A DNA stretch of 64,000 nt from Blastococcus capsensis (GTDB lineage Bacteria; Actinomycetota; Actinomycetes; Mycobacteriales; Geodermatophilaceae): NCBI RefSeq assembly GCF_030165005.1, contig NZ_JASNNW010000009.1, positions 1 through 64,000 of the forward strand, in the 5' to 3' direction. Under the pieces are notes generated by a model, which saw nothing but the letters and a program-made list of their open reading frames with translations, was not told the DNA's origin and did no database searches. The position numbers were made by a program, and so were the translations under genes. Positions 1 through 64,000 of this stretch are shown piece by piece. Every line of letters starts with the position of its first letter. Position 1 is the stretch's first letter.

Positions 1-110
1 CGCGTGGTGGGGCGGGGTTGGGTGTATCGGTGCCCAGCCCGTCGGGTGGGGGGCCGCGCCCCCGCGCCCCCACTCCCCGCTCGCAAGACGACGGAAGGCT
101 CCGAGGCCCA

Positions 111-1781
<1,671 letters not shown>

Positions 1782-1785
1782 GAAA

Positions 1786-1840
1786 GGACCCCCTCGCCCC
1801 CCGGCACTCGCGAGCTCGTGCCGGGGCCCTGCGAGGGGGC
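1786..1840. terminator. Gene-end hairpin after ettA (repeat family member 1)
   Basis: Nested inverted repeat starting 5 bases after the ettA stop. The outer arms CCCCCTCGC (1789-1797) and GCGAGGGGG (1831-1839) enclose inner arms CCCCGGCAC (1799-1807) and GTGCCGGGG (1818-1826), with a TCGCGAGCTC loop. There is no clear T tract. The same design recurs at about 7.3, 21.7 and 22.6 kb with different outer-stem sequences. The rest of the gap to 2052 shows nothing recognisable. Confidence 0.7.
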
Positions 1841-2052
1841 CGTTCCAGCACGTCACCTGCGGCCAGTCCGGAGCACCCGCTCCGGGCCGGCCGTCGGCGT
1901 CTCGCGGCCGGTGCGGGGTGCCGAGGTCACCGCGCGGTGGCCCGTGGCACGCGGGACGCCGGGGAGTCGCCGACGAACTGTCCGGACCGGGCCAGGAGCG
2001 CGTCGCCCGGCGAGTTGCCCGCTGAGCCGCGTCACGCCGTCCGGACCCGCCC

Positions 2053-2484
2053 TCAGCCGTCGAAGGTCGTGACGAACCGGCGCTGTCCGAGGGTCTCGAC
2101 CGCCCGTGGGCGGTGGCGATCGCGGACGTAGGCCACCGCCTCGGAGGCGGGGACGCCGTCGAGCACGGCCAGGCACGCGAGCGCCGTGCCCGTCCGGCCG
2201 GTACCGCCCCCGCACGCCACCTCCACCCGCTCGAGCGCGGCCCGCTCCCAGGCCTCCGACAGGGCGCGGTGCAGTCCCGCCGGATCACGCGGCAGCCGGA
2301 AGTCCGGCCAACGGACCCACCGGCTCTCCCAGGCCAACGGGCCCGGTGGCCGGCCCGACAGGTAGACGCCGAACTGGGGGAGGGGCCCCGGCGGACGCGC
2401 GGCCCGCAGCCCGCGTCCGCGGACCAGGCGGCCGGACGGAAGCGTCAGCACACCCGGTGCCGTGGCGCCCCACGGATCGTCCAC
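2053..2484 (-). CDS. Protein-tyrosine/dual-specificity phosphatase-like protein
   Basis: Small protein of 143 residues with the phosphatase loop ACGGGTGRTGTAL at about residues 91-103, which fits the C-x5-R signature of cysteine-based phosphatases (Cys nucleophile, invariant Arg). The following LACLAVLDGVPASEAVAYVRDR resembles the helix after the P-loop in tyrosine phosphatases of actinobacteria. No signal peptide or membrane segment is seen, so it is probably cytosolic. The start is a GTG at 2484, 69 bases from the divergent thioesterase gene, so the two may share a promoter region. The physiological substrate is unknown; it could dephosphorylate proteins, phospholipids or nucleotides. Confidence 0.72.
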   Translation of the reverse strand: MDDPWGATAPGVLTLPSGRLVRGRGLRAARPPGPLPQFGVYLSGRPPGPLAWESRWVRWPDFRLPRDPAGLHRALSEAWERAALERVEVACGGGTGRTGTALACLAVLDGVPASEAVAYVRDRHRPRAVETLGQRRFVTTFDG

Positions 2485-2553
2485 GCTCCGAGGCTGGAGC
2501 GCGCGGCCCGGGGCCCGTCACGTCCTCCCAGCCGGATACGGCAGGGTGGCGGC

Positions 2554-2970
2554 GTGAGGCACACGGTGCAGGTCCCCATGCGCTGGTCGGACATGGACGC
2601 CTACCAGCACATCAACAACGTTGCCTTCCTGGGCTACTTCGAGATGGCACGGGTGGAACTCTTCTTCGACCAGCCGACGCACGATCAGCGGACCGGCATG
2701 CGCCGCGGCCTGGTCGTCGCCTCCCACGAGATCGCCTACAAGCGGTCGGTCGTCTACGACGCCGAGCCGCTCGAGGTCCAGCTGTGGGTGTCGGGTATCC
2801 GGGCCGCAGCGTTCACCTGCCACTACGAGTTGTTCGACCACGGCGCCCTCGCCGTCACCGGCAGCACGCTCCTCGTGCCCTTCGACTTCGCGCTGAACCG
2901 GCCGCGCCGGCTCACCCCCGAGGAGAAGGCGTTCCTCGGCCGATGGACCGACGAACCGATCGGCGCCTGA
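2554..2970 (+). CDS. Acyl-CoA thioesterase, 4HBT hotdog fold
   Basis: The protein starts with VPMRWSDMDAYQHINNVAFL, the classic 4-hydroxybenzoyl-CoA thioesterase/YbgC motif with the catalytic Asp and HxNN. From the GTG at 2554, preceded by the purine-rich stretch cagggtgg, it has 138 residues, a normal single-hotdog length; in-frame codons further upstream code only low-complexity Arg/Pro sequence. It should hydrolyse a cytosolic acyl-CoA to free acid and CoA. Its place two genes from ettA mirrors the thioesterase Rv2475c near Rv2477c in M. tuberculosis. The acyl chain specificity cannot be read from the sequence. Confidence 0.85.
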   Translation: MRHTVQVPMRWSDMDAYQHINNVAFLGYFEMARVELFFDQPTHDQRTGMRRGLVVASHEIAYKRSVVYDAEPLEVQLWVSGIRAAAFTCHYELFDHGALAVTGSTLLVPFDFALNRPRRLTPEEKAFLGRWTDEPIGA

Positions 2971-3091
2971 CGCCTCGATCGGCCGTACCGTCGGGCACGG
3001 GGCAGGGCTCCGGGAAGCTCTGGCTCTAGTACCTGGGCACTCAGCGGCAGAGCTTCGCAGAAGCCCTACGTGTCAACCGGTGGGGCTGGGC

Positions 3092-3640
3092 TCAGCCGTT
3101 GACGATCCGGAAGACCGGGCGGTCGGCGCCGGTGGGCGCGCCCCGGCGGGCGGCCTCCTCCTCCGACACCGGCCGGACCGCCGCGCCCTCGGTCACCAGC
3201 GCCCCGCCGAACACCGCCGCGTTGATCCCGCCCCGCTGCACCATCGCCTTGACCAGCTTCAGCTCGGTCAGCCGCTCCAGGTGGGTGCACGGCGGGCAGC
3301 GCTTCATCCCGAACAGCAGCGCATCGCCGACGGCGAACCAGCGGCCCACCAGGGAGGCGAGGTCGACCCCGGCGGTCACCAGGTTCCGCCGGGTGTCCGC
3401 GGTGGTGAAAGCCGCACCCACCTCGGCGGCGACGGCGGCGACGTCGTCCCGGTCGATCAGCGTGAGCTGCTTCTCCAGGGCGGGGTACTGCGCCCACGTC
3501 CCGCCGCCCAGCGCGTAGCGGTCGCCCTCCAGCCCGGTCCCGGGCAGCAGCCGCGCGGACGGCCGGCGGCGCATGGGTGCCGCGGCCGCGGGCGTCGTCC
3601 AGATCTCCAGCAGCGAACCGGTGTCCACCGGAGCCTCCAC
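3092..3640 (-). CDS. MOSC domain-containing protein
   Basis: Protein of about 182 residues with MOSC features: GLEGDRYA near residue 36, QLTLIDRDDV, RRNLVTAGVDL, GDALLFGMKRCPPCTHLE with the conserved Cys, and GGINAAVF. MOSC domains bind sulfurated molybdenum cofactor or take part in metal-sulfur transfer; some reduce N-hydroxylated compounds (family knowledge). The start chosen is the GTG at 3640, 2 bases after the bioN stop (tgaccgtg), making this the last gene of the bioY-bioM-bioN operon. A longer in-frame reading overlaps bioN and is Arg/Gly-rich, so it was rejected. Co-transcription with a biotin transporter is unexplained. Confidence 0.83.
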   Translation of the reverse strand: MEAPVDTGSLLEIWTTPAAAAPMRRRPSARLLPGTGLEGDRYALGGGTWAQYPALEKQLTLIDRDDVAAVAAEVGAAFTTADTRRNLVTAGVDLASLVGRWFAVGDALLFGMKRCPPCTHLERLTELKLVKAMVQRGGINAAVFGGALVTEGAAVRPVSEEEAARRGAPTGADRPVFRIVNG

Positions 3641-3642
3641 GG

Positions 3643-4296
3643 TCAGCCGGCAGCCGGGGCGCGGCGGCCCCCGGCCGGAGGGACGTCGTCGGCGCCACGG
3701 GCGTCGAGCGCCTCGCTGACCGTGTGCGCCATCTGCAGGAGCTGCACCAGCAGCGGGGTCACCGTGGTGCGGAGCCCGCGCACGCCCCGGGCGGAGCCAC
3801 CGCGCGCGGCCTGTGCCTGGCGGATCCGGTCGGCCCGTTCGGCCAGCACCGGGATGAACCGCAGCGCCATCGAGATCACCAGCCCGATCCGGGCGGGCCG
3901 CACGCCGACCAGCCGCAGCGGCGCGCACAGCCGTTCGATGACGGCGACCATCTCGGTTACCCGGGTCGTCGAGGTCACCACCGCCGCGGCCAGCACCAGG
4001 GCGAGCAGCCGCAGCACGGTCACCGCGGCGGTCGCCACGTCGCTGAACAGCGCGTGGAACACGAACAGGCCCACGAGCCACCACAGCACGGTCCGGGCCT
4101 GCCGGGCCAGCGTGGCCACCGGCAACCGGGCGAGCAGGAGGCCGACGGCGAGCACGCCGGCGAGCGCGGCGCCGACCACGGGGAGGCTCGGCCGGGCGAA
4201 GAGCACGACGGCCAGCACGGCGAGCGCGAGCAGTTTGGCGCCCGCAGGGAGCCGGTGGACGACGCTGCGCCGCGGCACGTAGAGGGAGAGGGTCAC
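3643..4296 (-). CDS. bioN: ECF transporter T component (biotin transport, BioN/EcfT)
   Basis: Integral membrane protein of 217 residues with about five hydrophobic segments and the two Ala-Arg-Gly signatures of EcfT proteins, seen as AQAARGG and ALDARGA in the C-terminal half. These coupling helices transmit ATPase movement to the substrate-binding S component. It starts with a GTG that overlaps the stop of the ATPase gene by four bases (GTGA), and the MOSC gene begins 2 bases after its stop, so the genes are translationally coupled. BioY upstream indicates biotin as substrate. Confidence 0.9.
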   Translation of the reverse strand: MTLSLYVPRRSVVHRLPAGAKLLALAVLAVVLFARPSLPVVGAALAGVLAVGLLLARLPVATLARQARTVLWWLVGLFVFHALFSDVATAAVTVLRLLALVLAAAVVTSTTRVTEMVAVIERLCAPLRLVGVRPARIGLVISMALRFIPVLAERADRIRQAQAARGGSARGVRGLRTTVTPLLVQLLQMAHTVSEALDARGADDVPPAGGRRAPAAG

Positions 4297-5027
4297 CGTC
4301 GCTCCATCAGCACGCGGTAGGCCGCGACCGCGGCGCCGGGCGGGGCGTCCTCCACCACCCGGCCGCCGTCCACCACCAGCACGCGGTCGAAGCCGTCGAG
4401 CAGGTCCAGCTGGTGGGTCACCACGATCACCTGCTGCTCCAGCTCGCCGATCACCCGCGCGACCCGCCGGGCGTTGATCAGGTCCAGCAGCGTCGTCGGC
4501 TCGTCGAAGACGACACGGGCCGGGCGCATGACGAGCACCCCGGCGATGGCCAGCAGCTGCTTCTGGCCGCCCGACAGCAGGTGTGCCGGGTGGTCGGCGT
4601 GCCCGGAGAGCCCGTAGCGGGCCAGCACCTCGGCCACCCGCTCGGCGCGTTCGTCGGCCGGCACGCCCTGGTTCTCCAGTCCGTAGGCGGCGTCCTCGGC
4701 CACTGTCGGGTACACGATCTGCGCGTCGGGGTCCTGGAACACGAAGCCCACCCGCCGGCGCACCTCGCGCAGCTGCGTGGCGGTGTCGAGACCGTCGACC
4801 AGCACCTGGCCGGCGGTGGGCACGACCAGGCCGTTGAGCAGCCGGGCGAAGGTGCTCTTGCCCGAGCCGTTCGCGCCGACGACACCGATGCGCGCCTCGG
4901 TCAGGTGCAGGTCGACGTCGCGGAGTACCGGACGGTCGCCGTAGCGGTGCGACACCCCCCGCAGCTCGATGCCGCGCGCGGGGTCGGCGACCGCAGCGGA
5001 CCGCGGCTCCAGCCGACCGAACCTCAC
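4293..5027 (-). CDS. bioM: ECF transporter ATPase (biotin transport, BioM)
   Basis: ABC ATPase of 244 residues: Walker A GANGSGKST at about residue 50, LSGGQKQLLAIAGVL signature, Walker B VVFDEPTTLLD, and switch His in VVTHQLDLL. It powers the BioY-BioN biotin importer at the membrane. The start is the GTG at 5027, which overlaps the bioY stop by four bases (GTGA). A longer open reading frame continues antisense into bioY but is Arg/Gly-rich and has no ABC homology, so it was excluded. Confidence 0.92.
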   Translation of the reverse strand: MRFGRLEPRSAAVADPARGIELRGVSHRYGDRPVLRDVDLHLTEARIGVVGANGSGKSTFARLLNGLVVPTAGQVLVDGLDTATQLREVRRRVGFVFQDPDAQIVYPTVAEDAAYGLENQGVPADERAERVAEVLARYGLSGHADHPAHLLSGGQKQLLAIAGVLVMRPARVVFDEPTTLLDLINARRVARVIGELEQQVIVVTHQLDLLDGFDRVLVVDGGRVVEDAPPGAAVAAYRVLMERR

Positions 5028-5587
5028 CGGGTGGCGAGCGCCTGCCGCGGTCGCTCGATCACCGGGTAGCTGCGGCGGACCTGGGCGGCGATCGCGGCGG
5101 CGAGGAAGGCCTTGATCGCGTCCCCGATCAGGAAGGGCAGGGCCCCGGACACGACCGCCGCGCCCAGCGAGAGGTTCGCGACGGCGGCGAGCACCGGTAC
5201 GCCGATCAGGTAGATGACGACCATCCCGCCGAGAACGTTGAAGAGCACGCCCCACGCCACGTTGTAGCGGGACCAGAACCGCTCGGTCAGCCAACCGATG
5301 ACGAACGCCGCGATCGGCCAGCTGTACAGGTAGCCGGCGGTCGCCCCGGCGAAGACCGCGAGCCCACCGGAGCCGCTGGCCAGCAGCGGCAGCCCGATCG
5401 CCACCAGCACCAGGAACAGCAGCACGGACAGGAAGCCGCGGCGGGCGCCCAGGACGCTGCCGGCCAGCATCACGCCGAGGGTCTGCGCGGTGATGGGCAC
5501 CGGACCGATGTTGACCGCCGGCAGGGTCCCCAGCACGGCGATGATGGCCGCGAAGAGGGCGATGTAGGCCAGGTCCCGAGTCTTCAT
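5024..5587 (-). CDS. bioY: Biotin transporter substrate-binding protein BioY
   Basis: S component of the biotin ECF importer, 187 residues with six predicted membrane helices. BioY signatures are visible: PVPITAQTLGVMLAG near residue 30, GARRGFLSVLLFLVLVAIGLP, and GATAGYLYSWPIAAF. An AGGAG ribosome-binding site lies about 6 bases before the ATG. It is the first gene of bioY-bioM-bioN-MOSC. No convincing BirA or BioQ operator was recognised in the ~100 bases upstream. Confidence 0.95.
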   Translation of the reverse strand: MKTRDLAYIALFAAIIAVLGTLPAVNIGPVPITAQTLGVMLAGSVLGARRGFLSVLLFLVLVAIGLPLLASGSGGLAVFAGATAGYLYSWPIAAFVIGWLTERFWSRYNVAWGVLFNVLGGMVVIYLIGVPVLAAVANLSLGAAVVSGALPFLIGDAIKAFLAAAIAAQVRRSYPVIERPRQALATR

Positions 5588-5688
5588 GTGCGTCTCCTGC
5601 GTGCGCCGGCGGTCAGGCGCCGCCGTCCCGCGTCACCCGCGGCAACGTACCCGACCGCCGGGAAGCTCCCGGGTACCGGCCGGTGCCC

Positions 5689-7278
5689 TCAGGCCTGCAG
5701 CCACACCGCGGCGTCGTCCGGCAGGGTCCCGCGGTCGACCGGGACGCTGCTGAGCAGCACCTGGCCATCGGGCAGGGGCACCGGCTCGCCGGAGAGGTTG
5801 AGCAGGCAGACCAGCCCACCGGGACGGCGGAAGGCGACGCATCCGTCGGGTGCCTGTAACCAGTGCACCTCCTCGCCCGCGAAGGCGGGCGAGGAGCTGC
5901 GCAGCGCAATCGCAGTTCGGTACAGCGACTGCATCGAGTAGGCGTCCACGCGCTGGGCCTCGGCGGTCAGCGACCCCCAGCCGCTGGGCATGGGCAGCCA
6001 GGTCTCCGCCCCGGACGAGAAGCCGTAGGAGGGCTCGGCGCCCGACCACGGCATCGGGGTGCGGCAGGCGTCGCGGCCGCGCTCCGTGCGCCCGGACCGC
6101 TCCCAGATGGGGTCCTGCAGCGCCTCGTCGGGCAGGTCGACGTCCGGCATGCCGAGCTCGTCCCCGTTGTAGAGGTACACCGCCCCGGGCAGTGCCAGCT
6201 GCAGCAGCGCCGCCGCCCGCGCCCGCCGGATGCCCAGCTCGCCCCCGCCGTAGCGGGTCACGTGCCGGGGGACGTCGTGGTTGGACAGCACCCAGCAGGC
6301 CGGCGCAGGCGATCCCGCAACGGTGGCCAGCGAGTCCTCGACCGCGGTGCGGATCTCCTTCGCCGTCCACCCGGCGGTGACCAGCTTGAAGTTGAACGCG
6401 AGCTGCAGCTCGTCGGCACGCAGGTACCGGGCCAGCCGCTGGTCGTCGCGCAGCCACACCTCGCCGACGGCCATCCGACCGGGGTACTCGTCGATCACCG
6501 TCCGGATCCGTCGGTGCAGCTCGTGCACGCCCTCGGAGTCGAACCGCTCGTCGCCCGGCGCGTGGTCGGCCAGCAGACCGGTGTCGTCGAGAGGCACCAT
6601 GTCCGGCAGCCCGTCGGGCTTGGCCATGCCGTGGGCGACGTCGATGCGGAACCCGTCGACCCCGCGGTCGAGCCAGAAGCGCATCGTCTCCTCGAGGTCG
6701 GCCACCACCTCGGGGTTGGCGAAGTTCAGGTCCGGCTGCTCCGGTGCGAACAGGTGCAGGTACCACTGGCCGTCGGGCAGGCGGGTCCACGCCGGTCCGC
6801 CGAACACCGACGGCCAGTTGTTGGGCGGCCGGCTGCCGTCGGCTCCGCGGCCGTCCACGAAGTGGTAGCGCGCCCGCTCCCGGGAGCCCGGAGCCGCGGC
6901 CAGGGCCGCCTGGAACCACTCGTGGTCGTGCGAGCTGTGGTTGGGCACCAGGTCGACGGTCACCCGGATGCCGAGGGCGTGCGCCTCGGCGAGCAGGGCG
7001 TCGAACTCGGCAAGGTCGCCGAAGACCGGCTCGACGTCCCGCGGGTCGGCGACGTCGTAGCCGTGGTCGGCCATCGGCGAGGGGTAGAACGGCGTGATCC
7101 ACAGCGCGTCGACGCCGAGGTCGGCCAGGTAGGGGAGGCGCGAGCGGATGCCGGCCAGGTCACCCACCCCGTCGCCGTTGCCGTCGGCGAAGCTGCGGAT
7201 GTAGATCTGGTAGAAGACCGCGTCCCGCCACCAGTCGGCGTCGGTGGTGGACGGGGTGGGCGTCGGCTCCGGGCTCAC
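5689..7278 (-). CDS. aglA: Alpha-glucosidase / oligo-1,6-glucosidase, GH13 family
   Basis: Cytosolic glycoside hydrolase of 529 residues. Start region DADWWRDAVFYQIYIRSF and the four GH13 regions are present: DLVPNHSS; GFRIDVAHG with the nucleophile Asp; AVGEVWL with the acid/base Glu; and VLSNHDVPRH with the third carboxylate. It should release glucose from the non-reducing end of alpha-glucosides such as maltose, isomaltose or sucrose-type substrates. It lies next to glbO as aglA (Rv2471) does in M. tuberculosis. No signal peptide is visible. The exact linkage preference is not decidable by eye. Confidence 0.9.
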   Translation of the reverse strand: MSPEPTPTPSTTDADWWRDAVFYQIYIRSFADGNGDGVGDLAGIRSRLPYLADLGVDALWITPFYPSPMADHGYDVADPRDVEPVFGDLAEFDALLAEAHALGIRVTVDLVPNHSSHDHEWFQAALAAAPGSRERARYHFVDGRGADGSRPPNNWPSVFGGPAWTRLPDGQWYLHLFAPEQPDLNFANPEVVADLEETMRFWLDRGVDGFRIDVAHGMAKPDGLPDMVPLDDTGLLADHAPGDERFDSEGVHELHRRIRTVIDEYPGRMAVGEVWLRDDQRLARYLRADELQLAFNFKLVTAGWTAKEIRTAVEDSLATVAGSPAPACWVLSNHDVPRHVTRYGGGELGIRRARAAALLQLALPGAVYLYNGDELGMPDVDLPDEALQDPIWERSGRTERGRDACRTPMPWSGAEPSYGFSSGAETWLPMPSGWGSLTAEAQRVDAYSMQSLYRTAIALRSSSPAFAGEEVHWLQAPDGCVAFRRPGGLVCLLNLSGEPVPLPDGQVLLSSVPVDRGTLPDDAAVWLQA

Positions 7279-7293
7279 CGGGCTCCTCGGTGG

Positions 7294-7352
7294 AAGGACC
7301 CCCTCCTCCTCACCGCTCGCACGCTCGCGGCGGTGCCCCGGAGGGGGTCGGA
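7294..7352. terminator. Gene-end hairpin after glbO (repeat family member 2)
   Basis: Inverted repeat GACCCCCTCC (7297-7306) with GGAGGGGGTC (7340-7349). An inner CACCGC...GCGGTG stem encloses a CTCGCACGCTCG loop. It lies between the glbO stop (strand -) and the alpha-glucosidase start, so it could end the mscS-MFS-glbO transcript. It shares the GGAAGGACC lead and CTCGC-GCTCG loop with the hairpins at 1.8 and 21.7 kb, while the outer stem differs in compensated fashion. Confidence 0.65.
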
Positions 7353-7375
7353 TGATGGGGGCAGGACGTCCTTGA

Positions 7376-7765
7376 TCAGCGGTTCTGCATGCTGTGCGCC
7401 GCCATCTCCAGGTAACCCCACAGCGTGGCGTCCTGCTCGGGCGGGAGCTCCAGGGAGTCGACGGCGTCGCGCATGTGCGCCAGCCACGCGTCCCGCTCGG
7501 CCGGACCGATGGCGAACGGCGCGTGGCGCATCCGCAGCCGCGGGTGCCCCCGCTCCTGGGAGTACGTCGTCGGCCCGCCCCAGTACTGCTCGAGAAAGCC
7601 GCGCAGCCGCGTCTCGGCGCCCTCCCAGTCGTCCTGGGGGTACATCGGGACCAGTACCGGATCGGTGCGCACGCCCGCGTAGAAGCGGCCGACCAGGCGA
7701 CGGAACGTGGGCTCGCCGCCGACCTCGTCGTAGAAGGTCCGCGCCGACCGCCTCGACTCGCTCAT
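7376..7765 (-). CDS. glbO: Group II truncated hemoglobin GlbO
   Basis: Truncated globin of 129 residues. The motifs [24 protein letters not shown] and [14 protein letters not shown] (with the proximal heme His in RHAPF) plus a late Trp in WGYLEMA match group II trHbO proteins such as M. tuberculosis GlbO (Rv2470). It binds O2/NO and is linked to redox or peroxide handling. The ATG at 7765 overlaps the stop of the upstream MFS gene (ATGA), giving an mscS-MFS-glbO operon. Confidence 0.93.
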
Positions 7766-9030
7766 GCCCCGGATCCTCCCTCGCTCCCGACCGCGGCGTC
7801 CGTCCCGCTCCGTGTCCGCCGATAGGCCGACAGCGCCGGAGCGACGGCGATCATTCCGAGCCCGCCGGAGAGCGCGACCACGACGCCCGGCGAGAGTCCC
7901 TCGGCCGCGAGCCCGGCGGCCAGGGCGCCGAGGCCCTGCACGCCGGCCAGCCCGCTGGCCGCGACGCCGAACGCCCGCCCGCGGTAGGCACTCGGGACGG
8001 CCTGCACGAAGGCCACGTTGAGCGGGATGGACCAGGCCGCGCCCAGCCCGGAGAAGAAAAGCATCCCGACCAGCACCCAGAACGGCAGCGCGCCTGGTCC
8101 GGTCACCGCCGCGACCAGCCCGCCTACGAGCACCGGGATGAGCGACAGCAGGACCAGGGGGACGACCAGCCGTTCGCGCCGGTCCGGAGGGACCAGCCGG
8201 GCGATGACCAGCCCACCGATCGTGACGCCCAGCGGGTTCGCGGCCAGCAGCACGCCGACCGCCGTCGCCCCCTGGCCGAGCGAGTCGACCAGCGGGGCAG
8301 CGATCCCCTCCGAGGCGTAGACGAACCCGGTGGTCACCCAGAGCACGGCGACGATGGCCAGCAGCCGGGGGCTGCGGCGGATGAACCGCACCCCCAAGGC
8401 GGTGTCGCGCCACAGGGATCCTCGGAATCCGCCGCTCTCGGCGATCGGTGCCGGGCGTGGCTGCAACCGCGCCCACAGCCAGACGGCGGAGACCACGAAC
8501 GTGGCCGCGTCGACGAGCAGTGCGGCCGAGGGGTTGAGCACCGCCACCAGCGCCCCACCGGCGAGGAAGCCGGCGACCTGGGCCAGCTGCAGGGTGATGC
8601 CGGTCAGCGAGGTCGCCACGGCGTACCGGTCGCCGTCGAGGACGTCGGCCATGAGCGCCGAGCGGGCCGATTCGAACGGCGGTGCGCACAGGCCCACCAC
8701 GAACAGCAGCGCCAGCAGCACCGGCAGGGGCGTTCCCGGGATGGCCATGATCGCGACCAGGCCGGCGCGCGCGGCGTCGGCGCCGATCAGCACCCGGTGC
8801 CGGGGCAGCCGGTCGGCCAGGGTGGACAGCAGCGGACCGCCGACCAGCCAGGGCAGGTGGCTGATCGCGAAGGTCAGCGCCGCCAGCAGCGGGGAGGAGG
8901 TGCGGTCGTAGACGAGGACGGTCAGGGCCACCCGGGCCAGCTCGTCACCGGCCGCGGAGAGCAGGAACGTGCCGAAAAGCGGGCGGAATTCGCGGACGGC
9001 GAAGACCTCGCGGAACGTCGCCTGCCGCAG
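7762..9030 (-). CDS. MFS transporter (drug/metabolite efflux type)
   Basis: Major facilitator of about 422 residues with 11-12 hydrophobic helices. It has [23 protein letters not shown] in helix 1, [15 protein letters not shown] as the loop 2-3 motif, and a central break near residue 200. It resembles actinobacterial antibiotic-efflux-like MFS proteins; the substrate is unknown. No ATG, GTG or TTG occurs in frame between the mscS stop and a GTG that would remove helix 1. The start given is therefore a CTG at 9030 preceded by GAGGG; a second CTG at 9072 overlaps the mscS stop as CTGA. The stop overlaps the glbO ATG. Confidence 0.82.
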
Positions 9031-9068
9031 TGTCGCGCCCTCGGGAGGTCCCTCCGGCGCCCCAGCGG

Positions 9069-10076
9069 TCAGCGGGGCCCCGTTCCGGTGGCGGAGACGC
9101 TGCCGAGCAGGGGCAGGGGTGTGCGGATCCCCTCGGCGACGAACCGCTCCTTGAGCCGCATCCGGAGCTCCCGCCCGACCCGCCACTGGTCGGTGTTGGT
9201 GGAGCGGACCATCAGCCGCAGGAAGACGCCCTCGGTGGTGATCTGCTCGACGCCCAGCGACTCCGGCTCGGCCAGCAGCACGCCGGTCCACTCGGCTTGC
9301 GCGTACATGGCGTCGGCGACCTCCTGCATCACCGTCCGGGCACGTTCCAGGTCGGTGTCGTGCGCCACGGGCATGTCGATCACCACCTGGGCGTAGCCCT
9401 GGCTCTTGTTGCCGACGCGGAGCACCTCGCCGTTGCGCACGTACCAGACGACGCCGTTGACGTCGCGCAGCCGGGTGATCCGCAGGCCGACGGCCTCGAC
9501 GGTGCCGATGGCCTCCCCGAGGTCGACGACGTCGCCGACACCGTACTGGTCCTCGAGGATGATGCCGATCCCCGCGATGAAGTCCTTGATCAGGTTCTGC
9601 GCGCCGAAGCCGAGCGCGACGCCCACGACGCCGGCGCTGGCCACGATCGGCGCCAGGTTGATGCCCAGCTCGCCCAGCACCAGGACGACGGCGATGCCCA
9701 GGACGACGATGGAGGCGAAGCTGCGCAGCACCGAGCCGATGGCTTCGGCCCGCTGGGTGCGCCGGGCGGTGATCTGGTCGACCGGGTCGCCCGGCTGGGG
9801 AACCCGGTTGCGCAGCGGGCGCAGGATCGTGGGCATCGCGCCGGTCGCCGTGCGATCGGTCAGCCGGTGGATGGCCCGGTGGGCGAGCGCACGGGCGACC
9901 ACGGCCAGCACGACGACCAGCAGGATCCGCGCCGGGGTGGCGATGAGCGTGTTCGCGTTCTCCGCGAGCCAGTCCAGGCCGGACCAGTCGTAGACCTTCT
10001 GGCAGAGCCAGTAGTCGGCGCAGTCGGGCACGGACGCGCCGTCGTCCACGGCGAGCACAGCGAGTGATCCGGTCAT
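9069..10076 (-). CDS. mscS: MscS-family small-conductance mechanosensitive channel
   Basis: Membrane channel of about 335 residues. It has two N-terminal helices, then the pore-lining TM3 region APIVASAGVVGVALGFGAQNLIKDF, followed by GIGIILEDQYGVGDVV and the beta domain with GTVEAVGLRITRLRD. This is the standard MscS core that releases osmolytes when membrane tension rises. The ATG at 10076 is preceded directly by an in-frame GTG at 10079; neither has a strong ribosome-binding site. It is the promoter-proximal gene of the mscS-MFS-glbO group. Confidence 0.92.
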   Translation of the reverse strand: MTGSLAVLAVDDGASVPDCADYWLCQKVYDWSGLDWLAENANTLIATPARILLVVVLAVVARALAHRAIHRLTDRTATGAMPTILRPLRNRVPQPGDPVDQITARRTQRAEAIGSVLRSFASIVVLGIAVVLVLGELGINLAPIVASAGVVGVALGFGAQNLIKDFIAGIGIILEDQYGVGDVVDLGEAIGTVEAVGLRITRLRDVNGVVWYVRNGEVLRVGNKSQGYAQVVIDMPVAHDTDLERARTVMQEVADAMYAQAEWTGVLLAEPESLGVEQITTEGVFLRLMVRSTNTDQWRVGRELRMRLKERFVAEGIRTPLPLLGSVSATGTGPR

Positions 10077-10154
10077 CACCGGAATCTTCGCAGGTGCCGG
10101 TGACAGTCTTCCGGGAGGCGACGATGTGTGTCCGAAGACTCACCTAGCGCAAGG

Positions 10155-12239
<2,085 letters not shown>

Positions 12240-12383
12240 TCCCGGCACGCTAGCGGCGGTCCGGGGTGCCTGCCGGGCGCGGAGCGCGAAACTCGAGTGC
12301 GCCGACGACGCGGTCACGGGTCAGAATGGGCCTGCCCGCGGGTCGTGCAGCACCCAGCGGTCCGGGGCGTCCGGAGGTGATCC

Positions 12384-13052
12384 GTGCCGCGTTCCGCGCC
12401 CGGGTCGACGTCGGCGGGTCACCCAGGCCCGCGGCGCGACCCCGTCCCGCCGCTCGTCCCCGTGCCCTCACCTGCCACCACGGGCGCCTCCCTGCTGCTC
12501 AACGCCACGTACGAGCCGCTGTGCGTGGTGTCCAGCCGGCGGGCGATCGTGCTCGTCCTCGCCGAGAAGGCCGAGTCGGTCGACGTCACCGCCGAGCTGG
12601 TGCACGCCGAGAGCCTGAGCGTCCCCGTCCCCGTGGTCGTCCGCCTGACCCGCTACGTCCGGGTGCCGTACCCGGCGTCGGTGCCGCTGTCCCGGCGCGC
12701 GGTGTTCACCCGCGACGGGCAGACCTGCGTCTACTGCGGTGGCTCGGCCACGAGCATCGACCACGTGGTGCCCCGCAGCCGCGGAGGTACGCACACCTGG
12801 GACAACGTGGTCGCCGCCTGCCGCCGGTGCAACCACACCAAGGCCGACCGGTCCCTGGCCGAGCTGGGCTGGAAGCTGCCGCACCCGCCGAGCACGCCGA
12901 GCGGAGCGGCGTGGCGGCTGCTCGGCCACCGCACGGTGGACCCCCGCTGGCGGAACTGGCTGAGCATGCCGGAGAAGGTGGGCGAGCGTGCGACCTCACC
13001 GATCGGCACAGCAGCGGCGCGGCCGACGAGCGCCGGCGAGGAGGTGGCGTAG
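12384..13052 (+). CDS. HNH endonuclease family protein
   Basis: Protein of 222 residues with an HNH zinc-finger nuclease fold in its C-terminal half: TCVYCGG, SIDHVVPRSRGG, WDNVVAACRRCNHTKADR. The two CxxC pairs bind zinc and DHV carries the catalytic His. A near-perfect ribosome-binding site, GGAGGTGA, sits 4 bases before the GTG at 12384 and decides that start over an internal GTG at 12462. The N-terminal LLLNATYEPLCVVSSRRAI region is typical of this actinobacterial family (Rv2469c in M. tuberculosis). Its cellular DNA target is unknown; conservation in core synteny argues for a housekeeping role rather than a mobile one. Confidence 0.88.
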   Translation: MPRSAPGSTSAGHPGPRRDPVPPLVPVPSPATTGASLLLNATYEPLCVVSSRRAIVLVLAEKAESVDVTAELVHAESLSVPVPVVVRLTRYVRVPYPASVPLSRRAVFTRDGQTCVYCGGSATSIDHVVPRSRGGTHTWDNVVAACRRCNHTKADRSLAELGWKLPHPPSTPSGAAWRLLGHRTVDPRWRNWLSMPEKVGERATSPIGTAAARPTSAGEEVA

Positions 13053-13197
13053 GGGACCGCAGGAGTCCGGCGCCTCCGGTGATGGCGCGACCTCGTCGGA
13101 GATGGCGCGGCGGTCATGGGCTCAGGTGACGTCACCGCGCGTCGACCTGCTCAGCCGACGAGTGCCGGGCGGCGGCCGGGTCGGCCGGGCTGGCCGG

Positions 13198-13338
13198 TTA
13201 CTGGTCGACGTACGTGCTGGCCGCCGCGGTGACGGACGGCGCAGGAGTGGCTGACGCGCGCTTGCGGGTGGGACGACGCCCAGCAGTAAGTGCCGACCAG
13301 GCGTGGTTCGTGCGCGCGTTCGTGACATCAATACGCAT
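13198..13338 (-). CDS. Possible small protein (46 aa)
   Basis: A 46-codon reading frame beginning MRIDVTNARTNHAWSALTAG, with GGGGGCC about 5 bases before the ATG. It is basic and Ala/Thr-rich and not recognised. It is the only candidate gene in the 470-base gap between the HNH gene and the secreted-protein gene. The rest of the gap (13053-13523) shows no RNA gene or terminator I can support; it presumably carries the promoter for the secreted protein and sortase genes. Chance occurrence in GC-rich DNA is quite possible. Confidence 0.2.
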   Translation of the reverse strand: MRIDVTNARTNHAWSALTAGRRPTRKRASATPAPSVTAAASTYVDQ

Positions 13339-13523
13339 GTCAGGCCCCCGGTTGCTCGGCAGGAACTGATGGCTGTGGCCACGTCTCATGTCACACTCAG
13401 GTCACGCCGGGTCTCATCCGTATCGCGGCGCGCGTCATGCACGCAGATGGACTGACCGGTGACGTTACGTTCCCGCGGCAGTCAGCGCCGTTGGGGCGCT
13501 GCGGTCGCCGGAAGGTGTCCCCC

Positions 13524-14666
13524 ATGTCCAGCTCCACCCTGTCCCGCCGGCCGCCGGTGCAGCGCCTCGGCCTCGTCGGCATCGGTACCGCCCTCCTCCT
13601 CGTCGGGATCGCGTCCCCCGCCGGCGCGGCGACCGACGTCACCATCCCGCTCGAGCCCACCGAGGTCGAGCTGGGCGCCTTCCCGGTCGAGAACTTCGGC
13701 GCGATGGACCCCATGGCCGACCCGGCCACCGCGCCCGCCGTGACGCCCGTGCTGGTCCAGTACAGCGGCACGATCACCGTGGATCTGCCCACGGAGCTCG
13801 ACGACTCCGCCGTCGGGGCCGAACTGGTCTTCGACGACGACGGTGACGGCATCCCCGAGGCGACGTACTCCTCCAGCGTGGCGTCCACCGACCCCTACTA
13901 CCTCACCATCAGCGGCCAGGGCACCGGCAGCATCCAGGTGACCCTGCCGGCCGACGACCCGGTTGCCGGCGACGCCGCCACCTTGTTCCTCGAGCCGCTC
14001 ACCACGGACCCGGCGGACCTGTCTCCTGCGTTCACCTACTACGACCCGGTGTTCTACGAGCTCGCGTTCGACGTCTCCGCCCTCCCTGCGGAGAACGTCG
14101 CCCCCGAACTGCTCGCCGTGTCGCAGGTGCCGTGTGGGATCTCGTCCAGCACGCGCTGCGCCTTCCCGACCCCGGTGACAGCCGGCTCGACCGTCACGCT
14201 GGACCTGACCGCGGCCTCGGCCCTGCGTGAGCTCGGGCTCACCGACCTCACCGGTGTGCAGGTCGGCATCGCGCCGCTGGACGCCGACGGCGTCCAGACG
14301 GGTGCCGCGGCGGAGCTCCCGGCCCAGGTCACGGGGTCGACGGCGACCTTCGTGCTCCCGGCCGACACGGCAGCCGGCTCGTACGGCCTCGTGGTCGCTC
14401 AGGCGACCCCGTCGGGCGGCGTCTCGGTCGTCATCGTGGAGCTCACCGTGGTCGCTGAGGTCGCGGTCGCCCCGCCGGCGGCCGAGCCGGTCGTCAACCC
14501 CGGGCTGCACTCGAACACCGGCGTCGAGGCGGTCGAGGCGGGCTCCACCGGGACCGTCGCGGTCGCCGCAGGTGCCGGGATGCTGCTGCTCGCGGGGGCG
14601 GGTGGCATCACCGTCGCCCGCAGCCGGCGTCGTCCGGCGGTCGAGGGCGGGACGTGCGGGGTCTGA
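13524..14666 (+). CDS. Secreted, wall-anchored-type surface protein of unknown function
   Basis: 380 residues from the ATG at 13524. A signal peptide (hydrophobic VGIGTALLLVGIASPAGAA, cleavage near residue 36) is followed by an acidic Thr/Val-rich beta-type ectodomain. The C-terminus is built like a sorting signal: a short NPGLHSNTG segment, a hydrophobic helix (AVAAGAGMLLLAGAGGITVA) and a basic RSRRRP tail. It lacks a canonical LPxTG, so HSNTG is the best candidate recognition site (inference). One Cys pair (VPCGISSSTRC) may form a disulfide. The next gene is a sortase overlapping its 3' end, which implies a dedicated substrate-enzyme pair. Confidence 0.7.
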   Translation: MSSSTLSRRPPVQRLGLVGIGTALLLVGIASPAGAATDVTIPLEPTEVELGAFPVENFGAMDPMADPATAPAVTPVLVQYSGTITVDLPTELDDSAVGAELVFDDDGDGIPEATYSSSVASTDPYYLTISGQGTGSIQVTLPADDPVAGDAATLFLEPLTTDPADLSPAFTYYDPVFYELAFDVSALPAENVAPELLAVSQVPCGISSSTRCAFPTPVTAGSTVTLDLTAASALRELGLTDLTGVQVGIAPLDADGVQTGAAAELPAQVTGSTATFVLPADTAAGSYGLVVAQATPSGGVSVVIVELTVVAEVAVAPPAAEPVVNPGLHSNTGVEAVEAGSTGTVAVAAGAGMLLLAGAGGITVARSRRRPAVEGGTCGV

Positions 14667-15331
14667 CGCGGCCGGGCCGGCGCGCCGCTGCCGTCGCGGC
14701 GATCACCGCCCTCGGCATCGCCGGGGGCACGGTGCTCGCCGTCGGCCTGGCCGACGGCGACCAGCCGGCCGCGGCCATCGGGTCCGTCGACCCGGTGGCC
14801 GCGGCCACCGCGGCCCCGCCTCGTGAGGAGGCCCCGCAGCCGGCGCTGCCGCCGGCGGGGATCGTCCTGCCGACGCCGTCCTCGGACGTGCACGTGACCG
14901 TCCCCGCGCTCGGTATGGACCTGCCGGTGCTGCCGTTGACCCCTCGCGGCGGGGCGATCGACCCGCCCACCCTCACCGCCGCCTACTGGATCGAGCCGTA
15001 CGGCGATCCGGTCGGCGCGGCAGGGGAGAGCGACAACACGCTCTACCTCGCCGCGCACTCGACCGGCACCGGCGAGTACGGCTTCGACCCGCTGATGGAG
15101 ACCGACGGCGGGGGCAGCACGCTCGCCGCGGGGGACGTCGTCGAGGTCAGCACCCCCCAGGGGACGGTCAGCTACACCGTCGAGCGCACGAAGCGCTACG
15201 CCAAGGGTGAGCTGCCCGGCGCGACCGAGGTGTGGGAGGCGGCGCCGGGGCGGCTGGTGCTGATCACCTGCTTCCAGCGCGGTGGCGGCCGCGCCTCGAC
15301 CGAGAACCTCGTGATCTTCGCCGAATCCTGA
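14654..15331 (+). CDS. Class F-type sortase
   Basis: Membrane-tethered transpeptidase of 225 residues. An N-terminal hydrophobic helix (AVAAITALGIAGGTVLAVGLA) and a Pro/Ala linker precede the sortase barrel, which has LYLAAHSTG (catalytic His), VLITCFQRGG (catalytic Cys in TC) and a downstream Arg in GGRASTENL. The layout fits the actinobacterial class F/E sortases. The GTG start at 14654 lies inside the 3' end of the preceding secreted-protein gene (13-base overlap), so both are made together. It probably links that protein to peptidoglycan. Confidence 0.83.
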   Translation: MRGLTRPGRRAAAVAAITALGIAGGTVLAVGLADGDQPAAAIGSVDPVAAATAAPPREEAPQPALPPAGIVLPTPSSDVHVTVPALGMDLPVLPLTPRGGAIDPPTLTAAYWIEPYGDPVGAAGESDNTLYLAAHSTGTGEYGFDPLMETDGGGSTLAAGDVVEVSTPQGTVSYTVERTKRYAKGELPGATEVWEAAPGRLVLITCFQRGGGRASTENLVIFAES

Positions 15332-15379
15332 TCGGGTGACGCGGGGCGCACGCTGGGTTCCCCTCGTGCGCCCCGCTCG

Positions 15380-15660
15380 CCGGCACCTCGCCGAGGCGGC
15401 CGACGGATACGCCGGTGGCCAGCACGCCGCCGGTCCGCCGCGACTGCTCGATCCAGTCCTGCCACGAGTCGACGAGCTGCCGGCCCTCGCCTGCTCCACC
15501 ACCCGGGCCACGCCGGCGGGGTAGCGAGATGCACGCAGCGCAACGGGTTCCCGTCGAGGGGCAGCAGCCGGTCGGCGTCGTCGTCGGTGCCGACGAACCG
15601 GTGGCGGAAGCCGGCCAGCGCGTCGCCGGTGTCGACTTGCTCGGCGGCCGCGTGGGCGAC
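15380..15660 (-). pseudogene. kynU: Kynureninase N-terminal remnant (frameshifted)
   Basis: Strand - carries a kynureninase-like N-terminus broken across frames. One frame reads VDTGDALAGFRHRFVG then LLPLDGNPL (the LDGNSLG motif region). A second frame continues with YPAGVARVVEQARA, and a third with QLVDSWQDWIEQSRRTGGVL. No PLP-binding domain follows and the rest of the enzyme is absent. The gap 15332-15848 between the sortase and amidase genes holds only this debris. Assignment rests on the order of motifs and is moderately sure. Confidence 0.55.
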
Positions 15661-15848
15661 CGGGGTTCACGTCGTCGTCCCCTACGCAGCCGGCGTCGTG
15701 GCCGTGCCCCGATCCGGTGCGGAGGCGAGCCATGCCCGGATGCCGTCGCCGAGGTCGGCCAGCGCGCCGGCGACCAGAAGATCCGGGACGGCCGGCCCAG
15801 GGACGCGGCCGGAGGCTGGCGTCCGCAGGCCCCGATAGCGTGCGGAGC

Positions 15849-17282
15849 GTGACGCAGTTGCACGACCTCACCGCACTCGAGCAGGCCGCCGCCGTCCGCG
15901 CGAAGGAGGTGAGCCCCACCGAGCTGGTGGAGCACGCGCTGCACCGGATCGACGCCCTCGACGCCGACCTCGGCGCGTTCATCACCGTGACGCCCGGGCG
16001 GGCGCGCGCTGCCGCGGCCGCCGCGGAGGTGCGGCTGCGCGAGGGCGGGGAGCTGCCCCCGTTGCTCGGCGTCCCGACCGCGATCAAGGACCTCAACAAC
16101 ACCGCCGGCGTCCGTACGACGTTCGGCTCTTCGGCCATGGCCGGCTTCGTTCCCCGGGTCGACGACGCCGTCGTCATCCGGCTGGCCGGCGCCGGGACGA
16201 TCAGCGTCGGCAAGACGAACACGCCGGAGTTCGGCTTCCCCTGCTGGACCGACAACGACCTGGTCGGCCCCGCCCGCTCACCGTGGGACACCTCCCGGCT
16301 GGCCGGCGGCTCCAGCGGTGGGGCCGCGGTCGCCGTCGCGGCCGGGTTCGTGCCGTTCGCCCAGGGCAGCGACGGAGGCGGCTCCGTGCGCATCCCGGCG
16401 AGCATCAACGGGCTGTTCGGCATCAAGCCCACCCGCGGCCGGATCAGCAACGCGCCCTACGGCAGCGAGACGACCGGTCTGGGAACCAACGGGCCCCTGG
16501 CCCGCACCGTGCGGGACGCCGTCGCGATGCTCGACGCGATGGCCGGCCCGGAGGTCGGTGATCCGTTCTGGGCCCCGCCGCTGCCGGCGGGGGAGACCTT
16601 CCTCGGGTGGGCCGACCGGGAGCCGGGCCGGCTCCGGGTCGGCCGGTTCGTGCAGTCGGCGGTGCCCGGGGTGGAGCTGGAGCCGGAGGTCGCGGAGGCC
16701 CTCGATGACGCCGCCCGGCTGCTGGAGGGCCTGGGCCACACCGTCGAGGACGCCCCGTCCGGCCTGCTGGACCCGACGGTGCTGCCGTCCTTCGAGCGGG
16801 TGTGGGCGCTGAGCGCGACGACCCTGCCGGTGCCGCCCGACCGCGTCGACCAGCTGCGGCCGCTCACCCGGTGGATGCGCGACCGCGGGCTGGCGATGTC
16901 GGCCCGGGACGCGATGGAGGCGATGTTCGCCCTGCGGCTGTTCTCGCGGCGATTCATCCGCGCCACCGCCGGGTTCGACGTCCTGCTCGCACCGGTGCTC
17001 ACCATGACCCCGCGGCCGATCGGCTGGTTCCAGGCCGACGGGGAGGGCGCGCCCGACTTCGAGCGGCAGAAGCGCTATGCCGCCTTCACCGCGCTGTTCA
17101 ACGTCACGGGCCAGCCCGCGGTCAGCGTGCCGCTGCACTGGACGGCCGATGACCTGCCGGTCGGGACGATGCTGGTCGGCCGCCCGGCGGACGAGGCGAC
17201 GCTGGTCTCCCTGTCGGCACAGCTGGAGGCCGCCCGGCCCTGGGTGCACCGCCGCCCCGCCGTCTGGGGCGACACCCGATGA
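15849..17282 (+). CDS. Amidase signature family protein
   Basis: 477 residues with the amidase-signature triad region: TAIKDLNNTAG (catalytic Lys), GGSSGGAAVA and GSDGGGSVRIPA (cis-Ser and nucleophile Ser), plus GIKPTRGRIS. These enzymes hydrolyse carboxamides; the substrate here is unknown. The start is the GTG at 15849, giving VTQLHDLTALEQAAAVRAKE, a normal family N-terminus. A second amidase of the same family lies at 56270-57724. It is not gatA because gatB/gatC are absent, and the C-terminus is amidase-like. Confidence 0.88.
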   Translation: MTQLHDLTALEQAAAVRAKEVSPTELVEHALHRIDALDADLGAFITVTPGRARAAAAAAEVRLREGGELPPLLGVPTAIKDLNNTAGVRTTFGSSAMAGFVPRVDDAVVIRLAGAGTISVGKTNTPEFGFPCWTDNDLVGPARSPWDTSRLAGGSSGGAAVAVAAGFVPFAQGSDGGGSVRIPASINGLFGIKPTRGRISNAPYGSETTGLGTNGPLARTVRDAVAMLDAMAGPEVGDPFWAPPLPAGETFLGWADREPGRLRVGRFVQSAVPGVELEPEVAEALDDAARLLEGLGHTVEDAPSGLLDPTVLPSFERVWALSATTLPVPPDRVDQLRPLTRWMRDRGLAMSARDAMEAMFALRLFSRRFIRATAGFDVLLAPVLTMTPRPIGWFQADGEGAPDFERQKRYAAFTALFNVTGQPAVSVPLHWTADDLPVGTMLVGRPADEATLVSLSAQLEAARPWVHRRPAVWGDTR

Positions 17283-17311
17283 TCACGAGCGACTGCCGGT
17301 AGGTTGTCCCC

Positions 17312-17722
17312 GTGTTCGACGCTGAGTGGTACCTCGTCTTCGCCGGCATCCCCCTGGCCATCACCGCGGTGCTGGCGCTGCTGACCCTCCGGCCGGGCAA
17401 GGACCGGCGCCCCCGGTACAAGCCGGGCCAGCCCTGGAACTACGGCCCGGTCTGGTACGAGCCGCACCCGGCGCACGTCGGCGGGGGCTCCGAGCACGGT
17501 CCCGCGCCGACGCACGGGCCGGCGTCCGTCCCGGGCAGCGGCACCTCCGCTCTGGGGTCCTCCATGTACCCCGAGCAGCCCGGGGAACGACCGCTGGAGA
17601 CCGAGGGCGGCGCCGGCCCGGCCGTCGCCTCCGCCGGTGCCGACCGGCCGCACGGTGGCGCCACCGCCGCCCGCATCCCGTCGCCCGCCGGTCCGCTGGG
17701 CGGCGCCCGTGGGACCTGGTGA
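17312..17722 (+). CDS. ctaJ: Small single-helix membrane protein, CtaJ-like
   Basis: 136 residues: one N-terminal transmembrane helix (EWYLVFAGIPLAITAVLALLTL), then a basic stretch RPRYKPGQPWNYGPVWYEPHP and a long Gly/Pro/Ser-rich tail. The helix-RYxPGQPW-PVWY arrangement recalls the aa3-type cytochrome oxidase accessory subunit CtaJ of mycobacteria, which would place it in the respiratory supercomplex. That assignment is from memory of the family pattern and is uncertain. The GTG start at 17312 follows the amidase gene by 29 bases, and the DUF5130 gene is next. Confidence 0.5.
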   Translation: MFDAEWYLVFAGIPLAITAVLALLTLRPGKDRRPRYKPGQPWNYGPVWYEPHPAHVGGGSEHGPAPTHGPASVPGSGTSALGSSMYPEQPGERPLETEGGAGPAVASAGADRPHGGATAARIPSPAGPLGGARGTW

Positions 17723-17776
17723 CGAGGCCCCGGTGAACCTTCCTGACGTTCCGACGACCCCCTCCGGAGACCGGCG

Positions 17777-18238
17777 ATGAGCAGCGCGCTCGACACTTCC
17801 TCCTACGACACCGCCACCGAGGCGACGGCGCCCTCCCGCAACGAGGAGGCGCCCGTCGACCGGGTGTTCAGCTACCAGGAACTGGCTCGGCTGGACGAGG
17901 CGCTGACCATGTCGTCGCGCGAGACGGGGCTGCGGTTCACGCTCTACGTCGGCGAGCTGCGCACGCCCACCCGCGCGCACGCCGAGGAGTTGCACGCCCG
18001 CTCCGGCGTCAGCCCGGCCGATGCGGTGCTGATCGCCGTCTCGCCGGGGCAGCGGGTGGTGGAGGTCGTCACCGGTGCGGGGGCGGCCCGGCGGCTGCCC
18101 GACCGTGCCTGCGCCCTTGCCGTCCTCTCCATGACCAGCGCCTTCGGCGCCGGTGACCTGGTGGGCGGGATCGTCAACGGGCTGCGCCAGCTGTCCGACC
18201 AGGCCGGCCACCCGGCGGGGCTGCGGCCAACCCACTGA
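17777..18238 (+). CDS. DUF5130 family protein (TPM-like)
   Basis: 153 residues. After a polar N-terminus it shows FSYQELARLDEALTMSSRETGLRFTLYVGEL and GQRVVEVVTGAGAARRLPDRACALAVLSM, the pattern of the actinobacterial DUF5130 family related to TPM domains. No membrane helix is clear. Function is unknown. In M. tuberculosis the homologue (Rv2468c) lies beside pepN, and here it is convergent with pepN, so the position is conserved. The ATG is preceded by a CCGGAGA ribosome-binding site. Confidence 0.8.
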   Translation: MSSALDTSSYDTATEATAPSRNEEAPVDRVFSYQELARLDEALTMSSRETGLRFTLYVGELRTPTRAHAEELHARSGVSPADAVLIAVSPGQRVVEVVTGAGAARRLPDRACALAVLSMTSAFGAGDLVGGIVNGLRQLSDQAGHPAGLRPTH

Positions 18239-18365
18239 GCCGGAGGCGCCCTGCGAGGCGCTCCGACGAGTGGGAGCCGGAGGTCTCCGCGAGGAGGAGC
18301 GGGTAAGGCTCAGCGGCGGGCGGGGACGGCACCTGGTCGCGGTGTCGGCCGGGTAGGCCGACGGA

Positions 18366-20909
<2,544 letters not shown>

Positions 20910-21052
20910 AGCGGCAGCTTGTCATGCGGGGACGACGGTCCGCCCGCCCGTGCGCAGGACCCCCCGGGGAACAAGCCCACCCCCAGCTGGCTTCCCACCA
21001 GCAGAGACGGCCCCGGGCGCTCCCAGCCCGGGCCACGGAACGAGGAGAACGC

Positions 21053-21718
21053 ATGACCGACGCAGTGCAGAGCGCCCCCACCAAGGCCCGCGTGGACTTC
21101 TGGTTCGACCCGCTGTGCCCGTGGGCCTGGCTGACCAGCCGCTGGGTGCTGGAGGCGGCCAAGGTGCGCGACATCGACCTGCACTGGCACGTCATGTCCC
21201 TCGCCGTCCTCAACCGCGGGCGGGACCTGTCCGAGGACTACCTGGAGATGATGAAGCAGGCGATCGGGCCGGTCCGCGTCGCGACCGCCGCCGCACAGCA
21301 GCACGGCGACGAGGTGCTCGGCGACCTCTACACGGCCATGGGCACGCTGCGGCACCACGAGGGCCGCGAGCTGGCGGACATCATCGCCCCCGCCCTGGAG
21401 CGGGTGGGTCTGCCGGCGTCGCTGGCCGAGGCCGCCACCTCGACCGAGTACGACGAGGTGCTGGAGAAGAGCCACCACGCGGGCATGGACCCGGTCGGCG
21501 ACGACGTCGGCACGCCGGTCATGCACATCGACGGGGTCGCCTTCTTCGGCCCGGTCATCAGCAAGGTGCCCACCGGCGAGGAGGCCGGCAAGGCGTTCGA
21601 CGGCGCGGTTCTGCTGGCGAACCTGCCCGACTTCTGGGAGCTCAAGCGCACCCGCACCTCCGGCCCGGACATGGACTCCGTCCCGGCCGACGCCCTGGAG
21701 CTCACCCGCTCCCGCTGA
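21053..21718 (+). CDS. Mycothiol-dependent DsbA-like oxidoreductase (Rv2466c family)
   Basis: 221 residues in the DsbA/FrnE-like thioredoxin fold: [19 protein letters not shown] near residue 16, [31 protein letters not shown] with the cis-Pro, and [17 protein letters not shown]. Rv2466c of M. tuberculosis is a mycothiol-dependent reductase/nitroreductase with a CPWC site. Here the second Cys is Ala (CPWA), so it would act as a monothiol enzyme with mycothiol as resolving thiol (inference). A GAGGAG ribosome-binding site lies 5 bases before the ATG at 21053. A gene-end hairpin follows. Confidence 0.9.
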
Positions 21719-21732
21719 GGGAGGACCCCTCG

Positions 21733-21791
21733 AAGGGCCCCGCTGCCCCCCGCCACTCGCAGGCTCGCGGCGGGGCCCTGCAGCGGGGCCT
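21733..21791. terminator. Gene-end hairpin (repeat family member 3)
   Basis: Outer arms GGCCCCGCTGC (21736-21746) and GCAGCGGGGCC (21780-21790) enclose inner arms CCCCGCC and GGCGGGG around a CACTCGCAGGCTCGC loop. It sits 15 bases after the stop of the oxidoreductase gene. It shares the interior and loop with the hairpins at 1.8 and 7.3 kb; only the outer stem sequence differs. Confidence 0.7.
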
Positions 21792-21853
21792 GACCGCTAC
21801 TAGGGGGCTGCGGCGGGACCGCGCCGGGCCACGGCGTGCGGCATGCTGTCGGC

Positions 21854-22615
21854 GTGCCGCACCCCACCCGCCAGCGCATCTTCATCTCCGGGGCCAGCTC
21901 CGGCCTGGGTGAGGGCATGGCCCGCCGGTTCGCCGCCCTGGGCCGCGAGCTCGCCCTGTGCGCCCGACGCGTCGAGCGGCTCGAGGCGCTCCAGGCGGAA
22001 CTGCGCTCGGCGCACCCAGGGGTGCGGGTGGAGGTCGCGGCCATGGACGTCGACGACGCCGGATCGGTGGCCACCGTGTTCCCCGAGCTGGCCGACCGGC
22101 TCGGCGGGTTCGACCGGGTGATCGTCAACGCCGGCATCGGCAAGGGCGCCTCGGTGGGCACCGGCGGGGCGGCGGGCAACCGCGCCGTCCTGCACACCAA
22201 CGTGCTCGGCTCCCACGCCCAGTGCGAGGCGGCGATGGAGTTGTTCCGCCGCCAGGGGATGGGTCACCTGGTGCTCATCTCCTCGGTGGCCTCGGTCCGT
22301 GGCATGCCCGACAGCCGCACCGCCTACGGGGCGAGCAAGGCGGCACTGAACGCGCTGGCCGAGGGCATCCGCTCCGATGTCTACGGCGCGCAGATCGTGG
22401 TCTCCTCGATCCTGCCCGGCTACATCGCGACCGACATCAACGTGGGCCGTCGCGGGCCGCTCACCGTGGGCCTGGACAAGGGCGTCGACGCGCTCGTCCA
22501 GGTCATCGAGCGCGAGCCGGTGCGCGGCTACGTGCCCGAGTTCCCGTGGCGCCCGGTGGCCGGCCTGCTCCGGGTGCTGCCGCTGTCGGTGCTCCGCCGG
22601 GTCACCGGTTCCTGA
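21854..22615 (+). CDS. Short-chain dehydrogenase/reductase (SDR)
   Basis: Classical SDR of 253 residues: cofactor motif GASSGLGEG near residue 12, DVDDAGS, NAGIG, and the catalytic set SSVASVRG...YGASK with the usual Ser-Tyr-Lys spacing. It is an NAD(P)-dependent oxidoreductase; the substrate is unknown. The GTG at 21854 yields VPHPTRQRIFISGASSGLG. A hydrophobic C-terminus (VAGLLRVLPLSVLRRV) may associate with membrane. It stands alone between two hairpins. Confidence 0.85.
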   Translation: MPHPTRQRIFISGASSGLGEGMARRFAALGRELALCARRVERLEALQAELRSAHPGVRVEVAAMDVDDAGSVATVFPELADRLGGFDRVIVNAGIGKGASVGTGGAAGNRAVLHTNVLGSHAQCEAAMELFRRQGMGHLVLISSVASVRGMPDSRTAYGASKAALNALAEGIRSDVYGAQIVVSSILPGYIATDINVGRRGPLTVGLDKGVDALVQVIEREPVRGYVPEFPWRPVAGLLRVLPLSVLRRVTGS

Positions 22616-22714
22616 AAGGACCTCGTCCTCCCCATTCTTCGCAAGCCCAGGGCGGTGCCCTGGACGAGGCCACTGGACCGCTCGCAGGCTCGCGGCGAGC
22701 CTCCGGACGGGGCC
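22616..22714. terminator. Gene-end hairpin(s) between convergent genes (repeat family member 4)
   Basis: CCTCGTCC (22621-22628) pairs with GGACGAGG (22662-22669) around a CAGGGC/GCCCTG inner stem. A second segment (22673-22714) again contains the CTCGCAGGCTCGCGG loop core. The leader TGAAAGGACC matches members 1 and 2. It separates the convergent SDR and DUF429 genes and may serve both strands. Confidence 0.6.
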
Positions 22715-23380
22715 TTACCAGCTGATCCGCATCGGCCGGCTCCGGGCGTCCCGGGCGCCGTCACCCACGCACTCGGCGGTCCCCGCTGCGATCCGCTGCG
22801 CCGACCACGCCACCGCGCAGGCGTCCAGCGCGTCGACCAGCGGAAGTTGTGACGGAGCGGTGGCCAAGGCGTCGAGCACGTCCATGACCGGCGCCAGCGC
22901 CCGGATCCGCTGGGCCTGCCCCCGCGGACGGGCCTTGCGGTCGCGCACCCGATCGTCGAGCGCCCGGAACGCCAGCTCCGGGTGCACCTCGAGCACCCGG
23001 TGGGTCGGCGGGTCGCCCAGTGCGTCGTCCAGGGACCGGATGGCCGGGACCAGGTTCCAGGTCTGCGCGGAGATCGACCGTCCGGAGGCGGCGACGGCGA
23101 GCCTCCGGGCCTCCGCGTAGGACGACGCGGCGAGCACGGGCCGCACCGGCGCCGGGAACACCGTGGCACCGGCACCGGAGAGCCGCCGGCGCGCCGCGAC
23201 GTCGCACCCGCGGATCCCGCCGTCCGACAGCCCGATCGGCATGTCGATCCCCACGACCTCGACATCGGGCACGGCGAGGACGGCGGCTGCGTCGTCCAGG
23301 TCGAGCAGGGTCACCCGGCGGCCGTCCAGGACCGCACCGACCCAGCGACCGCGCCAGCCGTCGACCCCCAGGACCGCCAC
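22715..23380 (-). CDS. DUF429 family protein
   Basis: 221 residues starting MAVLGVDGWRGRWVGAVL, then VVGIDMPIGLSDGG, a Cys-Asp-rich RGCDVAARR, VFPAPVRP, RSISAQTWNLVPAIRSLD and EVHPELAFRAL. This matches the DUF429 family, whose RNase H-like acidic residues (D7, D49-type) suggest a nuclease-like fold. No function is established. It is convergent with the SDR gene and divergent from rpiB, 26 bases away. Confidence 0.8.
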   Translation of the reverse strand: MAVLGVDGWRGRWVGAVLDGRRVTLLDLDDAAAVLAVPDVEVVGIDMPIGLSDGGIRGCDVAARRRLSGAGATVFPAPVRPVLAASSYAEARRLAVAASGRSISAQTWNLVPAIRSLDDALGDPPTHRVLEVHPELAFRALDDRVRDRKARPRGQAQRIRALAPVMDVLDALATAPSQLPLVDALDACAVAWSAQRIAAGTAECVGDGARDARSRPMRISW

Positions 23381-23406
23381 GACGGGAGCCTGTCAGACTC
23401 GCCGGC

Positions 23407-23898
23407 ATGCGCGTCTTCATCGGCACCGACCACGCCGGCCTGGAGTTCAAGGAGCACCTGAAGCAGGTGCTCGCCGATGCCGGTCACGAGCCGGTCGACT
23501 GCGGCGCCTTCGAGTACGACGCCCAGGACGACTACCCGCCGTTCTGCTTCGAGGTGGGGGAGCGGACGGTCGCCGAGCCCGGCTCGCTGGGCGTGGTGAT
23601 CGGGGGCTCGGGCAACGGCGAGCAGATGGCCGCCAACAAGGTGCCCGGGGTCCGCGCCGCGCTGGTGTGGAACACCGCCACCGCACAGCTGGCCCGTGAG
23701 CACAACGACGCCAACGTGGTCTCCATCGGGGCCCGCCAGCACAGCGACGAGGAGGCCGCGGCGCTGGTGCTGGAGTTCCTGAGGACGCCGTTCAGCGGGG
23801 ACGAGCGGCACGTCCGCCGGATCGGCATCATCAGCGACTACGAGCGCGACCGGCACCGTCCGGCCGGCGGCCTGCCCACCCGGTCCGCGCATCCCTGA
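23407..23898 (+). CDS. rpiB: Ribose-5-phosphate isomerase B
   Basis: 163 residues: MRVFIGTDHAGLEFKEHL at the N-terminus with the substrate-binding Asp-His, GGSGNGEQMAANKVPGVRAAL, and EHNDANVVSIGARQ. The Glu in GNGEQ replaces the Cys of E. coli RpiB as catalytic base, as in M. tuberculosis RpiB (Rv2465c). It interconverts ribose 5-phosphate and ribulose 5-phosphate in the pentose phosphate pathway. It forms the right-hand end of the block shared with mycobacteria. Confidence 0.95.
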   Translation: MRVFIGTDHAGLEFKEHLKQVLADAGHEPVDCGAFEYDAQDDYPPFCFEVGERTVAEPGSLGVVIGGSGNGEQMAANKVPGVRAALVWNTATAQLAREHNDANVVSIGARQHSDEEAAALVLEFLRTPFSGDERHVRRIGIISDYERDRHRPAGGLPTRSAHP

Positions 23899-23902
23899 CC
23901 CG

Positions 23903-25147
23903 TCAGAACGAGTCCGGGCACCACGGCGTGACCGGCCAGCCGAACGCCGCACTGGCCAGCGTGACCGCTCCGGGGCTGACCTCGGTGACGCGGCCGGCCG
24001 CCTGGAGCGTGGCGAGCGAGAAGCCACCCAGGTAGGCCGCCGACAGCTCCTCGATGCCGAGCACGATGTCGGGGTCGCGGTCGGTGCGGCCGCAGTACCC
24101 GCCGGCCGGGTGGCCGGACAGCCGCCAGCGCCCGTCGTTCCACGGGCAGAACGCGTCGCGCACCTCGAGCACCAGGTCGATCGGTGTCGGGTAGCGCCGG
24201 GTGGCCAGCGCCCGGTCGACGTCGACCAGCCGCACCCACAGCCCGTCGACCGGCCTGCTGTGCAGCGCGCGACCGTCGGTCACGAGCCAGCGCAGCGGGT
24301 CGTCGGGGGAGGACGCCGGGTACTTCACGGTGCGCATCAGGTCGATCGACAGCAGCAGCTGCCAGAGCGCCGCGTAGGCCGGGGCGCTCGTGGCCCGCAC
24401 CTCCTCGACGGTCAGCGTGCCGTCGGGTTCGCCGGTGTCGGTCCAGGAGTCCTTCACCCGGTAGGCGGCGTACCCGGTGACCGCGCCGTCGGCCTCCCGG
24501 TGCAGCAGGTACCGCCGGGCAGTGGCGCCCTTCCGCTGCGAAGGATCGTCACGCAGCTGCCGGTTCCACCAGCGGTCGTCGCGCGCCATGTTCCCCGGCA
24601 CGAACCGGTGCACCGCCCGGTGCACGGCCATCGCGGCGGCGCCGTACTCCTCGGCGGTCGCCTGCTCCACCCGGCCCGTGCCCAGGTCGACGTCCGGCCG
24701 CAGCCGCAGTCGCTCGGTGCGTCCGGAGAAGCGGGCCTCCACGGTCGCCGGCGCGTATCCGAAGCGGCCGTAGATCGGGTACTCGGCCGCCCACAGCCCG
24801 GCCACCGGCTCCCGCTGCTGCTCGTGCAGCTCGGTGAGCTGGCGGCGCATGATCCCGGTGAGCACGCCCCTGCGGCGGTGGGTCGGCGCGACGCTGACCC
24901 AGGTGATCCCGGCGCAGGGCACCACGGCGCCTGGGACGGTGAGCGTGCGGCTGTAGATCCCCGAGGTCGCGACCACCCGGTCGCCCTCCCACAGGGCCAG
25001 CGACCGGTCCAGCTCGGCGACCGGCGCGGGGCGATCGGCGAAGTCGGCCGGCGGATCCTCGGCGAAGACCGAGTGCATGGCCTGGGTGAAAGCCGGCCAC
25101 TCGTCGACGGTGATCGGGCGCAGCTGGGAGGAGACGTCGTCGGCCAC
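23903..25147 (-). CDS. Eis-family GNAT N-acetyltransferase
   Basis: 414 residues with the three-part Eis layout. The first GNAT domain has the acetyl-CoA loop VSVAPTHRRRGVLTGIMRRQL, followed by YPIYGRFGYAPA. A degenerate second GNAT domain follows, then a SCP2-like C-terminal domain ending VTPWCPDSF, whose terminal carboxylate is catalytic in Eis proteins. Family members acetylate aminoglycosides or protein lysines; the substrate here is unknown. It is convergent with rpiB, only 4 bases apart. Confidence 0.88.
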   Translation of the reverse strand: MADDVSSQLRPITVDEWPAFTQAMHSVFAEDPPADFADRPAPVAELDRSLALWEGDRVVATSGIYSRTLTVPGAVVPCAGITWVSVAPTHRRRGVLTGIMRRQLTELHEQQREPVAGLWAAEYPIYGRFGYAPATVEARFSGRTERLRLRPDVDLGTGRVEQATAEEYGAAAMAVHRAVHRFVPGNMARDDRWWNRQLRDDPSQRKGATARRYLLHREADGAVTGYAAYRVKDSWTDTGEPDGTLTVEEVRATSAPAYAALWQLLLSIDLMRTVKYPASSPDDPLRWLVTDGRALHSRPVDGLWVRLVDVDRALATRRYPTPIDLVLEVRDAFCPWNDGRWRLSGHPAGGYCGRTDRDPDIVLGIEELSAAYLGGFSLATLQAAGRVTEVSPGAVTLASAAFGWPVTPWCPDSF

Positions 25148-25531
25148 GGGTGGTGTCTACCGCCCGGGTCCGACAGCGCGCCAACGAGTTCCCGGGTTCA
25201 GCCCCGGAGGTGGGCCGGCGTGGCCGAGACGCGGCGGTGCTGGTCCTCGTCGGGAGCCGGCCCCAGCGTGGCGGAGTCGTGCTGGGTGTGGCGGTCACGA
25301 CGTCGAGGCGGGCGCCGGTGGGCGGCGGACCCATCCCGGTGGCCGGCCGGTTCCTGGTCGGGCTGGCCCGGCTGCCGCTCCGTCGTCAGCTCGGCGCGCA
25401 TGGTCCCCGCCGCGCGGCCGCGGTGTCCGGCGGCCGGGTCGGTTGGCTTCCCGCGCTAGGGTCGGACGCTCCGACGCCGTCGTCGCCGTGCTCCGCGCAC
25501 CGTCGGCGTGCCCGACCGACGGAGGCTTCCT
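25148..25531. other. Intergenic gap upstream of lipoprotein gene
   Basis: 384 bases without a supported gene. A 67-codon strand - frame (25198-25401) is extremely Arg/Pro/His-rich and lacks a clear ribosome-binding site. The + strand frame contains a hydrophobic-looking stretch but no start or homology. A GGAGG ribosome-binding site at its right end belongs to the lipoprotein gene. Confidence 0.5.
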
Positions 25532-27232
25532 GTGCGCTCTCGCGCGTTCCCGCTCGTGCTCAGCGCTACCCTGCTCGCCGCCTGCACTTCTTCTCCTGCG
25601 GGGGATCAGGCCGACGAGCCGGAGGAGGCCGCGGTCGCCGAGGCCGCGGTCTCCGCGCCCGACGAAGCCCTGACCGTCGTCGCCGACACGGATCCGGTCG
25701 GCTCGGCCATCGGCACCAGCCGGGCGCTGTTCGACGCCGCGGACGTGGCGGTCCTCGCGGCCGACGACGACCGTCCGGGGATGCTGCTGGGAGCCTCGGC
25801 GGCGGTGGCGCTCGGCGTCCCGCTGCTGGTGACGGATCAGACTGCGTCCGAGGCGGTCTCGGCCGAGCTCGAGCGCCTCGGCACCGAGACCGTCCTCGTC
25901 GTCGGCGAGGCGGCCGGTGCGGTGCCCGAGAGCGGCCCCGTGGTGGTCACCGTCGACGCCGACCCCGACGCCGTCGCCGCCGTGATCGGAACCGACCTCG
26001 CAGCGGGTGAACCGGTACCCGCCGACGGTGAGGCGGGGGCCGTGGCGGCCCTCGATGCGGAGGCCCTCGTGGCGCTGCAGCCGGACGCCGGGGCCCCGGA
26101 GACCGAGACCGAGGCCGAGACCGAGGCCGAGACCGAGGCCGACGAGACCGAGCCGGGCACCACGGACGAGGTCCTGCCGGAGATCGACCGTCCCGACGCG
26201 CTCGAGGACACGGTGGTGCTGGCGACGGGCGTCCCGGAGTCGGTCGCCGGGATCGCGACCGCCCGGGCGGCGGGCGCGCGCGTGCTGCTGACCGGGGGGA
26301 CGACCGATCCGCGTGCGTCCGAGGCCGTCGTGGAGGCCATGGCGGAGGCGTCGCCCGAGGCGGTCGTCGCGCTCGGAGCGGGTTTCGCCGCCGAGGACGG
26401 ATTGGACTGGAAGGTCGCGACGGCCGCCACCGGCGTCGAGCTCCCGGGCGGCGGGCAGGTGCTCTTCCCCGGCCGGCTGCTCGTCGCCCTCTACGGGCAC
26501 CCCGGCACCGGCGCCCTGGGGCTGATGGGTGAGCAGCCCGTGGATGCGGCCATCGAGCGGGCCCGGGCGCACGCCGCCCCGTACGAACCGCTGGTCGACG
26601 AGACCGTCGTGCCGGCCTTCGAGATCATCGCGACCATCGCCTCGTCGTCGGCCGGCGCCGACGGCGACTACTCGAACGAGGCCGACATCGAGGTGCTGCG
26701 GCCCTGGGTCGAGGCGGCCGGGGAGGCCGGGATGTACGTCGTCCTGGACCTCCAGCCCGGGCGCACCGACTTCGTCACCCAGGCCGAGCTGTACCGGCCG
26801 CTGCTGGAGCTGCCGCACGTCGGGCTCGCGCTCGACCCCGAGTGGCGGCTGGGGCCGAACGAGGTGCACCTGGTGCAGATCGGCTCGGTGGACATCGAGG
26901 AGGTGAACCGGGTGGTGACCTGGCTGGCCGACCTGACGCGGGAGAACGAGCTGCCGCAGAAGCTGCTGGTGCTGCACCAGTTCCGGCTGGACATGATCCC
27001 CGGCCGCGAGCGGCTGGACATGAGCCGCGACGAGCTGGCGATCATGGTCCACGCCGACGGCCAGGGCGGGCAGGGCGCCAAGCAGAGCACCTGGGCGACG
27101 CTGCGCCGGGATGCACCCGAGGGCCTGCGGTGGGGGTGGAAGAACTTCTACGACGAGGACATCCCGATGCTCACCCCGGAGCAGACGATCTCCGACGTGG
27201 AACCCGACCCGGAGCTGATCACGTACCAGTAG
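25532..27232 (+). CDS. Lipoprotein with cell-wall-binding-repeat-like domain and acidic linker
   Basis: 566 residues from a GTG at 25532, placed 6 bases after GGAGG. The short signal ends in a lipobox LLAAC (Cys 18), so the protein is lipid-anchored outside the membrane. Residues about 45-180 (DPVGSAIGTSRALF, ADDDRPGMLLGASAAVALGVPLLVT) resemble the putative cell wall binding repeat 2 pattern, and a second similar half follows near 220-300. Between them lies a Thr/Glu linker made of ETEA repeats. The C-terminal ~270 residues (FEIIATIASSSAG, MYVVLDLQPGRTDF, VGLALDPEWRLG) look like a TIM-barrel domain with acidic residues on strand ends. Function unknown; binding or remodelling of the envelope is an inference. 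Confidence 0.75.
   Translation: MRSRAFPLVLSATLLAACTSSPAGDQADEPEEAAVAEAAVSAPDEALTVVADTDPVGSAIGTSRALFDAADVAVLAADDDRPGMLLGASAAVALGVPLLVTDQTASEAVSAELERLGTETVLVVGEAAGAVPESGPVVVTVDADPDAVAAVIGTDLAAGEPVPADGEAGAVAALDAEALVALQPDAGAPETETEAETEAETEADETEPGTTDEVLPEIDRPDALEDTVVLATGVPESVAGIATARAAGARVLLTGGTTDPRASEAVVEAMAEASPEAVVALGAGFAAEDGLDWKVATAATGVELPGGGQVLFPGRLLVALYGHPGTGALGLMGEQPVDAAIERARAHAAPYEPLVDETVVPAFEIIATIASSSAGADGDYSNEADIEVLRPWVEAAGEAGMYVVLDLQPGRTDFVTQAELYRPLLELPHVGLALDPEWRLGPNEVHLVQIGSVDIEEVNRVVTWLADLTRENELPQKLLVLHQFRLDMIPGRERLDMSRDELAIMVHADGQGGQGAKQSTWATLRRDAPEGLRWGWKNFYDEDIPMLTPEQTISDVEPDPELITYQ
26099..26155 (+). repeat. ETEA-coding 12-bp tandem repeat
   Basis: Three near-perfect copies of gagaccgaggcc with partial flanking units, coding Glu-Thr-Glu-Ala repeats inside the lipoprotein. 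Slippage at such a repeat could change linker length between strains. Confidence 0.75.
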
Positions 27233-27426
27233 CGGCGGGGCGGTCGTACCCGCCCCGTCGGTCACCGTGCCCACGGCTGGCTCCGTGGTCGCCGTCACAG
27301 TCGATCCCCGGTCCCCTGCAGACAGTCACGGGGGCGGGACGATCGAGAACTGGTAGCTCGTCCGCGACGGCGAGCCGCTGGTGCCGTGACGCGCTGACAC
27401 CGACCCGCGGATGCGGGCGCCCGACC

Positions 27427-27467
27427 GGGAGCCCCCGGAGCCCACCGCTCCGGGGGCTCCCGTTCTG
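27427..27467 (+). terminator. Rho-independent-type terminator after lipoprotein gene
   Basis: Perfect 15-bp inverted repeat GGGAGCCCCCGGAGC (27427-27441) and GCTCCGGGGGCTCCC (27447-27461), with a 5-base CCACC loop followed by GTTCTGT. It is the strongest hairpin in the window and separates the lipoprotein gene from the sigma factor gene. Nothing else is recognised in 27233-27520. Confidence 0.85.
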
Positions 27468-27520
27468 TCGGTGGACTGTGGTCTCCTGACCGCACATCGA
27501 CCCGGGAAGGGGATCCCCAG

Positions 27521-28504
27521 GTGACCAGTGTCGCGCTCGGCCCGACCGACCAGCTCGATCCGCGGTTGCTCGAGCACCGCCGCGAGCTGACCGGCTACTG
27601 CTACCGGATGCTCGGGTCGGTGTTCGACGCCGAGGACGCCGTCCAGGAGACGATGGTCCGCGCCTGGCGCGGGCTGGCGGACTTCGAGGGCCGGTCGGCG
27701 GTGCGGTCCTGGCTCTACCGCATCGCCACGAACGTCTGCCTCGACCAGCTGTCCGGCCGGCAGCGCCGGGCCCTGCCGATGGACCTCGCCGGCTCGCCCT
27801 ACCCGCCGGTCGAGGCGTCGCTGGCCGGGCGTCGCCCGGCGACGGCGTGGATCGAGCCGGTGCTGGACCGCCAGGTCCTCCCGGAGGACGGCGACCCGGC
27901 CGACCAGGCAGTGGCACGGGAATCGGTGCGGCTGGCGTTCGTGGCCGCGCTGCAGCACCTGCCCCCGAAGCAGCGGGCCGTGCTGATCCTGCGCGAGGTC
28001 CTGCGCTGGAAGGCCGAGGAGGTCGCCGGGCTGCTCGAAACCACGGTGGCGTCGGTGAACAGCGCGCTGCAGCGGGCGCGGGCCACGCTCGCCGAGGTCG
28101 GTGGCCGCCCCGCACCGCGCACCCTCGACGACGACGACCGGGCGCTGCTGGCCCGCTACCTCGACGCCTTCGAGCGCTACGACATCGACGCGTTCGTGCG
28201 GCTCCTCCACGAGGACGCGACGCAGCACATGCCGCCGTTCGAGATGTGGCTGCGGGGCCGGGACGACCTGGCCACCTGGATGCTCGGCCCCGGAGCCGGC
28301 TGCCGCGGGTCGCGGCTGATCCAGACCTCGGCCAACGGGACGCCGGCGGTCGCGCAGTACCGGCCGGCCGAGGGAGGTGGTCACGTGCCGTGGGGCCTGC
28401 ACGTGCTGGAGATCGAGGACGGGCGGATCGCCCACATCTCCAGCTTCCTCAACCTCGACTGCGAGCTGTTCGCCGCGCTCGGGCTGCCGACTGCGCTGAA
28501 CTGA
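27521..28504 (+). CDS. ECF sigma factor with C-terminal SnoaL-like domain (SigG/SigX5 type)
   Basis: 327 residues. The sigma region 2 motif GYCYRMLGSVFDAEDAVQETMVRAWRG is followed by SAVRSWLYRIATNVCLD. Region 4 appears as LPPKQRAVLILREVLRWKAEEVAGLLETTVASVNSAL, then a SnoaL/NTF2-like tail (RYLDAFERYDIDAFVRLLHEDATQHMPP, HVPWGLHVLEIEDGRIAHI). ECF sigmas with this tail use it instead of a separate anti-sigma factor to modulate activity (family knowledge). No anti-sigma gene is adjacent, which fits. AAGGGG precedes the GTG start. The ligand or signal is unknown. Confidence 0.9.
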   Translation: MTSVALGPTDQLDPRLLEHRRELTGYCYRMLGSVFDAEDAVQETMVRAWRGLADFEGRSAVRSWLYRIATNVCLDQLSGRQRRALPMDLAGSPYPPVEASLAGRRPATAWIEPVLDRQVLPEDGDPADQAVARESVRLAFVAALQHLPPKQRAVLILREVLRWKAEEVAGLLETTVASVNSALQRARATLAEVGGRPAPRTLDDDDRALLARYLDAFERYDIDAFVRLLHEDATQHMPPFEMWLRGRDDLATWMLGPGAGCRGSRLIQTSANGTPAVAQYRPAEGGGHVPWGLHVLEIEDGRIAHISSFLNLDCELFAALGLPTALN

Positions 28505-28576
28505 CCGGGCCACCGGCGAGTCCGCCGCGTTCCGCTTCCGCTTGACCCGGAACCGCTGCGCGGCCAGCCTGGGGCG

Positions 28577-29137
28577 ATGACGGCGGTTGTGCTGCCCGTT
28601 CACGGGCGATGGACGTGGGATGCGCGTGGTGAGGGACGAGCGGTCCGGGTCTCCACGCACGTCGAGCAGGGGCTGGTCAACCTCAGCTTGTGGCGCGGCG
28701 AGACCTGTGTCGGCACGGTGCGGCTCGCTCCCGACGACGTGGCGGGGCTCGTCACCGGGCTGACCGAGGGCCTGGCCACGCTGGCCGCCCGACCGCGGGT
28801 GGTCGGCCCGGATGCCACCCGGGTGGCCGACCTGGAGGCCCGGTTGGCGCATCTGGAGCGCCATGGGCAGCCGCTGTGGCGCCGGGTAGCCGATGCGGCC
28901 GGTGGCTGGGCGGTGCGGAAGGCGGCCCGCCGGGGGCGACGAGGTCAGGAGCCGGTGACCGGCTCGGTGCGGGGTGGCACCCGCCCGGGCCCGGACCGAT
29001 CGGCCGGTGCCGGCGCACCATCGCCCAGCGGGCGCCGGACGAAGACCACGGCGATCAGCGCCCCGGCGGCCAGGAGCCCGGCCAGGACGAGCAGGGCGGT
29101 GCGGAAGCCGTCGGCGAAGGCCGTCGGGTCGGTGTAG
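28577..29137 (+). CDS. Conserved actinobacterial hypothetical protein with antisense-overlapping tail
   Basis: 186 codons. The first ~120 residues look genuine: VLPVHGRWTWDARGEGRAVRVS, GLVNLSLWRGETCVGTVRLAPDDVAGLV, then an acidic-basic helix VADLEARLAHLERHG that could form a coiled coil. The remainder runs 193 bases antisense into the MFS gene and is a low-complexity Ser/Arg/Pro tail, so the original stop may have been lost or the protein may simply be extended. No function is known. It is convergent with the MFS gene. Confidence 0.55.
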   Translation: MTAVVLPVHGRWTWDARGEGRAVRVSTHVEQGLVNLSLWRGETCVGTVRLAPDDVAGLVTGLTEGLATLAARPRVVGPDATRVADLEARLAHLERHGQPLWRRVADAAGGWAVRKAARRGRRGQEPVTGSVRGGTRPGPDRSAGAGAPSPSGRRTKTTAISAPAARSPARTSRAVRKPSAKAVGSV

Positions 29138-30426
29138 TCGTCCCCGCCCAGACCGGCGACGACCGGGACGACGGCCACCGCGAGCAACCCGGCGGCACGC
29201 GCCACCGCGTTGTTCACGCCGGAGGCCACACCGGCGTGACGGTCCTCGGCCGAGTCCAGCACGGTGGCTGTCAGCGGGGCGACCAGCAGGGTGAGACCCG
29301 CACCGAAGACGACGGCGGCGGGCAGCACGTCGCACAGGTAGGAGGCCCCCGGGCCGATCCGGAGCATCAGCAGCGCGCCCCCGGTGGCCACCAGCGGGCC
29401 GGCGGTGAGCAGGGCGCGGGGCCCGATCCGCTGGGCCAGCGCCCCGACGCGGGCGGAGAACAGCAGCATCAGCACGGTGACCGGGAGCAGCGCGGTGCCG
29501 GCCAGCAGCGGGCTGAACCCGGAGACCACCTGCAACTGCAGGACCAGCAGCACGAACATGGACCCGAGCGCGGCGTAGACGAACAGGGTGACGGCGTTGG
29601 CGGCGGAGAACTGCCGGTCGGCGAACAGCGCCGGGGGGACCAGGGGGTGCCGCGACCGCCGCTCGACCCCGATGAAGGCGACCAGGGCGAGGACCCCGGC
29701 CGCGCCGGACAGCCACACCTCCCGCCCGGCCGCCGGGTCCCCGGCGGCGGTGAGGGCGTAGGTGAGGGCGCCCAGCCCCGCACCCACCAGCGCCGTACCG
29801 GTCCAGTCCAGTTGCCGGGCGGCCGCCGGGTCGCGGGACTCGGGCACGTGCCGGGCCGCGACGGCGACGACCAGGACTGCCAGGGGGAGGTTGACGAGGA
29901 AGATGGCCCGCCAGCTCCACTCCACCAGCCAGCCGCCGAGGAAGGGGCCGATCGCGCCGGCGACTCCGGCCAGCCCGGACCACGCACCGACCGCTGCCGC
30001 GCGGTGGGTTCCGGAGAACGAGGCCGAGATGATGGCCAGGCTGCCCGGTGTGAGCAGCGCCCCGCCGACGCCCTGCAACCCGCGGGCGGCCACCAGGGTG
30101 CCGATGTCGGGCGCCAAGCCGCACAGGAGCGAGGCGAGCGCGAACCAGCACACTCCGACGACGAAGATCCGGCGGCGGCCGTAGCGGTCGCTGAGCGAAC
30201 CGCCGAGCAGGATGAGCGAGGCCAGGGTGAGGGTGTAGGCGTTGACCGTCCACTGCAGCCCGGCGAAGTCGGCGTCGAGATCGGCGCCGATCCGCTCCAA
30301 GGCCACGTTGACGACCGTGGCGTCCAGCATGGCCACGCCGGAGCCCAGGACGGTGGCGAGCAGCACCCAGCGCGCCTGAGGCGTGCCCATGCGCAGACCC
30401 GTGCCGGCCGCGGGCGGCACAGCCAT
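28945..30426 (-). CDS. MFS transporter, DHA2 family (14-TMS drug:H+ antiporter type)
   Basis: 493 residues with about 14 hydrophobic helices. Motif A appears as GGSLSDRYGRRRIFVVG, motif D1-like AMLDATVVNVALERIG in helix 1, and motif C region GPFLGGWLVEWSWRAIFLVNLP, all typical of EmrB/QacA-type exporters. A GGAGGAGG ribosome-binding site 7 bases upstream supports the ATG at 30426. The natural substrate is unknown. It lies downstream of a truncated gene and of the redox cassette on the same strand. Confidence 0.9.
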   Translation of the reverse strand: MAVPPAAGTGLRMGTPQARWVLLATVLGSGVAMLDATVVNVALERIGADLDADFAGLQWTVNAYTLTLASLILLGGSLSDRYGRRRIFVVGVCWFALASLLCGLAPDIGTLVAARGLQGVGGALLTPGSLAIISASFSGTHRAAAVGAWSGLAGVAGAIGPFLGGWLVEWSWRAIFLVNLPLAVLVVAVAARHVPESRDPAAARQLDWTGTALVGAGLGALTYALTAAGDPAAGREVWLSGAAGVLALVAFIGVERRSRHPLVPPALFADRQFSAANAVTLFVYAALGSMFVLLVLQLQVVSGFSPLLAGTALLPVTVLMLLFSARVGALAQRIGPRALLTAGPLVATGGALLMLRIGPGASYLCDVLPAAVVFGAGLTLLVAPLTATVLDSAEDRHAGVASGVNNAVARAAGLLAVAVVPVVAGLGGDDYTDPTAFADGFRTALLVLAGLLAAGALIAVVFVRRPLGDGAPAPADRSGPGRVPPRTEPVTGS

Positions 30427-30539
30427 GAGCGAACCTCCTCCGCCGGCGCCGGACAGCATCAGCACGCTGGTCGCCGCTGTCCAACGCCTGCGGTGGCGAG
30501 CCATTCCCCGGCCGCCCGGTGGTGCGCGCGGCCTCGGTC

Positions 30540-30754
30540 AGCAGCGGCGGGAGATCCGTGTCGGCGTCGGTGAACGAGCGCGCAGCCCGCGCCTCCCGCG
30601 CCACGGCCACCCGCTCGCGTCCTGACCGCCACGTCCCGGGCCGTGCCAGTCGCACCCACTCGCGGCGCAGCGCCGCACGGATCCCGTCGGGCACGGGCAG
30701 CCCGGCATCGGTCAACTCGAAGACACCTGCGACACCCCTCCGCACGGGCTCCAT
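30540..30754 (-). pseudogene. 5' fragment of an alkylhydroperoxidase/carboxymuconolactone-decarboxylase-like gene
   Basis: A coding-like stretch between the DUF3179 and MFS genes reads VPDGIRAALRREWVRLARPGTW, GRERVAVAREARAAR and PPLLTEAARTTG. This resembles the N-terminus of actinobacterial alkylhydroperoxidase-related proteins. The catalytic CxxC/EH part is missing, and the frame runs on into the MFS gene as a shadow. I read it as a truncated gene; the family assignment is tentative. Confidence 0.4.
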
Positions 30755-30785
30755 GACCAACAGCGGAGCGGGCAACTCACCGGCC

Positions 30786-31991
30786 TCAACCGAGGTCCGC
30801 GATCCGGGTCGCGGGATGGAAGGCGGCCCAGGCGAACCAGAAGGTGTCCAGGTGCTCCACCGGCTCCAGCCGGGTGCCGGCCAGGGGGCCGTCGACCGCC
30901 TGGCCCAGGACGTTCCACCGGGAACCGGTCCCGGCATCGACGAAGTGGTCGCCGTCCCGGCTGAACCGCAGGTGGTTCCCGTCCACGACCGGATCGAACG
31001 CCCCGGTGGCCCCGACCGGGCGGCCCTGGTGCACCCGCTGTTCGTCCAGGGGCGAGCGCAGGCCTTCGACGGCCCAGACGACGACGGGACCGCCGCCGAC
31101 GATCAGCTCCACCACGCCGCCCTCGACCACATCGGCCAGCGGCACCGCGACCGGGTCCTCCGCCGAACCGAGCCCGGCGACCCGCTGCATGGCCGGCAGC
31201 CGGGGGTCGGGCTCCCCCTCGAAGAGGAACGGGGACCCGTCGGGGGAGTCGTAGCCGGTGTAGGGGTTGGCGCCGTAGTCACGCGAGACCCCGGTCTCCC
31301 GGCTGAGCACCCATCCGTCCGGGTTGGCCTGTTGCCACTGGGCCCAGGTGACGGTCTGCACGGGGATCCGCTCGAGCTCGGCGCCCGCGAGCACCCCAGC
31401 GATCGCCCGCCCCTCGATCTGGGAGAACAGCGACTCGGTCTGCCGGTCGTACATCACCAGGTCCGAGCGGTAGAGCAGGCCCGAGGTGCCGAACGTCAGC
31501 ACCCGGTCGCCGAGCCGACGGTCGAAGGCCAACGCCGAGTTGCACAGGGGGCAGTACGTGACGACGACGGGCCGGCCGTCGATGCTGTCGTTGACGATCT
31601 CGTGCCAGATCATGATCCGCACGGGATAGGCCCGGGCCGTCTCCCCGATGGCGGGGGCGAGCACGGGCTCGTCCGGGGTCAGCCAGTTGACGTCCGCGGC
31701 CGGGACGAAGCGGGGCGTGTCGATCGGCGGGATCCCGTCCGGCGGTGGGCCCCCGCTGATCACCTCCGACTCGTCCACCAGCGGGTCGGGCAGTGCGGGG
31801 TCGTCGATGCGTTCCAGTGCGGAGGGGACGTCCTCCGGCGGGGAGCCGGTGACCTCCTCGAGCAGTGCGGAGTCCGGAGACACGATGCCCGCTCCCGTAC
31901 CGGCGCCGGCATCCGTGCGGACGTCGGCGGGTGCGCCGCAGGCAGCGAGCAGCACCAGCACCGTCGCGAACAAGGACGTCCGGCGGCTCAC
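30786..31991 (-). CDS. DUF3179 lipoprotein
   Basis: 401 residues from a GTG at 31991 that overlaps the ccdA-type stop (GTGA). The signal ends in a lipobox LLAAC. The DUF3179 core is clear: ARAYPVRIMIWHEIVND, VVVTYCPLCNSALAF with the conserved CPLC pair, FGTSGLLYRSDLVMYDRQTESLFSQ and a C-terminal FWFAWAAFHP. Function is unestablished. Its CPLC motif and its co-transcription with CcdA and two thioredoxin-fold proteins suggest that its cysteines are kept reduced outside the membrane (inference). A 53-bp degraded copy of part of this gene lies at 37243-37295. Confidence 0.88.
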   Translation of the reverse strand: MSRRTSLFATVLVLLAACGAPADVRTDAGAGTGAGIVSPDSALLEEVTGSPPEDVPSALERIDDPALPDPLVDESEVISGGPPPDGIPPIDTPRFVPAADVNWLTPDEPVLAPAIGETARAYPVRIMIWHEIVNDSIDGRPVVVTYCPLCNSALAFDRRLGDRVLTFGTSGLLYRSDLVMYDRQTESLFSQIEGRAIAGVLAGAELERIPVQTVTWAQWQQANPDGWVLSRETGVSRDYGANPYTGYDSPDGSPFLFEGEPDPRLPAMQRVAGLGSAEDPVAVPLADVVEGGVVELIVGGGPVVVWAVEGLRSPLDEQRVHQGRPVGATGAFDPVVDGNHLRFSRDGDHFVDAGTGSRWNVLGQAVDGPLAGTRLEPVEHLDTFWFAWAAFHPATRIADLG

Positions 31992-32845
31992 GGGAGGGAC
32001 TCCACGGTCCGGCGGCTCCAGGATCGGCGGAGCAGCGAGAGCAGCACGACGGCCGTGACCAGAGCGACGGCGATCAGCCCCGGGGCGCCGAGGTCGGCGA
32101 CCCAGCGGCTGAGCGCGGCCTGCACCTGCACGGCGGCCGACACCACCGGGTCGGTGGCCGACCCGCCGGAGAGCACCCGGATCTCGAACCACCCGTACCA
32201 GGCGACGTAGCCACCGGCCAGCACGAGCAGCAGGCCGCTGCCTCGATTGATCAGCGCCCCGGTACGTCGCATCGAACGGACGACGGACGTACGGGCGAGC
32301 GCGACGGCGACGCTCAGGGCGAGGACCACCGTCCCCATGCCGACCGCGTAGCTGACGAACGTGAGCCCGACACCGAGCGGGCCGCCGGCCCGCAGGGAAC
32401 CGGCGGTCACGGCCAGGAAGGGCGCCAGCGTGCAGGACAGGGAGGCCAGGGCGAACGACACCCCGAAGCCGACCTGCGTCGTCCACCGCGACGTCGGTGG
32501 TCTGCCGCGACCGGCCAACCCCGGCACGGCCACGCTCCGGCCGGCCACCAGCCACAGCCCGACGACGACGAGCACGAGGCCGATCACCACCGTGAGCACC
32601 GGCAGGTACTGCTGCAGCGAGGACAGCACGGGCATCAGGACGAGGCCGACCGTGCCGAAGACGAGGACGAAGCCGGTGGTCATCCCCAGGGCGAAGCGCA
32701 CCGCCCTGCCCGTGGCTGCCACGCGGTCGCGCTGGGGGGCGGCCACGAGCAGGCCGAGGTAGGCGGGCAGCAGCGCGAAGCCGCACGGATTGAGGGCAGC
32801 CACCGCTCCAGCCAGCAGGGCCAGGGTGAGCAGTCCGGGGTCCAT
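31988..32845 (-). CDS. ccdA: CcdA/DsbD-family transmembrane thiol-disulfide electron carrier
   Basis: 285 residues with about 6-7 membrane helices. Helix 1 contains NPCGFALLPAYLGLL, and the matching repeat contains SCTLAPFLAV; the two Cys (NPC and SC) are the redox pair that carries electrons from cytosolic thioredoxin across the membrane. It should reduce the TlpA-like lipoprotein encoded just upstream. The ATG at 32845 follows that gene by 6 bases, and its stop overlaps the DUF3179 start. Confidence 0.9.
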   Translation of the reverse strand: MDPGLLTLALLAGAVAALNPCGFALLPAYLGLLVAAPQRDRVAATGRAVRFALGMTTGFVLVFGTVGLVLMPVLSSLQQYLPVLTVVIGLVLVVVGLWLVAGRSVAVPGLAGRGRPPTSRWTTQVGFGVSFALASLSCTLAPFLAVTAGSLRAGGPLGVGLTFVSYAVGMGTVVLALSVAVALARTSVVRSMRRTGALINRGSGLLLVLAGGYVAWYGWFEIRVLSGGSATDPVVSAAVQVQAALSRWVADLGAPGLIAVALVTAVVLLSLLRRSWSRRTVESLP

Positions 32846-32851
32846 GACGGT

Positions 32852-33406
32852 CTACTCCCGGTCCAGTTCCTCGACCATGGCGCGCAGTTGGTCGCCACCC
32901 AGCGAGCCGAGGAAGCTCTCCGTCGTGCCGTCGCCGGCCACGAAGACGAACGCCGGCTGGGCGATCACCCCGAAGCGCTGCCACAGGCTGCCGTCCTCGT
33001 CGACGAGGTGCCGGAAACCCCCGGTGCCGGTCTCGTCCACGAAGGCCCGCATGGCCTCGAGGTCGCCCCGGCCGGCCACGCCCAGCACCTCGACGCGGCC
33101 CGCGTACTCGGCCGCCACCTCGGCCACCTCCGGCGCCTCCGCCCGGCAGACGGTGCACCAGGGCGCCCAGAACCAGAGCACGAGCGGCGTGGCGGCCAGC
33201 TCGGCCGCGTCGAGCTTCCCGCCGTCCACCGTGGTGCCCGAGAGGGCCAGGACCGTGGCAGCCCCCTGCTGCCGACCGTCCGCAACCGTTCCTCCGCCCG
33301 GCGAGGCCGGGCTGCTCCCGGTGCCCGGGGTGCACCCCGCCGACACGAGGGCGAGCGCCGCGAGGAAGCAGATCAACCGCCCTGGCGCCCGTCGGTCCCG
33401 GCTCAT
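32852..33406 (-). CDS. TlpA/ResA-like thioredoxin-fold lipoprotein
   Basis: 184 residues from the ATG at 33406, which has GGGAGGA 7 bases upstream. The signal ends in a lipobox VSAGC (Cys near 25). The thioredoxin domain carries the active site WFWAPWCTVCRAE (CxxC) and the cis-Pro region VIAQPAFVFVAGDG. It is an extracytoplasmic reductant fed by CcdA. The partner could be cytochrome c maturation or the DUF3179 lipoprotein of the same operon; no ccs genes are nearby, which favours the latter (inference). Confidence 0.9.
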   Translation of the reverse strand: MSRDRRAPGRLICFLAALALVSAGCTPGTGSSPASPGGGTVADGRQQGAATVLALSGTTVDGGKLDAAELAATPLVLWFWAPWCTVCRAEAPEVAEVAAEYAGRVEVLGVAGRGDLEAMRAFVDETGTGGFRHLVDEDGSLWQRFGVIAQPAFVFVAGDGTTESFLGSLGGDQLRAMVEELDRE

Positions 33407-33479
33407 GACGTCCTCCCCTCGCTCGGCGCCCGACTGCTGGAACGACGTGGGCACCCGGTGGCCACCGGCCGGCCGGCGG

Positions 33480-33788
33480 TCATCCGTGGCGCCTCTCCAC
33501 CAGGTCGAGGAGCTCCTCCGGCGAGGGGTTGCCCAGCCAGCGCACCCGGCCGTCGACGGTGTACGTCGGGGTTCCGACCAGCCCGGCCGGGAGCGTCCGC
33601 CCCGCCGGGCTCCGGCTCAGGTCCACCACCTCGACGGCGGCGCCGGGGTGCCGGAGCAGCAGTTGCGCGACGAGCTCCTCGGCCCGTCGGCAGCTGCCGC
33701 AGCCGCCGGCGACGTAGACCTGCAGAACCGGCTCCGGCGTCGGGTGGTCGATCTCCGGCTCCCGCCACGGCCGCGTCGGATCGGTCAC
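33480..33788 (-). CDS. Thioredoxin-like/glutaredoxin-like small protein
   Basis: 102 residues with a CGSC redox motif (VYVAGGCGSCRRAEELVAQLL) and the cis-Pro GTPTYTVDGRVRWLGNPS. No signal or membrane helix is seen, so it is cytosolic and could pass electrons to CcdA. The GTG start at 33788 is 13 bases from the membrane-protein stop. The upstream reading frames in the 74-base gap to the lipoprotein gene show nothing else. Confidence 0.8.
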   Translation of the reverse strand: MTDPTRPWREPEIDHPTPEPVLQVYVAGGCGSCRRAEELVAQLLLRHPGAAVEVVDLSRSPAGRTLPAGLVGTPTYTVDGRVRWLGNPSPEELLDLVERRHG

Positions 33789-33801
33789 CGGACGGCCCGG
33801 T

Positions 33802-34272
33802 CTACGACCGCGCGGACCGGTCGCGGAGCATGGCCCCGACGACCGCGCCGAGCACCAGGCCGAAGACGAGGTGTCCCAGGAGGCTCTGGAGGGTCATGCC
33901 GTCGACCACGAAGAGCGGCATCCCCATGCGAGCCGGCATCAGCAGGAGCGGTCCGACCACCCACAGGACGGCGCCGTAGGCCACGCCGAGCAGCGTCGCG
34001 CCGACCACGCCACGGAGGACCGGGCCCAGCACCACCGCGAAGGCGATGCCGAAGAAGGCGGAGATCAGCAGGTGCACGACCCAGCCCACCGCGGGGGAGT
34101 CGCTGCCGACCAGCCCCGCGACCATCGGGATCATGCCCCCGGCCTGCATCATCAGCCCGAAGACCACCCCACCGGCCAGTCCACCGGCCAGCCCCGCGGT
34201 TGCCCGCCGCACGAGGACCTGACCTGTGGTCGTCGGACTCGCTCCGCGCGTCTCGTTCGTCGTCGTCCGCAT
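33802..34272 (-). CDS. Integral membrane protein of unknown function
   Basis: 156 residues with four predicted helices. Helix 1 is Gly-rich (ATAGLAGGLAGGVVFGLMM), with later segments VVHLLISAFFGIAFAVVLGPVL, LGVAYGAVLWVVGPLLLMPARMGMPLF and LLGHLVFGLVLGAVVGAML. A GGAGGGAG ribosome-binding site supports the ATG at 34272. It is the first gene of the redox cassette, divergent from the Crp-family gene. It resembles small transporter-like or DUF1440-like membrane proteins, with no firm family. Confidence 0.65.
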   Translation of the reverse strand: MRTTTNETRGASPTTTGQVLVRRATAGLAGGLAGGVVFGLMMQAGGMIPMVAGLVGSDSPAVGWVVHLLISAFFGIAFAVVLGPVLRGVVGATLLGVAYGAVLWVVGPLLLMPARMGMPLFVVDGMTLQSLLGHLVFGLVLGAVVGAMLRDRSARS

Positions 34273-34344
34273 CGTGGGCTCCCTCCGCGGCGGGCACCCA
34301 TGGTCCGCCGCGGCTCGAACGTAGGGGCGTGACGCCGGCACTTC

Positions 34345-34360
34345 TGTGCTCCAGGACACA
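34345..34360. promoter_or_regulatory. CRP/FNR-type palindrome in divergent promoter
   Basis: TGTGCTCCAGGACACA fits TGTG-N8-CACA, the half-site spacing of Crp-family operators. It lies between the divergent membrane-protein gene (start 34272) and the Crp-family gene (start 34465), a position expected for autoregulation and control of the redox cassette. Recognition is by pattern only. Confidence 0.5.
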
Positions 34361-34464
34361 CTTCTCGGCGACCGGTCGTGCGACAGTTGCTCCCGGAGCG
34401 GGCGGGAAGGAGAGGCCGGAGCCTGCGCGTCGGGAAGGGCCGGCGGGCAGGACACGGACGTGCC

Positions 34465-35190
34465 ATGAGCGTGGGAGCAGCGGACCGTTCACGGGCGCCG
34501 ACCGCCCCGGTGTTCTGCCTGTCCGAGGTGGAGATCTTCGCGGACCTCAGCCCGCAGGAGATGGCGGATCTGGCCGCAGCCGCCCCGATGCGCACCGTGC
34601 CGGCCGGCACGCTGCTGTGGTCGCCGCACGACTCCCGCACGGTGCTGTTCATCGTGAAGGCCGGGTCGGTGTGCCTCTACCGGTTGTCGCCGGAGGGCAG
34701 GCGGTTGACGCTGGCAGTCCTCGGCCCGGGCGCGCTCTTCGGCGAGATGGAACTCGTCGGCCAGCGCATGGGTGACGGGTTCGCCGAGGCCCTCGAGCCC
34801 AGCGTCTTGTGCCTGATGAGCGAGCACGACGTCCGGAGCATGCTGCTGGCCGACGGCCGCATCGCCGCCCGGATCATCTGCGGCCTCGGGCGGCGGGTGG
34901 CCGAGGTGGAGCAGCGGCTGGCCGACACCGTGCTCAAGCCGGTTCCCCAGCGGCTGGCGGCCGTCCTGTGCCAGCTCGTCGAGACCGCTCCGCAGGGTGG
35001 GGTGCTCTCCAACCGCGGGCCGGAGATCCGGCTGACCCACGAGCAGATCGCGGACCTGGTGGGGACCACCCGGGCGACGACCACCAAGCTGCTGGGAGAG
35101 CTGCGTGAAGCGGGCCTGGTCAGGCTGCGCCGTGGCGGGGTCGTCGTCCTCGACCGGTACCGGCTCCAGGCCGTCGCCGACCATGGCTGA
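34465..35190 (+). CDS. Crp/Fnr family transcriptional regulator
   Basis: 241 residues. The N-terminal cyclic-nucleotide-binding-type barrel shows VFCLSEVEIFADLSPQEM, TVPAGTLLWSPHDSRTVLFIVKAG and GPGALFGEMEL. A long dimer helix is followed by the HTH (IRLTHEQIADLVGTTRATTTKLLGEL). The Arg/Ser pair that binds cAMP in Crp is not obvious, so it may sense another signal. Several Cys (VFCLS, VCLY, LCLM, IICGL, LCQLV) would permit redox sensing, fitting the thiol-redox genes opposite (inference). Confidence 0.9.
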   Translation: MSVGAADRSRAPTAPVFCLSEVEIFADLSPQEMADLAAAAPMRTVPAGTLLWSPHDSRTVLFIVKAGSVCLYRLSPEGRRLTLAVLGPGALFGEMELVGQRMGDGFAEALEPSVLCLMSEHDVRSMLLADGRIAARIICGLGRRVAEVEQRLADTVLKPVPQRLAAVLCQLVETAPQGGVLSNRGPEIRLTHEQIADLVGTTRATTTKLLGELREAGLVRLRRGGVVVLDRYRLQAVADHG

Positions 35191-35326
35191 TCACCCCGGG
35201 CCTCCCGCACGTCGGTAGGCGTCAGCTGTCACTCCGGCGGGTGCTCCGCGCCGCTGCGGGGAACGGGTCCCTGGGCCAGCTGCCGGCCTCAGCATCTGGA
35301 TCGGACACGGTGGGTCGGGTGCCCGG

Positions 35327-35358
35327 CCGTCCCCGCGGACGGTGATCCGCGGGGACGG
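35327..35358. terminator. Bidirectional-type hairpin between convergent genes
   Basis: Perfect 13-bp inverted repeat CCGTCCCCGCGGA (35327-35339) and TCCGCGGGGACGG (35346-35358) with a 6-base loop. It lies 5 bases from the ene-reductase stop and between it and the convergent Crp-family gene. No T tract on either side. Confidence 0.7.
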
Positions 35359-35363
35359 GCGGA

Positions 35364-36440
35364 TCAGGCGACCTGCTCCAGCGTGGGGTAGTCGATGTAT
35401 CCGGCGTCGGTGCCGCCGTAGAAGCTCGACTGATCGGCCGCGTTCAGTTCCGCCCCCCGCTCGAGGCGGCGGACCAGATCGGGGTTGGCGATGAAGGCGC
35501 GGCCGACCGCGACGAGGTCGGCCCGCCCGTCGGCGAGGAGGGCCTCGAGGTTCCCCGTCGTCGTCTCCAGGCTGAACGCCGGGTTGACGATCAGCGTCTG
35601 GGACCAGTTGCTGCGGATCTTCTCGGTGACCGACGGCGGCCCTTCGACGACGTGCAGGTAGGCCAGGCCCAGCGGCTCCAGCCCGGCCACGACGGCGGCG
35701 TAGACGTCCTCGGTCTCGTGCTCGACGATGTCGTTGAAGCTGTTGGCCGGGGACACCCGGACGCCGACCCGCTCCGCGCCGACGGCCTCGGCGACCGCGG
35801 TCGTGGCCTCGATCAGGAAGCGGGCGCGGTTCTCCGCGGAGCCGCCGTAGCGGTCGGTGCGCTGGTTGGTGCCCTCGGCGAGGAACTGGTGGGGCAGGTA
35901 GCCGTTGGCGCCGTGCACCTCTACGCCGTCGAACCCGGCCTCCTCGACCGCGAGCCGGGCAGCCGCGGCGAAGTCGCGGACGGTCTGCTCGACCTCCCCG
36001 GTCTCCAGCGCGCGCGGCTCGACGAAGTCCTGCAGGCCCTCGGGGGTGAAGACCTGCCCGGCGGGGCGGACGGCGGACGGCGCGACCGGCAGGCCGCCAC
36101 CGGGCTGCAGCGACGGGTGGGAGATCCGCCCGGCGTGCATCAGCTGCAGGAAGATGCGGCCGCCGTCGGCGTGCACGGCGTCGGTCACCCGGCGCCAGGC
36201 CGTGGCCTGCTCGGCGGTGTGGATGCCGGGGGTGTTCGGATAGCCCTGGCCGGCCGCGATGGGCTGGGTGCCTTCGGTGACGATCAGCCCCGCACCGGCG
36301 CGCTGGGCGTAGTAGGTGACCATCGAGTCGGTGGGGACGCCGTCGGCGCCGGCCCGGTTGCGGGTCATCGGGGCCATGACGAGGCGGCTGCCCAGCTCGG
36401 TGCGGGCGAGGGTGTACGGGGTGAAGAGGGTCGGGCTCAC
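35364..36440 (-). CDS. Old yellow enzyme family alkene reductase (NemA-type)
   Basis: FMN-dependent ene-reductase of 358 residues: LFTPYTLARTELGSRLVMAPMTR at the N-terminus, GRIFLQLMHAGRISHPS, the catalytic pair region GFDGVEVHGANGYLPHQFL with His and Asn, and RYGGSAENRARF. It reduces activated C=C bonds or nitro groups with NADPH. The GTG at 36440 gives the canonical SPTLFTPYT start and has GGGAGAG upstream; an ATG further upstream would add residues overlapping the operator zone. It is divergent from a TetR regulator over two matching palindromes. Confidence 0.92.
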   Translation of the reverse strand: MSPTLFTPYTLARTELGSRLVMAPMTRNRAGADGVPTDSMVTYYAQRAGAGLIVTEGTQPIAAGQGYPNTPGIHTAEQATAWRRVTDAVHADGGRIFLQLMHAGRISHPSLQPGGGLPVAPSAVRPAGQVFTPEGLQDFVEPRALETGEVEQTVRDFAAAARLAVEEAGFDGVEVHGANGYLPHQFLAEGTNQRTDRYGGSAENRARFLIEATTAVAEAVGAERVGVRVSPANSFNDIVEHETEDVYAAVVAGLEPLGLAYLHVVEGPPSVTEKIRSNWSQTLIVNPAFSLETTTGNLEALLADGRADLVAVGRAFIANPDLVRRLERGAELNAADQSSFYGGTDAGYIDYPTLEQVA

Positions 36441-36486
36441 GAGGTGGTTCTCTCCCGGGAATCGGTCGGTCGCGGTCATCAGCGGT

Positions 36487-36502
36487 TGGACTGGACGGTC
36501 CA
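36487..36502. promoter_or_regulatory. Operator palindrome 1 (TGGAC-N6-GTCCA)
   Basis: TGGACTGGACGGTCCA in the divergent ene-reductase/TetR promoter. It has the same half-sites and spacer length as the copy at 36519, with centres 32 bp apart (about three helical turns). A probable binding site for the adjacent TetR regulator. Confidence 0.7.
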
Positions 36503-36518
36503 CTGCCAGCCCGAACAG

Positions 36519-36534
36519 TGGACTGGTGGGTCCA
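36519..36534. promoter_or_regulatory. Operator palindrome 2 (TGGAC-N6-GTCCA)
   Basis: TGGACTGGTGGGTCCA, 12 bases before the TetR start codon, so binding here would block the regulator's own transcription. It repeats the half-sites of the palindrome at 36487. Confidence 0.7.
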
Positions 36535-36546
36535 ATTCCCACTAGC

Positions 36547-37221
36547 ATGATCCACATGCACGAGGGCCCGCCCTTGATCTCCGAGGCGCCGTCGACCGCG
36601 CGGGGAAGGGCCACCCGGGAGCGGATCGTCACGGCGGCCGCGGCGCTGATGCACCAGTACGGCGTGGCAGGGACCAGCCTCGACGAGGTCCGAGCCGCGA
36701 CCGGCACCAGCAAGTCCCAGCTGTACCACTACTTCGCCGACAAGTCGGCACTGGTCGGCGCGGTCATCCAGCGGCAGGTGCAGCAGGTCCTGCAGGCCCA
36801 GCAGCCGGAGCTCGACGGCATCGATTCGATGATCGCTCTACGGCGGTGGCGCGACCGCGTGGTGGCGATGCAGCGGCAGGCCGGTGCCGTCGGTGGATGC
36901 CCCATCGGCCGGCTGGTCGCCGAGCTCGCGGACAGCGAGCGAGGTGCGCCGGTCGAGCTCGTCGACGGATTCGCCACCTGGCAGCGACGACTGGCCGACG
37001 GCCTGGGCCGGATGCACCGACGCGGTGAGCTCGATGCCGATCCGGACGCGCTGGCCGCGGGTCTGCTCGCCGCGTTGCAGGGCGGGCTGCTGCTCGCTCA
37101 GGCCACTCGCTCGGTGCGTCCGCTGGAAGCGGCACTCGACCTCGCACTCGCCGGGGTGGCAGCGCACCTGGTGCCGGCGGCCCGTCCCGGACCGGTGCCC
37201 GGGAGGCCGCATCCGTCGTGA
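36547..37221 (+). CDS. TetR family transcriptional regulator
   Basis: 224 residues (221 if the second ATG at 36556 is used). The N-terminal HTH is clear: TRERIVTAAAALMHQYGVAGTSLDEVRAATGTSKSQLYHYFADKSALV. A helical ligand domain follows with VGGCPIGRLVAELAD and a C-terminal LLAALQGGLLLAQATRS, a layout common in regulators of ene-reductase/quinone-type detoxification genes. It probably represses itself and the divergent alkene reductase through the two TGGAC-N6-GTCCA sites. The inducer is unknown. Confidence 0.9.
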   Translation: MIHMHEGPPLISEAPSTARGRATRERIVTAAAALMHQYGVAGTSLDEVRAATGTSKSQLYHYFADKSALVGAVIQRQVQQVLQAQQPELDGIDSMIALRRWRDRVVAMQRQAGAVGGCPIGRLVAELADSERGAPVELVDGFATWQRRLADGLGRMHRRGELDADPDALAAGLLAALQGGLLLAQATRSVRPLEAALDLALAGVAAHLVPAARPGPVPGRPHPS

Positions 37222-37242
37222 TCCGCGGTTCCGGGCCGCTCC

Positions 37243-37295
37243 CCGTCCACGACCGGGTCGCACGCCCCGGTGGCACCGACCGAGCGGCCCTGGTG
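37243..37295 (-). pseudogene. 53-bp fragment of a DUF3179 gene
   Basis: These 53 bases match 30979-31031 of the intact DUF3179 lipoprotein gene with four mismatches, by my alignment. On strand - they translate to GRSVGATGACDPVVDG against GRPVGATGAFDPVVDG in the intact protein. Similarity stops abruptly on both sides, and on the right it abuts an SDR fragment. Confidence 0.75.
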
Positions 37296-37575
37296 CTGGA
37301 GGTCTCCGACATGGGTGTGACGGTGAACGACATCGCCCCGGGCATGGTGCTGCCCCCGGTGAACCAGAAGGCGATCGACGACCCGGACTTCCGGGAGGAG
37401 CAGGTGCAGAGCATCCCGCGCAAGCGGCCCGCGCTGCCGGAGGAGGTCGGACGCCTCGCGGTGCTCCTCGCCTCCAGCGAAGCTGAGCACGTCACCGGCG
37501 CCACCTACGGTCATGGGCGGGGGCCCGATGCGGATGTCGGGCCAGGGCGCCCGACCCAGCACCAGGAATGATCCT
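37296..37575 (+). pseudogene. C-terminal fragment of an SDR gene, frameshifted
   Basis: Translates to LEVSDMGVTVNDIAPGMVLPP, ALPEEVGRLAVLLASSEAEHVTGATY, then shifts frame to GGGPMRMSGQGA. This is the C-terminal third of a glucose-dehydrogenase-like SDR, which normally ends GATY-x-DGG. The Rossmann N-terminus and catalytic Tyr/Lys are missing. No functional protein is expected. The rest of 37222-37656 holds no gene. Confidence 0.75.
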
Positions 37576-37656
37576 CCGCCGGCCGGGGTACAGGGCGCCA
37601 TCGACGATCGCGCCTGTGCCCTGCCGGCGACATCCCTTCGACGGCCTGGAGGCCCG

Positions 37657-38889
37657 ATGACCCTGACTGCCCCTCCCGTCTCTGATCTGCGCGCCCGGAT
37701 CCTCGCCGTCCGGTCGCTGACCGAGGCCTTGGCCGCGCCGCTGTCTGCGGAGGACCAGACGGTGCAGTCGATGCCGGATGCCAGTCCGACCAAGTGGCAC
37801 CGGGCGCACACGTCCTGGTTCTTCGAGGAATTCCTGCTCGGCCCCGCCGGCCGCGCGCCCTACGACCCGTCGTTCGGGTACCTGTTCAACTCCTACTACG
37901 AGGCCGTCGGGCCGCGGCACCCGCGCCCGCATCGAGGGCTGATCACCCGGCCGGGCGCCGCCGAGATCGGCCGGTACCGGGCCCACGTCGACGCCGCGCT
38001 GGCCGACCTGGTGTCGAACGGGCTGGACGAGGAGCAGGCCGCGGTGGTGGTGCTGGGGCTCAACCACGAGCAGCAGCACCAGGAGCTGCTCGTCATGGAC
38101 GCCAAGCACCTGCTGGGCGGCCAGCCGTTCGGGCAGGTCTACGCCGCCCGCCCCGCGGACCCCGCTACCCCGTCGCCGGCCCTGACCTGGCGCGCGGTCG
38201 AGGGCGGGCTCGTGGAGGTGGGCCACGGCGGCACCGGCTTCGCCTACGACAACGAGGGGCCGGCGCACCGGGTGTGGCTGGAACCGTTCGAGATCGCCGA
38301 ACGGGCCGTGACGAACGAGGACTGGCTGGCGTTCATGGCCGACGACGGCTACGAACGGCCGGAGTTCTGGCTCTCCGACGGCTGGCAGGCGATCGGCCGC
38401 ACCGGCTGGCGGGCCCCGGAGTACTGGAGCCAGCAGGACGGGGAGTGGACGACGTGGACGCTGGCCGGACAGCGGCCGCTGGTGCCCGGGGAGCCGGTGT
38501 GCCACGTCTCCTTCTACGAGGCGGACGCCTACGCCCGCTGGGCCGGCGCCCGTCTGCCCACCGAGTTCGAGTGGGAGACCGCCGCCCGGCCGGTGGCCCA
38601 CCTGCGCGGCCAGCTGCTCGATCCGCAGCGGCTGCACCCGGGCCCGGCGGGGCAGCACATGATCGGGGACGTGTGGGAGTGGACCTCCAGCGCCTATCTG
38701 CCCTACCCGGGGTTCGTGCCGGTCGAGGGCGCGATCGGTGAGTACAACGGCAAGTTCATGTCCGACCAGCACGTGCTCCGGGGGGCGAGCTGTGCCACGC
38801 CTGCCGGGCATGAGCGGCTGACGTACCGCAACTTCTTCCCGGCCTCCGCCCGGTGGGCCTTCTCGGGTCTCCGGCTCGCCAGGTCCTGA
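37657..38889 (+). CDS. egtB: Ergothioneine biosynthesis sulfoxide synthase EgtB
   Basis: 410 residues. An N-terminal DinB-like domain has WHRAHTSWFFEEFLL and the iron-binding HEQQHQE (HxxxHxE-type). A C-terminal formylglycine-generating-enzyme-like domain has RAVTNEDWLAFM, HVSFYEADAYARWAGARLPTEFEWE, GDVWEWTSSAY and LRGASCATPAGH. It forms the C-S bond between hercynine and a cysteinyl thiol donor with O2. GGAGG precedes the ATG by 6 bases. It is followed by egtD after 42 bases; egtA, egtC and egtE are not in the window. Confidence 0.94.
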   Translation: MTLTAPPVSDLRARILAVRSLTEALAAPLSAEDQTVQSMPDASPTKWHRAHTSWFFEEFLLGPAGRAPYDPSFGYLFNSYYEAVGPRHPRPHRGLITRPGAAEIGRYRAHVDAALADLVSNGLDEEQAAVVVLGLNHEQQHQELLVMDAKHLLGGQPFGQVYAARPADPATPSPALTWRAVEGGLVEVGHGGTGFAYDNEGPAHRVWLEPFEIAERAVTNEDWLAFMADDGYERPEFWLSDGWQAIGRTGWRAPEYWSQQDGEWTTWTLAGQRPLVPGEPVCHVSFYEADAYARWAGARLPTEFEWETAARPVAHLRGQLLDPQRLHPGPAGQHMIGDVWEWTSSAYLPYPGFVPVEGAIGEYNGKFMSDQHVLRGASCATPAGHERLTYRNFFPASARWAFSGLRLARS

Positions 38890-38931
38890 TCCCGCACCTG
38901 CCTTCCCCACCCGCCTGACCCGAGGACGCCT

Positions 38932-39948
38932 GTGACGACCGCCTGCCCGCCCGACCCGGGGACCCCGGTCTCGAGCACTGCCGCGCTGCAGCTGGAGCGG
39001 CACCTGCACCCCACCGCCATGCGACGGGCCCTGGAGGACGACGTCCGCGCCGGGCTCACCGCGTCCCCCAAGACCCTTCCGCCGAAGTGGTTCTACGACG
39101 CCAGGGGCTCGCAGTTGTTCGATGCGATCACCCGGCTGCCGGAGTACTACCCGACCCGGACCGAACGCGCCCTGCTGGTCGAGCACGCGCACGAGATCGC
39201 GTCCCTCACCCGCGCCGACACCCTCGTCGAGCTCGGCAGCGGGACGTCGGAGAAGACCCGGCTGCTGCTGGACGCCCTGCGCGAGGCCGGCAGTCTGTGC
39301 CGCTTCGTGCCCTTCGACGTCGACGAGTCGGTGCTGAGGCAGGCGGGTGCGGCCGTCCTCGAGGAGTATCCCGAGCTGGTGGTGCACGCCCTCGTCGGGG
39401 ACTTCGAGCACCACCTACCCCTGCTGCCGACCGGGGGCAGCCGGCTGTTCGCCTTCCTCGGCGGCACCATCGGCAACCTGCTCCCCGCCGAGCGCGCAGA
39501 CTTCCTGCGCACCCTCTCGACCGGCATGGCCCCGGGTGATGCGCTGCTGCTCGGCACCGACCTGGTCAAGGACCCCGGCCGCCTCGTGCGCGCCTACGAC
39601 GACTCAGCGGGGGTCACCGCAGAGTTCAACCGCAACGTGCTGCGGGTGCTCGCTCGTGAGCTGGATGCGCAGGTCGATCCAGAGGCGTTCGAGCACGTTG
39701 CGGTGTGGAACGCCGAGCAGGAGTGGATCGAGATGCGGCTGCGGTCGGTCCGCGCCCAGGTGGTACGCGTGCTGGACCTCGAGGTGCCTTTCGCGGAGGG
39801 CGAGGAGCTGCGGACCGAGATCAGCGCGAAGTTCCGTCGTCCCGTGGTCGAGGCCGAGCTCACCGCCGCGGGACTGGAGCTGGTGCGCTGGTGGACCGAC
39901 CGGAGCGGTGACTACGCACTGTCCCTGGCCTGCAAGCCGGGGCCCTGA
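38932..39948 (+). CDS. egtD: L-histidine N-alpha-methyltransferase EgtD
   Basis: SAM-dependent enzyme of 338 residues that makes hercynine, the first step of ergothioneine synthesis. Motifs are [30 protein letters not shown], the SAM loop [24 protein letters not shown] and [11 protein letters not shown]. The GTG start is separated by 42 bases from egtB, so the two form a short operon. Hercynine feeds directly to EgtB. The remaining steps must be encoded elsewhere or by a non-dedicated lyase. Confidence 0.95.
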
Positions 39949-40068
39949 CGGCTCGGCTGCTCGTGCTGCGGAGGAGGTAGCCGCCGGAACCGGTGGCGAT
40001 CAGAAGGGTGCCGCCGTGCAGGCGGGCGACGAGGTGTCGGCTGGAGCGGCTCGGGTAGCCGCCGATGC

Positions 40069-40863
40069 ATGAGTCTGACCAAGGGCAGCGGGCCGTTCGG
40101 TGCGGCGCCCGCGGGATCGTTCAACTTCGATCCGCGGCCGCCCGAGCACGTCATGTACCTGGAACGGTCGCCGCGGCGCGTGCGGGTCGTTCTCGGCGGG
40201 GAGACGGTCGCGGACAGCACGGACGTCCGCTTGCTGCACCCGCCGGGCCGAACGCCCACGTATCTGTTCCCCCGCGAGCACGTGCGCACCGACCTGTTCG
40301 AGCCCAGCGAACGCCGCAGGTCCGACCCGGCGATGGGGGAGGGGACGTACTGGAGCGTGCAGGCCGGGGACCGGCGGGCGGTCGATGCGGCCTATTCGTT
40401 CCAGCGGCCACCCTCGTCGGCGGCCGAGGTGGCCGGGCTGGTGGCTTTCGACTGGGACTCCGTGGACGGGGTGTTCGAGGAGGACGAGGAGGTCTTCGTC
40501 CACCCCCGCGATCCCTACACCCGCATCGACGTGCTCAGGAGTTCCCGCCAGGTGCGGGTGAGCATCGACGGCACCGTGGTCGCCCGGTCGACCCGGCCGC
40601 GGATGCTCCTCGAGAGCGGGCTGCCGGTGCGCTACTACCTGCCGCGCGAGGACGTGCGCACCGATCTCCTCGAGCCCAGCTACACCACCACCCGGTGTCC
40701 GTACAAGGGCATCGCCCACTACTGGTCGCTGCGGTTGGGCGAGCGGCTGGAGAAGGACCTGATCTGGACCTACCCCGAGCCGTTCCACGACGCCGAGGCG
40801 GTGCGGGGGCTGCTGTGCTTCGTCGACGACCGGGTGGACCTGGAGGTGGAGCAGCCCGGTTGA
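40069..40863 (+). CDS. Double DUF427 domain protein
   Basis: 264 residues with two DUF427 units. The first is HVMYLERSPRRVRVVLGGETVADSTDVRLLHPPG...TYLFPREHVRTDLFEPS; the second is RIDVLRSSRQVRVSIDGTVVARSTRPRMLLE...YYLPREDVRTDLLEPS. The repeated hallmark is YLPREDV-RTDLLEPS plus a later TYWS/HYWS and a DAxAxxGLVAF end. The family has a beta-tent fold and no proven reaction. ATG 40069 is chosen; an ATG 4 bases upstream is out of frame. It follows egtD by 120 bases on the same strand. The gap 40864-41185 shows no gene. Confidence 0.88.
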   Translation: MSLTKGSGPFGAAPAGSFNFDPRPPEHVMYLERSPRRVRVVLGGETVADSTDVRLLHPPGRTPTYLFPREHVRTDLFEPSERRRSDPAMGEGTYWSVQAGDRRAVDAAYSFQRPPSSAAEVAGLVAFDWDSVDGVFEEDEEVFVHPRDPYTRIDVLRSSRQVRVSIDGTVVARSTRPRMLLESGLPVRYYLPREDVRTDLLEPSYTTTRCPYKGIAHYWSLRLGERLEKDLIWTYPEPFHDAEAVRGLLCFVDDRVDLEVEQPG

Positions 40864-41189
40864 GCGGTGCGGCATGCGCGACCGGCCAGGAGGACGCCAT
40901 GTCCCTCCTCGACCGTTCAACCGGGCATCCCTCCCCGGCAGCGGACATCGGCACGCGACAGCTCACAGGCCGGATGCCTCGAGCAGACGCAACCAGATCT
41001 TGCTGATGGTCGGGAATGACGGCACTGCGTGCCCGGGACCCGTCGCGCGGCGGCCAATGGGTGAACCGGGCGCAGCAGCGCCTCGGAGGGCATGCACGCC
41101 AGCACGGGTCAGGGCGGCCGTGCCGGGGGACTTGCGGTGGGAACGGCGAGACAGAGTTCACGGGCGCGCCGGTACAGTCCGCGGTGAAG

Positions 41190-41278
41190 AGCGGGAGCTC
41201 GGGCGCACCGGGCTGAGAGGGCGGCACAAGGCGCCGCCGACCGCATGAACCTGACCGGGTAATGCCGGCGAAGGGACT
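41190..41278 (+). ncRNA. TPP riboswitch (THI element)
   Basis: The thi-box core is present in order: GCACCGGGCTGAGAGGG with the invariant CUGAGA, a variable GGCGGC/GCCGCC stem, then GACCGCATGAACCTGACCGGG and TAATGCCGGCGAAGGGA. The CTGAGA, GAACCTGA, GGGTAATGCC and GCGAAGGGA boxes match the TPP aptamer consensus closely. The terminal GAAGGGA is also the ribosome-binding site of the GTG at 41283, so TPP binding should lock the Shine-Dalgarno into P1 and block translation. The 5' edge is approximate. It controls the transporter-luxE-luxC-SDR operon. Confidence 0.92.
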
Positions 41279-41282
41279 CGGC

Positions 41283-42710
41283 GTGGTAGGCATCCCCCTG
41301 ACAGTGGCTGCCGTGGCTGCCGTGCTCCTGCTGTTCGCCGCGGTCGGTCTCGCGGTCGGCCGCGATCGCGACCTGGAGGAGTTCGCCGTCGCCCGGGGCA
41401 CGCAGGGCGGTGGAGCACTCGGCCTGTCGTTCTTCGCCTCGGGCGTGGGCGCGTGGGTGCTGTTCGCGCCCCCGGAGGTGGGCGCCCAGGTCGGCCTGGC
41501 CGGCGTGCTCGGCTACGCGGTGGCTATCACCCTGCCGCTGGCGGCACTGGCACTGGTCGGCCGGCGGCTGCGTGCTCTCGTGCCGGCCGGGCACAACCTC
41601 GTGGAATTCGTGCGGCTGCGCTTCGGACGCGGGATGCACCTGTACGTGCTGGGGATCTCGCTGGTCTACATGCTGGTGGCCCTGGCCGCCGAGCTGACGG
41701 CCACCGCGGCGGTGCTGGGTCGACTGAGCGATCTCGACCCGCGGGTCGGCGTCGCGGCCATCGCCGTGGTCACCACCGTCTACACCGCCTACGGCGGGCT
41801 GCGCGCCTCCATCCGCACCGACGGGTGGCAGGGCTGGCTGCTCCTGCTGCTGTTGGCCGTGGTGGGGATCGTGCTCGTCCGGGCGCTCCCGGACACCGGT
41901 CCGCAGGACGCCGGGCGGCTGCTGCAGATCGACCTGGCCGGCCTGGAAGGCGCCGCGACGCTGGTAGTGGCGGTGCTGGCCACGAGCCTGTTCCACAACG
42001 GCTACTGGCAGCGCGTGTGGTCAGCCCGCGACCAGCGGGCCCTGACCCGCGGTGCGGTGATCGGCGCCGCGATGCGGTTCCTGGTGGTGCTACCGGCGGG
42101 CCTGGTGGGGCTGCTCGCCGCCGCCGCAGCGGTCGACCTGGGCACTCCGCCCGCACCGTTCTTCGCGCTGCTGGCCGGCTCGTCGCAGTGGGTGCTCGTC
42201 GTCGTCCTGCTGTTCACCCTGGCCCTCGTCACCTCCACCGTCGACACCCTGCAGAACGGGTTGGCCGCTGCCGTGGTCATCGAGGCGCCGCGGATGGGGC
42301 TCCGCGGAGCGCGCGTGCTGGTGGTGCTGCTCACCGTGCTGCCGACGCTGGTGGCCTTCCAGGGCTTCTCGGTGCTGCGGCTGTTCCTGATCGCCGACCT
42401 GCTGTGCGCGGCGACCATCGCGCCGGCCTTCCTGGGGCTGTGGCGCCGGGCGACCCCCACCGCCGCGATCTCCGGAGCCGTGGCGGGCCTGGTCGGCGCG
42501 CTCGCCTACGGCCTGGTGGCCGGTGGGTCGCTGAGCGCCGCCCTGGCGCTGGCCACGTTCGCCGGTGGCCTGTCGCTGCCTCCCTTCGCTGCGGCGCTCG
42601 CGGCGTCCACCGCGGTCACGGTCCTCGTCAGCCTCCTGGGCCGGCGCAGCACCGACCTGCGGGACCTGTCGGACCGGGTGCTGTCGCTGGACACCACGGG
42701 AACGCGATGA
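41283..42710 (+). CDS. SSS-family sodium:solute symporter under TPP riboswitch
   Basis: About 475 residues and 13 hydrophobic helices. SSS traits are FFASGVGAWVLFAPPEVGA near helix 2, LVEFVRLRFGRGMHLYVLGISLVYM, TAYGGLRASIRTDGWQG, and NGYWQRVWSARDQRALTRGA. The family imports organic acids, vitamins and sugars with Na+. The TPP riboswitch marks the substrate as thiamine-related; predicted ThiV transporters are also SSS proteins (family knowledge). An ATG at 41262 lies inside the aptamer, so the GTG at 41283, 7 bases after AAGGGA, is the start. The stop overlaps the next ATG (ATGA). Confidence 0.88.
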   Translation: MVGIPLTVAAVAAVLLLFAAVGLAVGRDRDLEEFAVARGTQGGGALGLSFFASGVGAWVLFAPPEVGAQVGLAGVLGYAVAITLPLAALALVGRRLRALVPAGHNLVEFVRLRFGRGMHLYVLGISLVYMLVALAAELTATAAVLGRLSDLDPRVGVAAIAVVTTVYTAYGGLRASIRTDGWQGWLLLLLLAVVGIVLVRALPDTGPQDAGRLLQIDLAGLEGAATLVVAVLATSLFHNGYWQRVWSARDQRALTRGAVIGAAMRFLVVLPAGLVGLLAAAAAVDLGTPPAPFFALLAGSSQWVLVVVLLFTLALVTSTVDTLQNGLAAAVVIEAPRMGLRGARVLVVLLTVLPTLVAFQGFSVLRLFLIADLLCAATIAPAFLGLWRRATPTAAISGAVAGLVGALAYGLVAGGSLSAALALATFAGGLSLPPFAAALAASTAVTVLVSLLGRRSTDLRDLSDRVLSLDTTGTR

Positions 42711-43888
42711 TCGGCTCCGAGCCGGAGCTGCCCGCTCTGGACGCCCGGCTGCTGACCTGGATCGAGCGGGCGGCGCAGCGGTGGGACGACGCCGGCCCGG
42801 GCGACGACGAGGAGGCGAAGTTCGACCGCCTGGCGCTGGAGCTGTTCGCCGACCAGTACGAGCGCAACACTCCCTACCGGCGCTTCTGCCGGGCCCGCGG
42901 GGCGGAGCCGGGGCGGATCGCGCGGTGGCAGCAGATCCCGCCCGTGCCGCTGAGCGCCTTCAAGGAGCTCACCCTGTCCTGCGACCCGCCGGAGCGCGCA
43001 GCCGCCGTCTTCATGACCAGCGGGAGCACGGACCCGGGCCGGCGCGGGCGTAACCATCATCCACACCTGCGGCTGTACGACGCCTCGCTCCGGGCGAGCT
43101 TCCGGCACTGGTTCCTGCCCGACCGGGAGCAGCTCCGGCTGCTGGTCCTCAACCCCCCGTCCGCACAGCAGCCGCACTCCTCCCTCGCCTACTTCCTCGG
43201 GCAGCTGGTCGAGTCCTTCGGCGCGCCCGGCAGCGGCTCCTTCGTCGACGAGGAGGGCCTGGACGTCGACGCACTCACCGCCGCCCTGGCAGAGGCGGAG
43301 CGGGACGGGGTGGCGGTCGGGTTGCTCGGCACGTCGTTCGCCTACGTCCACCTGCTCGACGCGCTGGAGGCCACCGGCGCCTCCTTCACCCTCCCCGACG
43401 GGAGCCGGCTGCTGGACACCGGCGGGTTCAAGGGCCGGTCCCGGGAGATCTCCGCCGAAGCCCTGCGCGCCGCGTTCGGGACCCGGCTCGGCATCCCCGA
43501 GGACTGGTGCGTCAACTACTACGGGATGACCGAGATCAGCACCCAGTACTACGACACCAGCCTGCGGCGCGCCTGGCTCGGGCAGGACCGCGGTCCCCGG
43601 GTCAAGGCCGTGCCACCGTGGGCCCGCCTGCTCGTGGTCGACCCGGGCACCGGCGGGCCGGTGCCCGAGGGGGAGCGCGGTCTGCTGGTCCACTACGACC
43701 TGGCCAACCGCGGCTCCTGCCTCGCCGTGCTGGCCGAGGACGTCGGGCACCTCGCACCTGATCCCGCCACAGGCACACGCGGCAGCAACGAGTTCGTGCT
43801 CCTGGGGCGGGCGCAGGGCAGCGAGGCGCGCGGTTGCTCCATCGCCCTGGACGAGCTGCTGGCGGCCAACGAGGGACGCCGGCGGTGA
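42707..43888 (+). CDS. luxE: LuxE-like acyl-protein synthetase
   Basis: 393 residues. LuxE-family signs are KFDRLALELFADQYERNTPYRRFC, IPPVPLSAFKE, VFMTSGSTDPGRRGRN (ATP-binding loop of adenylate-forming enzymes), LLDTGGFKGRSREIS, NYYGMTEISTQYYD and a C-terminal ARGCSIALDELL, where Cys 377 would be the acyl-accepting residue. LuxE activates a carboxylic acid as acyl-AMP and moves it to Cys for reduction by LuxC. It overlaps the transporter stop and the luxC-like start by four bases each. luxA/luxB are absent, so no light emission is implied. The acid is probably not a long fatty acid given the TPP control (inference). Confidence 0.88.
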   Translation: MIGSEPELPALDARLLTWIERAAQRWDDAGPGDDEEAKFDRLALELFADQYERNTPYRRFCRARGAEPGRIARWQQIPPVPLSAFKELTLSCDPPERAAAVFMTSGSTDPGRRGRNHHPHLRLYDASLRASFRHWFLPDREQLRLLVLNPPSAQQPHSSLAYFLGQLVESFGAPGSGSFVDEEGLDVDALTAALAEAERDGVAVGLLGTSFAYVHLLDALEATGASFTLPDGSRLLDTGGFKGRSREISAEALRAAFGTRLGIPEDWCVNYYGMTEISTQYYDTSLRRAWLGQDRGPRVKAVPPWARLLVVDPGTGGPVPEGERGLLVHYDLANRGSCLAVLAEDVGHLAPDPATGTRGSNEFVLLGRAQGSEARGCSIALDELLAANEGRRR

Positions 43889-45393
43889 CCCGGCTCCCGG
43901 CGTCCGATGCGGTGGATGCCTTCTTCCTGCCCCAGCTCGACGCCGCGGAGCTGGCCGTCCTGGAGTGGACGACGAGGCCGGTGGGCACGGTGCCGCTGCG
44001 GTTCCCGGTCGTGACGCCGGAGCTGGTCGAGCAGTTGTGCGATCGCCTCCTGCAGGCCCAGGCCGACGAGCTCGCCGAGCGCCCGGTGATGGAGGTGCTC
44101 GAAGTCCTGGGCAGGGCGGTGGCCCGGTGGTACGACCCGTCCTGCCCGCAGCGGCGCCGAGCCGAGGAGCTGCTGCCCGGGATCACCGGCTACGCCCCCG
44201 AGATGGTGCGCCGCGGGCTGAAGGAACACCTGAGGACCTTCCGCCGGGACCGGCTGCTGCGGTTCCTCGCTCAGGACTTCGACAACCCGCTGGTGCTCGA
44301 CGGGTTCCACCCGAACCGGGCCGGCGGCCGCTCCCGCGCCTACGGCCCGCGCCTGACGACCCAGTTCTTCGCGGGCAACGTGCCCGGGCTGCCGGCCTGG
44401 AACCTGGTCTGCGCCTTCCTGGTGAAGTCGGCGACCCTGGGCAAATCCGCCGGCGCCGAGCCGCTGTTCCCCGTCCTGTTCGCCCACACGATCGCCGAGG
44501 AGGACCCGGGCCTGGCCCGGTGCCTGGCCGTCCTGCACTGGCCCGGCGGGCAGGAGGACGTCGAGCAGACCGCCTTCGCCCGCTCGGACGCGGTGATGGC
44601 GACCGCGGGCTTGCGCGCGACGGAGAGCCTGGCCCAGCGCGTGCCCGTCGGCATGCCGTTCGTCCCCTACGGCCACAAGGTGAGCTTCGCCGTGGTCGGG
44701 CACGAGGCGTTGGCGCTGACCCGGTTCGCCGACACGGCCCGCCGGGTGGCCCGGGACGTGTCCCAGTACGACCAGCAGGGCTGCCTGTCCCCGCACGCGG
44801 TGTTCGTCGAGCGCGGGGGAGCGGTGGATCCGCGGGCGTTCTCCGCGGCCCTGGCCGCGGAGATGGAGCGCTACGAGCGGTCCAGGCCCCGGGCCGGTCT
44901 CCGGTTCGAGGAGAGCGCCGCCATCGCCGGGGTGCGTGCGCGGTACGAGTTCCGCTCCTACGACGAGGACCAGGGGGTGGAGGTCTTCAGCAGCCGGCAC
45001 GGGAACGCCTGGACGGTGCTGTTCGAAGAGCGCCCCGAGCGGTTCGAGCCCTCTCCCCTCAACCGGGTGGTGCGGGTGCACCCGGTCGACGGCATCGAGG
45101 ACGTCGTGCCCCACCTGCTCCCACTGCGCCGCTACCTGCAGACAGCCGGGATCGCGTGCGCCCCGGAGCGCCTCGACGCCTGGGCCTCGCTGCTCGGCCG
45201 CTGCGGCGCGGACCGCATCTGCGCGGTGGGGCAGATGCCGCAGCCGGCGGCGGGGTGGCACCACGACGGCCTGGGCAGCCTGGCCTCTCTCGTGCGGTGG
45301 ACCGACATCGAGGGCGCGGCCGAGGCCGACGTGGAGCGGTACGACCCCGAGTGGACCCGGCCTTCGGGCTCGTCGGACGGGGGGCCGCGGTGA
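43885..45393 (+). CDS. luxC: LuxC-like acyl reductase
   Basis: 502 residues related to LuxC acyl-CoA/acyl-protein reductases. FFAGNVPGLPAWNLVCAFLVKSATLGKSAGAEPLFP matches the nucleotide/acyl region, with HTIAEEDPGLARCLAVLHWPGG next. The catalytic Cys is in YDQQGCLSPHAVFVE (Cys 300), and HHDGLGSLASLVRWTDIE closes the protein. It would reduce the acyl group delivered by LuxE to an aldehyde using NAD(P)H. GTG start inside the luxE stop and GTGA overlap with the SDR gene indicate tight translational coupling. Confidence 0.88.
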   Translation: MTRLPASDAVDAFFLPQLDAAELAVLEWTTRPVGTVPLRFPVVTPELVEQLCDRLLQAQADELAERPVMEVLEVLGRAVARWYDPSCPQRRRAEELLPGITGYAPEMVRRGLKEHLRTFRRDRLLRFLAQDFDNPLVLDGFHPNRAGGRSRAYGPRLTTQFFAGNVPGLPAWNLVCAFLVKSATLGKSAGAEPLFPVLFAHTIAEEDPGLARCLAVLHWPGGQEDVEQTAFARSDAVMATAGLRATESLAQRVPVGMPFVPYGHKVSFAVVGHEALALTRFADTARRVARDVSQYDQQGCLSPHAVFVERGGAVDPRAFSAALAAEMERYERSRPRAGLRFEESAAIAGVRARYEFRSYDEDQGVEVFSSRHGNAWTVLFEERPERFEPSPLNRVVRVHPVDGIEDVVPHLLPLRRYLQTAGIACAPERLDAWASLLGRCGADRICAVGQMPQPAAGWHHDGLGSLASLVRWTDIEGAAEADVERYDPEWTRPSGSSDGGPR

Positions 45394-46208
45394 GCGCCGT
45401 CCCCGGGGCCGGCGGGTACGCGGGCGGCCTGGGACGCAGCGACCTCCTGGCCGGACGTGTGGCGCTGGTCACCGGCGCCAGTCGCGGCATCGGCGCCGCC
45501 GTCGCCCGTGCGCTGGGCGCCCACGGGGCTGCCGTCGTCGTGAACTACCTGCGCGATGCGGCGTCCGCCGAGCGCGTCGTCGCCGACATCGAGGGCTCCG
45601 GAGGGCGGGCCCGTGCCTTCCGCGCCGACGTCACCGACCCCGCTGCCGTCCAGCGGATGCTCGCCGAGGTCGAGGACCGCTTCGGACCCGCGGACATCGT
45701 GGTCAACAACGCGCTGCGCAGCTACACCTTCGACCCGCTGGCCCGCCGGACGGCGTGGGAGACGACGTGGGAGGACTACCAGCACCAGCTGGCGGGCAGC
45801 CTCGGAGGGGCGGTGAACGTCTGCCGCGCGGCGCTCCCCGGCATGCAGGCCCGCGGCGGTGGCCGGATCGTCACCATGGTCACCGACCTCGTCGAGCGGC
45901 CCAGCGTGCCCTACCACGACTACACGACGGCCAAGGCCGCCCTGCTCGGCTTCTCCCGGAACCTGGCCGCCGAGCTCGGGCCCTTCGGGATCACGGTCAA
46001 CTGCGTCGCACCCGGGCTGGTGCACCCCACGGACTCCAGCCGCGCGGCGACGGACGAGCAGCGGGATGCCCTGGAGGAGGCCACGCCACTGCGTCGGCTG
46101 GCCACCCCGGAAGACGTAGCCGGGGCGGTGCTCTTCTTCGCCAGTGACTGGGCCGCCTTCGTGACCGGCGCCTGCCTCTTCGTCGACGGCGGCCTGGTCA
46201 TGCGCTGA
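45390..46208 (+). CDS. SDR family reductase, FabG-like, of the TPP-controlled operon
   Basis: 272 residues: TGASRGIGAAVARAL cofactor motif, DVTDPAAVQRML, VVNNALRSYTF (NNA instead of NNAG), and YTTAK with catalytic Tyr and Lys. The usual catalytic Ser, 13 residues before Tyr, is Thr (MVTDL). The C-terminus VTGACLFVDGGLVMR is normal. As last gene of the operon it is placed to reduce the aldehyde from LuxC to an alcohol (inference); a fatty acyl or sugar substrate is also possible. GTG start overlaps the luxC stop. Confidence 0.85.
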   Translation: MSAVPGAGGYAGGLGRSDLLAGRVALVTGASRGIGAAVARALGAHGAAVVVNYLRDAASAERVVADIEGSGGRARAFRADVTDPAAVQRMLAEVEDRFGPADIVVNNALRSYTFDPLARRTAWETTWEDYQHQLAGSLGGAVNVCRAALPGMQARGGGRIVTMVTDLVERPSVPYHDYTTAKAALLGFSRNLAAELGPFGITVNCVAPGLVHPTDSSRAATDEQRDALEEATPLRRLATPEDVAGAVLFFASDWAAFVTGACLFVDGGLVMR

Positions 46209-46223
46209 GCTCCGACGAGCCGT

Positions 46224-47600
46224 TCACAGGTTCCGGACGTCGACCTCCACCGCCTCGAAGGCCTTGCGGGCCGCGATCAGGACCGGGTCCCACACCGGGG
46301 CGAACGGCGGCGCATAGGCCAGATCCAGGGACAGGATCTGGTCGACGGTCATCTCGTTCCAGATGCAGATGGCCAGGGCGTCGATGCGCTTGGCGGCGGC
46401 CTCCCGTCCGACGACCTGCGCGCCGAGCAGTCGGCCGCTGCGCCGCTCGGCGATCATCTTGACCCGGATGGGCCCGGAGCCGGGGAAGTAGCCGGCCTTG
46501 GTGGAGGAGTCGACCGAGGCCGTGACGAAGGAGTAGCCGGCGTCGCCCGCCTCCTCGCTGGACAGCCCGGTCCGCGCGACTTCCAGGTCGCAGATCTTGG
46601 TGATCGCGGTGCCGATGACGCCGGGGAAGGTGGCGTAACCGCCGCCGATGTTGATCCCCGCCACCCGGCCCTGCTTGTTGGCGTGCGTGCCGAGGGCCAC
46701 CACCAGCCGCTGCCCGGAGAGGCGGTGGCGGGATTCCACGCAGTCCCCGGCCGCCCACACGCCCTCGACCTGGGTCTGCATGCGGGCGTCCACCGCGATC
46801 CCGCCGGAGATCCCGAGCGGGATCCCGGACTCCTGCGCGAGTCGGACGTTCGGCCGCACCCCGAGGCCGAGGACGACGAGATCGGCACGCAGCTCCCGGC
46901 CGCCGGCGGTCACCACCGCCCGGGCCCGGCCGTCAGAGCCGGCGTCGATGGCCACGACCTCCTCGGAGAGCAGCAGCTCGATGCCCTCACCGCGCACCGC
47001 GTCCGCGATGAATTCGCCGACGTCGGGATCGAAGGTGCCGACCGGGGTGGGGGAGCGGTCCACCACCGTGACGCCCAGACCGCGGACCCGGCAGGCCTCG
47101 GCGATCTCCAGGCCGATGTAGCCACCGCCCACCACGACGACGTCGCGCACCCGGCCGCTGTCGAGTTCGGCGCGCAGCGCCACGCCGTCGTCGAGGATCT
47201 GCACCCCGTGGACGCCGGCGGCGTCGATGCCTGGCACCGGCGGGCGCATGGGCACGCTCCCGGTTGCGTAGACCAGCTCGTCGAACGGTTCGCGGCCTTC
47301 GTCACCGGCGTCGAGGTCCCGCCAGCTGACCTCCCGCCGGTCCAGGTCGATGCCGGTCACCTCGGTGCGAATCCGCACGTCGACGCCCATGGCGCGGTGC
47401 TGCTCGGGCGTGCGGGCGATCAGCGCGGCCTCGCTGCCCACCACGCCGCTGATCCAGTAGGGGATGCCGCAGGCCGAGTACGAGGTCGCCCGGCCGCGCT
47501 CGAACATGACCACGTCCAGGTCGGGCTGCCGCTTCTTGGCCTGTGCCGCGGCGCTACCGCCCGCGGCGTCCCCACCGATCACGATCACACGTCGTCGCAT
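46224..47600 (-). CDS. CoA-disulfide reductase-like FAD/NAD(P) oxidoreductase
   Basis: 458 residues. The FAD-binding start VIVIGGDAAGGSAAAQAKK is followed by the single redox Cys in SYSACGIPYWISG (SxxxCGxPY), LVYATGSVPMRPPVPG, the NAD(P) motif VVVGGGYIGLEIAEA, and VWAAGDCVESRH. The dimerisation domain contains ITKICDLEVARTGL. CoA-disulfide reductases and NADH oxidases of this group recycle low-molecular-weight thiols or polysulfides. The ATG at 47600 gives MRRRVIVIGG; another ATG at 47612 would add four residues. It is convergent with the SDR gene 15 bases away. Confidence 0.88.
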   Translation of the reverse strand: MRRRVIVIGGDAAGGSAAAQAKKRQPDLDVVMFERGRATSYSACGIPYWISGVVGSEAALIARTPEQHRAMGVDVRIRTEVTGIDLDRREVSWRDLDAGDEGREPFDELVYATGSVPMRPPVPGIDAAGVHGVQILDDGVALRAELDSGRVRDVVVVGGGYIGLEIAEACRVRGLGVTVVDRSPTPVGTFDPDVGEFIADAVRGEGIELLLSEEVVAIDAGSDGRARAVVTAGGRELRADLVVLGLGVRPNVRLAQESGIPLGISGGIAVDARMQTQVEGVWAAGDCVESRHRLSGQRLVVALGTHANKQGRVAGINIGGGYATFPGVIGTAITKICDLEVARTGLSSEEAGDAGYSFVTASVDSSTKAGYFPGSGPIRVKMIAERRSGRLLGAQVVGREAAAKRIDALAICIWNEMTVDQILSLDLAYAPPFAPVWDPVLIAARKAFEAVEVDVRNL

Positions 47601-47924
47601 GCCGCGGACCATAGGCCCGCCCGCCCACTGCCCGGGAGGGAAGGGGCGTCGAGGCGTGGGAGTCCGCCGCTCGATCGAGCGCTGGTTCACGTGTCGTCGT
47701 GCATGGTCACAGCCGCGACATCGCCATGGCATCCTTCACGTCAAGCGCCATCCGCCGAAGCCCACGGCAATCGGCGGTAACTGGTGTATCGGCGGAGGAA
47801 GCGGCGGCTCGGCGGGCTGTCGGGGCGGTCGATGTGATCACCGATTGCGCACGCCGTCGGTGGATTCTCAGCAGGCCGCCTCGAAGGCGTGCAGGCAACG
47901 CGGGGGAAGGCGGCGGAGGAGGAC
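47601..47924. other. Divergent intergenic gap
   Basis: 324 bases between the flavoprotein and the phosphatase gene. No RNA gene, riboswitch or small gene was recognised. An AGGAGG ribosome-binding site for the phosphatase lies at its right end. Confidence 0.5.
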
Positions 47925-50348
47925 ATGGAGGCCCTCGTCGATCTGCTGCGCGCCCTGAGGTCGATCCTGTTCTTCGGCCTGGCCGCAGCGGCGATCGTGC
48001 TGTGGCGCCGCCGGCGTGCGGAGCCGGCGAAGTGGGCGGCGATCAGTTTCGCGCTGCTCGTGGGGTCGAACGCCTCGGGACTACTCCTGCCCGACGTGGG
48101 CGGGGAGGCCGTGGAGTGGGCCCGGAAGGTGCGGATCGCCGCGCTGGTGATCTTCCCGTACTTCCTGTACCGGTTCGCGGCCGCCTTCACCGGGGGATCG
48201 AAGCCGGTGCACAGGCTGGCCGCGGGAGCGACGCTCCTGCTCGCCACCGCCACCTTGGCACTGCCCCCGCTTCCCCAGGCAGGCCAGCCCGTACCGACGT
48301 CCTTCAGGTGGTACATCGGGGCGGTCCTCGTCGTGTGGATGACGCTGTCGCTGCTGGCAGCAGCGAGACTCTGGTGGTCGGGCCAGGGCCAGGCGAGCGT
48401 GGTGCGCCGCCGCATGCGGCTGCTCGCGTACGCATCGGTCGGCCTCAGCTTCGCCATCCTCATCGCAGGGTCGACCCGGAGCCTCGCCAGCGAGTGGCCC
48501 AGCCTGGCCGTGCAGGGCTTCACCCTGGCCAGCGCCGGGTTGTTCTGGGCGGGGCTGACACCGCCTCGATTCCTGCTGGCGTCCTGGCGCAGACCCGATC
48601 AGGCCCACCTCGACCGAGCCGTGGAGAGCCTGGTGGCGGCCACCAGCCGCGACGAGATCAGCGAGGCCCTCCTGCCCCACCTGGTACGGGTGGTGGGCGC
48701 CCGCGGCGCCGCCCTGACCGACGAGGAGCAGGGCGTGCTCGCCACCTACGGCGACGTACGTCTTCCCACGGCGCCGGGCGGCGGCCTCAGGTTCGACGAG
48801 GCTGAGGCCACCGTCTCGCCGCAGCGCATCGACTTCGGCCTCCGGTCCGGCCGGTTGTCCCTGTGGGTCAGCCCTTACACACCCTTCTTCGGGCAGGACG
48901 AACTCCACCGGGTGCGGTCGCTGGCCACCCTGCTCGACCTCGCCTTCGAACGCATCGCCCTCGCCGAACTGGAGCGCGAGGCGCAGCAGTCCCTCCTCCA
49001 CGAGCGGGACTTCTCCCAGCGCCTCATCGAGGCCGAGCGGGAACGCGACCGGTTCGCGGGTCATGTGGAGTTGCTCGGGCGGGTCTCCGAGGCGCTCATG
49101 GAGTCCTTGGATCTCTCCGAGTCGCTGTCCCGGCTGGCCGATGCCCTGGTGCCGGCGCTCGCGGACTGGGTCAGCATCCAGGTCCGCCTGGAGCACAACC
49201 AGCTCTACGACATCGCCATGAAGCACCGCGACCCCCGCCTGGCGGTCGTGACCCGGGAGGCCGAGCAGCTCAAGAGGGGGCGGGGCTGTTTCACCGAACC
49301 CAGCCGGCAGGCAGCTGGCGGTCACAGCGTGCTGCTTCCCTCGGTGGACGCCGAGGAGCTGATCACGCAGATCCCCGACGCCGAGCTGCGATCACTGGTG
49401 CAGCAGCTCGGCATGTGCAGCGCGCTCGCCGTTCCCATCCCCGGACGGGTCGGCGTCCTGGGATCACTGCTGCTGGCGAACGCCTCGGGCAGTGGCGGCT
49501 TCGGCGAGACGGATCAGGCCCTCGCTGCCGAGATCGGGCGGCGCGCCGGTATCGCACTGGACAACGCCCGGCTCTACGCCGGCCAACGGCACGTCGCGAC
49601 CGAGCTCCAGCAGAGCCTGCTCACGGCTCCACCAGCGCCTTCGTTCGCCGACATCGCCGTGCGCTACGTCGCTGCGGCGCAGGAGGCGCAGGTCGGCGGG
49701 GACTGGTACGACGCCTTCTGCCAGCGGAGCGGAGACCTCCTGCTGGTCATCGGCGATGTGGTCGGCCACGACACCCGCGCCGCCGCGGCGATGGGGCAAC
49801 TGCGAGCACTCGTGCGGGGAATCAGCTTCACCACGGCAGCGGAACCAGGTCAGGTGCTGACCTCGGTCGACGAAGCCATCGACGGACTGCAGCTGGCCAC
49901 GATCGCCACCGCTGTCCTCGCCCAGCTCACACCGCACAGCGGTGACCACGGCCCGGACGGCGTCAGTCTGCGCTGGTCGAACGCCGGGCACCCGCCGCCG
50001 GTGCTGCTCGACGCAGAGGGTCGCACCCGCCTCCTCGGACCCAGCACGGGCAAGGCGGATCTGCTGCTGGGCATCGACCCCACCGCACCACGCCGCACGG
50101 AACAGACCACGCTGCCCGCCGGCTCCACCCTGCTGCTCTACACCGACGGCCTGGTCGAGCGCCGCGGGCAGTCCCTCGACGACGGGCTGGACAGGCTGCT
50201 CTCCACCGTCGAGGAACATGCCCATGACGACCTCGAGGGGCTCTGCGATGCGGTCTTGAGCAAGATGGTCCCGGACGCCAACGAGGACGACGTCGCTGTC
50301 GTGGCCGTTAGGCTTCCTGCGGCGCGGGCGGGTCGTCGACCGGCATGA
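47925..50348 (+). CDS. Membrane-bound GAF/SpoIIE-type PP2C phosphatase
   Basis: 807 residues. Six to seven N-terminal membrane helices (about 1-230) are followed by a first GAF-like segment (about 240-350), a coiled helix (LAELEREAQQSLLHERDFSQRLIEAERERDRF), a second GAF domain (about 390-560) and a SpoIIE/RsbU phosphatase domain: LQQSLLTAPPAPSFADIAVRYVAAAQEAQVGGDWYDAF, VIGDVVGHDTRAAAAMGQLRALVR, and LLLYTDGLVERRG with metal-binding Asp residues. It probably dephosphorylates an anti-anti-sigma factor in response to a membrane or GAF-sensed signal. The ATG at 47925 follows AGGAGG by 4 bases. Confidence 0.88.
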   Translation: MEALVDLLRALRSILFFGLAAAAIVLWRRRRAEPAKWAAISFALLVGSNASGLLLPDVGGEAVEWARKVRIAALVIFPYFLYRFAAAFTGGSKPVHRLAAGATLLLATATLALPPLPQAGQPVPTSFRWYIGAVLVVWMTLSLLAAARLWWSGQGQASVVRRRMRLLAYASVGLSFAILIAGSTRSLASEWPSLAVQGFTLASAGLFWAGLTPPRFLLASWRRPDQAHLDRAVESLVAATSRDEISEALLPHLVRVVGARGAALTDEEQGVLATYGDVRLPTAPGGGLRFDEAEATVSPQRIDFGLRSGRLSLWVSPYTPFFGQDELHRVRSLATLLDLAFERIALAELEREAQQSLLHERDFSQRLIEAERERDRFAGHVELLGRVSEALMESLDLSESLSRLADALVPALADWVSIQVRLEHNQLYDIAMKHRDPRLAVVTREAEQLKRGRGCFTEPSRQAAGGHSVLLPSVDAEELITQIPDAELRSLVQQLGMCSALAVPIPGRVGVLGSLLLANASGSGGFGETDQALAAEIGRRAGIALDNARLYAGQRHVATELQQSLLTAPPAPSFADIAVRYVAAAQEAQVGGDWYDAFCQRSGDLLLVIGDVVGHDTRAAAAMGQLRALVRGISFTTAAEPGQVLTSVDEAIDGLQLATIATAVLAQLTPHSGDHGPDGVSLRWSNAGHPPPVLLDAEGRTRLLGPSTGKADLLLGIDPTAPRRTEQTTLPAGSTLLLYTDGLVERRGQSLDDGLDRLLSTVEEHAHDDLEGLCDAVLSKMVPDANEDDVAVVAVRLPAARAGRRPA

Positions 50349-50511
50349 CGCCGGAGTCGAGACGCGGGCGGCCGGCGGCACCCTGTGGAGGCGACGGCCT
50401 GGCGGATCGCCGTCCGGGGCACGGCCTGGAACTCACCGCGTGACCGGTCCCTGACCGATGGAGCGGAGAACAGGGGTCCCGTGGCTGCAACGGGCCTTCC
50501 GGAGGTCCCCC

Positions 50512-50531
50512 AGACCTTCTCCAGAAGGTCT
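50512..50531. terminator. Hairpin downstream of PP2C gene
   Basis: AGACCTTCT and AGAAGGTCT separated by CC form a perfect 9-bp inverted repeat 164 bases after the phosphatase stop and just before the att repeat. No T tract follows. It may end the phosphatase transcript. Confidence 0.45.
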
Positions 50532-50557
50532 GACACGAAGGTGGCCTGTGATCCTGC

Positions 50558-50602
50558 GTGGAGCGGGTGACCGGGATCGAACCGGCATGGCCAGCTTGGA
50601 AG
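50558..50602. repeat. Left att repeat: duplicated 3' part of tRNA-Gly
   Basis: 45 bases identical to 56118-56162, the 3' half of the tRNA-Gly(TCC) gene (T arm, acceptor and encoded CCA, read on strand -). Identity ends at 50603, inside the anticodon stem. This copy cannot make a tRNA and marks the distal end of an integrated element. Confidence 0.9.
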
Positions 50603-50837
50603 ACTTGGGACTCCGAGCACCATAATTGCTGGTTAATGCCAAGTCAGGCGGATGCCGTGCCTTGCACGTGCCTTAGGACCGCATGTGGCACCAGCACCGG
50701 CCTACACCATGTCCCTTGGCCGCCGAGCAGGTGTCTCAGTGAGGAGTCCCGGTGCAATGCCTGGCCACGGACCCGAGGGCCTCTGCATGTCTCAGAGCGT
50801 GTCCGGGAATTGGGCGTGTCCGCGCGGGCAGGCAGGC

Positions 50838-50887
50838 GGACTCCTGGTAGGGCGGTAGGTGTCTACGCCACCACCTACCAGGAGTCC
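50838..50887. repeat. 14-bp inverted repeat upstream of transposase fragment
   Basis: GGACTCCTGGTAGG (50838-50851) and CCTACCAGGAGTCC (50874-50887) with a 22-base spacer, ending 2 bases before the transposase GTG. It may be an IS terminal repeat relic or an attenuator hairpin that limits transposase expression. Confidence 0.6.
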
Positions 50888-50889
50888 TG

Positions 50890-51453
50890 GTGTCATCTTC
50901 CCCGACTTGCACGTGTGCGTCCTGCCCGGCCAACAGCATCACCGGTAGCGACCGGCGATCGGGGCTTCCGCGCTGCCAGGTGTATCCGTCCTCGGCGACC
51001 ACCGACGCCCAGTGGGCGCTCATCGAGCCGCTGCTGCCGCCGCCGGGCAACGCCGCCGGGCGCGGTGGTCGCTCGGAGAAGCACGACCGCCGCCTGCTCG
51101 TGGACGCCATCTTCTACCTGGTCAGAGGCGGGGTCACCTGGCGTGAACTGCCCCGCGAGTTCCCACCCCGTTCCACGGTCTGGGACGCCTTCACCCGCTG
51201 GGTGCGCAGCGGAGCCTGGGCTCGTGTCCACGACGCGCTGCGTGACCAGCTACGGGTACGCCTGGGGCGCCGGCCACAGCCGAGCGCGGCGATCATCGAC
51301 TCCCAATCTGTGCGCGCGGCGGACACCGTCGCAGGCTCCTCGCGCGGCTACGACGCCGGCAAAAAGATCAACGGCCGCAAGCGACACATCGCCGTGGACA
51401 CCAACGGACTGCTGCTGGCGGTGATCGTCACCATCGCCGGCATCCAGGACCGT
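50890..51453 (+). pseudogene. IS5-family transposase, truncated
   Basis: An IS5/DUF4096-type N-terminus (TTDAQWALIEPLLPPPGN, RRLLVDAIFYLVRGGVTWRELPREFPP, WDAFTRWVRSGAW) leads into the DDE domain, with the first Asp in IIDSQSVRAADT and the second in HIAVDTNGLLLAVIV. Homology ends at GIQDR, where an inverted-repeat relic interrupts the gene. The catalytic Glu and C-terminus are missing, so it is inactive. Confidence 0.85.
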
Positions 51454-51508
51454 GTGGTTCCCCCGAGAAGCGGCATAGGAACCCCTCCACGATTTCGGGG
51501 GACCACAC
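51452..51508. mobile_element. 57-bp relic with IS-like inverted ends
   Basis: GTGTGGTTCCCCCGAGAA (51452-51469) and TTTCGGGGGACCACAC (51493-51508) are near-perfect inverted repeats with TG...CA inner ends, 23 bases apart. The relic sits exactly where the transposase homology stops. It looks like the two ends of a deleted insertion sequence. Downstream, 51509-52100 holds no supported gene; an imperfect direct repeat (52058-52075 and 52082-52099) lies just before the next ATG. Confidence 0.5.
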
Positions 51509-52100
51509 TCGCGGTCTCGTGGAGAACGCAACGGGCTTCGGTGGCTTGACGGTCCTTCGCGTCACGGCCCTCGGTTTCGAAGTCCTCGCCGTCCTCCGCG
51601 AGTACGCCGACGGCTACGAGGAAGGCTGACCCTGCGACCGCCCTGTGGAGTTGGGAGCCACTCAACCTCGCCGACGAGGTAGAAGTGCTCCGAAGTCCGC
51701 CTCGGTCGGACTTCAGGCGTTATACATGCCACCCTCCCGCGAGGCTGGCCTGAGCCTGCACCGGGAGCCCGGTGACATCCGGGACAGACCCGCGCTCGGG
51801 TGTCCCGTAGTGGGGCCGCTCAGGGCGTCGGCCACCACGTCCTCCACGAAGCCTGTAGAGGCACCGGCGACAGTCGCGAGCGCGTCGACGGGAGCAATGC
51901 GTCTGCTGCGCAGAAGTTGTCGAAGCGGCGGCGCGGTGGCGGGGGTGACCACTGGCCCAGTGCGCGTGACACGGCACGGCTCCTCTTCGACGAGCACAAG
52001 TTGGACCTCGGTCCGCCTCCACCACAGGCCCGCCGTACCGTGCGGAGCCCCGGGCGGGATACGGCGCGATCGGGACGGCGCGGTACGGCACGATCGAGGC

Positions 52101-53135
52101 ATGGTGCTGTTCCGTGTCGCCGGCGAAGCGCTCGAACCGGTCATGAAGACGACCTTCGCGATGGCCGAGATGAAGGAGCGGCAGGACCTCCAGCGCCTTC
52201 TCCGACAAAGGCTTGATGTCCTCGGTGACGACCTCCTGTTCGTCGCGGAGGAGTACGGCGCATTTCACGGCTCGCAACGCCGCATCGACCTTCTGGCGAT
52301 GGACACGACCGGACAGCTGGTCGTCATCGAGTTGAAGAGAACCGCCGATGGCGGTCACATGGACCTGCAGGCGCTGCGCTACGCCGCGATGGTCTCCACG
52401 ATGACCTGGGACCAGTTGGTCGCCGTCTATGCCGAGCAGCATGACGTGGACGCCGACGTGGCCCGAGAGACCCTGGAGCGGTGGACCGGTGGCGAGCCGG
52501 ACGAGGACCGCCAACTGGCCGACCGGGTGCGGATCATCCTCGCCTCGGCCGACTTCAGCACGGAGATCACCAGCACCGTGCTCTGGCTGACGCAGCAGTA
52601 CGCGCTCGACATCGCGTGCGTCCGGCTGGTGCCCTACCAGCTGGGGGCGGAAAAGTTAATCGACGTCCAGCAAATCATCCCACTCCCCGAGGCCGTGGAT
52701 TTTCAGATTCAGCAGCGTCGCAAGGAGACTGAGAAGGCAGCTGCACTGGACGGCAGGGACTACACCAAGTACGACGTCACGGTCGGCGGGACGACCTCGA
52801 CCGGGCTCAGCAAACAGACCGCCATCAAGACGATGGTCGTCGGCCTGTCCGGTAGCGGCCTGCCGCGGACTGCGATCCAGGGAGCGACCGCGCCGAAGCG
52901 CTGGCACGCCGTTCAGCCCCTCGAGGGCGAGTCCGTCCAGGCCGCCTTCGAGCGCCAGTTCCCGGGCCGCGGCACCGGCTACTGGTTCGACCTCGGCATC
53001 AGTGACGAGCAGGGCTCCTGGGTCATGCCGCGCCTGGGCGGGACGAAGACAGAGCACTATCTGTCCGATCTGGTCGCGGCCGCCCCGGGCCATGTGCCGG
53101 CCTCCTGGTCGGTCGCGGCAGTCGACACGGTCTGA
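52101..53135 (+). CDS. PD-(D/E)XK nuclease-fold protein 1
   Basis: 344 residues from the ATG at 52101. The N-terminal domain has the nuclease core RIDLLAMDTTGQLVVIELKR, with Asp 63, Glu 77 and Lys 79 fitting D-x(n)-E-x-K. Next come LQALRYAAMVSTMTWDQLVAVY and TEITSTVLWLTQQYALDIACVRLVPYQ. The N-terminal part resembles DUF91/NucS-like or PDDEXK proteins. The C-terminal half (GTGYWFDLGISDEQ, TEHYLSDLVAAAP) is not recognised. It is the first of three such proteins in the island; DNA cleavage is likely but the target is unknown. Confidence 0.75.
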   Translation: MVLFRVAGEALEPVMKTTFAMAEMKERQDLQRLLRQRLDVLGDDLLFVAEEYGAFHGSQRRIDLLAMDTTGQLVVIELKRTADGGHMDLQALRYAAMVSTMTWDQLVAVYAEQHDVDADVARETLERWTGGEPDEDRQLADRVRIILASADFSTEITSTVLWLTQQYALDIACVRLVPYQLGAEKLIDVQQIIPLPEAVDFQIQQRRKETEKAAALDGRDYTKYDVTVGGTTSTGLSKQTAIKTMVVGLSGSGLPRTAIQGATAPKRWHAVQPLEGESVQAAFERQFPGRGTGYWFDLGISDEQGSWVMPRLGGTKTEHYLSDLVAAAPGHVPASWSVAAVDTV

Positions 53136-53272
53136 GCCCAGCCCGCCGGTCGGCCCAGGCGTCAGACGCGGCTCGCGATGGTGTCGTGACTGGCCACCGC
53201 CCCGCCGGATGCCGAGCCTGCTGACCCATCGCCGTTGCTAGGGCACACCATGGGCATGAGGTACAACGAGGT

Positions 53273-54328
53273 ATGGAGCTCGACAGCAAGGGCCTGGGGC
53301 GGCTGCGCCGGGTGGCCAATGCCCGTGATGTGTGGACCTCCGAGTCTGGCGATTTCACACCCTGGCTGGCTGAGAACCTCGACGTTCTCGCGGACGAGCT
53401 GGGCTTGTCGTTTACCTCGGTGGTGACCGAGGTGCCGGTGGGGGAGTTCCGGCTCGACATCGAGGCGCGGACTCCGGATGGCCGCGTCGTCATCGTGGAG
53501 AACCAGCTCGAGCGGACCGATCATGGCCACCTCGGGCAGCTGCTCGTCTACGCCTCGGGACTCGAGGCCGCCGCGGTGGTGTGGGTGGCACCCCAATTCC
53601 GGGACGATCACCGACGCACGCTGGACTGGCTCAACGAGCGCACCGACACCGGTGTGGACTTCTTCGGTGTCGAGGTCTCGGTCGTCCAGATCGGCGAGAC
53701 CGGGCCCCGCGCGCCGGTCTTCGAGGTGGTCGCCCGGCCGAATGGCTGGCAGAAGGGCGTCAAGGGAGTCGGAGGAAGCGCGGCTTCTGGCGCGCAGGCC
53801 GGAGGGGTGAATGCCCTTCGCCAAGACTTCTACGCCGAGGTTCTGACCAGCGTCGTCGCGGCGCGTCCGGCCGTCAGAATGCCAACGCGCGGCACCCAGA
53901 ACTGGATTAGCTTCGCCGCCGGCCCGTGGGGCTACTGGTCTCTCTCCGTCGCTCTGGATGGGCGGCTGCGCATCGAGGCCTACATCGACACCGGTGATGC
54001 TTCGGTCAACAAGGCGCTCTTCGACGAGCTGCGCGGGAACGCCCAAATCTGGGAGGAAAAGGTCGGCCAGGCCCTGAGCTGGGAGCGGCTGGACGACAAG
54101 CGGGCCAGCCGCATCGCGGCGTACCGCGCCGTCACCGACCTGTCAGACCCCGCCGAGCGGGCCACATTGAAGGCTTGGACGCTCGGCACCATCCTCGGGT
54201 TGTACGACGCGATGAACGACTGCCTCCGTACCCGCGCCCGTCAGCTTCGCGACGCCATCAATGCACAAGAGCAAGTCTTCGGGCCGGAGGCCACGGACGG
54301 CACGTTATCCAGCGACGATCAGCCATGA
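53273..54328 (+). CDS. DUF4268 protein with PD-(D/E)XK-like N-terminal domain (protein 2)
   Basis: 351 residues. The N-terminal domain has FTPWLAENLDVLADELGL, EFRLDIEARTPDGRVVIVENQLERTDHGHLGQLLVYASGL with Asp 62 and E76-N77-Q78 at the E-x-K position, and VVWVAPQFRDDHRRTLDWLN. The C-terminal DUF4268 domain shows NWISFAAGPWGYWSLSVAL, IDTGDASVNKALFDELR and WERLDDKRASRIAAYR. Such proteins occur in defence islands and near restriction systems (family knowledge). Gln in place of the catalytic Lys is common in this subfamily. Start at ATG 53273; there is no strong ribosome-binding site. Confidence 0.8.
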   Translation: MELDSKGLGRLRRVANARDVWTSESGDFTPWLAENLDVLADELGLSFTSVVTEVPVGEFRLDIEARTPDGRVVIVENQLERTDHGHLGQLLVYASGLEAAAVVWVAPQFRDDHRRTLDWLNERTDTGVDFFGVEVSVVQIGETGPRAPVFEVVARPNGWQKGVKGVGGSAASGAQAGGVNALRQDFYAEVLTSVVAARPAVRMPTRGTQNWISFAAGPWGYWSLSVALDGRLRIEAYIDTGDASVNKALFDELRGNAQIWEEKVGQALSWERLDDKRASRIAAYRAVTDLSDPAERATLKAWTLGTILGLYDAMNDCLRTRARQLRDAINAQEQVFGPEATDGTLSSDDQP

Positions 54329-54347
54329 TCACATGACGTCGCTCGGG

Positions 54348-54712
54348 TCACGTGGCTACGACGGCGGCCTCCGAGTTGAGGAAGATGAGGACCGGCGCAG
54401 CATCGTTTCCTGTCGCTGATGTGAAGCCGTGAACGTATGCGCCCACCTGAGGCGCGTAGTGCTGCGTGCGGGCGGCTACTGCCTCCGCCGGAATGGCATC
54501 CGTCTTGTAGTCCACGATCACCAGCGACCCGTCGTCCACTCGGTACACAAGGTCGACGAAGCCCTCGAGCACCGTGCCGTCGTCCTGCACCGTGCCGACG
54601 TCTGCGCCGTGCGCGGCGACGAGCTCGAGGAAGCGGCGAACGCCGGCGCGGCGCGTGTCAGCGTTGAGGTGGCAGCCCACCGTGCGCGCCGGCACATGAT
54701 CGAGGCTCTCAT
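54348..54712 (-). pseudogene. C-terminal RecB-type nuclease remnant of a UvrD/AddA-like helicase
   Basis: Strand - reads GTVLEGFVDLVYRVDDGSLVIVDYKTD, then AAVAARTQHYAPQVGAYVHGF and APVLIFLNS before a stop. Asp, D-Y-K and the Q-x3-Y-like motif are the RecB-family nuclease signature found at the C-terminus of AddA/UvrD-like proteins. No helicase domain precedes it; upstream the frame becomes a shadow of the neighbouring nuclease gene. It is convergent with the DUF4268 gene. Activity as a free domain is unlikely but not excluded. Confidence 0.65.
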
Positions 54713-54911
54713 CTATCGCAAGGGCCGAGGGTCCTGGCGGCACCGCAACCGCCCGAACGTAGACGAGGTCGCGGGACTCCGATGGCAAGAACCCGCGACA
54801 CGCGCTGTGGGCCTTCAAGCGAAGCGGCACGGGCGACTGAATGCCTGTCAGGACTTGGCTTTGTCGTGTCGCGCCGTCGTCACGATGTGGCTGGCGGGTG
54901 TGATGGGCGGT

Positions 54912-56015
54912 ATGACCGACGACGCCATCTTTCTCGCGGTCGGCGAGCAGCTGACCGCACTCCGCAAGGCCGACTACAGCAGCGAGGCAGTTCTCCAGCA
55001 GGTGCTCGCGCAGTTCCCCGAGCTCGTCGCCGGCGTGGGCACTGCGGGGGAGAGCGCGAAATTGCTGCTCGTCCGGCGCGAGATGCCGGTGGTGGCCGCG
55101 GACAGCGTCGGCCTGTCCCTCGACCACTTGTTCCTCGACCAGTCGGGCGTGCCCGTGCTCGTCGAGGTCAAGCGGGCGTCGGACACCCGGGCTCGACGCG
55201 AGGTCGTCGCGCAGATGCTCGACTACGCGGCCAACGGCGTGGCCACCTGGCAGAACGATCTGCGCGACACCGTCGCGCAGACGGCCGGAGCGACGGACCT
55301 CGGCACCTACCTCCAAGAGCAGCTGGGCGTGGAGGACGTCGAGGAGTTCTGGACGACGGTCGAGGACAACCTGCGCGCCGGCAAGATCCGGCTCATCTTT
55401 CTGGCCGACCGGCTCGCGCCGGGCCTGGTCCGGATCATCGAGTTCCTCAACGAGCAGATGCGCGACGTCGAGGTGCTCGGCATCGAGATGCCCCAGTACA
55501 CGGCCCCGGAGGGGCAGGTCGTCTACGTACCGAGGGTCGTCGGTCGCACGGCGGCGGCCGTGGAGGCCAAACAGCACCGGGGCACGCGGGCGCCATGGAC
55601 GGAGCAGACACTGCTCGACGCTGGGACGGAGGCACGCACGGCCGAGGAGATGGCGCTCGTCCGGCGGCTCATCAACGACGTCAAGGAGCGCGGCGGCCGG
55701 TTCGTCTGGGGGGCCGGAAGCACAGCAGGGGTGACCGGCTGGTACCGGGTCGACGGCGAGGACACTCCGGTGTGGAACGTCAATGTGGGAGACGCGACGA
55801 CGGCCGGCTGGCTCTACCACGTCCTTTCTGAGTACTCGGCGAGGCATCCGGAGCGCGTCGAGGCGTATGCGGACGCCGTCGCCCGGATTCCCGAGCTGGC
55901 CGCCAAGGTGGCGCAGATGCGGGTGGGCGGCTGGCGCGGGTGGCCGTCCCTACCGCTCGCCCGCGCAGCGGGCGACGAGCGGGCGATGGCGGCGATCGTG
56001 GCGGCCACCCGCTGA
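54912..56015 (+). CDS. PD-(D/E)XK nuclease-fold protein 3
   Basis: 367 residues from the ATG at 54912 (an ATG at 54903 is also possible). The core is LSLDHLFLDQSGVPVLVEVKRASDTRARREVVAQMLDYAANGV, with Asp 71, Glu 85 and Lys 87, and a following helix as in restriction-type nucleases. Later parts read LRAGKIRLIFLADRLAPGLVRIIEFLNEQM, MALVRRLINDVKERGGRFVWGAG and WYRVDGEDTPVWNVNV. It resembles hypothetical PDDEXK proteins of actinobacterial islands. It is unrelated in detail to the two nuclease-like genes upstream and lies 100 bases before the tRNA. Confidence 0.75.
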   Translation: MTDDAIFLAVGEQLTALRKADYSSEAVLQQVLAQFPELVAGVGTAGESAKLLLVRREMPVVAADSVGLSLDHLFLDQSGVPVLVEVKRASDTRARREVVAQMLDYAANGVATWQNDLRDTVAQTAGATDLGTYLQEQLGVEDVEEFWTTVEDNLRAGKIRLIFLADRLAPGLVRIIEFLNEQMRDVEVLGIEMPQYTAPEGQVVYVPRVVGRTAAAVEAKQHRGTRAPWTEQTLLDAGTEARTAEEMALVRRLINDVKERGGRFVWGAGSTAGVTGWYRVDGEDTPVWNVNVGDATTAGWLYHVLSEYSARHPERVEAYADAVARIPELAAKVAQMRVGGWRGWPSLPLARAAGDERAMAAIVAATR

Positions 56016-56090
56016 TTGCCCGTAGCTGTACGACGTCGAGGGCTTCGTCGGACCGTAGACGATGTCGCGGGACACCTGTGAACGGTGCCC

Positions 56091-56116
56091 GCGACGCCGC
56101 GACGCCGCGACGCCGC
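56091..56116. repeat. GCGACGCC tandem repeat next to the att site
   Basis: Three perfect copies of GCGACGCC plus a partial copy directly abut the right att repeat, just beyond the tRNA 3' end. Confidence 0.8.
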
Positions 56117-56117
56117 G

Positions 56118-56162
56118 GTGGAGCGGGTGACCGGGATCGAACCGGCATGGCCAGCTTGGAAG
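56118..56162. repeat. Right att repeat within tRNA-Gly
   Basis: 45 bases identical to 50558-50602, covering the tRNA 3' end from the anticodon stem to CCA plus one base. It is the tRNA-proximal attachment site of the island. Confidence 0.9.
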
Positions 56163-56192
56163 GCTGGGGCTCTACCATTGAGCTACACCCGC
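56119..56192 (-). tRNA. tRNA-Gly (anticodon TCC)
   Basis: On strand - the sequence folds as a complete tRNA: acceptor GCGGGTG/CACCCGC, D-arm AGCTCAATGGTAGAGC, anticodon stem-loop CAGCCTTCCAAGCTG with TCC anticodon, T-arm GCCGGTTCGATCCCGGT and encoded CCA. Its 3' end from 56118 is duplicated at 50558-50602, so the gene was restored by the incoming element. Confidence 0.96.
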
Positions 56193-56269
56193 GAGGTGCC
56201 CGAACAGCCTAACCGGCGACCGTGGCCACCCGCGCAAACGGCCCGCGGGCTCGCCGCTACGGTCCAGGT

Positions 56270-57724
56270 GTGACCGACACCACCTGGCTGGACGCCACCG
56301 CCCAGGCCGACCTCGTCCGGAGCGGGGAGGCCACCCCCGCGGATCTGGTCGACGCCGCCATCGAGCGCATCGAGCGGGTGAACCCCCGGTTGGACGCAGT
56401 GATCCGTGACCGCTTCGACGCCGCCCGCGCGGAGGCCCGCGGCGACCTCCCGGACGGGCCCTTCCGCGGCGTGCCCCTGCTGCTCAAGGATCTGGGCTGC
56501 CACGTCGCCGGCGAGGAGACCAACTACGGCACCTCCTTCCTGCGGGACGCCGGGTTCCGGTGGCCGGGTGACAGCTACCTCGCCCAGCGGTTCCGGGCGG
56601 CGGGATTCGTCGTCCTCGGCCGCACCAACGTGCCGGAGTTCGGTACGACGATCACCACGGAGCCGGCCGCGAACCCACCGGCCCGCAACCCGTACGACAC
56701 CAGCCGCTCCACCGGGGGATCCAGCGGTGGCTCGGCCGCCGCGGTCGCCGCCGGCCTGGTGCCCGTCGCGCACGCCAGCGACGGCGGCGGATCGATCCGC
56801 ATCCCCGCCAGCGAGTGCGGGCTGGTCGGGCTCAAACCGACGCGGGCCCGGATCAGCCAGGGCCCGGACGTCGGGGAGAGCTGGGCCGGCGCCACGACCG
56901 ACGGCGTCGTCACCCGCTCGGTGCGCGACACCGCCGCCGTCCTCGACCTGATCAGCGGGCGGATGCCCGGTGACCCCTACGTCGCCCCGCCGCTGCCCCG
57001 GGCGCTGGCCGAGGAGGTGGGGGCACCGGTGGGCCGGCTGCGCGTGGGCCTGCTGGACGCCGACCCGGGGGAGCAGTACCTGGACGACCCCGCCTGCCGG
57101 GCCGCGGTGGAGCGGGCCGGGCGGCTGCTGTCGGAGCTGGGCTGCGACGTCGAGGCGGGGACGCCGGGCGCGATGTTCGACCCGCAGTTCCCGCGGTTCT
57201 TCACCACCACCATCTCGGCCGACATCGCCCTCACCCTCTCCGCGCTCGAGCGCGGGGCATTGGGCCGAGCGGTCGAGGACGAGGAGCTCGAGCCCCGCAA
57301 CGTCATGTACCGCGCCGTCGGCCGGAAGCTGTCCGCGGAGAACTACGTCGGGGCGCGGACGTGGCTCGGCGCCTGGACGCGCCGGATGGCGGGCTGGTGG
57401 GCGCCGCGGGAGCTGGGCGGGCAGGGGTTCGACCTGCTGGTGACGCCCACGATCACCGCCCCGCCACCCGAGTTGGGCTGGTTCACCGCCGCGGGGACCG
57501 GGGAGGAGGGGCGGCGGATCAACAGCCTCATGCCCTACACAGCCCAGTTCAACGTCACCGGCCAGCCGGCGATCAGCCTGCCGCTGCACTGGACCGACGA
57601 GGGCCTGCCCGTCGGCGTCCAGCTCGTCGCGGCCTTCGGTCGGGAGGACGTGCTCGTCCGCGTGGCCGCCGCGCTCGAGCAGGCGGCGCCGTGGGCGGAC
57701 CGCCGTCCGCCGCTGTCGGCCTGA
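56270..57724 (+). CDS. Amidase signature family protein (second copy)
   Basis: 484 residues: [15 protein letters not shown] (catalytic Lys), [14 protein letters not shown] and [14 protein letters not shown] (Ser pair), [10 protein letters not shown], and [14 protein letters not shown]. It is a paralogue of the amidase at 15849-17282 and shares the C-terminal [15 protein letters not shown] region. The substrate is unknown. The GTG at 56270 gives [15 protein letters not shown]. It is divergent from the tRNA-Gly gene and lies outside the island. The gap 57725-57885 shows no gene. Confidence 0.88.
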
Positions 57725-57885
57725 ACCGCACCCGGGGCTTCCGTCGGAGAGCTGACGCCACCCCTGGAAGCCCGGCGGTCTCGTGTCCCGCTCTGACGCC
57801 CGCCCGGCCGTGTGCGGCCGCGCCGAGTTCATCCGTCGGCTCGTGAGCCAGGGCCGGCCGGTCGCCCACGTCGGGAATCGACTGA

Positions 57886-58899
57886 CTATCTCCCGGGCGA
57901 CCGGCCGCGAGAGGCCGGCCCGCCCGAACCACGCTGAAGGAGCGGTGCCGCGCGCTGGGACCACCACCAGAGCGCCGCCTTGAGCCGGTTCGCCAGCCGC
58001 AGGGCGCTCTCCGGCGTCAGCAGCCCCAGTGCCATCAGGACGGCGGTGTACCCGCGGTGCTGCCGCCACTGGAGGCGGAGGCTGCGCACCGCGTACCGCA
58101 GCCCGGCCCGCCGGTGACCGAGGGCCGCCTCGGCCAGCGCCAGGCGGCCGTTGATCCGCGCCATCCCCTCGCGCGACGTGGCCAGGTCCACGTGTCGCTC
58201 GAGCAGGTACCGGCTGGCGTCGGCGATCAGCTGCCACTGCTCGGCGAAGTACGAGTGCCGGTCGATGTGGACCTTCACCAGGGGCGCCTCGGTCACCAGG
58301 ACGGGAGCGTGCCGGGTGGCCCGGAGCAGCCATTCGTGGTCCTCGGCGTACCCGCCGGGGATGGCCTCGTCGATCAAGCCGACGACGTCCAGCAGCGCCG
58401 TCCGGCGGATGAGCAGCGTGGAGGAGTGCACCTCCATGACCCGCGACCTCAGGAACATCTCGTGCGGCACCTCGCGCAGCCCCAGCGTTCGTTCCCGGGG
58501 CTGCCCCTGCATCACGGTGATGATCCCGGTCGAGGCGACCAAGTGGGCCGGCGAGCCCACCAGGTCCGCCACCTGGAACCGGAGCTTCGACGGCAGCCAC
58601 TCGTCGTCGTCGTCGCAGAAGGCGATCAGCTCGCCACGGCTGCCGAGGATCCCGGAGTTGCGGGCGCCCGGGAGCCCCGGCGTGCGTCCGTTGCGGATGG
58701 CCCGGAGCGAGCGGCCGGCGGGTACGACGAGATCCGGGGGGAGCGCCGGGTCCGACTGGTCGAAGACCACCACGCACTCCATCGGGCCCCCGTAGTCCTG
58801 CGCGAGGATGGTGGTCAGCGCGCGGGCCAGCATCTGCGGCCGGTCACGTGTGGGGACGACGACGGTGACCATCGGCAGGCCGGTGCGCGGGATGGTCAT
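57886..58899 (-). CDS. Glycosyltransferase family 2
   Basis: 337 residues with a GT-A fold: VTVVVPTRDRPQMLARALTTILAQDY, LPGARNSGILGSRGELIAFCDDDDEWLPSKL with the DxD metal site, and GGYAEDHEWLLRATRH as the acceptor/catalytic region. A basic, hydrophobic C-terminus may associate with membrane. The start is the ATG at 58899 (MTIPRTGLPMVTVVVPT). It is divergent from the epimerase gene by 77 bases and belongs to the same surface-glycan locus. Confidence 0.88.
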   Translation of the reverse strand: MTIPRTGLPMVTVVVPTRDRPQMLARALTTILAQDYGGPMECVVVFDQSDPALPPDLVVPAGRSLRAIRNGRTPGLPGARNSGILGSRGELIAFCDDDDEWLPSKLRFQVADLVGSPAHLVASTGIITVMQGQPRERTLGLREVPHEMFLRSRVMEVHSSTLLIRRTALLDVVGLIDEAIPGGYAEDHEWLLRATRHAPVLVTEAPLVKVHIDRHSYFAEQWQLIADASRYLLERHVDLATSREGMARINGRLALAEAALGHRRAGLRYAVRSLRLQWRQHRGYTAVLMALGLLTPESALRLANRLKAALWWWSQRAAPLLQRGSGGPASRGRSPGR

Positions 58900-58976
58900 C
58901 GGAACATTGTCGGCGCACCCGGTGACCGGAGCCCGGCCCGCCCCCTGCACCAACCCCGTACGTGTTAGCTAGAGGG

Positions 58977-59948
58977 ATGACCACGGGTGGGCGAGCCGTC
59001 GTGACGGGCGGGGCCGGCTTCCTGGGCAGCCATCTCTGCGCGCGCCTGCTGGCGGACGGCTACGAGGTCGTCTGCCTGGACAACTTCGTCACCGGCGGGG
59101 CGCACAACGTGGCGCACCTGCTGCCCTCGGAGCGGTTCCGGCTGGTCCGGGCCGATGTGACCGACTACGTGCACGTCGCCGGGCCCGTCGACGCGGTGCT
59201 GCACTTCGCCTCGCCGGCGTCCCCGGTGGACTACTTGCGGCTGCCGATCGAGACCCTCAAGGTGGGCAGCACCGGAACGCTGCACGCGCTGGGGCTGGCC
59301 CGGGAGAAGGGCGCCCGGTTCCTGCTGGCCTCGACGAGCGAGTCCTACGGGGATCCGCAGATCCACCCCCAGCCGGAGACCTACTGGGGGCACGTCAACC
59401 CGGTGGGCCCGCGCGGGGTCTACGACGAGGCCAAGCGGTTCGCCGAGGCGCTCACCATGGCCTACCGGCGCACGCACGGGGTCGACACGGCCATTGCCCG
59501 CATCTTCAACACCTTCGGCCCCGGCATGCGCCCGGACGACGGCCGGGCCATCCCCACCTTCATCTGGCAGGCGCTGACCGGCGCGCCGCTCACGGTCGCC
59601 GGGGACGGCAGCCAGACCCGGTCGGTCTGCTACGTGGACGACCTCGTCGAGGGGCTGGTCCGCCTGCTCCGGTCGGACCTCGCCGGGCCGGTGAACATCG
59701 GCAACCCGCACGAGCTGTCGGTGCGGGCGCTCGCCGAGCAGATCCGGGAGCTCTGCGGCGCCGACGTCGACATCACCTACGTCCCCCGGCCCGAGGACGA
59801 TCCCACCGTGCGCCAGCCGGACATCACGCTCGCGCGCACGGCCCTGGGATGGCAGCCCGAGGTGCCGCTGCGCGAGGGCCTGCTCAGGACCATCGACTGG
59901 TTCCGGGGACGACTGCCGGCCCGGACGACGGACGTCAGCGGGTGCTGA
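58977..59948 (+). CDS. NAD-dependent sugar epimerase/UDP-glucuronate decarboxylase-like
   Basis: 323 residues of the extended SDR family: [15 protein letters not shown] cofactor motif, [47 protein letters not shown], and [13 protein letters not shown] with the catalytic YxxxK. ASPASPxxY and YDExKR are characteristic of UDP-xylose synthase-type enzymes, so UDP-glucuronate to UDP-xylose is the best guess. The ATG at 58977 has AGAGGG upstream; a GTG at 58962 is an alternative. Its stop overlaps the deacetylase start by 7 bases. Confidence 0.88.
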
Positions 59949-60628
59949 CCCCGGCGAGGCTGTCGGCCGCGGTGACCACCCGGGGGACACGGGCCCTCTG
60001 GCGGGTCAAGGACGCGGTGGCGCAGGTCCACCGGCGGGCCCCGGAGGGCAGCGTGGCCCTGACGTTCGACGACGGCCCGCAGCCAGGCTCGACCGACCGG
60101 GTCCTGGACGTGCTGGCCGAGCTCGACGTCCGGGCGACGTTCTTCTGCGTCGGGGCCAACGCGCGCGAGCATCCCGAGCTCGTGCGGCGGATCAGGGCGG
60201 AGGGCCACGCCGTCGGCTCGCACAGCCTGACCCACCCGCACCCCCGGGAGACCTCGCTCGGTGACCTCCGGCGGGAGTACGTCCACGGCAGGCGCGCCGT
60301 GGCGGGGGTGCTGGGAGCCGACATCCGGCTGTTCCGCCCGCCGCACGGCCACCTCGGACCGGCCGGCTCGGTGCTGGTCCGGCGCCTGGCGGTGAGCACC
60401 TGGTTGTGGACCGTCGACCCGCAGGACTGGCGGCCGGGAGCGACGGTGGACGGCATCGTCTCCGTGGCCGCACGCGCCTCCTCGGGTGACGTCGTGCTGT
60501 TCCACGACTGGGTCGAGCAGCCCGAGGCCCCCGAGGCGCTCGACCGCTCGGCCACCGTCGCGGCGCTGCCCGCGGTCGTCCGAGCCGTCCGGGAGCGGGG
60601 CCTGCGGCTGGAGAGGCTGCCCACGTGA
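59942..60628 (+). CDS. Polysaccharide deacetylase family protein (CE4/NodB)
   Basis: 228 residues: [21 protein letters not shown] (catalytic Asp and metal-binding Asp), [34 protein letters not shown] (HSxTH metal site), FRPPHGH and [12 protein letters not shown]. It removes N-acetyl groups from a glycan; the lack of a clear signal peptide suggests action on a cytosolic lipid-linked intermediate, though a short basic N-terminus could anchor it. GTG start inside the epimerase gene; GTGA overlap with the next gene. Confidence 0.9.
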
Positions 60629-61575
60629 CGCCGGTCGTGTCGGTGGTGACCATCTTCCTCGACGCCGAGCGCTTCCTCGACGAGGCCGTCGAGAGCGTGT
60701 TCGCGCAGACCTATCCGCACTGGGAACTGCTGCTGGTGGACGACGGTTCCTCGGACGGGAGCACCGCCATCGCCCGAAAGTGGGCCCGGCGGCATGCCGA
60801 TCGGGTGCGGTACCTCGCCCACCCGGGGGGCGCCAACCGCGGCATGAGCGCCGCCCGCAACCTCGGCGTCGCCCACGCGCGCGGCGACCTGGTGGCCTTC
60901 CTCGACGCCGACGACGTGTGGCTGCCGGGCAAGCTGGCCGCCCAGGTGCAGCTGGCCGGCGACCACCCGGAGGCCGGGATGATCTGCGGACCGACGCTCT
61001 ACTGGCACAGCTGGCGGGCAGCCGCGGGCCGGGCCGACGAGCTCCGGGAGCTCGGCGTGCCGACCGACACCCTCATCGACCCGCCGCGGCTGCTTCCCGG
61101 GCTGCTGCGCGAGGAGGTCAACGCCCCGGCGACCTGCACCGCCCTGCTGCGCCGGGAGACGGTGGAGCGGGTCGGCGGGTTCGAGGAGTCCTTCCGCGGC
61201 ATGTTCGAGGACCGCGCCTTCTTCGCCAAGGTCTACCGGACCGTCCCGGTGTACGTCGCCGGCGCCTGCCACGACCGGTACCGGCAGCACGCGGACTCGG
61301 CCTCGGCGCGGGCGGTGCGGGCCGGGACGTTCTCGCCGGTGGAGCTGAGCCCGGCGCACCGCGTCTTCCTGGAGTGGTTCGACGGGTACCTGCGGCGCGC
61401 CGGTGAGCGCCGGCCCGAGGTGACGGCGGCGATGGCGGCGGCGCTGTGGCCCTATCGCCACCCGCTGCGCGCCCGGGCCCGCCGGTGGGTGCACCGGGGC
61501 CGGTCGCGAGCCGGACGGTGGCGCCGACGGCTGACCGCGGGACGCGGCCGCGCCGGGACCGGGGCCCGGAGGTGA
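60625..61575 (+). CDS. Glycosyltransferase family 2
   Basis: 316 residues: VVSVVTIFLDAERFLDEAVESVFAQTY, WELLLVDDGSSDGST, MSAARNLGVAHARGDLVAFLDADDVWLPGKL with DxDD, and FEESFRGMFEDRAFFAKVY. It is a close relative of the partial gene at 63565, sharing WELLLVDDGSSD and the WHSW segment, which suggests duplication within the cluster. The C-terminus is Arg-rich. GTGA overlaps on both sides couple it to its neighbours. Confidence 0.9.
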   Translation: MTPVVSVVTIFLDAERFLDEAVESVFAQTYPHWELLLVDDGSSDGSTAIARKWARRHADRVRYLAHPGGANRGMSAARNLGVAHARGDLVAFLDADDVWLPGKLAAQVQLAGDHPEAGMICGPTLYWHSWRAAAGRADELRELGVPTDTLIDPPRLLPGLLREEVNAPATCTALLRRETVERVGGFEESFRGMFEDRAFFAKVYRTVPVYVAGACHDRYRQHADSASARAVRAGTFSPVELSPAHRVFLEWFDGYLRRAGERRPEVTAAMAAALWPYRHPLRARARRWVHRGRSRAGRWRRRLTAGRGRAGTGARR

Positions 61576-62783
61576 GCGCCCGGCGGCGTCGTCCGCGCAC
61601 CCCGCCGGCCCCCCGGCCGGTCGTGCACCGGGACCTGGACGCGGGGTCGGACCACGTCCTCCCGGCCGGGACCGGTGCTACCGCCGGCGGGGTCATGCTC
61701 GTCCTCTGGTCCGGCGGCGTCCCGGTGGGGCAGTCGGTCGTCCCGGCCGCGGACCTGCGGTCGCTGCCGGCCGACCCCGCGCTCCTCGCCGCCCGGTGCG
61801 GCGTGGCCCCGCTGCCCCGGCCCGGCCCGGCGGGGGGCACGGGCCGGGCGGACGACGTCACGGTCGTGATCTGCACGCGCGACCGGACCGACGAGCTCGC
61901 GGGCTGCCTGGCCGCCCTCGGCCGCTCCACCGCGCCCCCGCACGAGGTGGTCGTGGTCGACAACGCGCCGTCCTCGGAGGCCACCCGCCTGCTGGTCGAG
62001 CAGTTCCCCGGCGTGCGCTACGTCCGCGAGCCCCGGCCGGGTCTGGACGTCGCACGCAACGCGGGGCTGCGCGCCGCGACGACGGAGTTCGTCGCCTACA
62101 CCGACGACGACGCGCGGCCGCACGCGGACTGGACCTGGCGGATCCGCCGGGCGTTCGACGACGATGCCCCGGTCCTCGGCGTCACCGGCCTGGTGCTGCC
62201 CGCCGAGCTCGAGACCGAGGCGCAGGTCCTCTTCGAGGACGAGGCCGGGTTCGGACGGGGGTACGCGCGGCGGGACTTCGACGCCGGCTTCCTCCGCCGC
62301 CACCGGCGGTGGGGCGCGCCGGTCTGGGAGATCGGCGCCGGGGCGAACATGGCCTTCCGCCGGGCCGCCGTCGAGGCGGTCGGAGGCTTCGACGAGCGGC
62401 TCGACGTCGGGGCCGCGGGCTGCAGCGGGGACTCCGAGATGTGGTACCGGCTCCTGAGGGCCGGGGGGCGCTGCCGCTACGAGCCCACCGCGGTCGTGCA
62501 CCACCACCACCGGCGCGACCTCGAGGGGCTCCGCCGGCAGATGTACTTCTACATGCGGGGGCACGTCTGCGCGCTCCTGGTGCAGTTCGAGCGGCACCGG
62601 GACGGGGGCAACCTCCGCCGCCTGCTGCTCAGCCTGCCCCGGTACTACGGCCGGCGGGTGCCGCGGTTCCTCGAACGCCGGCTGCTGCGCCGTCCCCGGC
62701 CGGCCGACGCGCTGCTCGGCCCCCAGCTGCGGGGCGCGGTGGCCGGAGTGCTCTTCTACCTGCGGGCGGACCGACGCCCATGA
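61572..62783 (+). CDS. Glycosyltransferase family 2 with N-terminal extension
   Basis: 403 residues. About 95 Pro/Arg- and Val-rich residues precede the GT-A domain: VTVVICTRDRTDELAGCLAAL, HEVVVVDNAPSSEAT, LDVARNAGLRAATTEFVAYTDDDARPHADW, WEIGAGANMAFRRAAVEAVGGFDERL and GDSEMWYRLLRAGG. The HHHHRRDLEGLRRQMYFYMRGH tail is typical of GT2 enzymes that act on surface polysaccharides. GTG start overlaps the previous stop (GTGA) and its stop overlaps the next ATG. Confidence 0.88.
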   Translation: MSARRRRPRTPPAPRPVVHRDLDAGSDHVLPAGTGATAGGVMLVLWSGGVPVGQSVVPAADLRSLPADPALLAARCGVAPLPRPGPAGGTGRADDVTVVICTRDRTDELAGCLAALGRSTAPPHEVVVVDNAPSSEATRLLVEQFPGVRYVREPRPGLDVARNAGLRAATTEFVAYTDDDARPHADWTWRIRRAFDDDAPVLGVTGLVLPAELETEAQVLFEDEAGFGRGYARRDFDAGFLRRHRRWGAPVWEIGAGANMAFRRAAVEAVGGFDERLDVGAAGCSGDSEMWYRLLRAGGRCRYEPTAVVHHHHRRDLEGLRRQMYFYMRGHVCALLVQFERHRDGGNLRRLLLSLPRYYGRRVPRFLERRLLRRPRPADALLGPQLRGAVAGVLFYLRADRRP

Positions 62784-63568
62784 CGGGAGCTGCCATGTCC
62801 GACGCCCGCCGGTGGCCGCGCCGGGTCGCTCGCCTCCTCCCCGCGCCGCTGCAGCGCCGGCTGCGCGCCGCCGTGCTCGGCCGGCACCACCGGCCGCCCG
62901 TGGGGCAGGTCGACTTCGGCGACCTGCGCCGGACCGCCCCGCTGAGCCGGCACTTCGGCTACGACCGCGGGCTGCCCGTGGACCGTCACTACATCGAGCA
63001 GTGGCTGGCCAAGCGGGGCACGGATATCCGCGGCCGGGTGCTGGAGGTGGGGGACGACAGCTACACCCGCCGGTTCGGCGGGGAGGCGGTCACCGCCGCC
63101 GACGTGCTGCACCTGCACGGCGGCAACCCGCTGGCCACCTACGTCGCCGACCTCGCCTCGGGGGACGGCCTGCCGGACGCGCACTTCGACTGCCTGCTGC
63201 TGACCCAGACGCTGCACCTGGTGTACGACGTCCCCGCCGCGCTGCGCACCGCCTACCGGGTGCTGCGTCCCGGCGGCGTCCTGCTGGCCACCTTCCCGGG
63301 GATCAGCCAGCGCAGCGACGACGAGTGGGCCGCCTTCTGGTGCTGGTCGTTCACCAGCCTGTCGGCCACCCGGCTGTTCCACGAGAGCTTCCCCCCGGCC
63401 GGGGTGACGGTGGAGAGCCACGGCAACGTGCTCGCCGCCGTCTCGTTCCTGGAGGGCATCGCCGCCGAGGAGCTCAGCGCCGAGGAGCTCGCGATCAAGG
63501 ACCCGGCCTACGAGGTGCTGATCACGGTCCGCGCGGTGAAGCCGGGAGAGGAGGCGCGGCAGCCGTGA
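62780..63568 (+). CDS. Class I SAM-dependent methyltransferase
   Basis: 262 residues. The Rossmann methyltransferase core is degenerate: GRVLEVGDDSYTRRFGG in motif I (GD instead of GxG), FDCLLLTQTLHLVYDVPAALRTAYRVLRPGGVLLATFPG in motifs II-IV. Such proteins cluster with glycosyltransferases and may methylate a sugar. Motif I has a weak glycine pattern, so SAM binding should be tested. ATG overlaps the previous stop; the next gene starts in its own stop (GTGA). Alternative start: ATG of MSDARRW, 15 bases downstream. Confidence 0.8.
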   Translation: MTGAAMSDARRWPRRVARLLPAPLQRRLRAAVLGRHHRPPVGQVDFGDLRRTAPLSRHFGYDRGLPVDRHYIEQWLAKRGTDIRGRVLEVGDDSYTRRFGGEAVTAADVLHLHGGNPLATYVADLASGDGLPDAHFDCLLLTQTLHLVYDVPAALRTAYRVLRPGGVLLATFPGISQRSDDEWAAFWCWSFTSLSATRLFHESFPPAGVTVESHGNVLAAVSFLEGIAAEELSAEELAIKDPAYEVLITVRAVKPGEEARQP

Positions 63569-64000
63569 CCCCTCCGGTGTCGGTCGTCGTGGTCTTCAAG
63601 GACGAGGAGCGCTTCCTCCCCGAAGCGGTGGACAGCGTCTTCGGCCAGCGGTTCGACGGGTGGGAGCTGCTGCTCGTCGACGACGGCTCCAGCGACGCGA
63701 GCGCCGAGATCGCCCGGGAGCAGGTCGGCCGGCGACCCGGTGCGGTGCGCTACCTGCAGCACCCGGACGGCGCCAACCTCGGCATCAGCGCCTCGCGGAA
63801 GCTCGGGATGGACGCCGCCCACGGCTCCTTCGTGGCCTTCCTCGACGGCGACGACGTGTGGCTGCCCGACAAGCTCGGCGACCAGGCGGCGCTGATGCGC
63901 GCGCACCCGGAGGTGGGGCTGGTCTACGGGCCGGTGCAGCTGTGGCACAGCTGGTCGGCGGCGTCCGCCGTCCACGACCACTTCGTCGACCTCGGGGTGC
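63565..64000 (+). CDS. Glycosyltransferase family 2, 5' part (runs off window)
   Basis: About 145 residues are visible from a GTG at 63565: VSVVVVFKDEERFLPEAVDSVFGQRF, WELLLVDDGSSDASAEIA, ISASRKLGMDAAHGSFVAFLDGDDVWLPDKL. It is paralogous to the gene at 60625 (same WELLLVDDGSSD, FLD-DDVWLP-KL and WHSW blocks). The reading frame remains open at the window edge, so the catalytic C-terminal half is not seen. Confidence 0.88.
   Translation, partial: MTPPVSVVVVFKDEERFLPEAVDSVFGQRFDGWELLLVDDGSSDASAEIAREQVGRRPGAVRYLQHPDGANLGISASRKLGMDAAHGSFVAFLDGDDVWLPDKLGDQAALMRAHPEVGLVYGPVQLWHSWSAASAVHDHFVDLGV

Follow-up and report, generated by a model that had tools for sequence, protein, structure and literature searches.

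A TPP riboswitch-linked LuxE-LuxC operon in Blastococcus capsensis and its candidate role in the reductive salvage of a thiamine-related carboxylic acid

Organisation of the operon

The window, the whole stretch of 64,000 nucleotides that was analysed, comprises positions 1 to 64,000 of contig NZ_JASNNW010000009.1 of Blastococcus capsensis (GCF_030165005.1), with the operon region located at 41190..46208. This region incorporates a TPP riboswitch aptamer and four genes, encoding an SSS-family symporter, LuxE-like and LuxC-like proteins and an SDR oxidoreductase (Table 1), with overlaps of four bases each between consecutive genes (ATGA, GTGA and GTGA, in order along the operon). A sequence-only reading of the window had proposed this layout, and it was confirmed by cmscan, Pfam analysis and the coordinates. 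As that reading also stated, luxA, luxB and luxD are absent among the four genes of the operon. The symporter open reading frame can also be read from an ATG at 41262, inside the conserved core of the aptamer. The GTG at 41283 appears the more likely start, since an ATG is present at the same place in the Blastococcus carrier described below, and the sequence GAAGGGA, six bases 5' of this GTG, fits a ribosome-binding site. The ergothioneine genes egtB and egtD adjoin the operon. A functional link with these was considered, and the adjacency is treated as coincidence because the window's EgtB/EgtD proteins found a tblastn match at only one of the sixteen other loci (Arthrobacter H20).

Table 1. 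Features of the TPP riboswitch-linked operon in the B. capsensis window
Feature	Position	Strand	Basis and remarks
TPP riboswitch aptamer (RF00059)	41181..41294	+	cmscan, full model; overlaps the start of the first gene
SSS-family sodium:solute symporter, distantly PanF-like	41283..42710	+	PF00474; proposed acid importer
LuxE-like acyl-adenylating / acyl-protein synthetase, Cys377	42707..43888	+	PF04443; 7xc6_E
LuxC-like acyl reductase, Cys300	43885..45393	+	PF05893; 7xc6_A
SDR oxidoreductase (Tyr178, Lys182), proposed aldehyde-to-alcohol reductase	45390..46208	+	PF13561; NF006393

The TPP aptamer of the leader

The RF00059 match spans model positions 1-105 and scores 51.7 bits (E 2.5e-9 in 501 bases), just below the Rfam gathering score of 54.3 bits, and is thus missed by a default Rfam scan. 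The aptamer is full-length with a consensus core, which is near-identical in the leaders of six other actinobacterial loci (seven in all). On the basis of the five TPP sites in the genome, the probability that a random leader of 300 bases holds such a site is about 3e-4. The leader RNA showed no excess folding stability (z -0.44), a measure that is uninformative for a riboswitch. Control by the leader is probably translational, given that the 3' end of the aptamer (GAAGGGA) overlaps the likely ribosome-binding site.

Protein families and catalytic residues

All four operon proteins score above the Pfam cut-offs. The symporter matches the SSF family (PF00474) with 37.6 bits, while its score against the PanF model (22.3 bits) is far below the cut-off of 328. 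The LuxE-like and LuxC-like proteins score 61.8 bits against PF04443 (cut-off 24.9) and 310.8 bits against PF05893 (cut-off 21), respectively, and the SDR matches PF13561 (202.3 bits) and NF006393 (299.8 bits; cut-off 292). Among solved structures, LuxE and LuxC each find their best relative in one chain of the LuxC-LuxE complex 7xc6 (phmmer; 7xc6_E, E 1.6e-15, 60 bits; 7xc6_A, E 1.5e-21, 80 bits). Cys377 of LuxE and Cys300 of LuxC align with the cysteines of the 7xc6 motifs KGCS and YDQQAC, respectively, which we take to be the catalytic ones, and both positions are cysteine in 20/20 aligned rows, outgroups included. Similarly, Y178 and K182 of the SDR (YxxxK) are invariant across fourteen aligned rows. 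Both alignments leave out L099, the cassette of which is the same as that of L098, and L102, where the frame is interrupted. The identities assigned in the sequence-only reading to the symporter, LuxE (Cys 377), LuxC (Cys 300) and the SDR are thus supported by Pfam and by the alignment with 7xc6.

The equivalog models for long-chain fatty acid substrates were matched well below their cut-offs, with LuxE scoring 53.2 bits against NF052244 (cut-off 550) and LuxC 87.4 bits against NF052251 (cut-off 750). LuxE was modelled with AlphaFold (AF2; mean pLDDT 83.3). Its nearest folds, at a modest TMq of about 0.5-0.6, are those of PaaK-type ligases, and aryl acids are the substrates of many of these. 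The best 50 fold matches also include a hydroxyisobutyryl ligase and the long-chain FadD1/FadD32, and 7xc6 is absent among them. The modelled fold would fit a small aromatic acid, without favouring either a pyrimidine carboxylate or a thiazole acetate. The likeness to PaaK would also suit an aryl-acetic acid.

Conservation of the riboswitch-LuxE-LuxC linkage

Relatives of LuxE (E 1e-10) were identified in 7/200 genomes of the order and 6/396 genomes of the phylum, with the B. capsensis genome counted both times and, apart from it, a single clade member in each search. Two peptide patterns, run against the GTDB genomes, recovered fourteen loci, seven of which share 66-88 % identity. These occur in Modestobacter caceresii, Blastococcus atacamensis, Geodermatophilus chilensis, two Arthrobacter strains, a Rubrobacter MAG and an Actinomycetota MAG, with the Modestobacter and Rubrobacter loci read as matching contigs L020 and L028. 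An upstream TPP aptamer is present in all seven (43.8-63.1 bits), and the gene order SSS-LuxE-LuxC-SDR is kept in six. The remaining locus, in the Rubrobacter MAG, lies on a contig of 3005 bases where the aptamer directly precedes LuxE-LuxC, while an SDR with 54.5 % identity is encoded elsewhere in this MAG behind its own TPP aptamer. In Arthrobacter the operon is divergent from a TPP-thiM-thiE-thiD cluster, and ThiM, ThiE and ThiD are encoded next to it at both loci.

Searches of plasmid proteins revealed LuxE relatives with 40-47 % identity. Nine plasmid loci were examined, drawn from 35 LuxE-matching and 50 LuxC-matching records, and belong to Pantoea (two), Azospirillum (two), Priestia, Niallia, Lactiplantibacillus, Levilactobacillus and Pseudomonas silvicola, with the proteins of the two Lactobacillaceae loci (Lactiplantibacillus and Levilactobacillus) being identical. 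The TPP aptamer exceeds the cut-off at 8/9 of these, with two in tandem in Niallia, and falls below it in Priestia (49.0 bits, E 5.5e-7). In the plasmid records the two genes carry the annotations fatty acid ligase and acyl-CoA reductase.

Thus, at all seventeen loci of the LuxE/LuxC clade examined (the window, seven other actinobacterial and nine plasmid loci), spanning the phyla Actinomycetota, Pseudomonadota (Alpha- and Gammaproteobacteria) and Bacillota (Bacilli), a TPP aptamer is located upstream. Eleven of these aptamers exceed the Rfam cut-off and six fall below it (E 3e-5 or less). The SDR lies inside the operon in 16/17 loci, the exception being the Rubrobacter MAG. The linkage is therefore not unique to this genome, a point on which the sequence-only reading had made its proposal depend. 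No TPP aptamer was found at five LuxC outgroup loci (three searched at the gathering threshold only and two at E 0.05), nor beside the distant LuxE relatives L023 and L024 (gathering threshold only), L026, L027 and L042; this check left out the Bacteroidota relatives L038-L041 and L043, as well as locus L019. In the LuxC tree, from which L099 and L102 were again omitted, fifteen TPP-linked rows fall on one side of a branch and the five without a found aptamer on the other. The support of this branch is moderate (89/89), below the tool's mark for strong support, and it occurs in 90 % of the bootstrap trees. Two of the five outgroup rows are near-identical, and the long outgroup branches make their joins unsure.

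Interchangeable transporters

A single LuxE-LuxC-SDR core is accompanied by three types of importer. The actinobacterial loci carry the SSS symporter, those of Azospirillum and Priestia an ABC system, and those of the Lactobacillaceae and Niallia an NCS2 nucleobase-type permease. In the Pantoea cassettes, no importer gene is seen in the interval from the aptamer to the SDR. The two ABC binding proteins tested are NMT1/THI5-like (PF09084; 160 and 177 bits), and their relatives in the PDB comprise, among others, THI5 and 3ix1, which binds formylaminopyrimidine. Both score higher with 4nmy, which is presumably a thiamin-bound structure, and 3qsl than with 3ix1, an observation that counts against a pyrimidine acid as substrate. 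The first gene of the Niallia operon encodes ThiW, which we take to be a predicted thiazole carrier, and its position likewise counts against a pyrimidine acid. An SSS protein behind a putative TPP riboswitch, ThiV, has been put forward as the likely HMP importer of SAR11 (PMC11452348), and belongs to the same transporter family as the operon's symporter. Pyrimidine carriers are known in the families of the alternative transporters, and together the transporter families suggest a pyrimidine; the NMT1 and NCS2 families are broad.

Thiamine genes in B. capsensis and the other carriers

The B. capsensis genome contains five TPP sites, and the four besides that of the operon precede, according to family models, thiE-, thiO- and thiG-type genes and thiM with thiD. 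A zinc-type alcohol dehydrogenase gene, divergent from thiM, also lies behind one of the genome's TPP sites. Reading of the open reading frames and tblastn further placed ThiE between thiM and thiD, and a ykoE-like gene before an ECF-type ATPase. The genome thus encodes ThiO, ThiG, ThiM, ThiE and ThiD, while ThiC was not found (99.95 % completeness).

Eight carriers were compared for the same genes; completeness by matching contigs was 100 % for Modestobacter, 99 % for Geodermatophilus and 89 % for Rubrobacter, and absences elsewhere may be gaps. ThiC is present in three carriers and was not found in five. Full-scoring ThiG occurs in five, and the other three, which also lack a detected ThiC, contain only matches under 32 bits. 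ThiM was identified in six (245-264 bits), with scores of 24.1 and 37.8 bits in the other two, the latter match lying within a ThiD. ThiG is present in the Blastococcus carrier, where neither ThiC nor ThiM was found. ThiD (TIGR00097) occurs in 8/8 carriers, above the cut-off in seven; that of Blastococcus is a 77-residue end fragment (107 bits), located where the retrieved Blastococcus sequence ends. Thiamine pyrophosphokinase (PF04263) is unmatched in three carriers and full-length in none, with partial matches at or over the cut-off of 30.7 bits in five (30.7-40.1 bits), which may yet encode such an enzyme. Thus a kinase that uses HMP is found in every carrier, while one that uses hydroxyethylthiazole is not shown by every carrier.

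Since ThiG was found and ThiC was not, B. capsensis and the Blastococcus carrier apparently cannot make the pyrimidine HMP. The suggestion that the carriers are simply strains that have lost ThiC is weakened by its rarity in the window's family, where ThiC occurs in 10/112 genomes (not found in 102), so that its absence does not mark the carriers. Within the family, ThiC is found in 2/4 carriers and is thus, if anything, commoner than in the family as a whole. Both its presence in three of the eight carriers and its general rarity in the family count against a pyrimidine acid. ThiM is variable in the family (82/112 genomes), which makes its absence from some carriers plausible.

Proposed pathway and alternative substrates

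From the gene content, the aptamer match, the conserved linkage and cysteines and the precursor genes found in the carriers, all directly established, we infer TPP binding by the leader, the substrate and every enzymatic step. At low TPP concentrations the leader would allow translation of a TPP-repressed operon, and the symporter would import a small heteroaromatic carboxylic acid. LuxE would adenylate this acid with ATP, load the acyl group onto its Cys377 and hand it on to Cys300 of LuxC, which would reduce it to the aldehyde with NAD(P)H, and the SDR would then reduce the aldehyde to the alcohol. With the substrate left unnamed, we have good confidence in such a TPP-linked salvage of a thiamine-related carboxylic acid by import, activation and two reductions. 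The acid may be 4-amino-2-methylpyrimidine-5-carboxylate, an oxidised thiamine precursor, with HMP as the alcohol, an assignment to which we give about an even chance. ThiD would phosphorylate this HMP and ThiE would join the product to thiazole phosphate. The pyrimidine acid is favoured because B. capsensis contains ThiG and not ThiC, ThiM was not found in two of the eight carriers, ThiD occurs in all of them, and because of the transporters. The thiMED genes adjoining the Arthrobacter operons count against it, as does the score of the window's aptamer below the Rfam cut-off.

Reductive salvage was the proposal of the sequence-only reading, and its core, the reduction of a carboxylate under TPP control, is supported, with the linkage kept at 17/17 loci. 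Its choice of thiazole or thiamine acetic acid is not supported as the best substrate, since the genome encodes ThiO, ThiG and ThiM and no detected ThiC, and two carriers show no ThiM. A pyrimidine carboxylate, which that reading had left out of account, is the better fit. The same chemistry acting on 4-methylthiazole-5-acetic acid, yielding hydroxyethylthiazole for ThiM, would account for the divergent TPP-thiM-thiE-thiD cluster in Arthrobacter, ThiW in the Niallia operon and the lack of a full-scoring ThiG in three carriers. It is nevertheless considered unlikely, as B. capsensis carries ThiO and ThiG of its own, and one of the two carriers in which ThiM was not found, Blastococcus, has ThiG and no detected ThiC; furthermore, thiMED also includes ThiD, which is needed for the pyrimidine. 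A thiamine oxidase from a soil bacterium makes thiamine acetic acid, and the direct reduction of this acid to thiamine would suit the similarity of the binding proteins to 4nmy, presumably thiamin-bound. A title cited in PMC7575681 also names this acid as a metabolite of thiamine. However, with PF04263 unmatched or only partially matched in the carriers, this route seems rather doubtful.

The family names of LuxE and LuxC and the annotations in the plasmid records would point to a reductase that acts on an acid with no relation to the parts of thiamine, such as a fatty acid, and that is under TPP control for some other reason. The scores of both proteins, far below the fatty-acid equivalog cut-offs (LuxE 53.2 against 550 bits, LuxC 87.4 against 750 bits), and the link of the operon to thi genes and thiamine-type transporters make this improbable. 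Least probable by far is that the aptamer, scoring below the gathering threshold, matches by chance or is the relic of a former riboswitch and that the operon is not related to thiamine, considering the linkage at every clade locus in three phyla, the conserved core and the low chance expectation per leader.

In the favoured reading, the reduction of the pyrimidine acid to HMP would belong to a horizontally spread pathway, in which a LuxE-LuxC acyl-enzyme reductase was recruited from fatty-acid-type chemistry and combined with interchangeable importers, a scenario to which we give roughly balanced odds.

Relation to known systems and implications

The operon shares Pfam families and aligned cysteines with the LuxC-LuxE fatty acid reductase complex of bioluminescent bacteria (7xc6), and the logic of activation, transfer and reduction would be alike. 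It differs from the bioluminescence system in its distant sequence, in lacking luxA, luxB and luxD and in the addition of the riboswitch, SDR and transporter. PaaK-type aryl-acid adenylating enzymes provide the top folds for the LuxE model; PaaK makes CoA thioesters, while LuxE uses a C-terminal cysteine as acceptor. With the TPP-regulated salvage systems (thiM-thiE-thiD, ECF carriers, TenA and ThiV), the operon has the riboswitch class, the precursors and, for ThiV, the SSS family in common. Known systems of this kind take up intact precursors, phosphorylate them or act on amino or formylamino forms by hydrolysis, and to our knowledge none of these four has been described as carboxylate-reducing. 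Sun et al. 2013 (PMC3766115) divide TPP regulons into those for biosynthesis and those for the transport of precursors, and the string 'lux' does not occur in the main text of that paper. In the titles and abstract openings of the open-licence literature searched, no description of the riboswitch-LuxE-LuxC pairing was found, in agreement with the earlier statement that no pathway of this kind was known. The operon may thus represent salvage of a thiamine precursor by chemistry of the LuxE-LuxC reductase type, for which no earlier description was found.

If this is correct, vitamin B1 salvage would gain a reductive branch, and a function would be assigned to a clade whose genes are at present labelled fatty acid ligase and acyl-CoA reductase. 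Oxidised breakdown products of B1 would be recycled by bacteria of soil and food and by those associated with plants, and carboxylated B1 vitamers would become a usable nutrient.

Genomic context of the operon and its relatives

The tandem TPP aptamers on the Niallia megaplasmid are followed, in the 3' direction, by genes in the order thiW-NCS2-luxE-luxC-SDR. The Pseudomonas silvicola plasmid locus has a TPP aptamer scoring over the cut-off, and appears to carry a broken copy of LuxE-LuxC-SDR. More distant LuxE relatives (35-38% identity) occur in genomes G326 and G358 (L026 and L027) and in Motiliproteus (L042); neither a LuxC match, in the stretches read around these relatives, nor a TPP aptamer was found at these three loci.

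A short distance upstream of the operon, the window encodes the ergothioneine genes egtB and egtD. Relatives of these genes were found at the Arthrobacter H20 locus and at none of the 15 remaining loci searched.

Locations of aptamers and genes
Feature	Location	Strand	Details
TPP aptamers, two in tandem	L096 4766-5062 (Niallia megaplasmid)		85.0 and 72.9 bits
LuxE, LuxC, SDR matches	L102 7001-10252 (Pseudomonas silvicola plasmid)		in several pieces
egtB, egtD	window 37513-39948		TIGR03440 544.8 bits, TIGR03438 362.4 bits
egtB/egtD relatives	L033 9623-13301 (Arthrobacter H20)		adjoin operon
Zinc-type alcohol dehydrogenase	L007 8590-9600 (Blastococcus capsensis contig C14)	+	own TPP aptamer

Elsewhere in the Blastococcus capsensis genome, TPP-thiM lies divergent from a zinc-type alcohol dehydrogenase gene, with TPP-linked relatives of the latter in genomes G582 (79.8%; L079) and G580 (50%; L076). 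Aldehydes related to thiamine may be the substrates of this TPP-linked dehydrogenase, which would make it a second reductase of such compounds.
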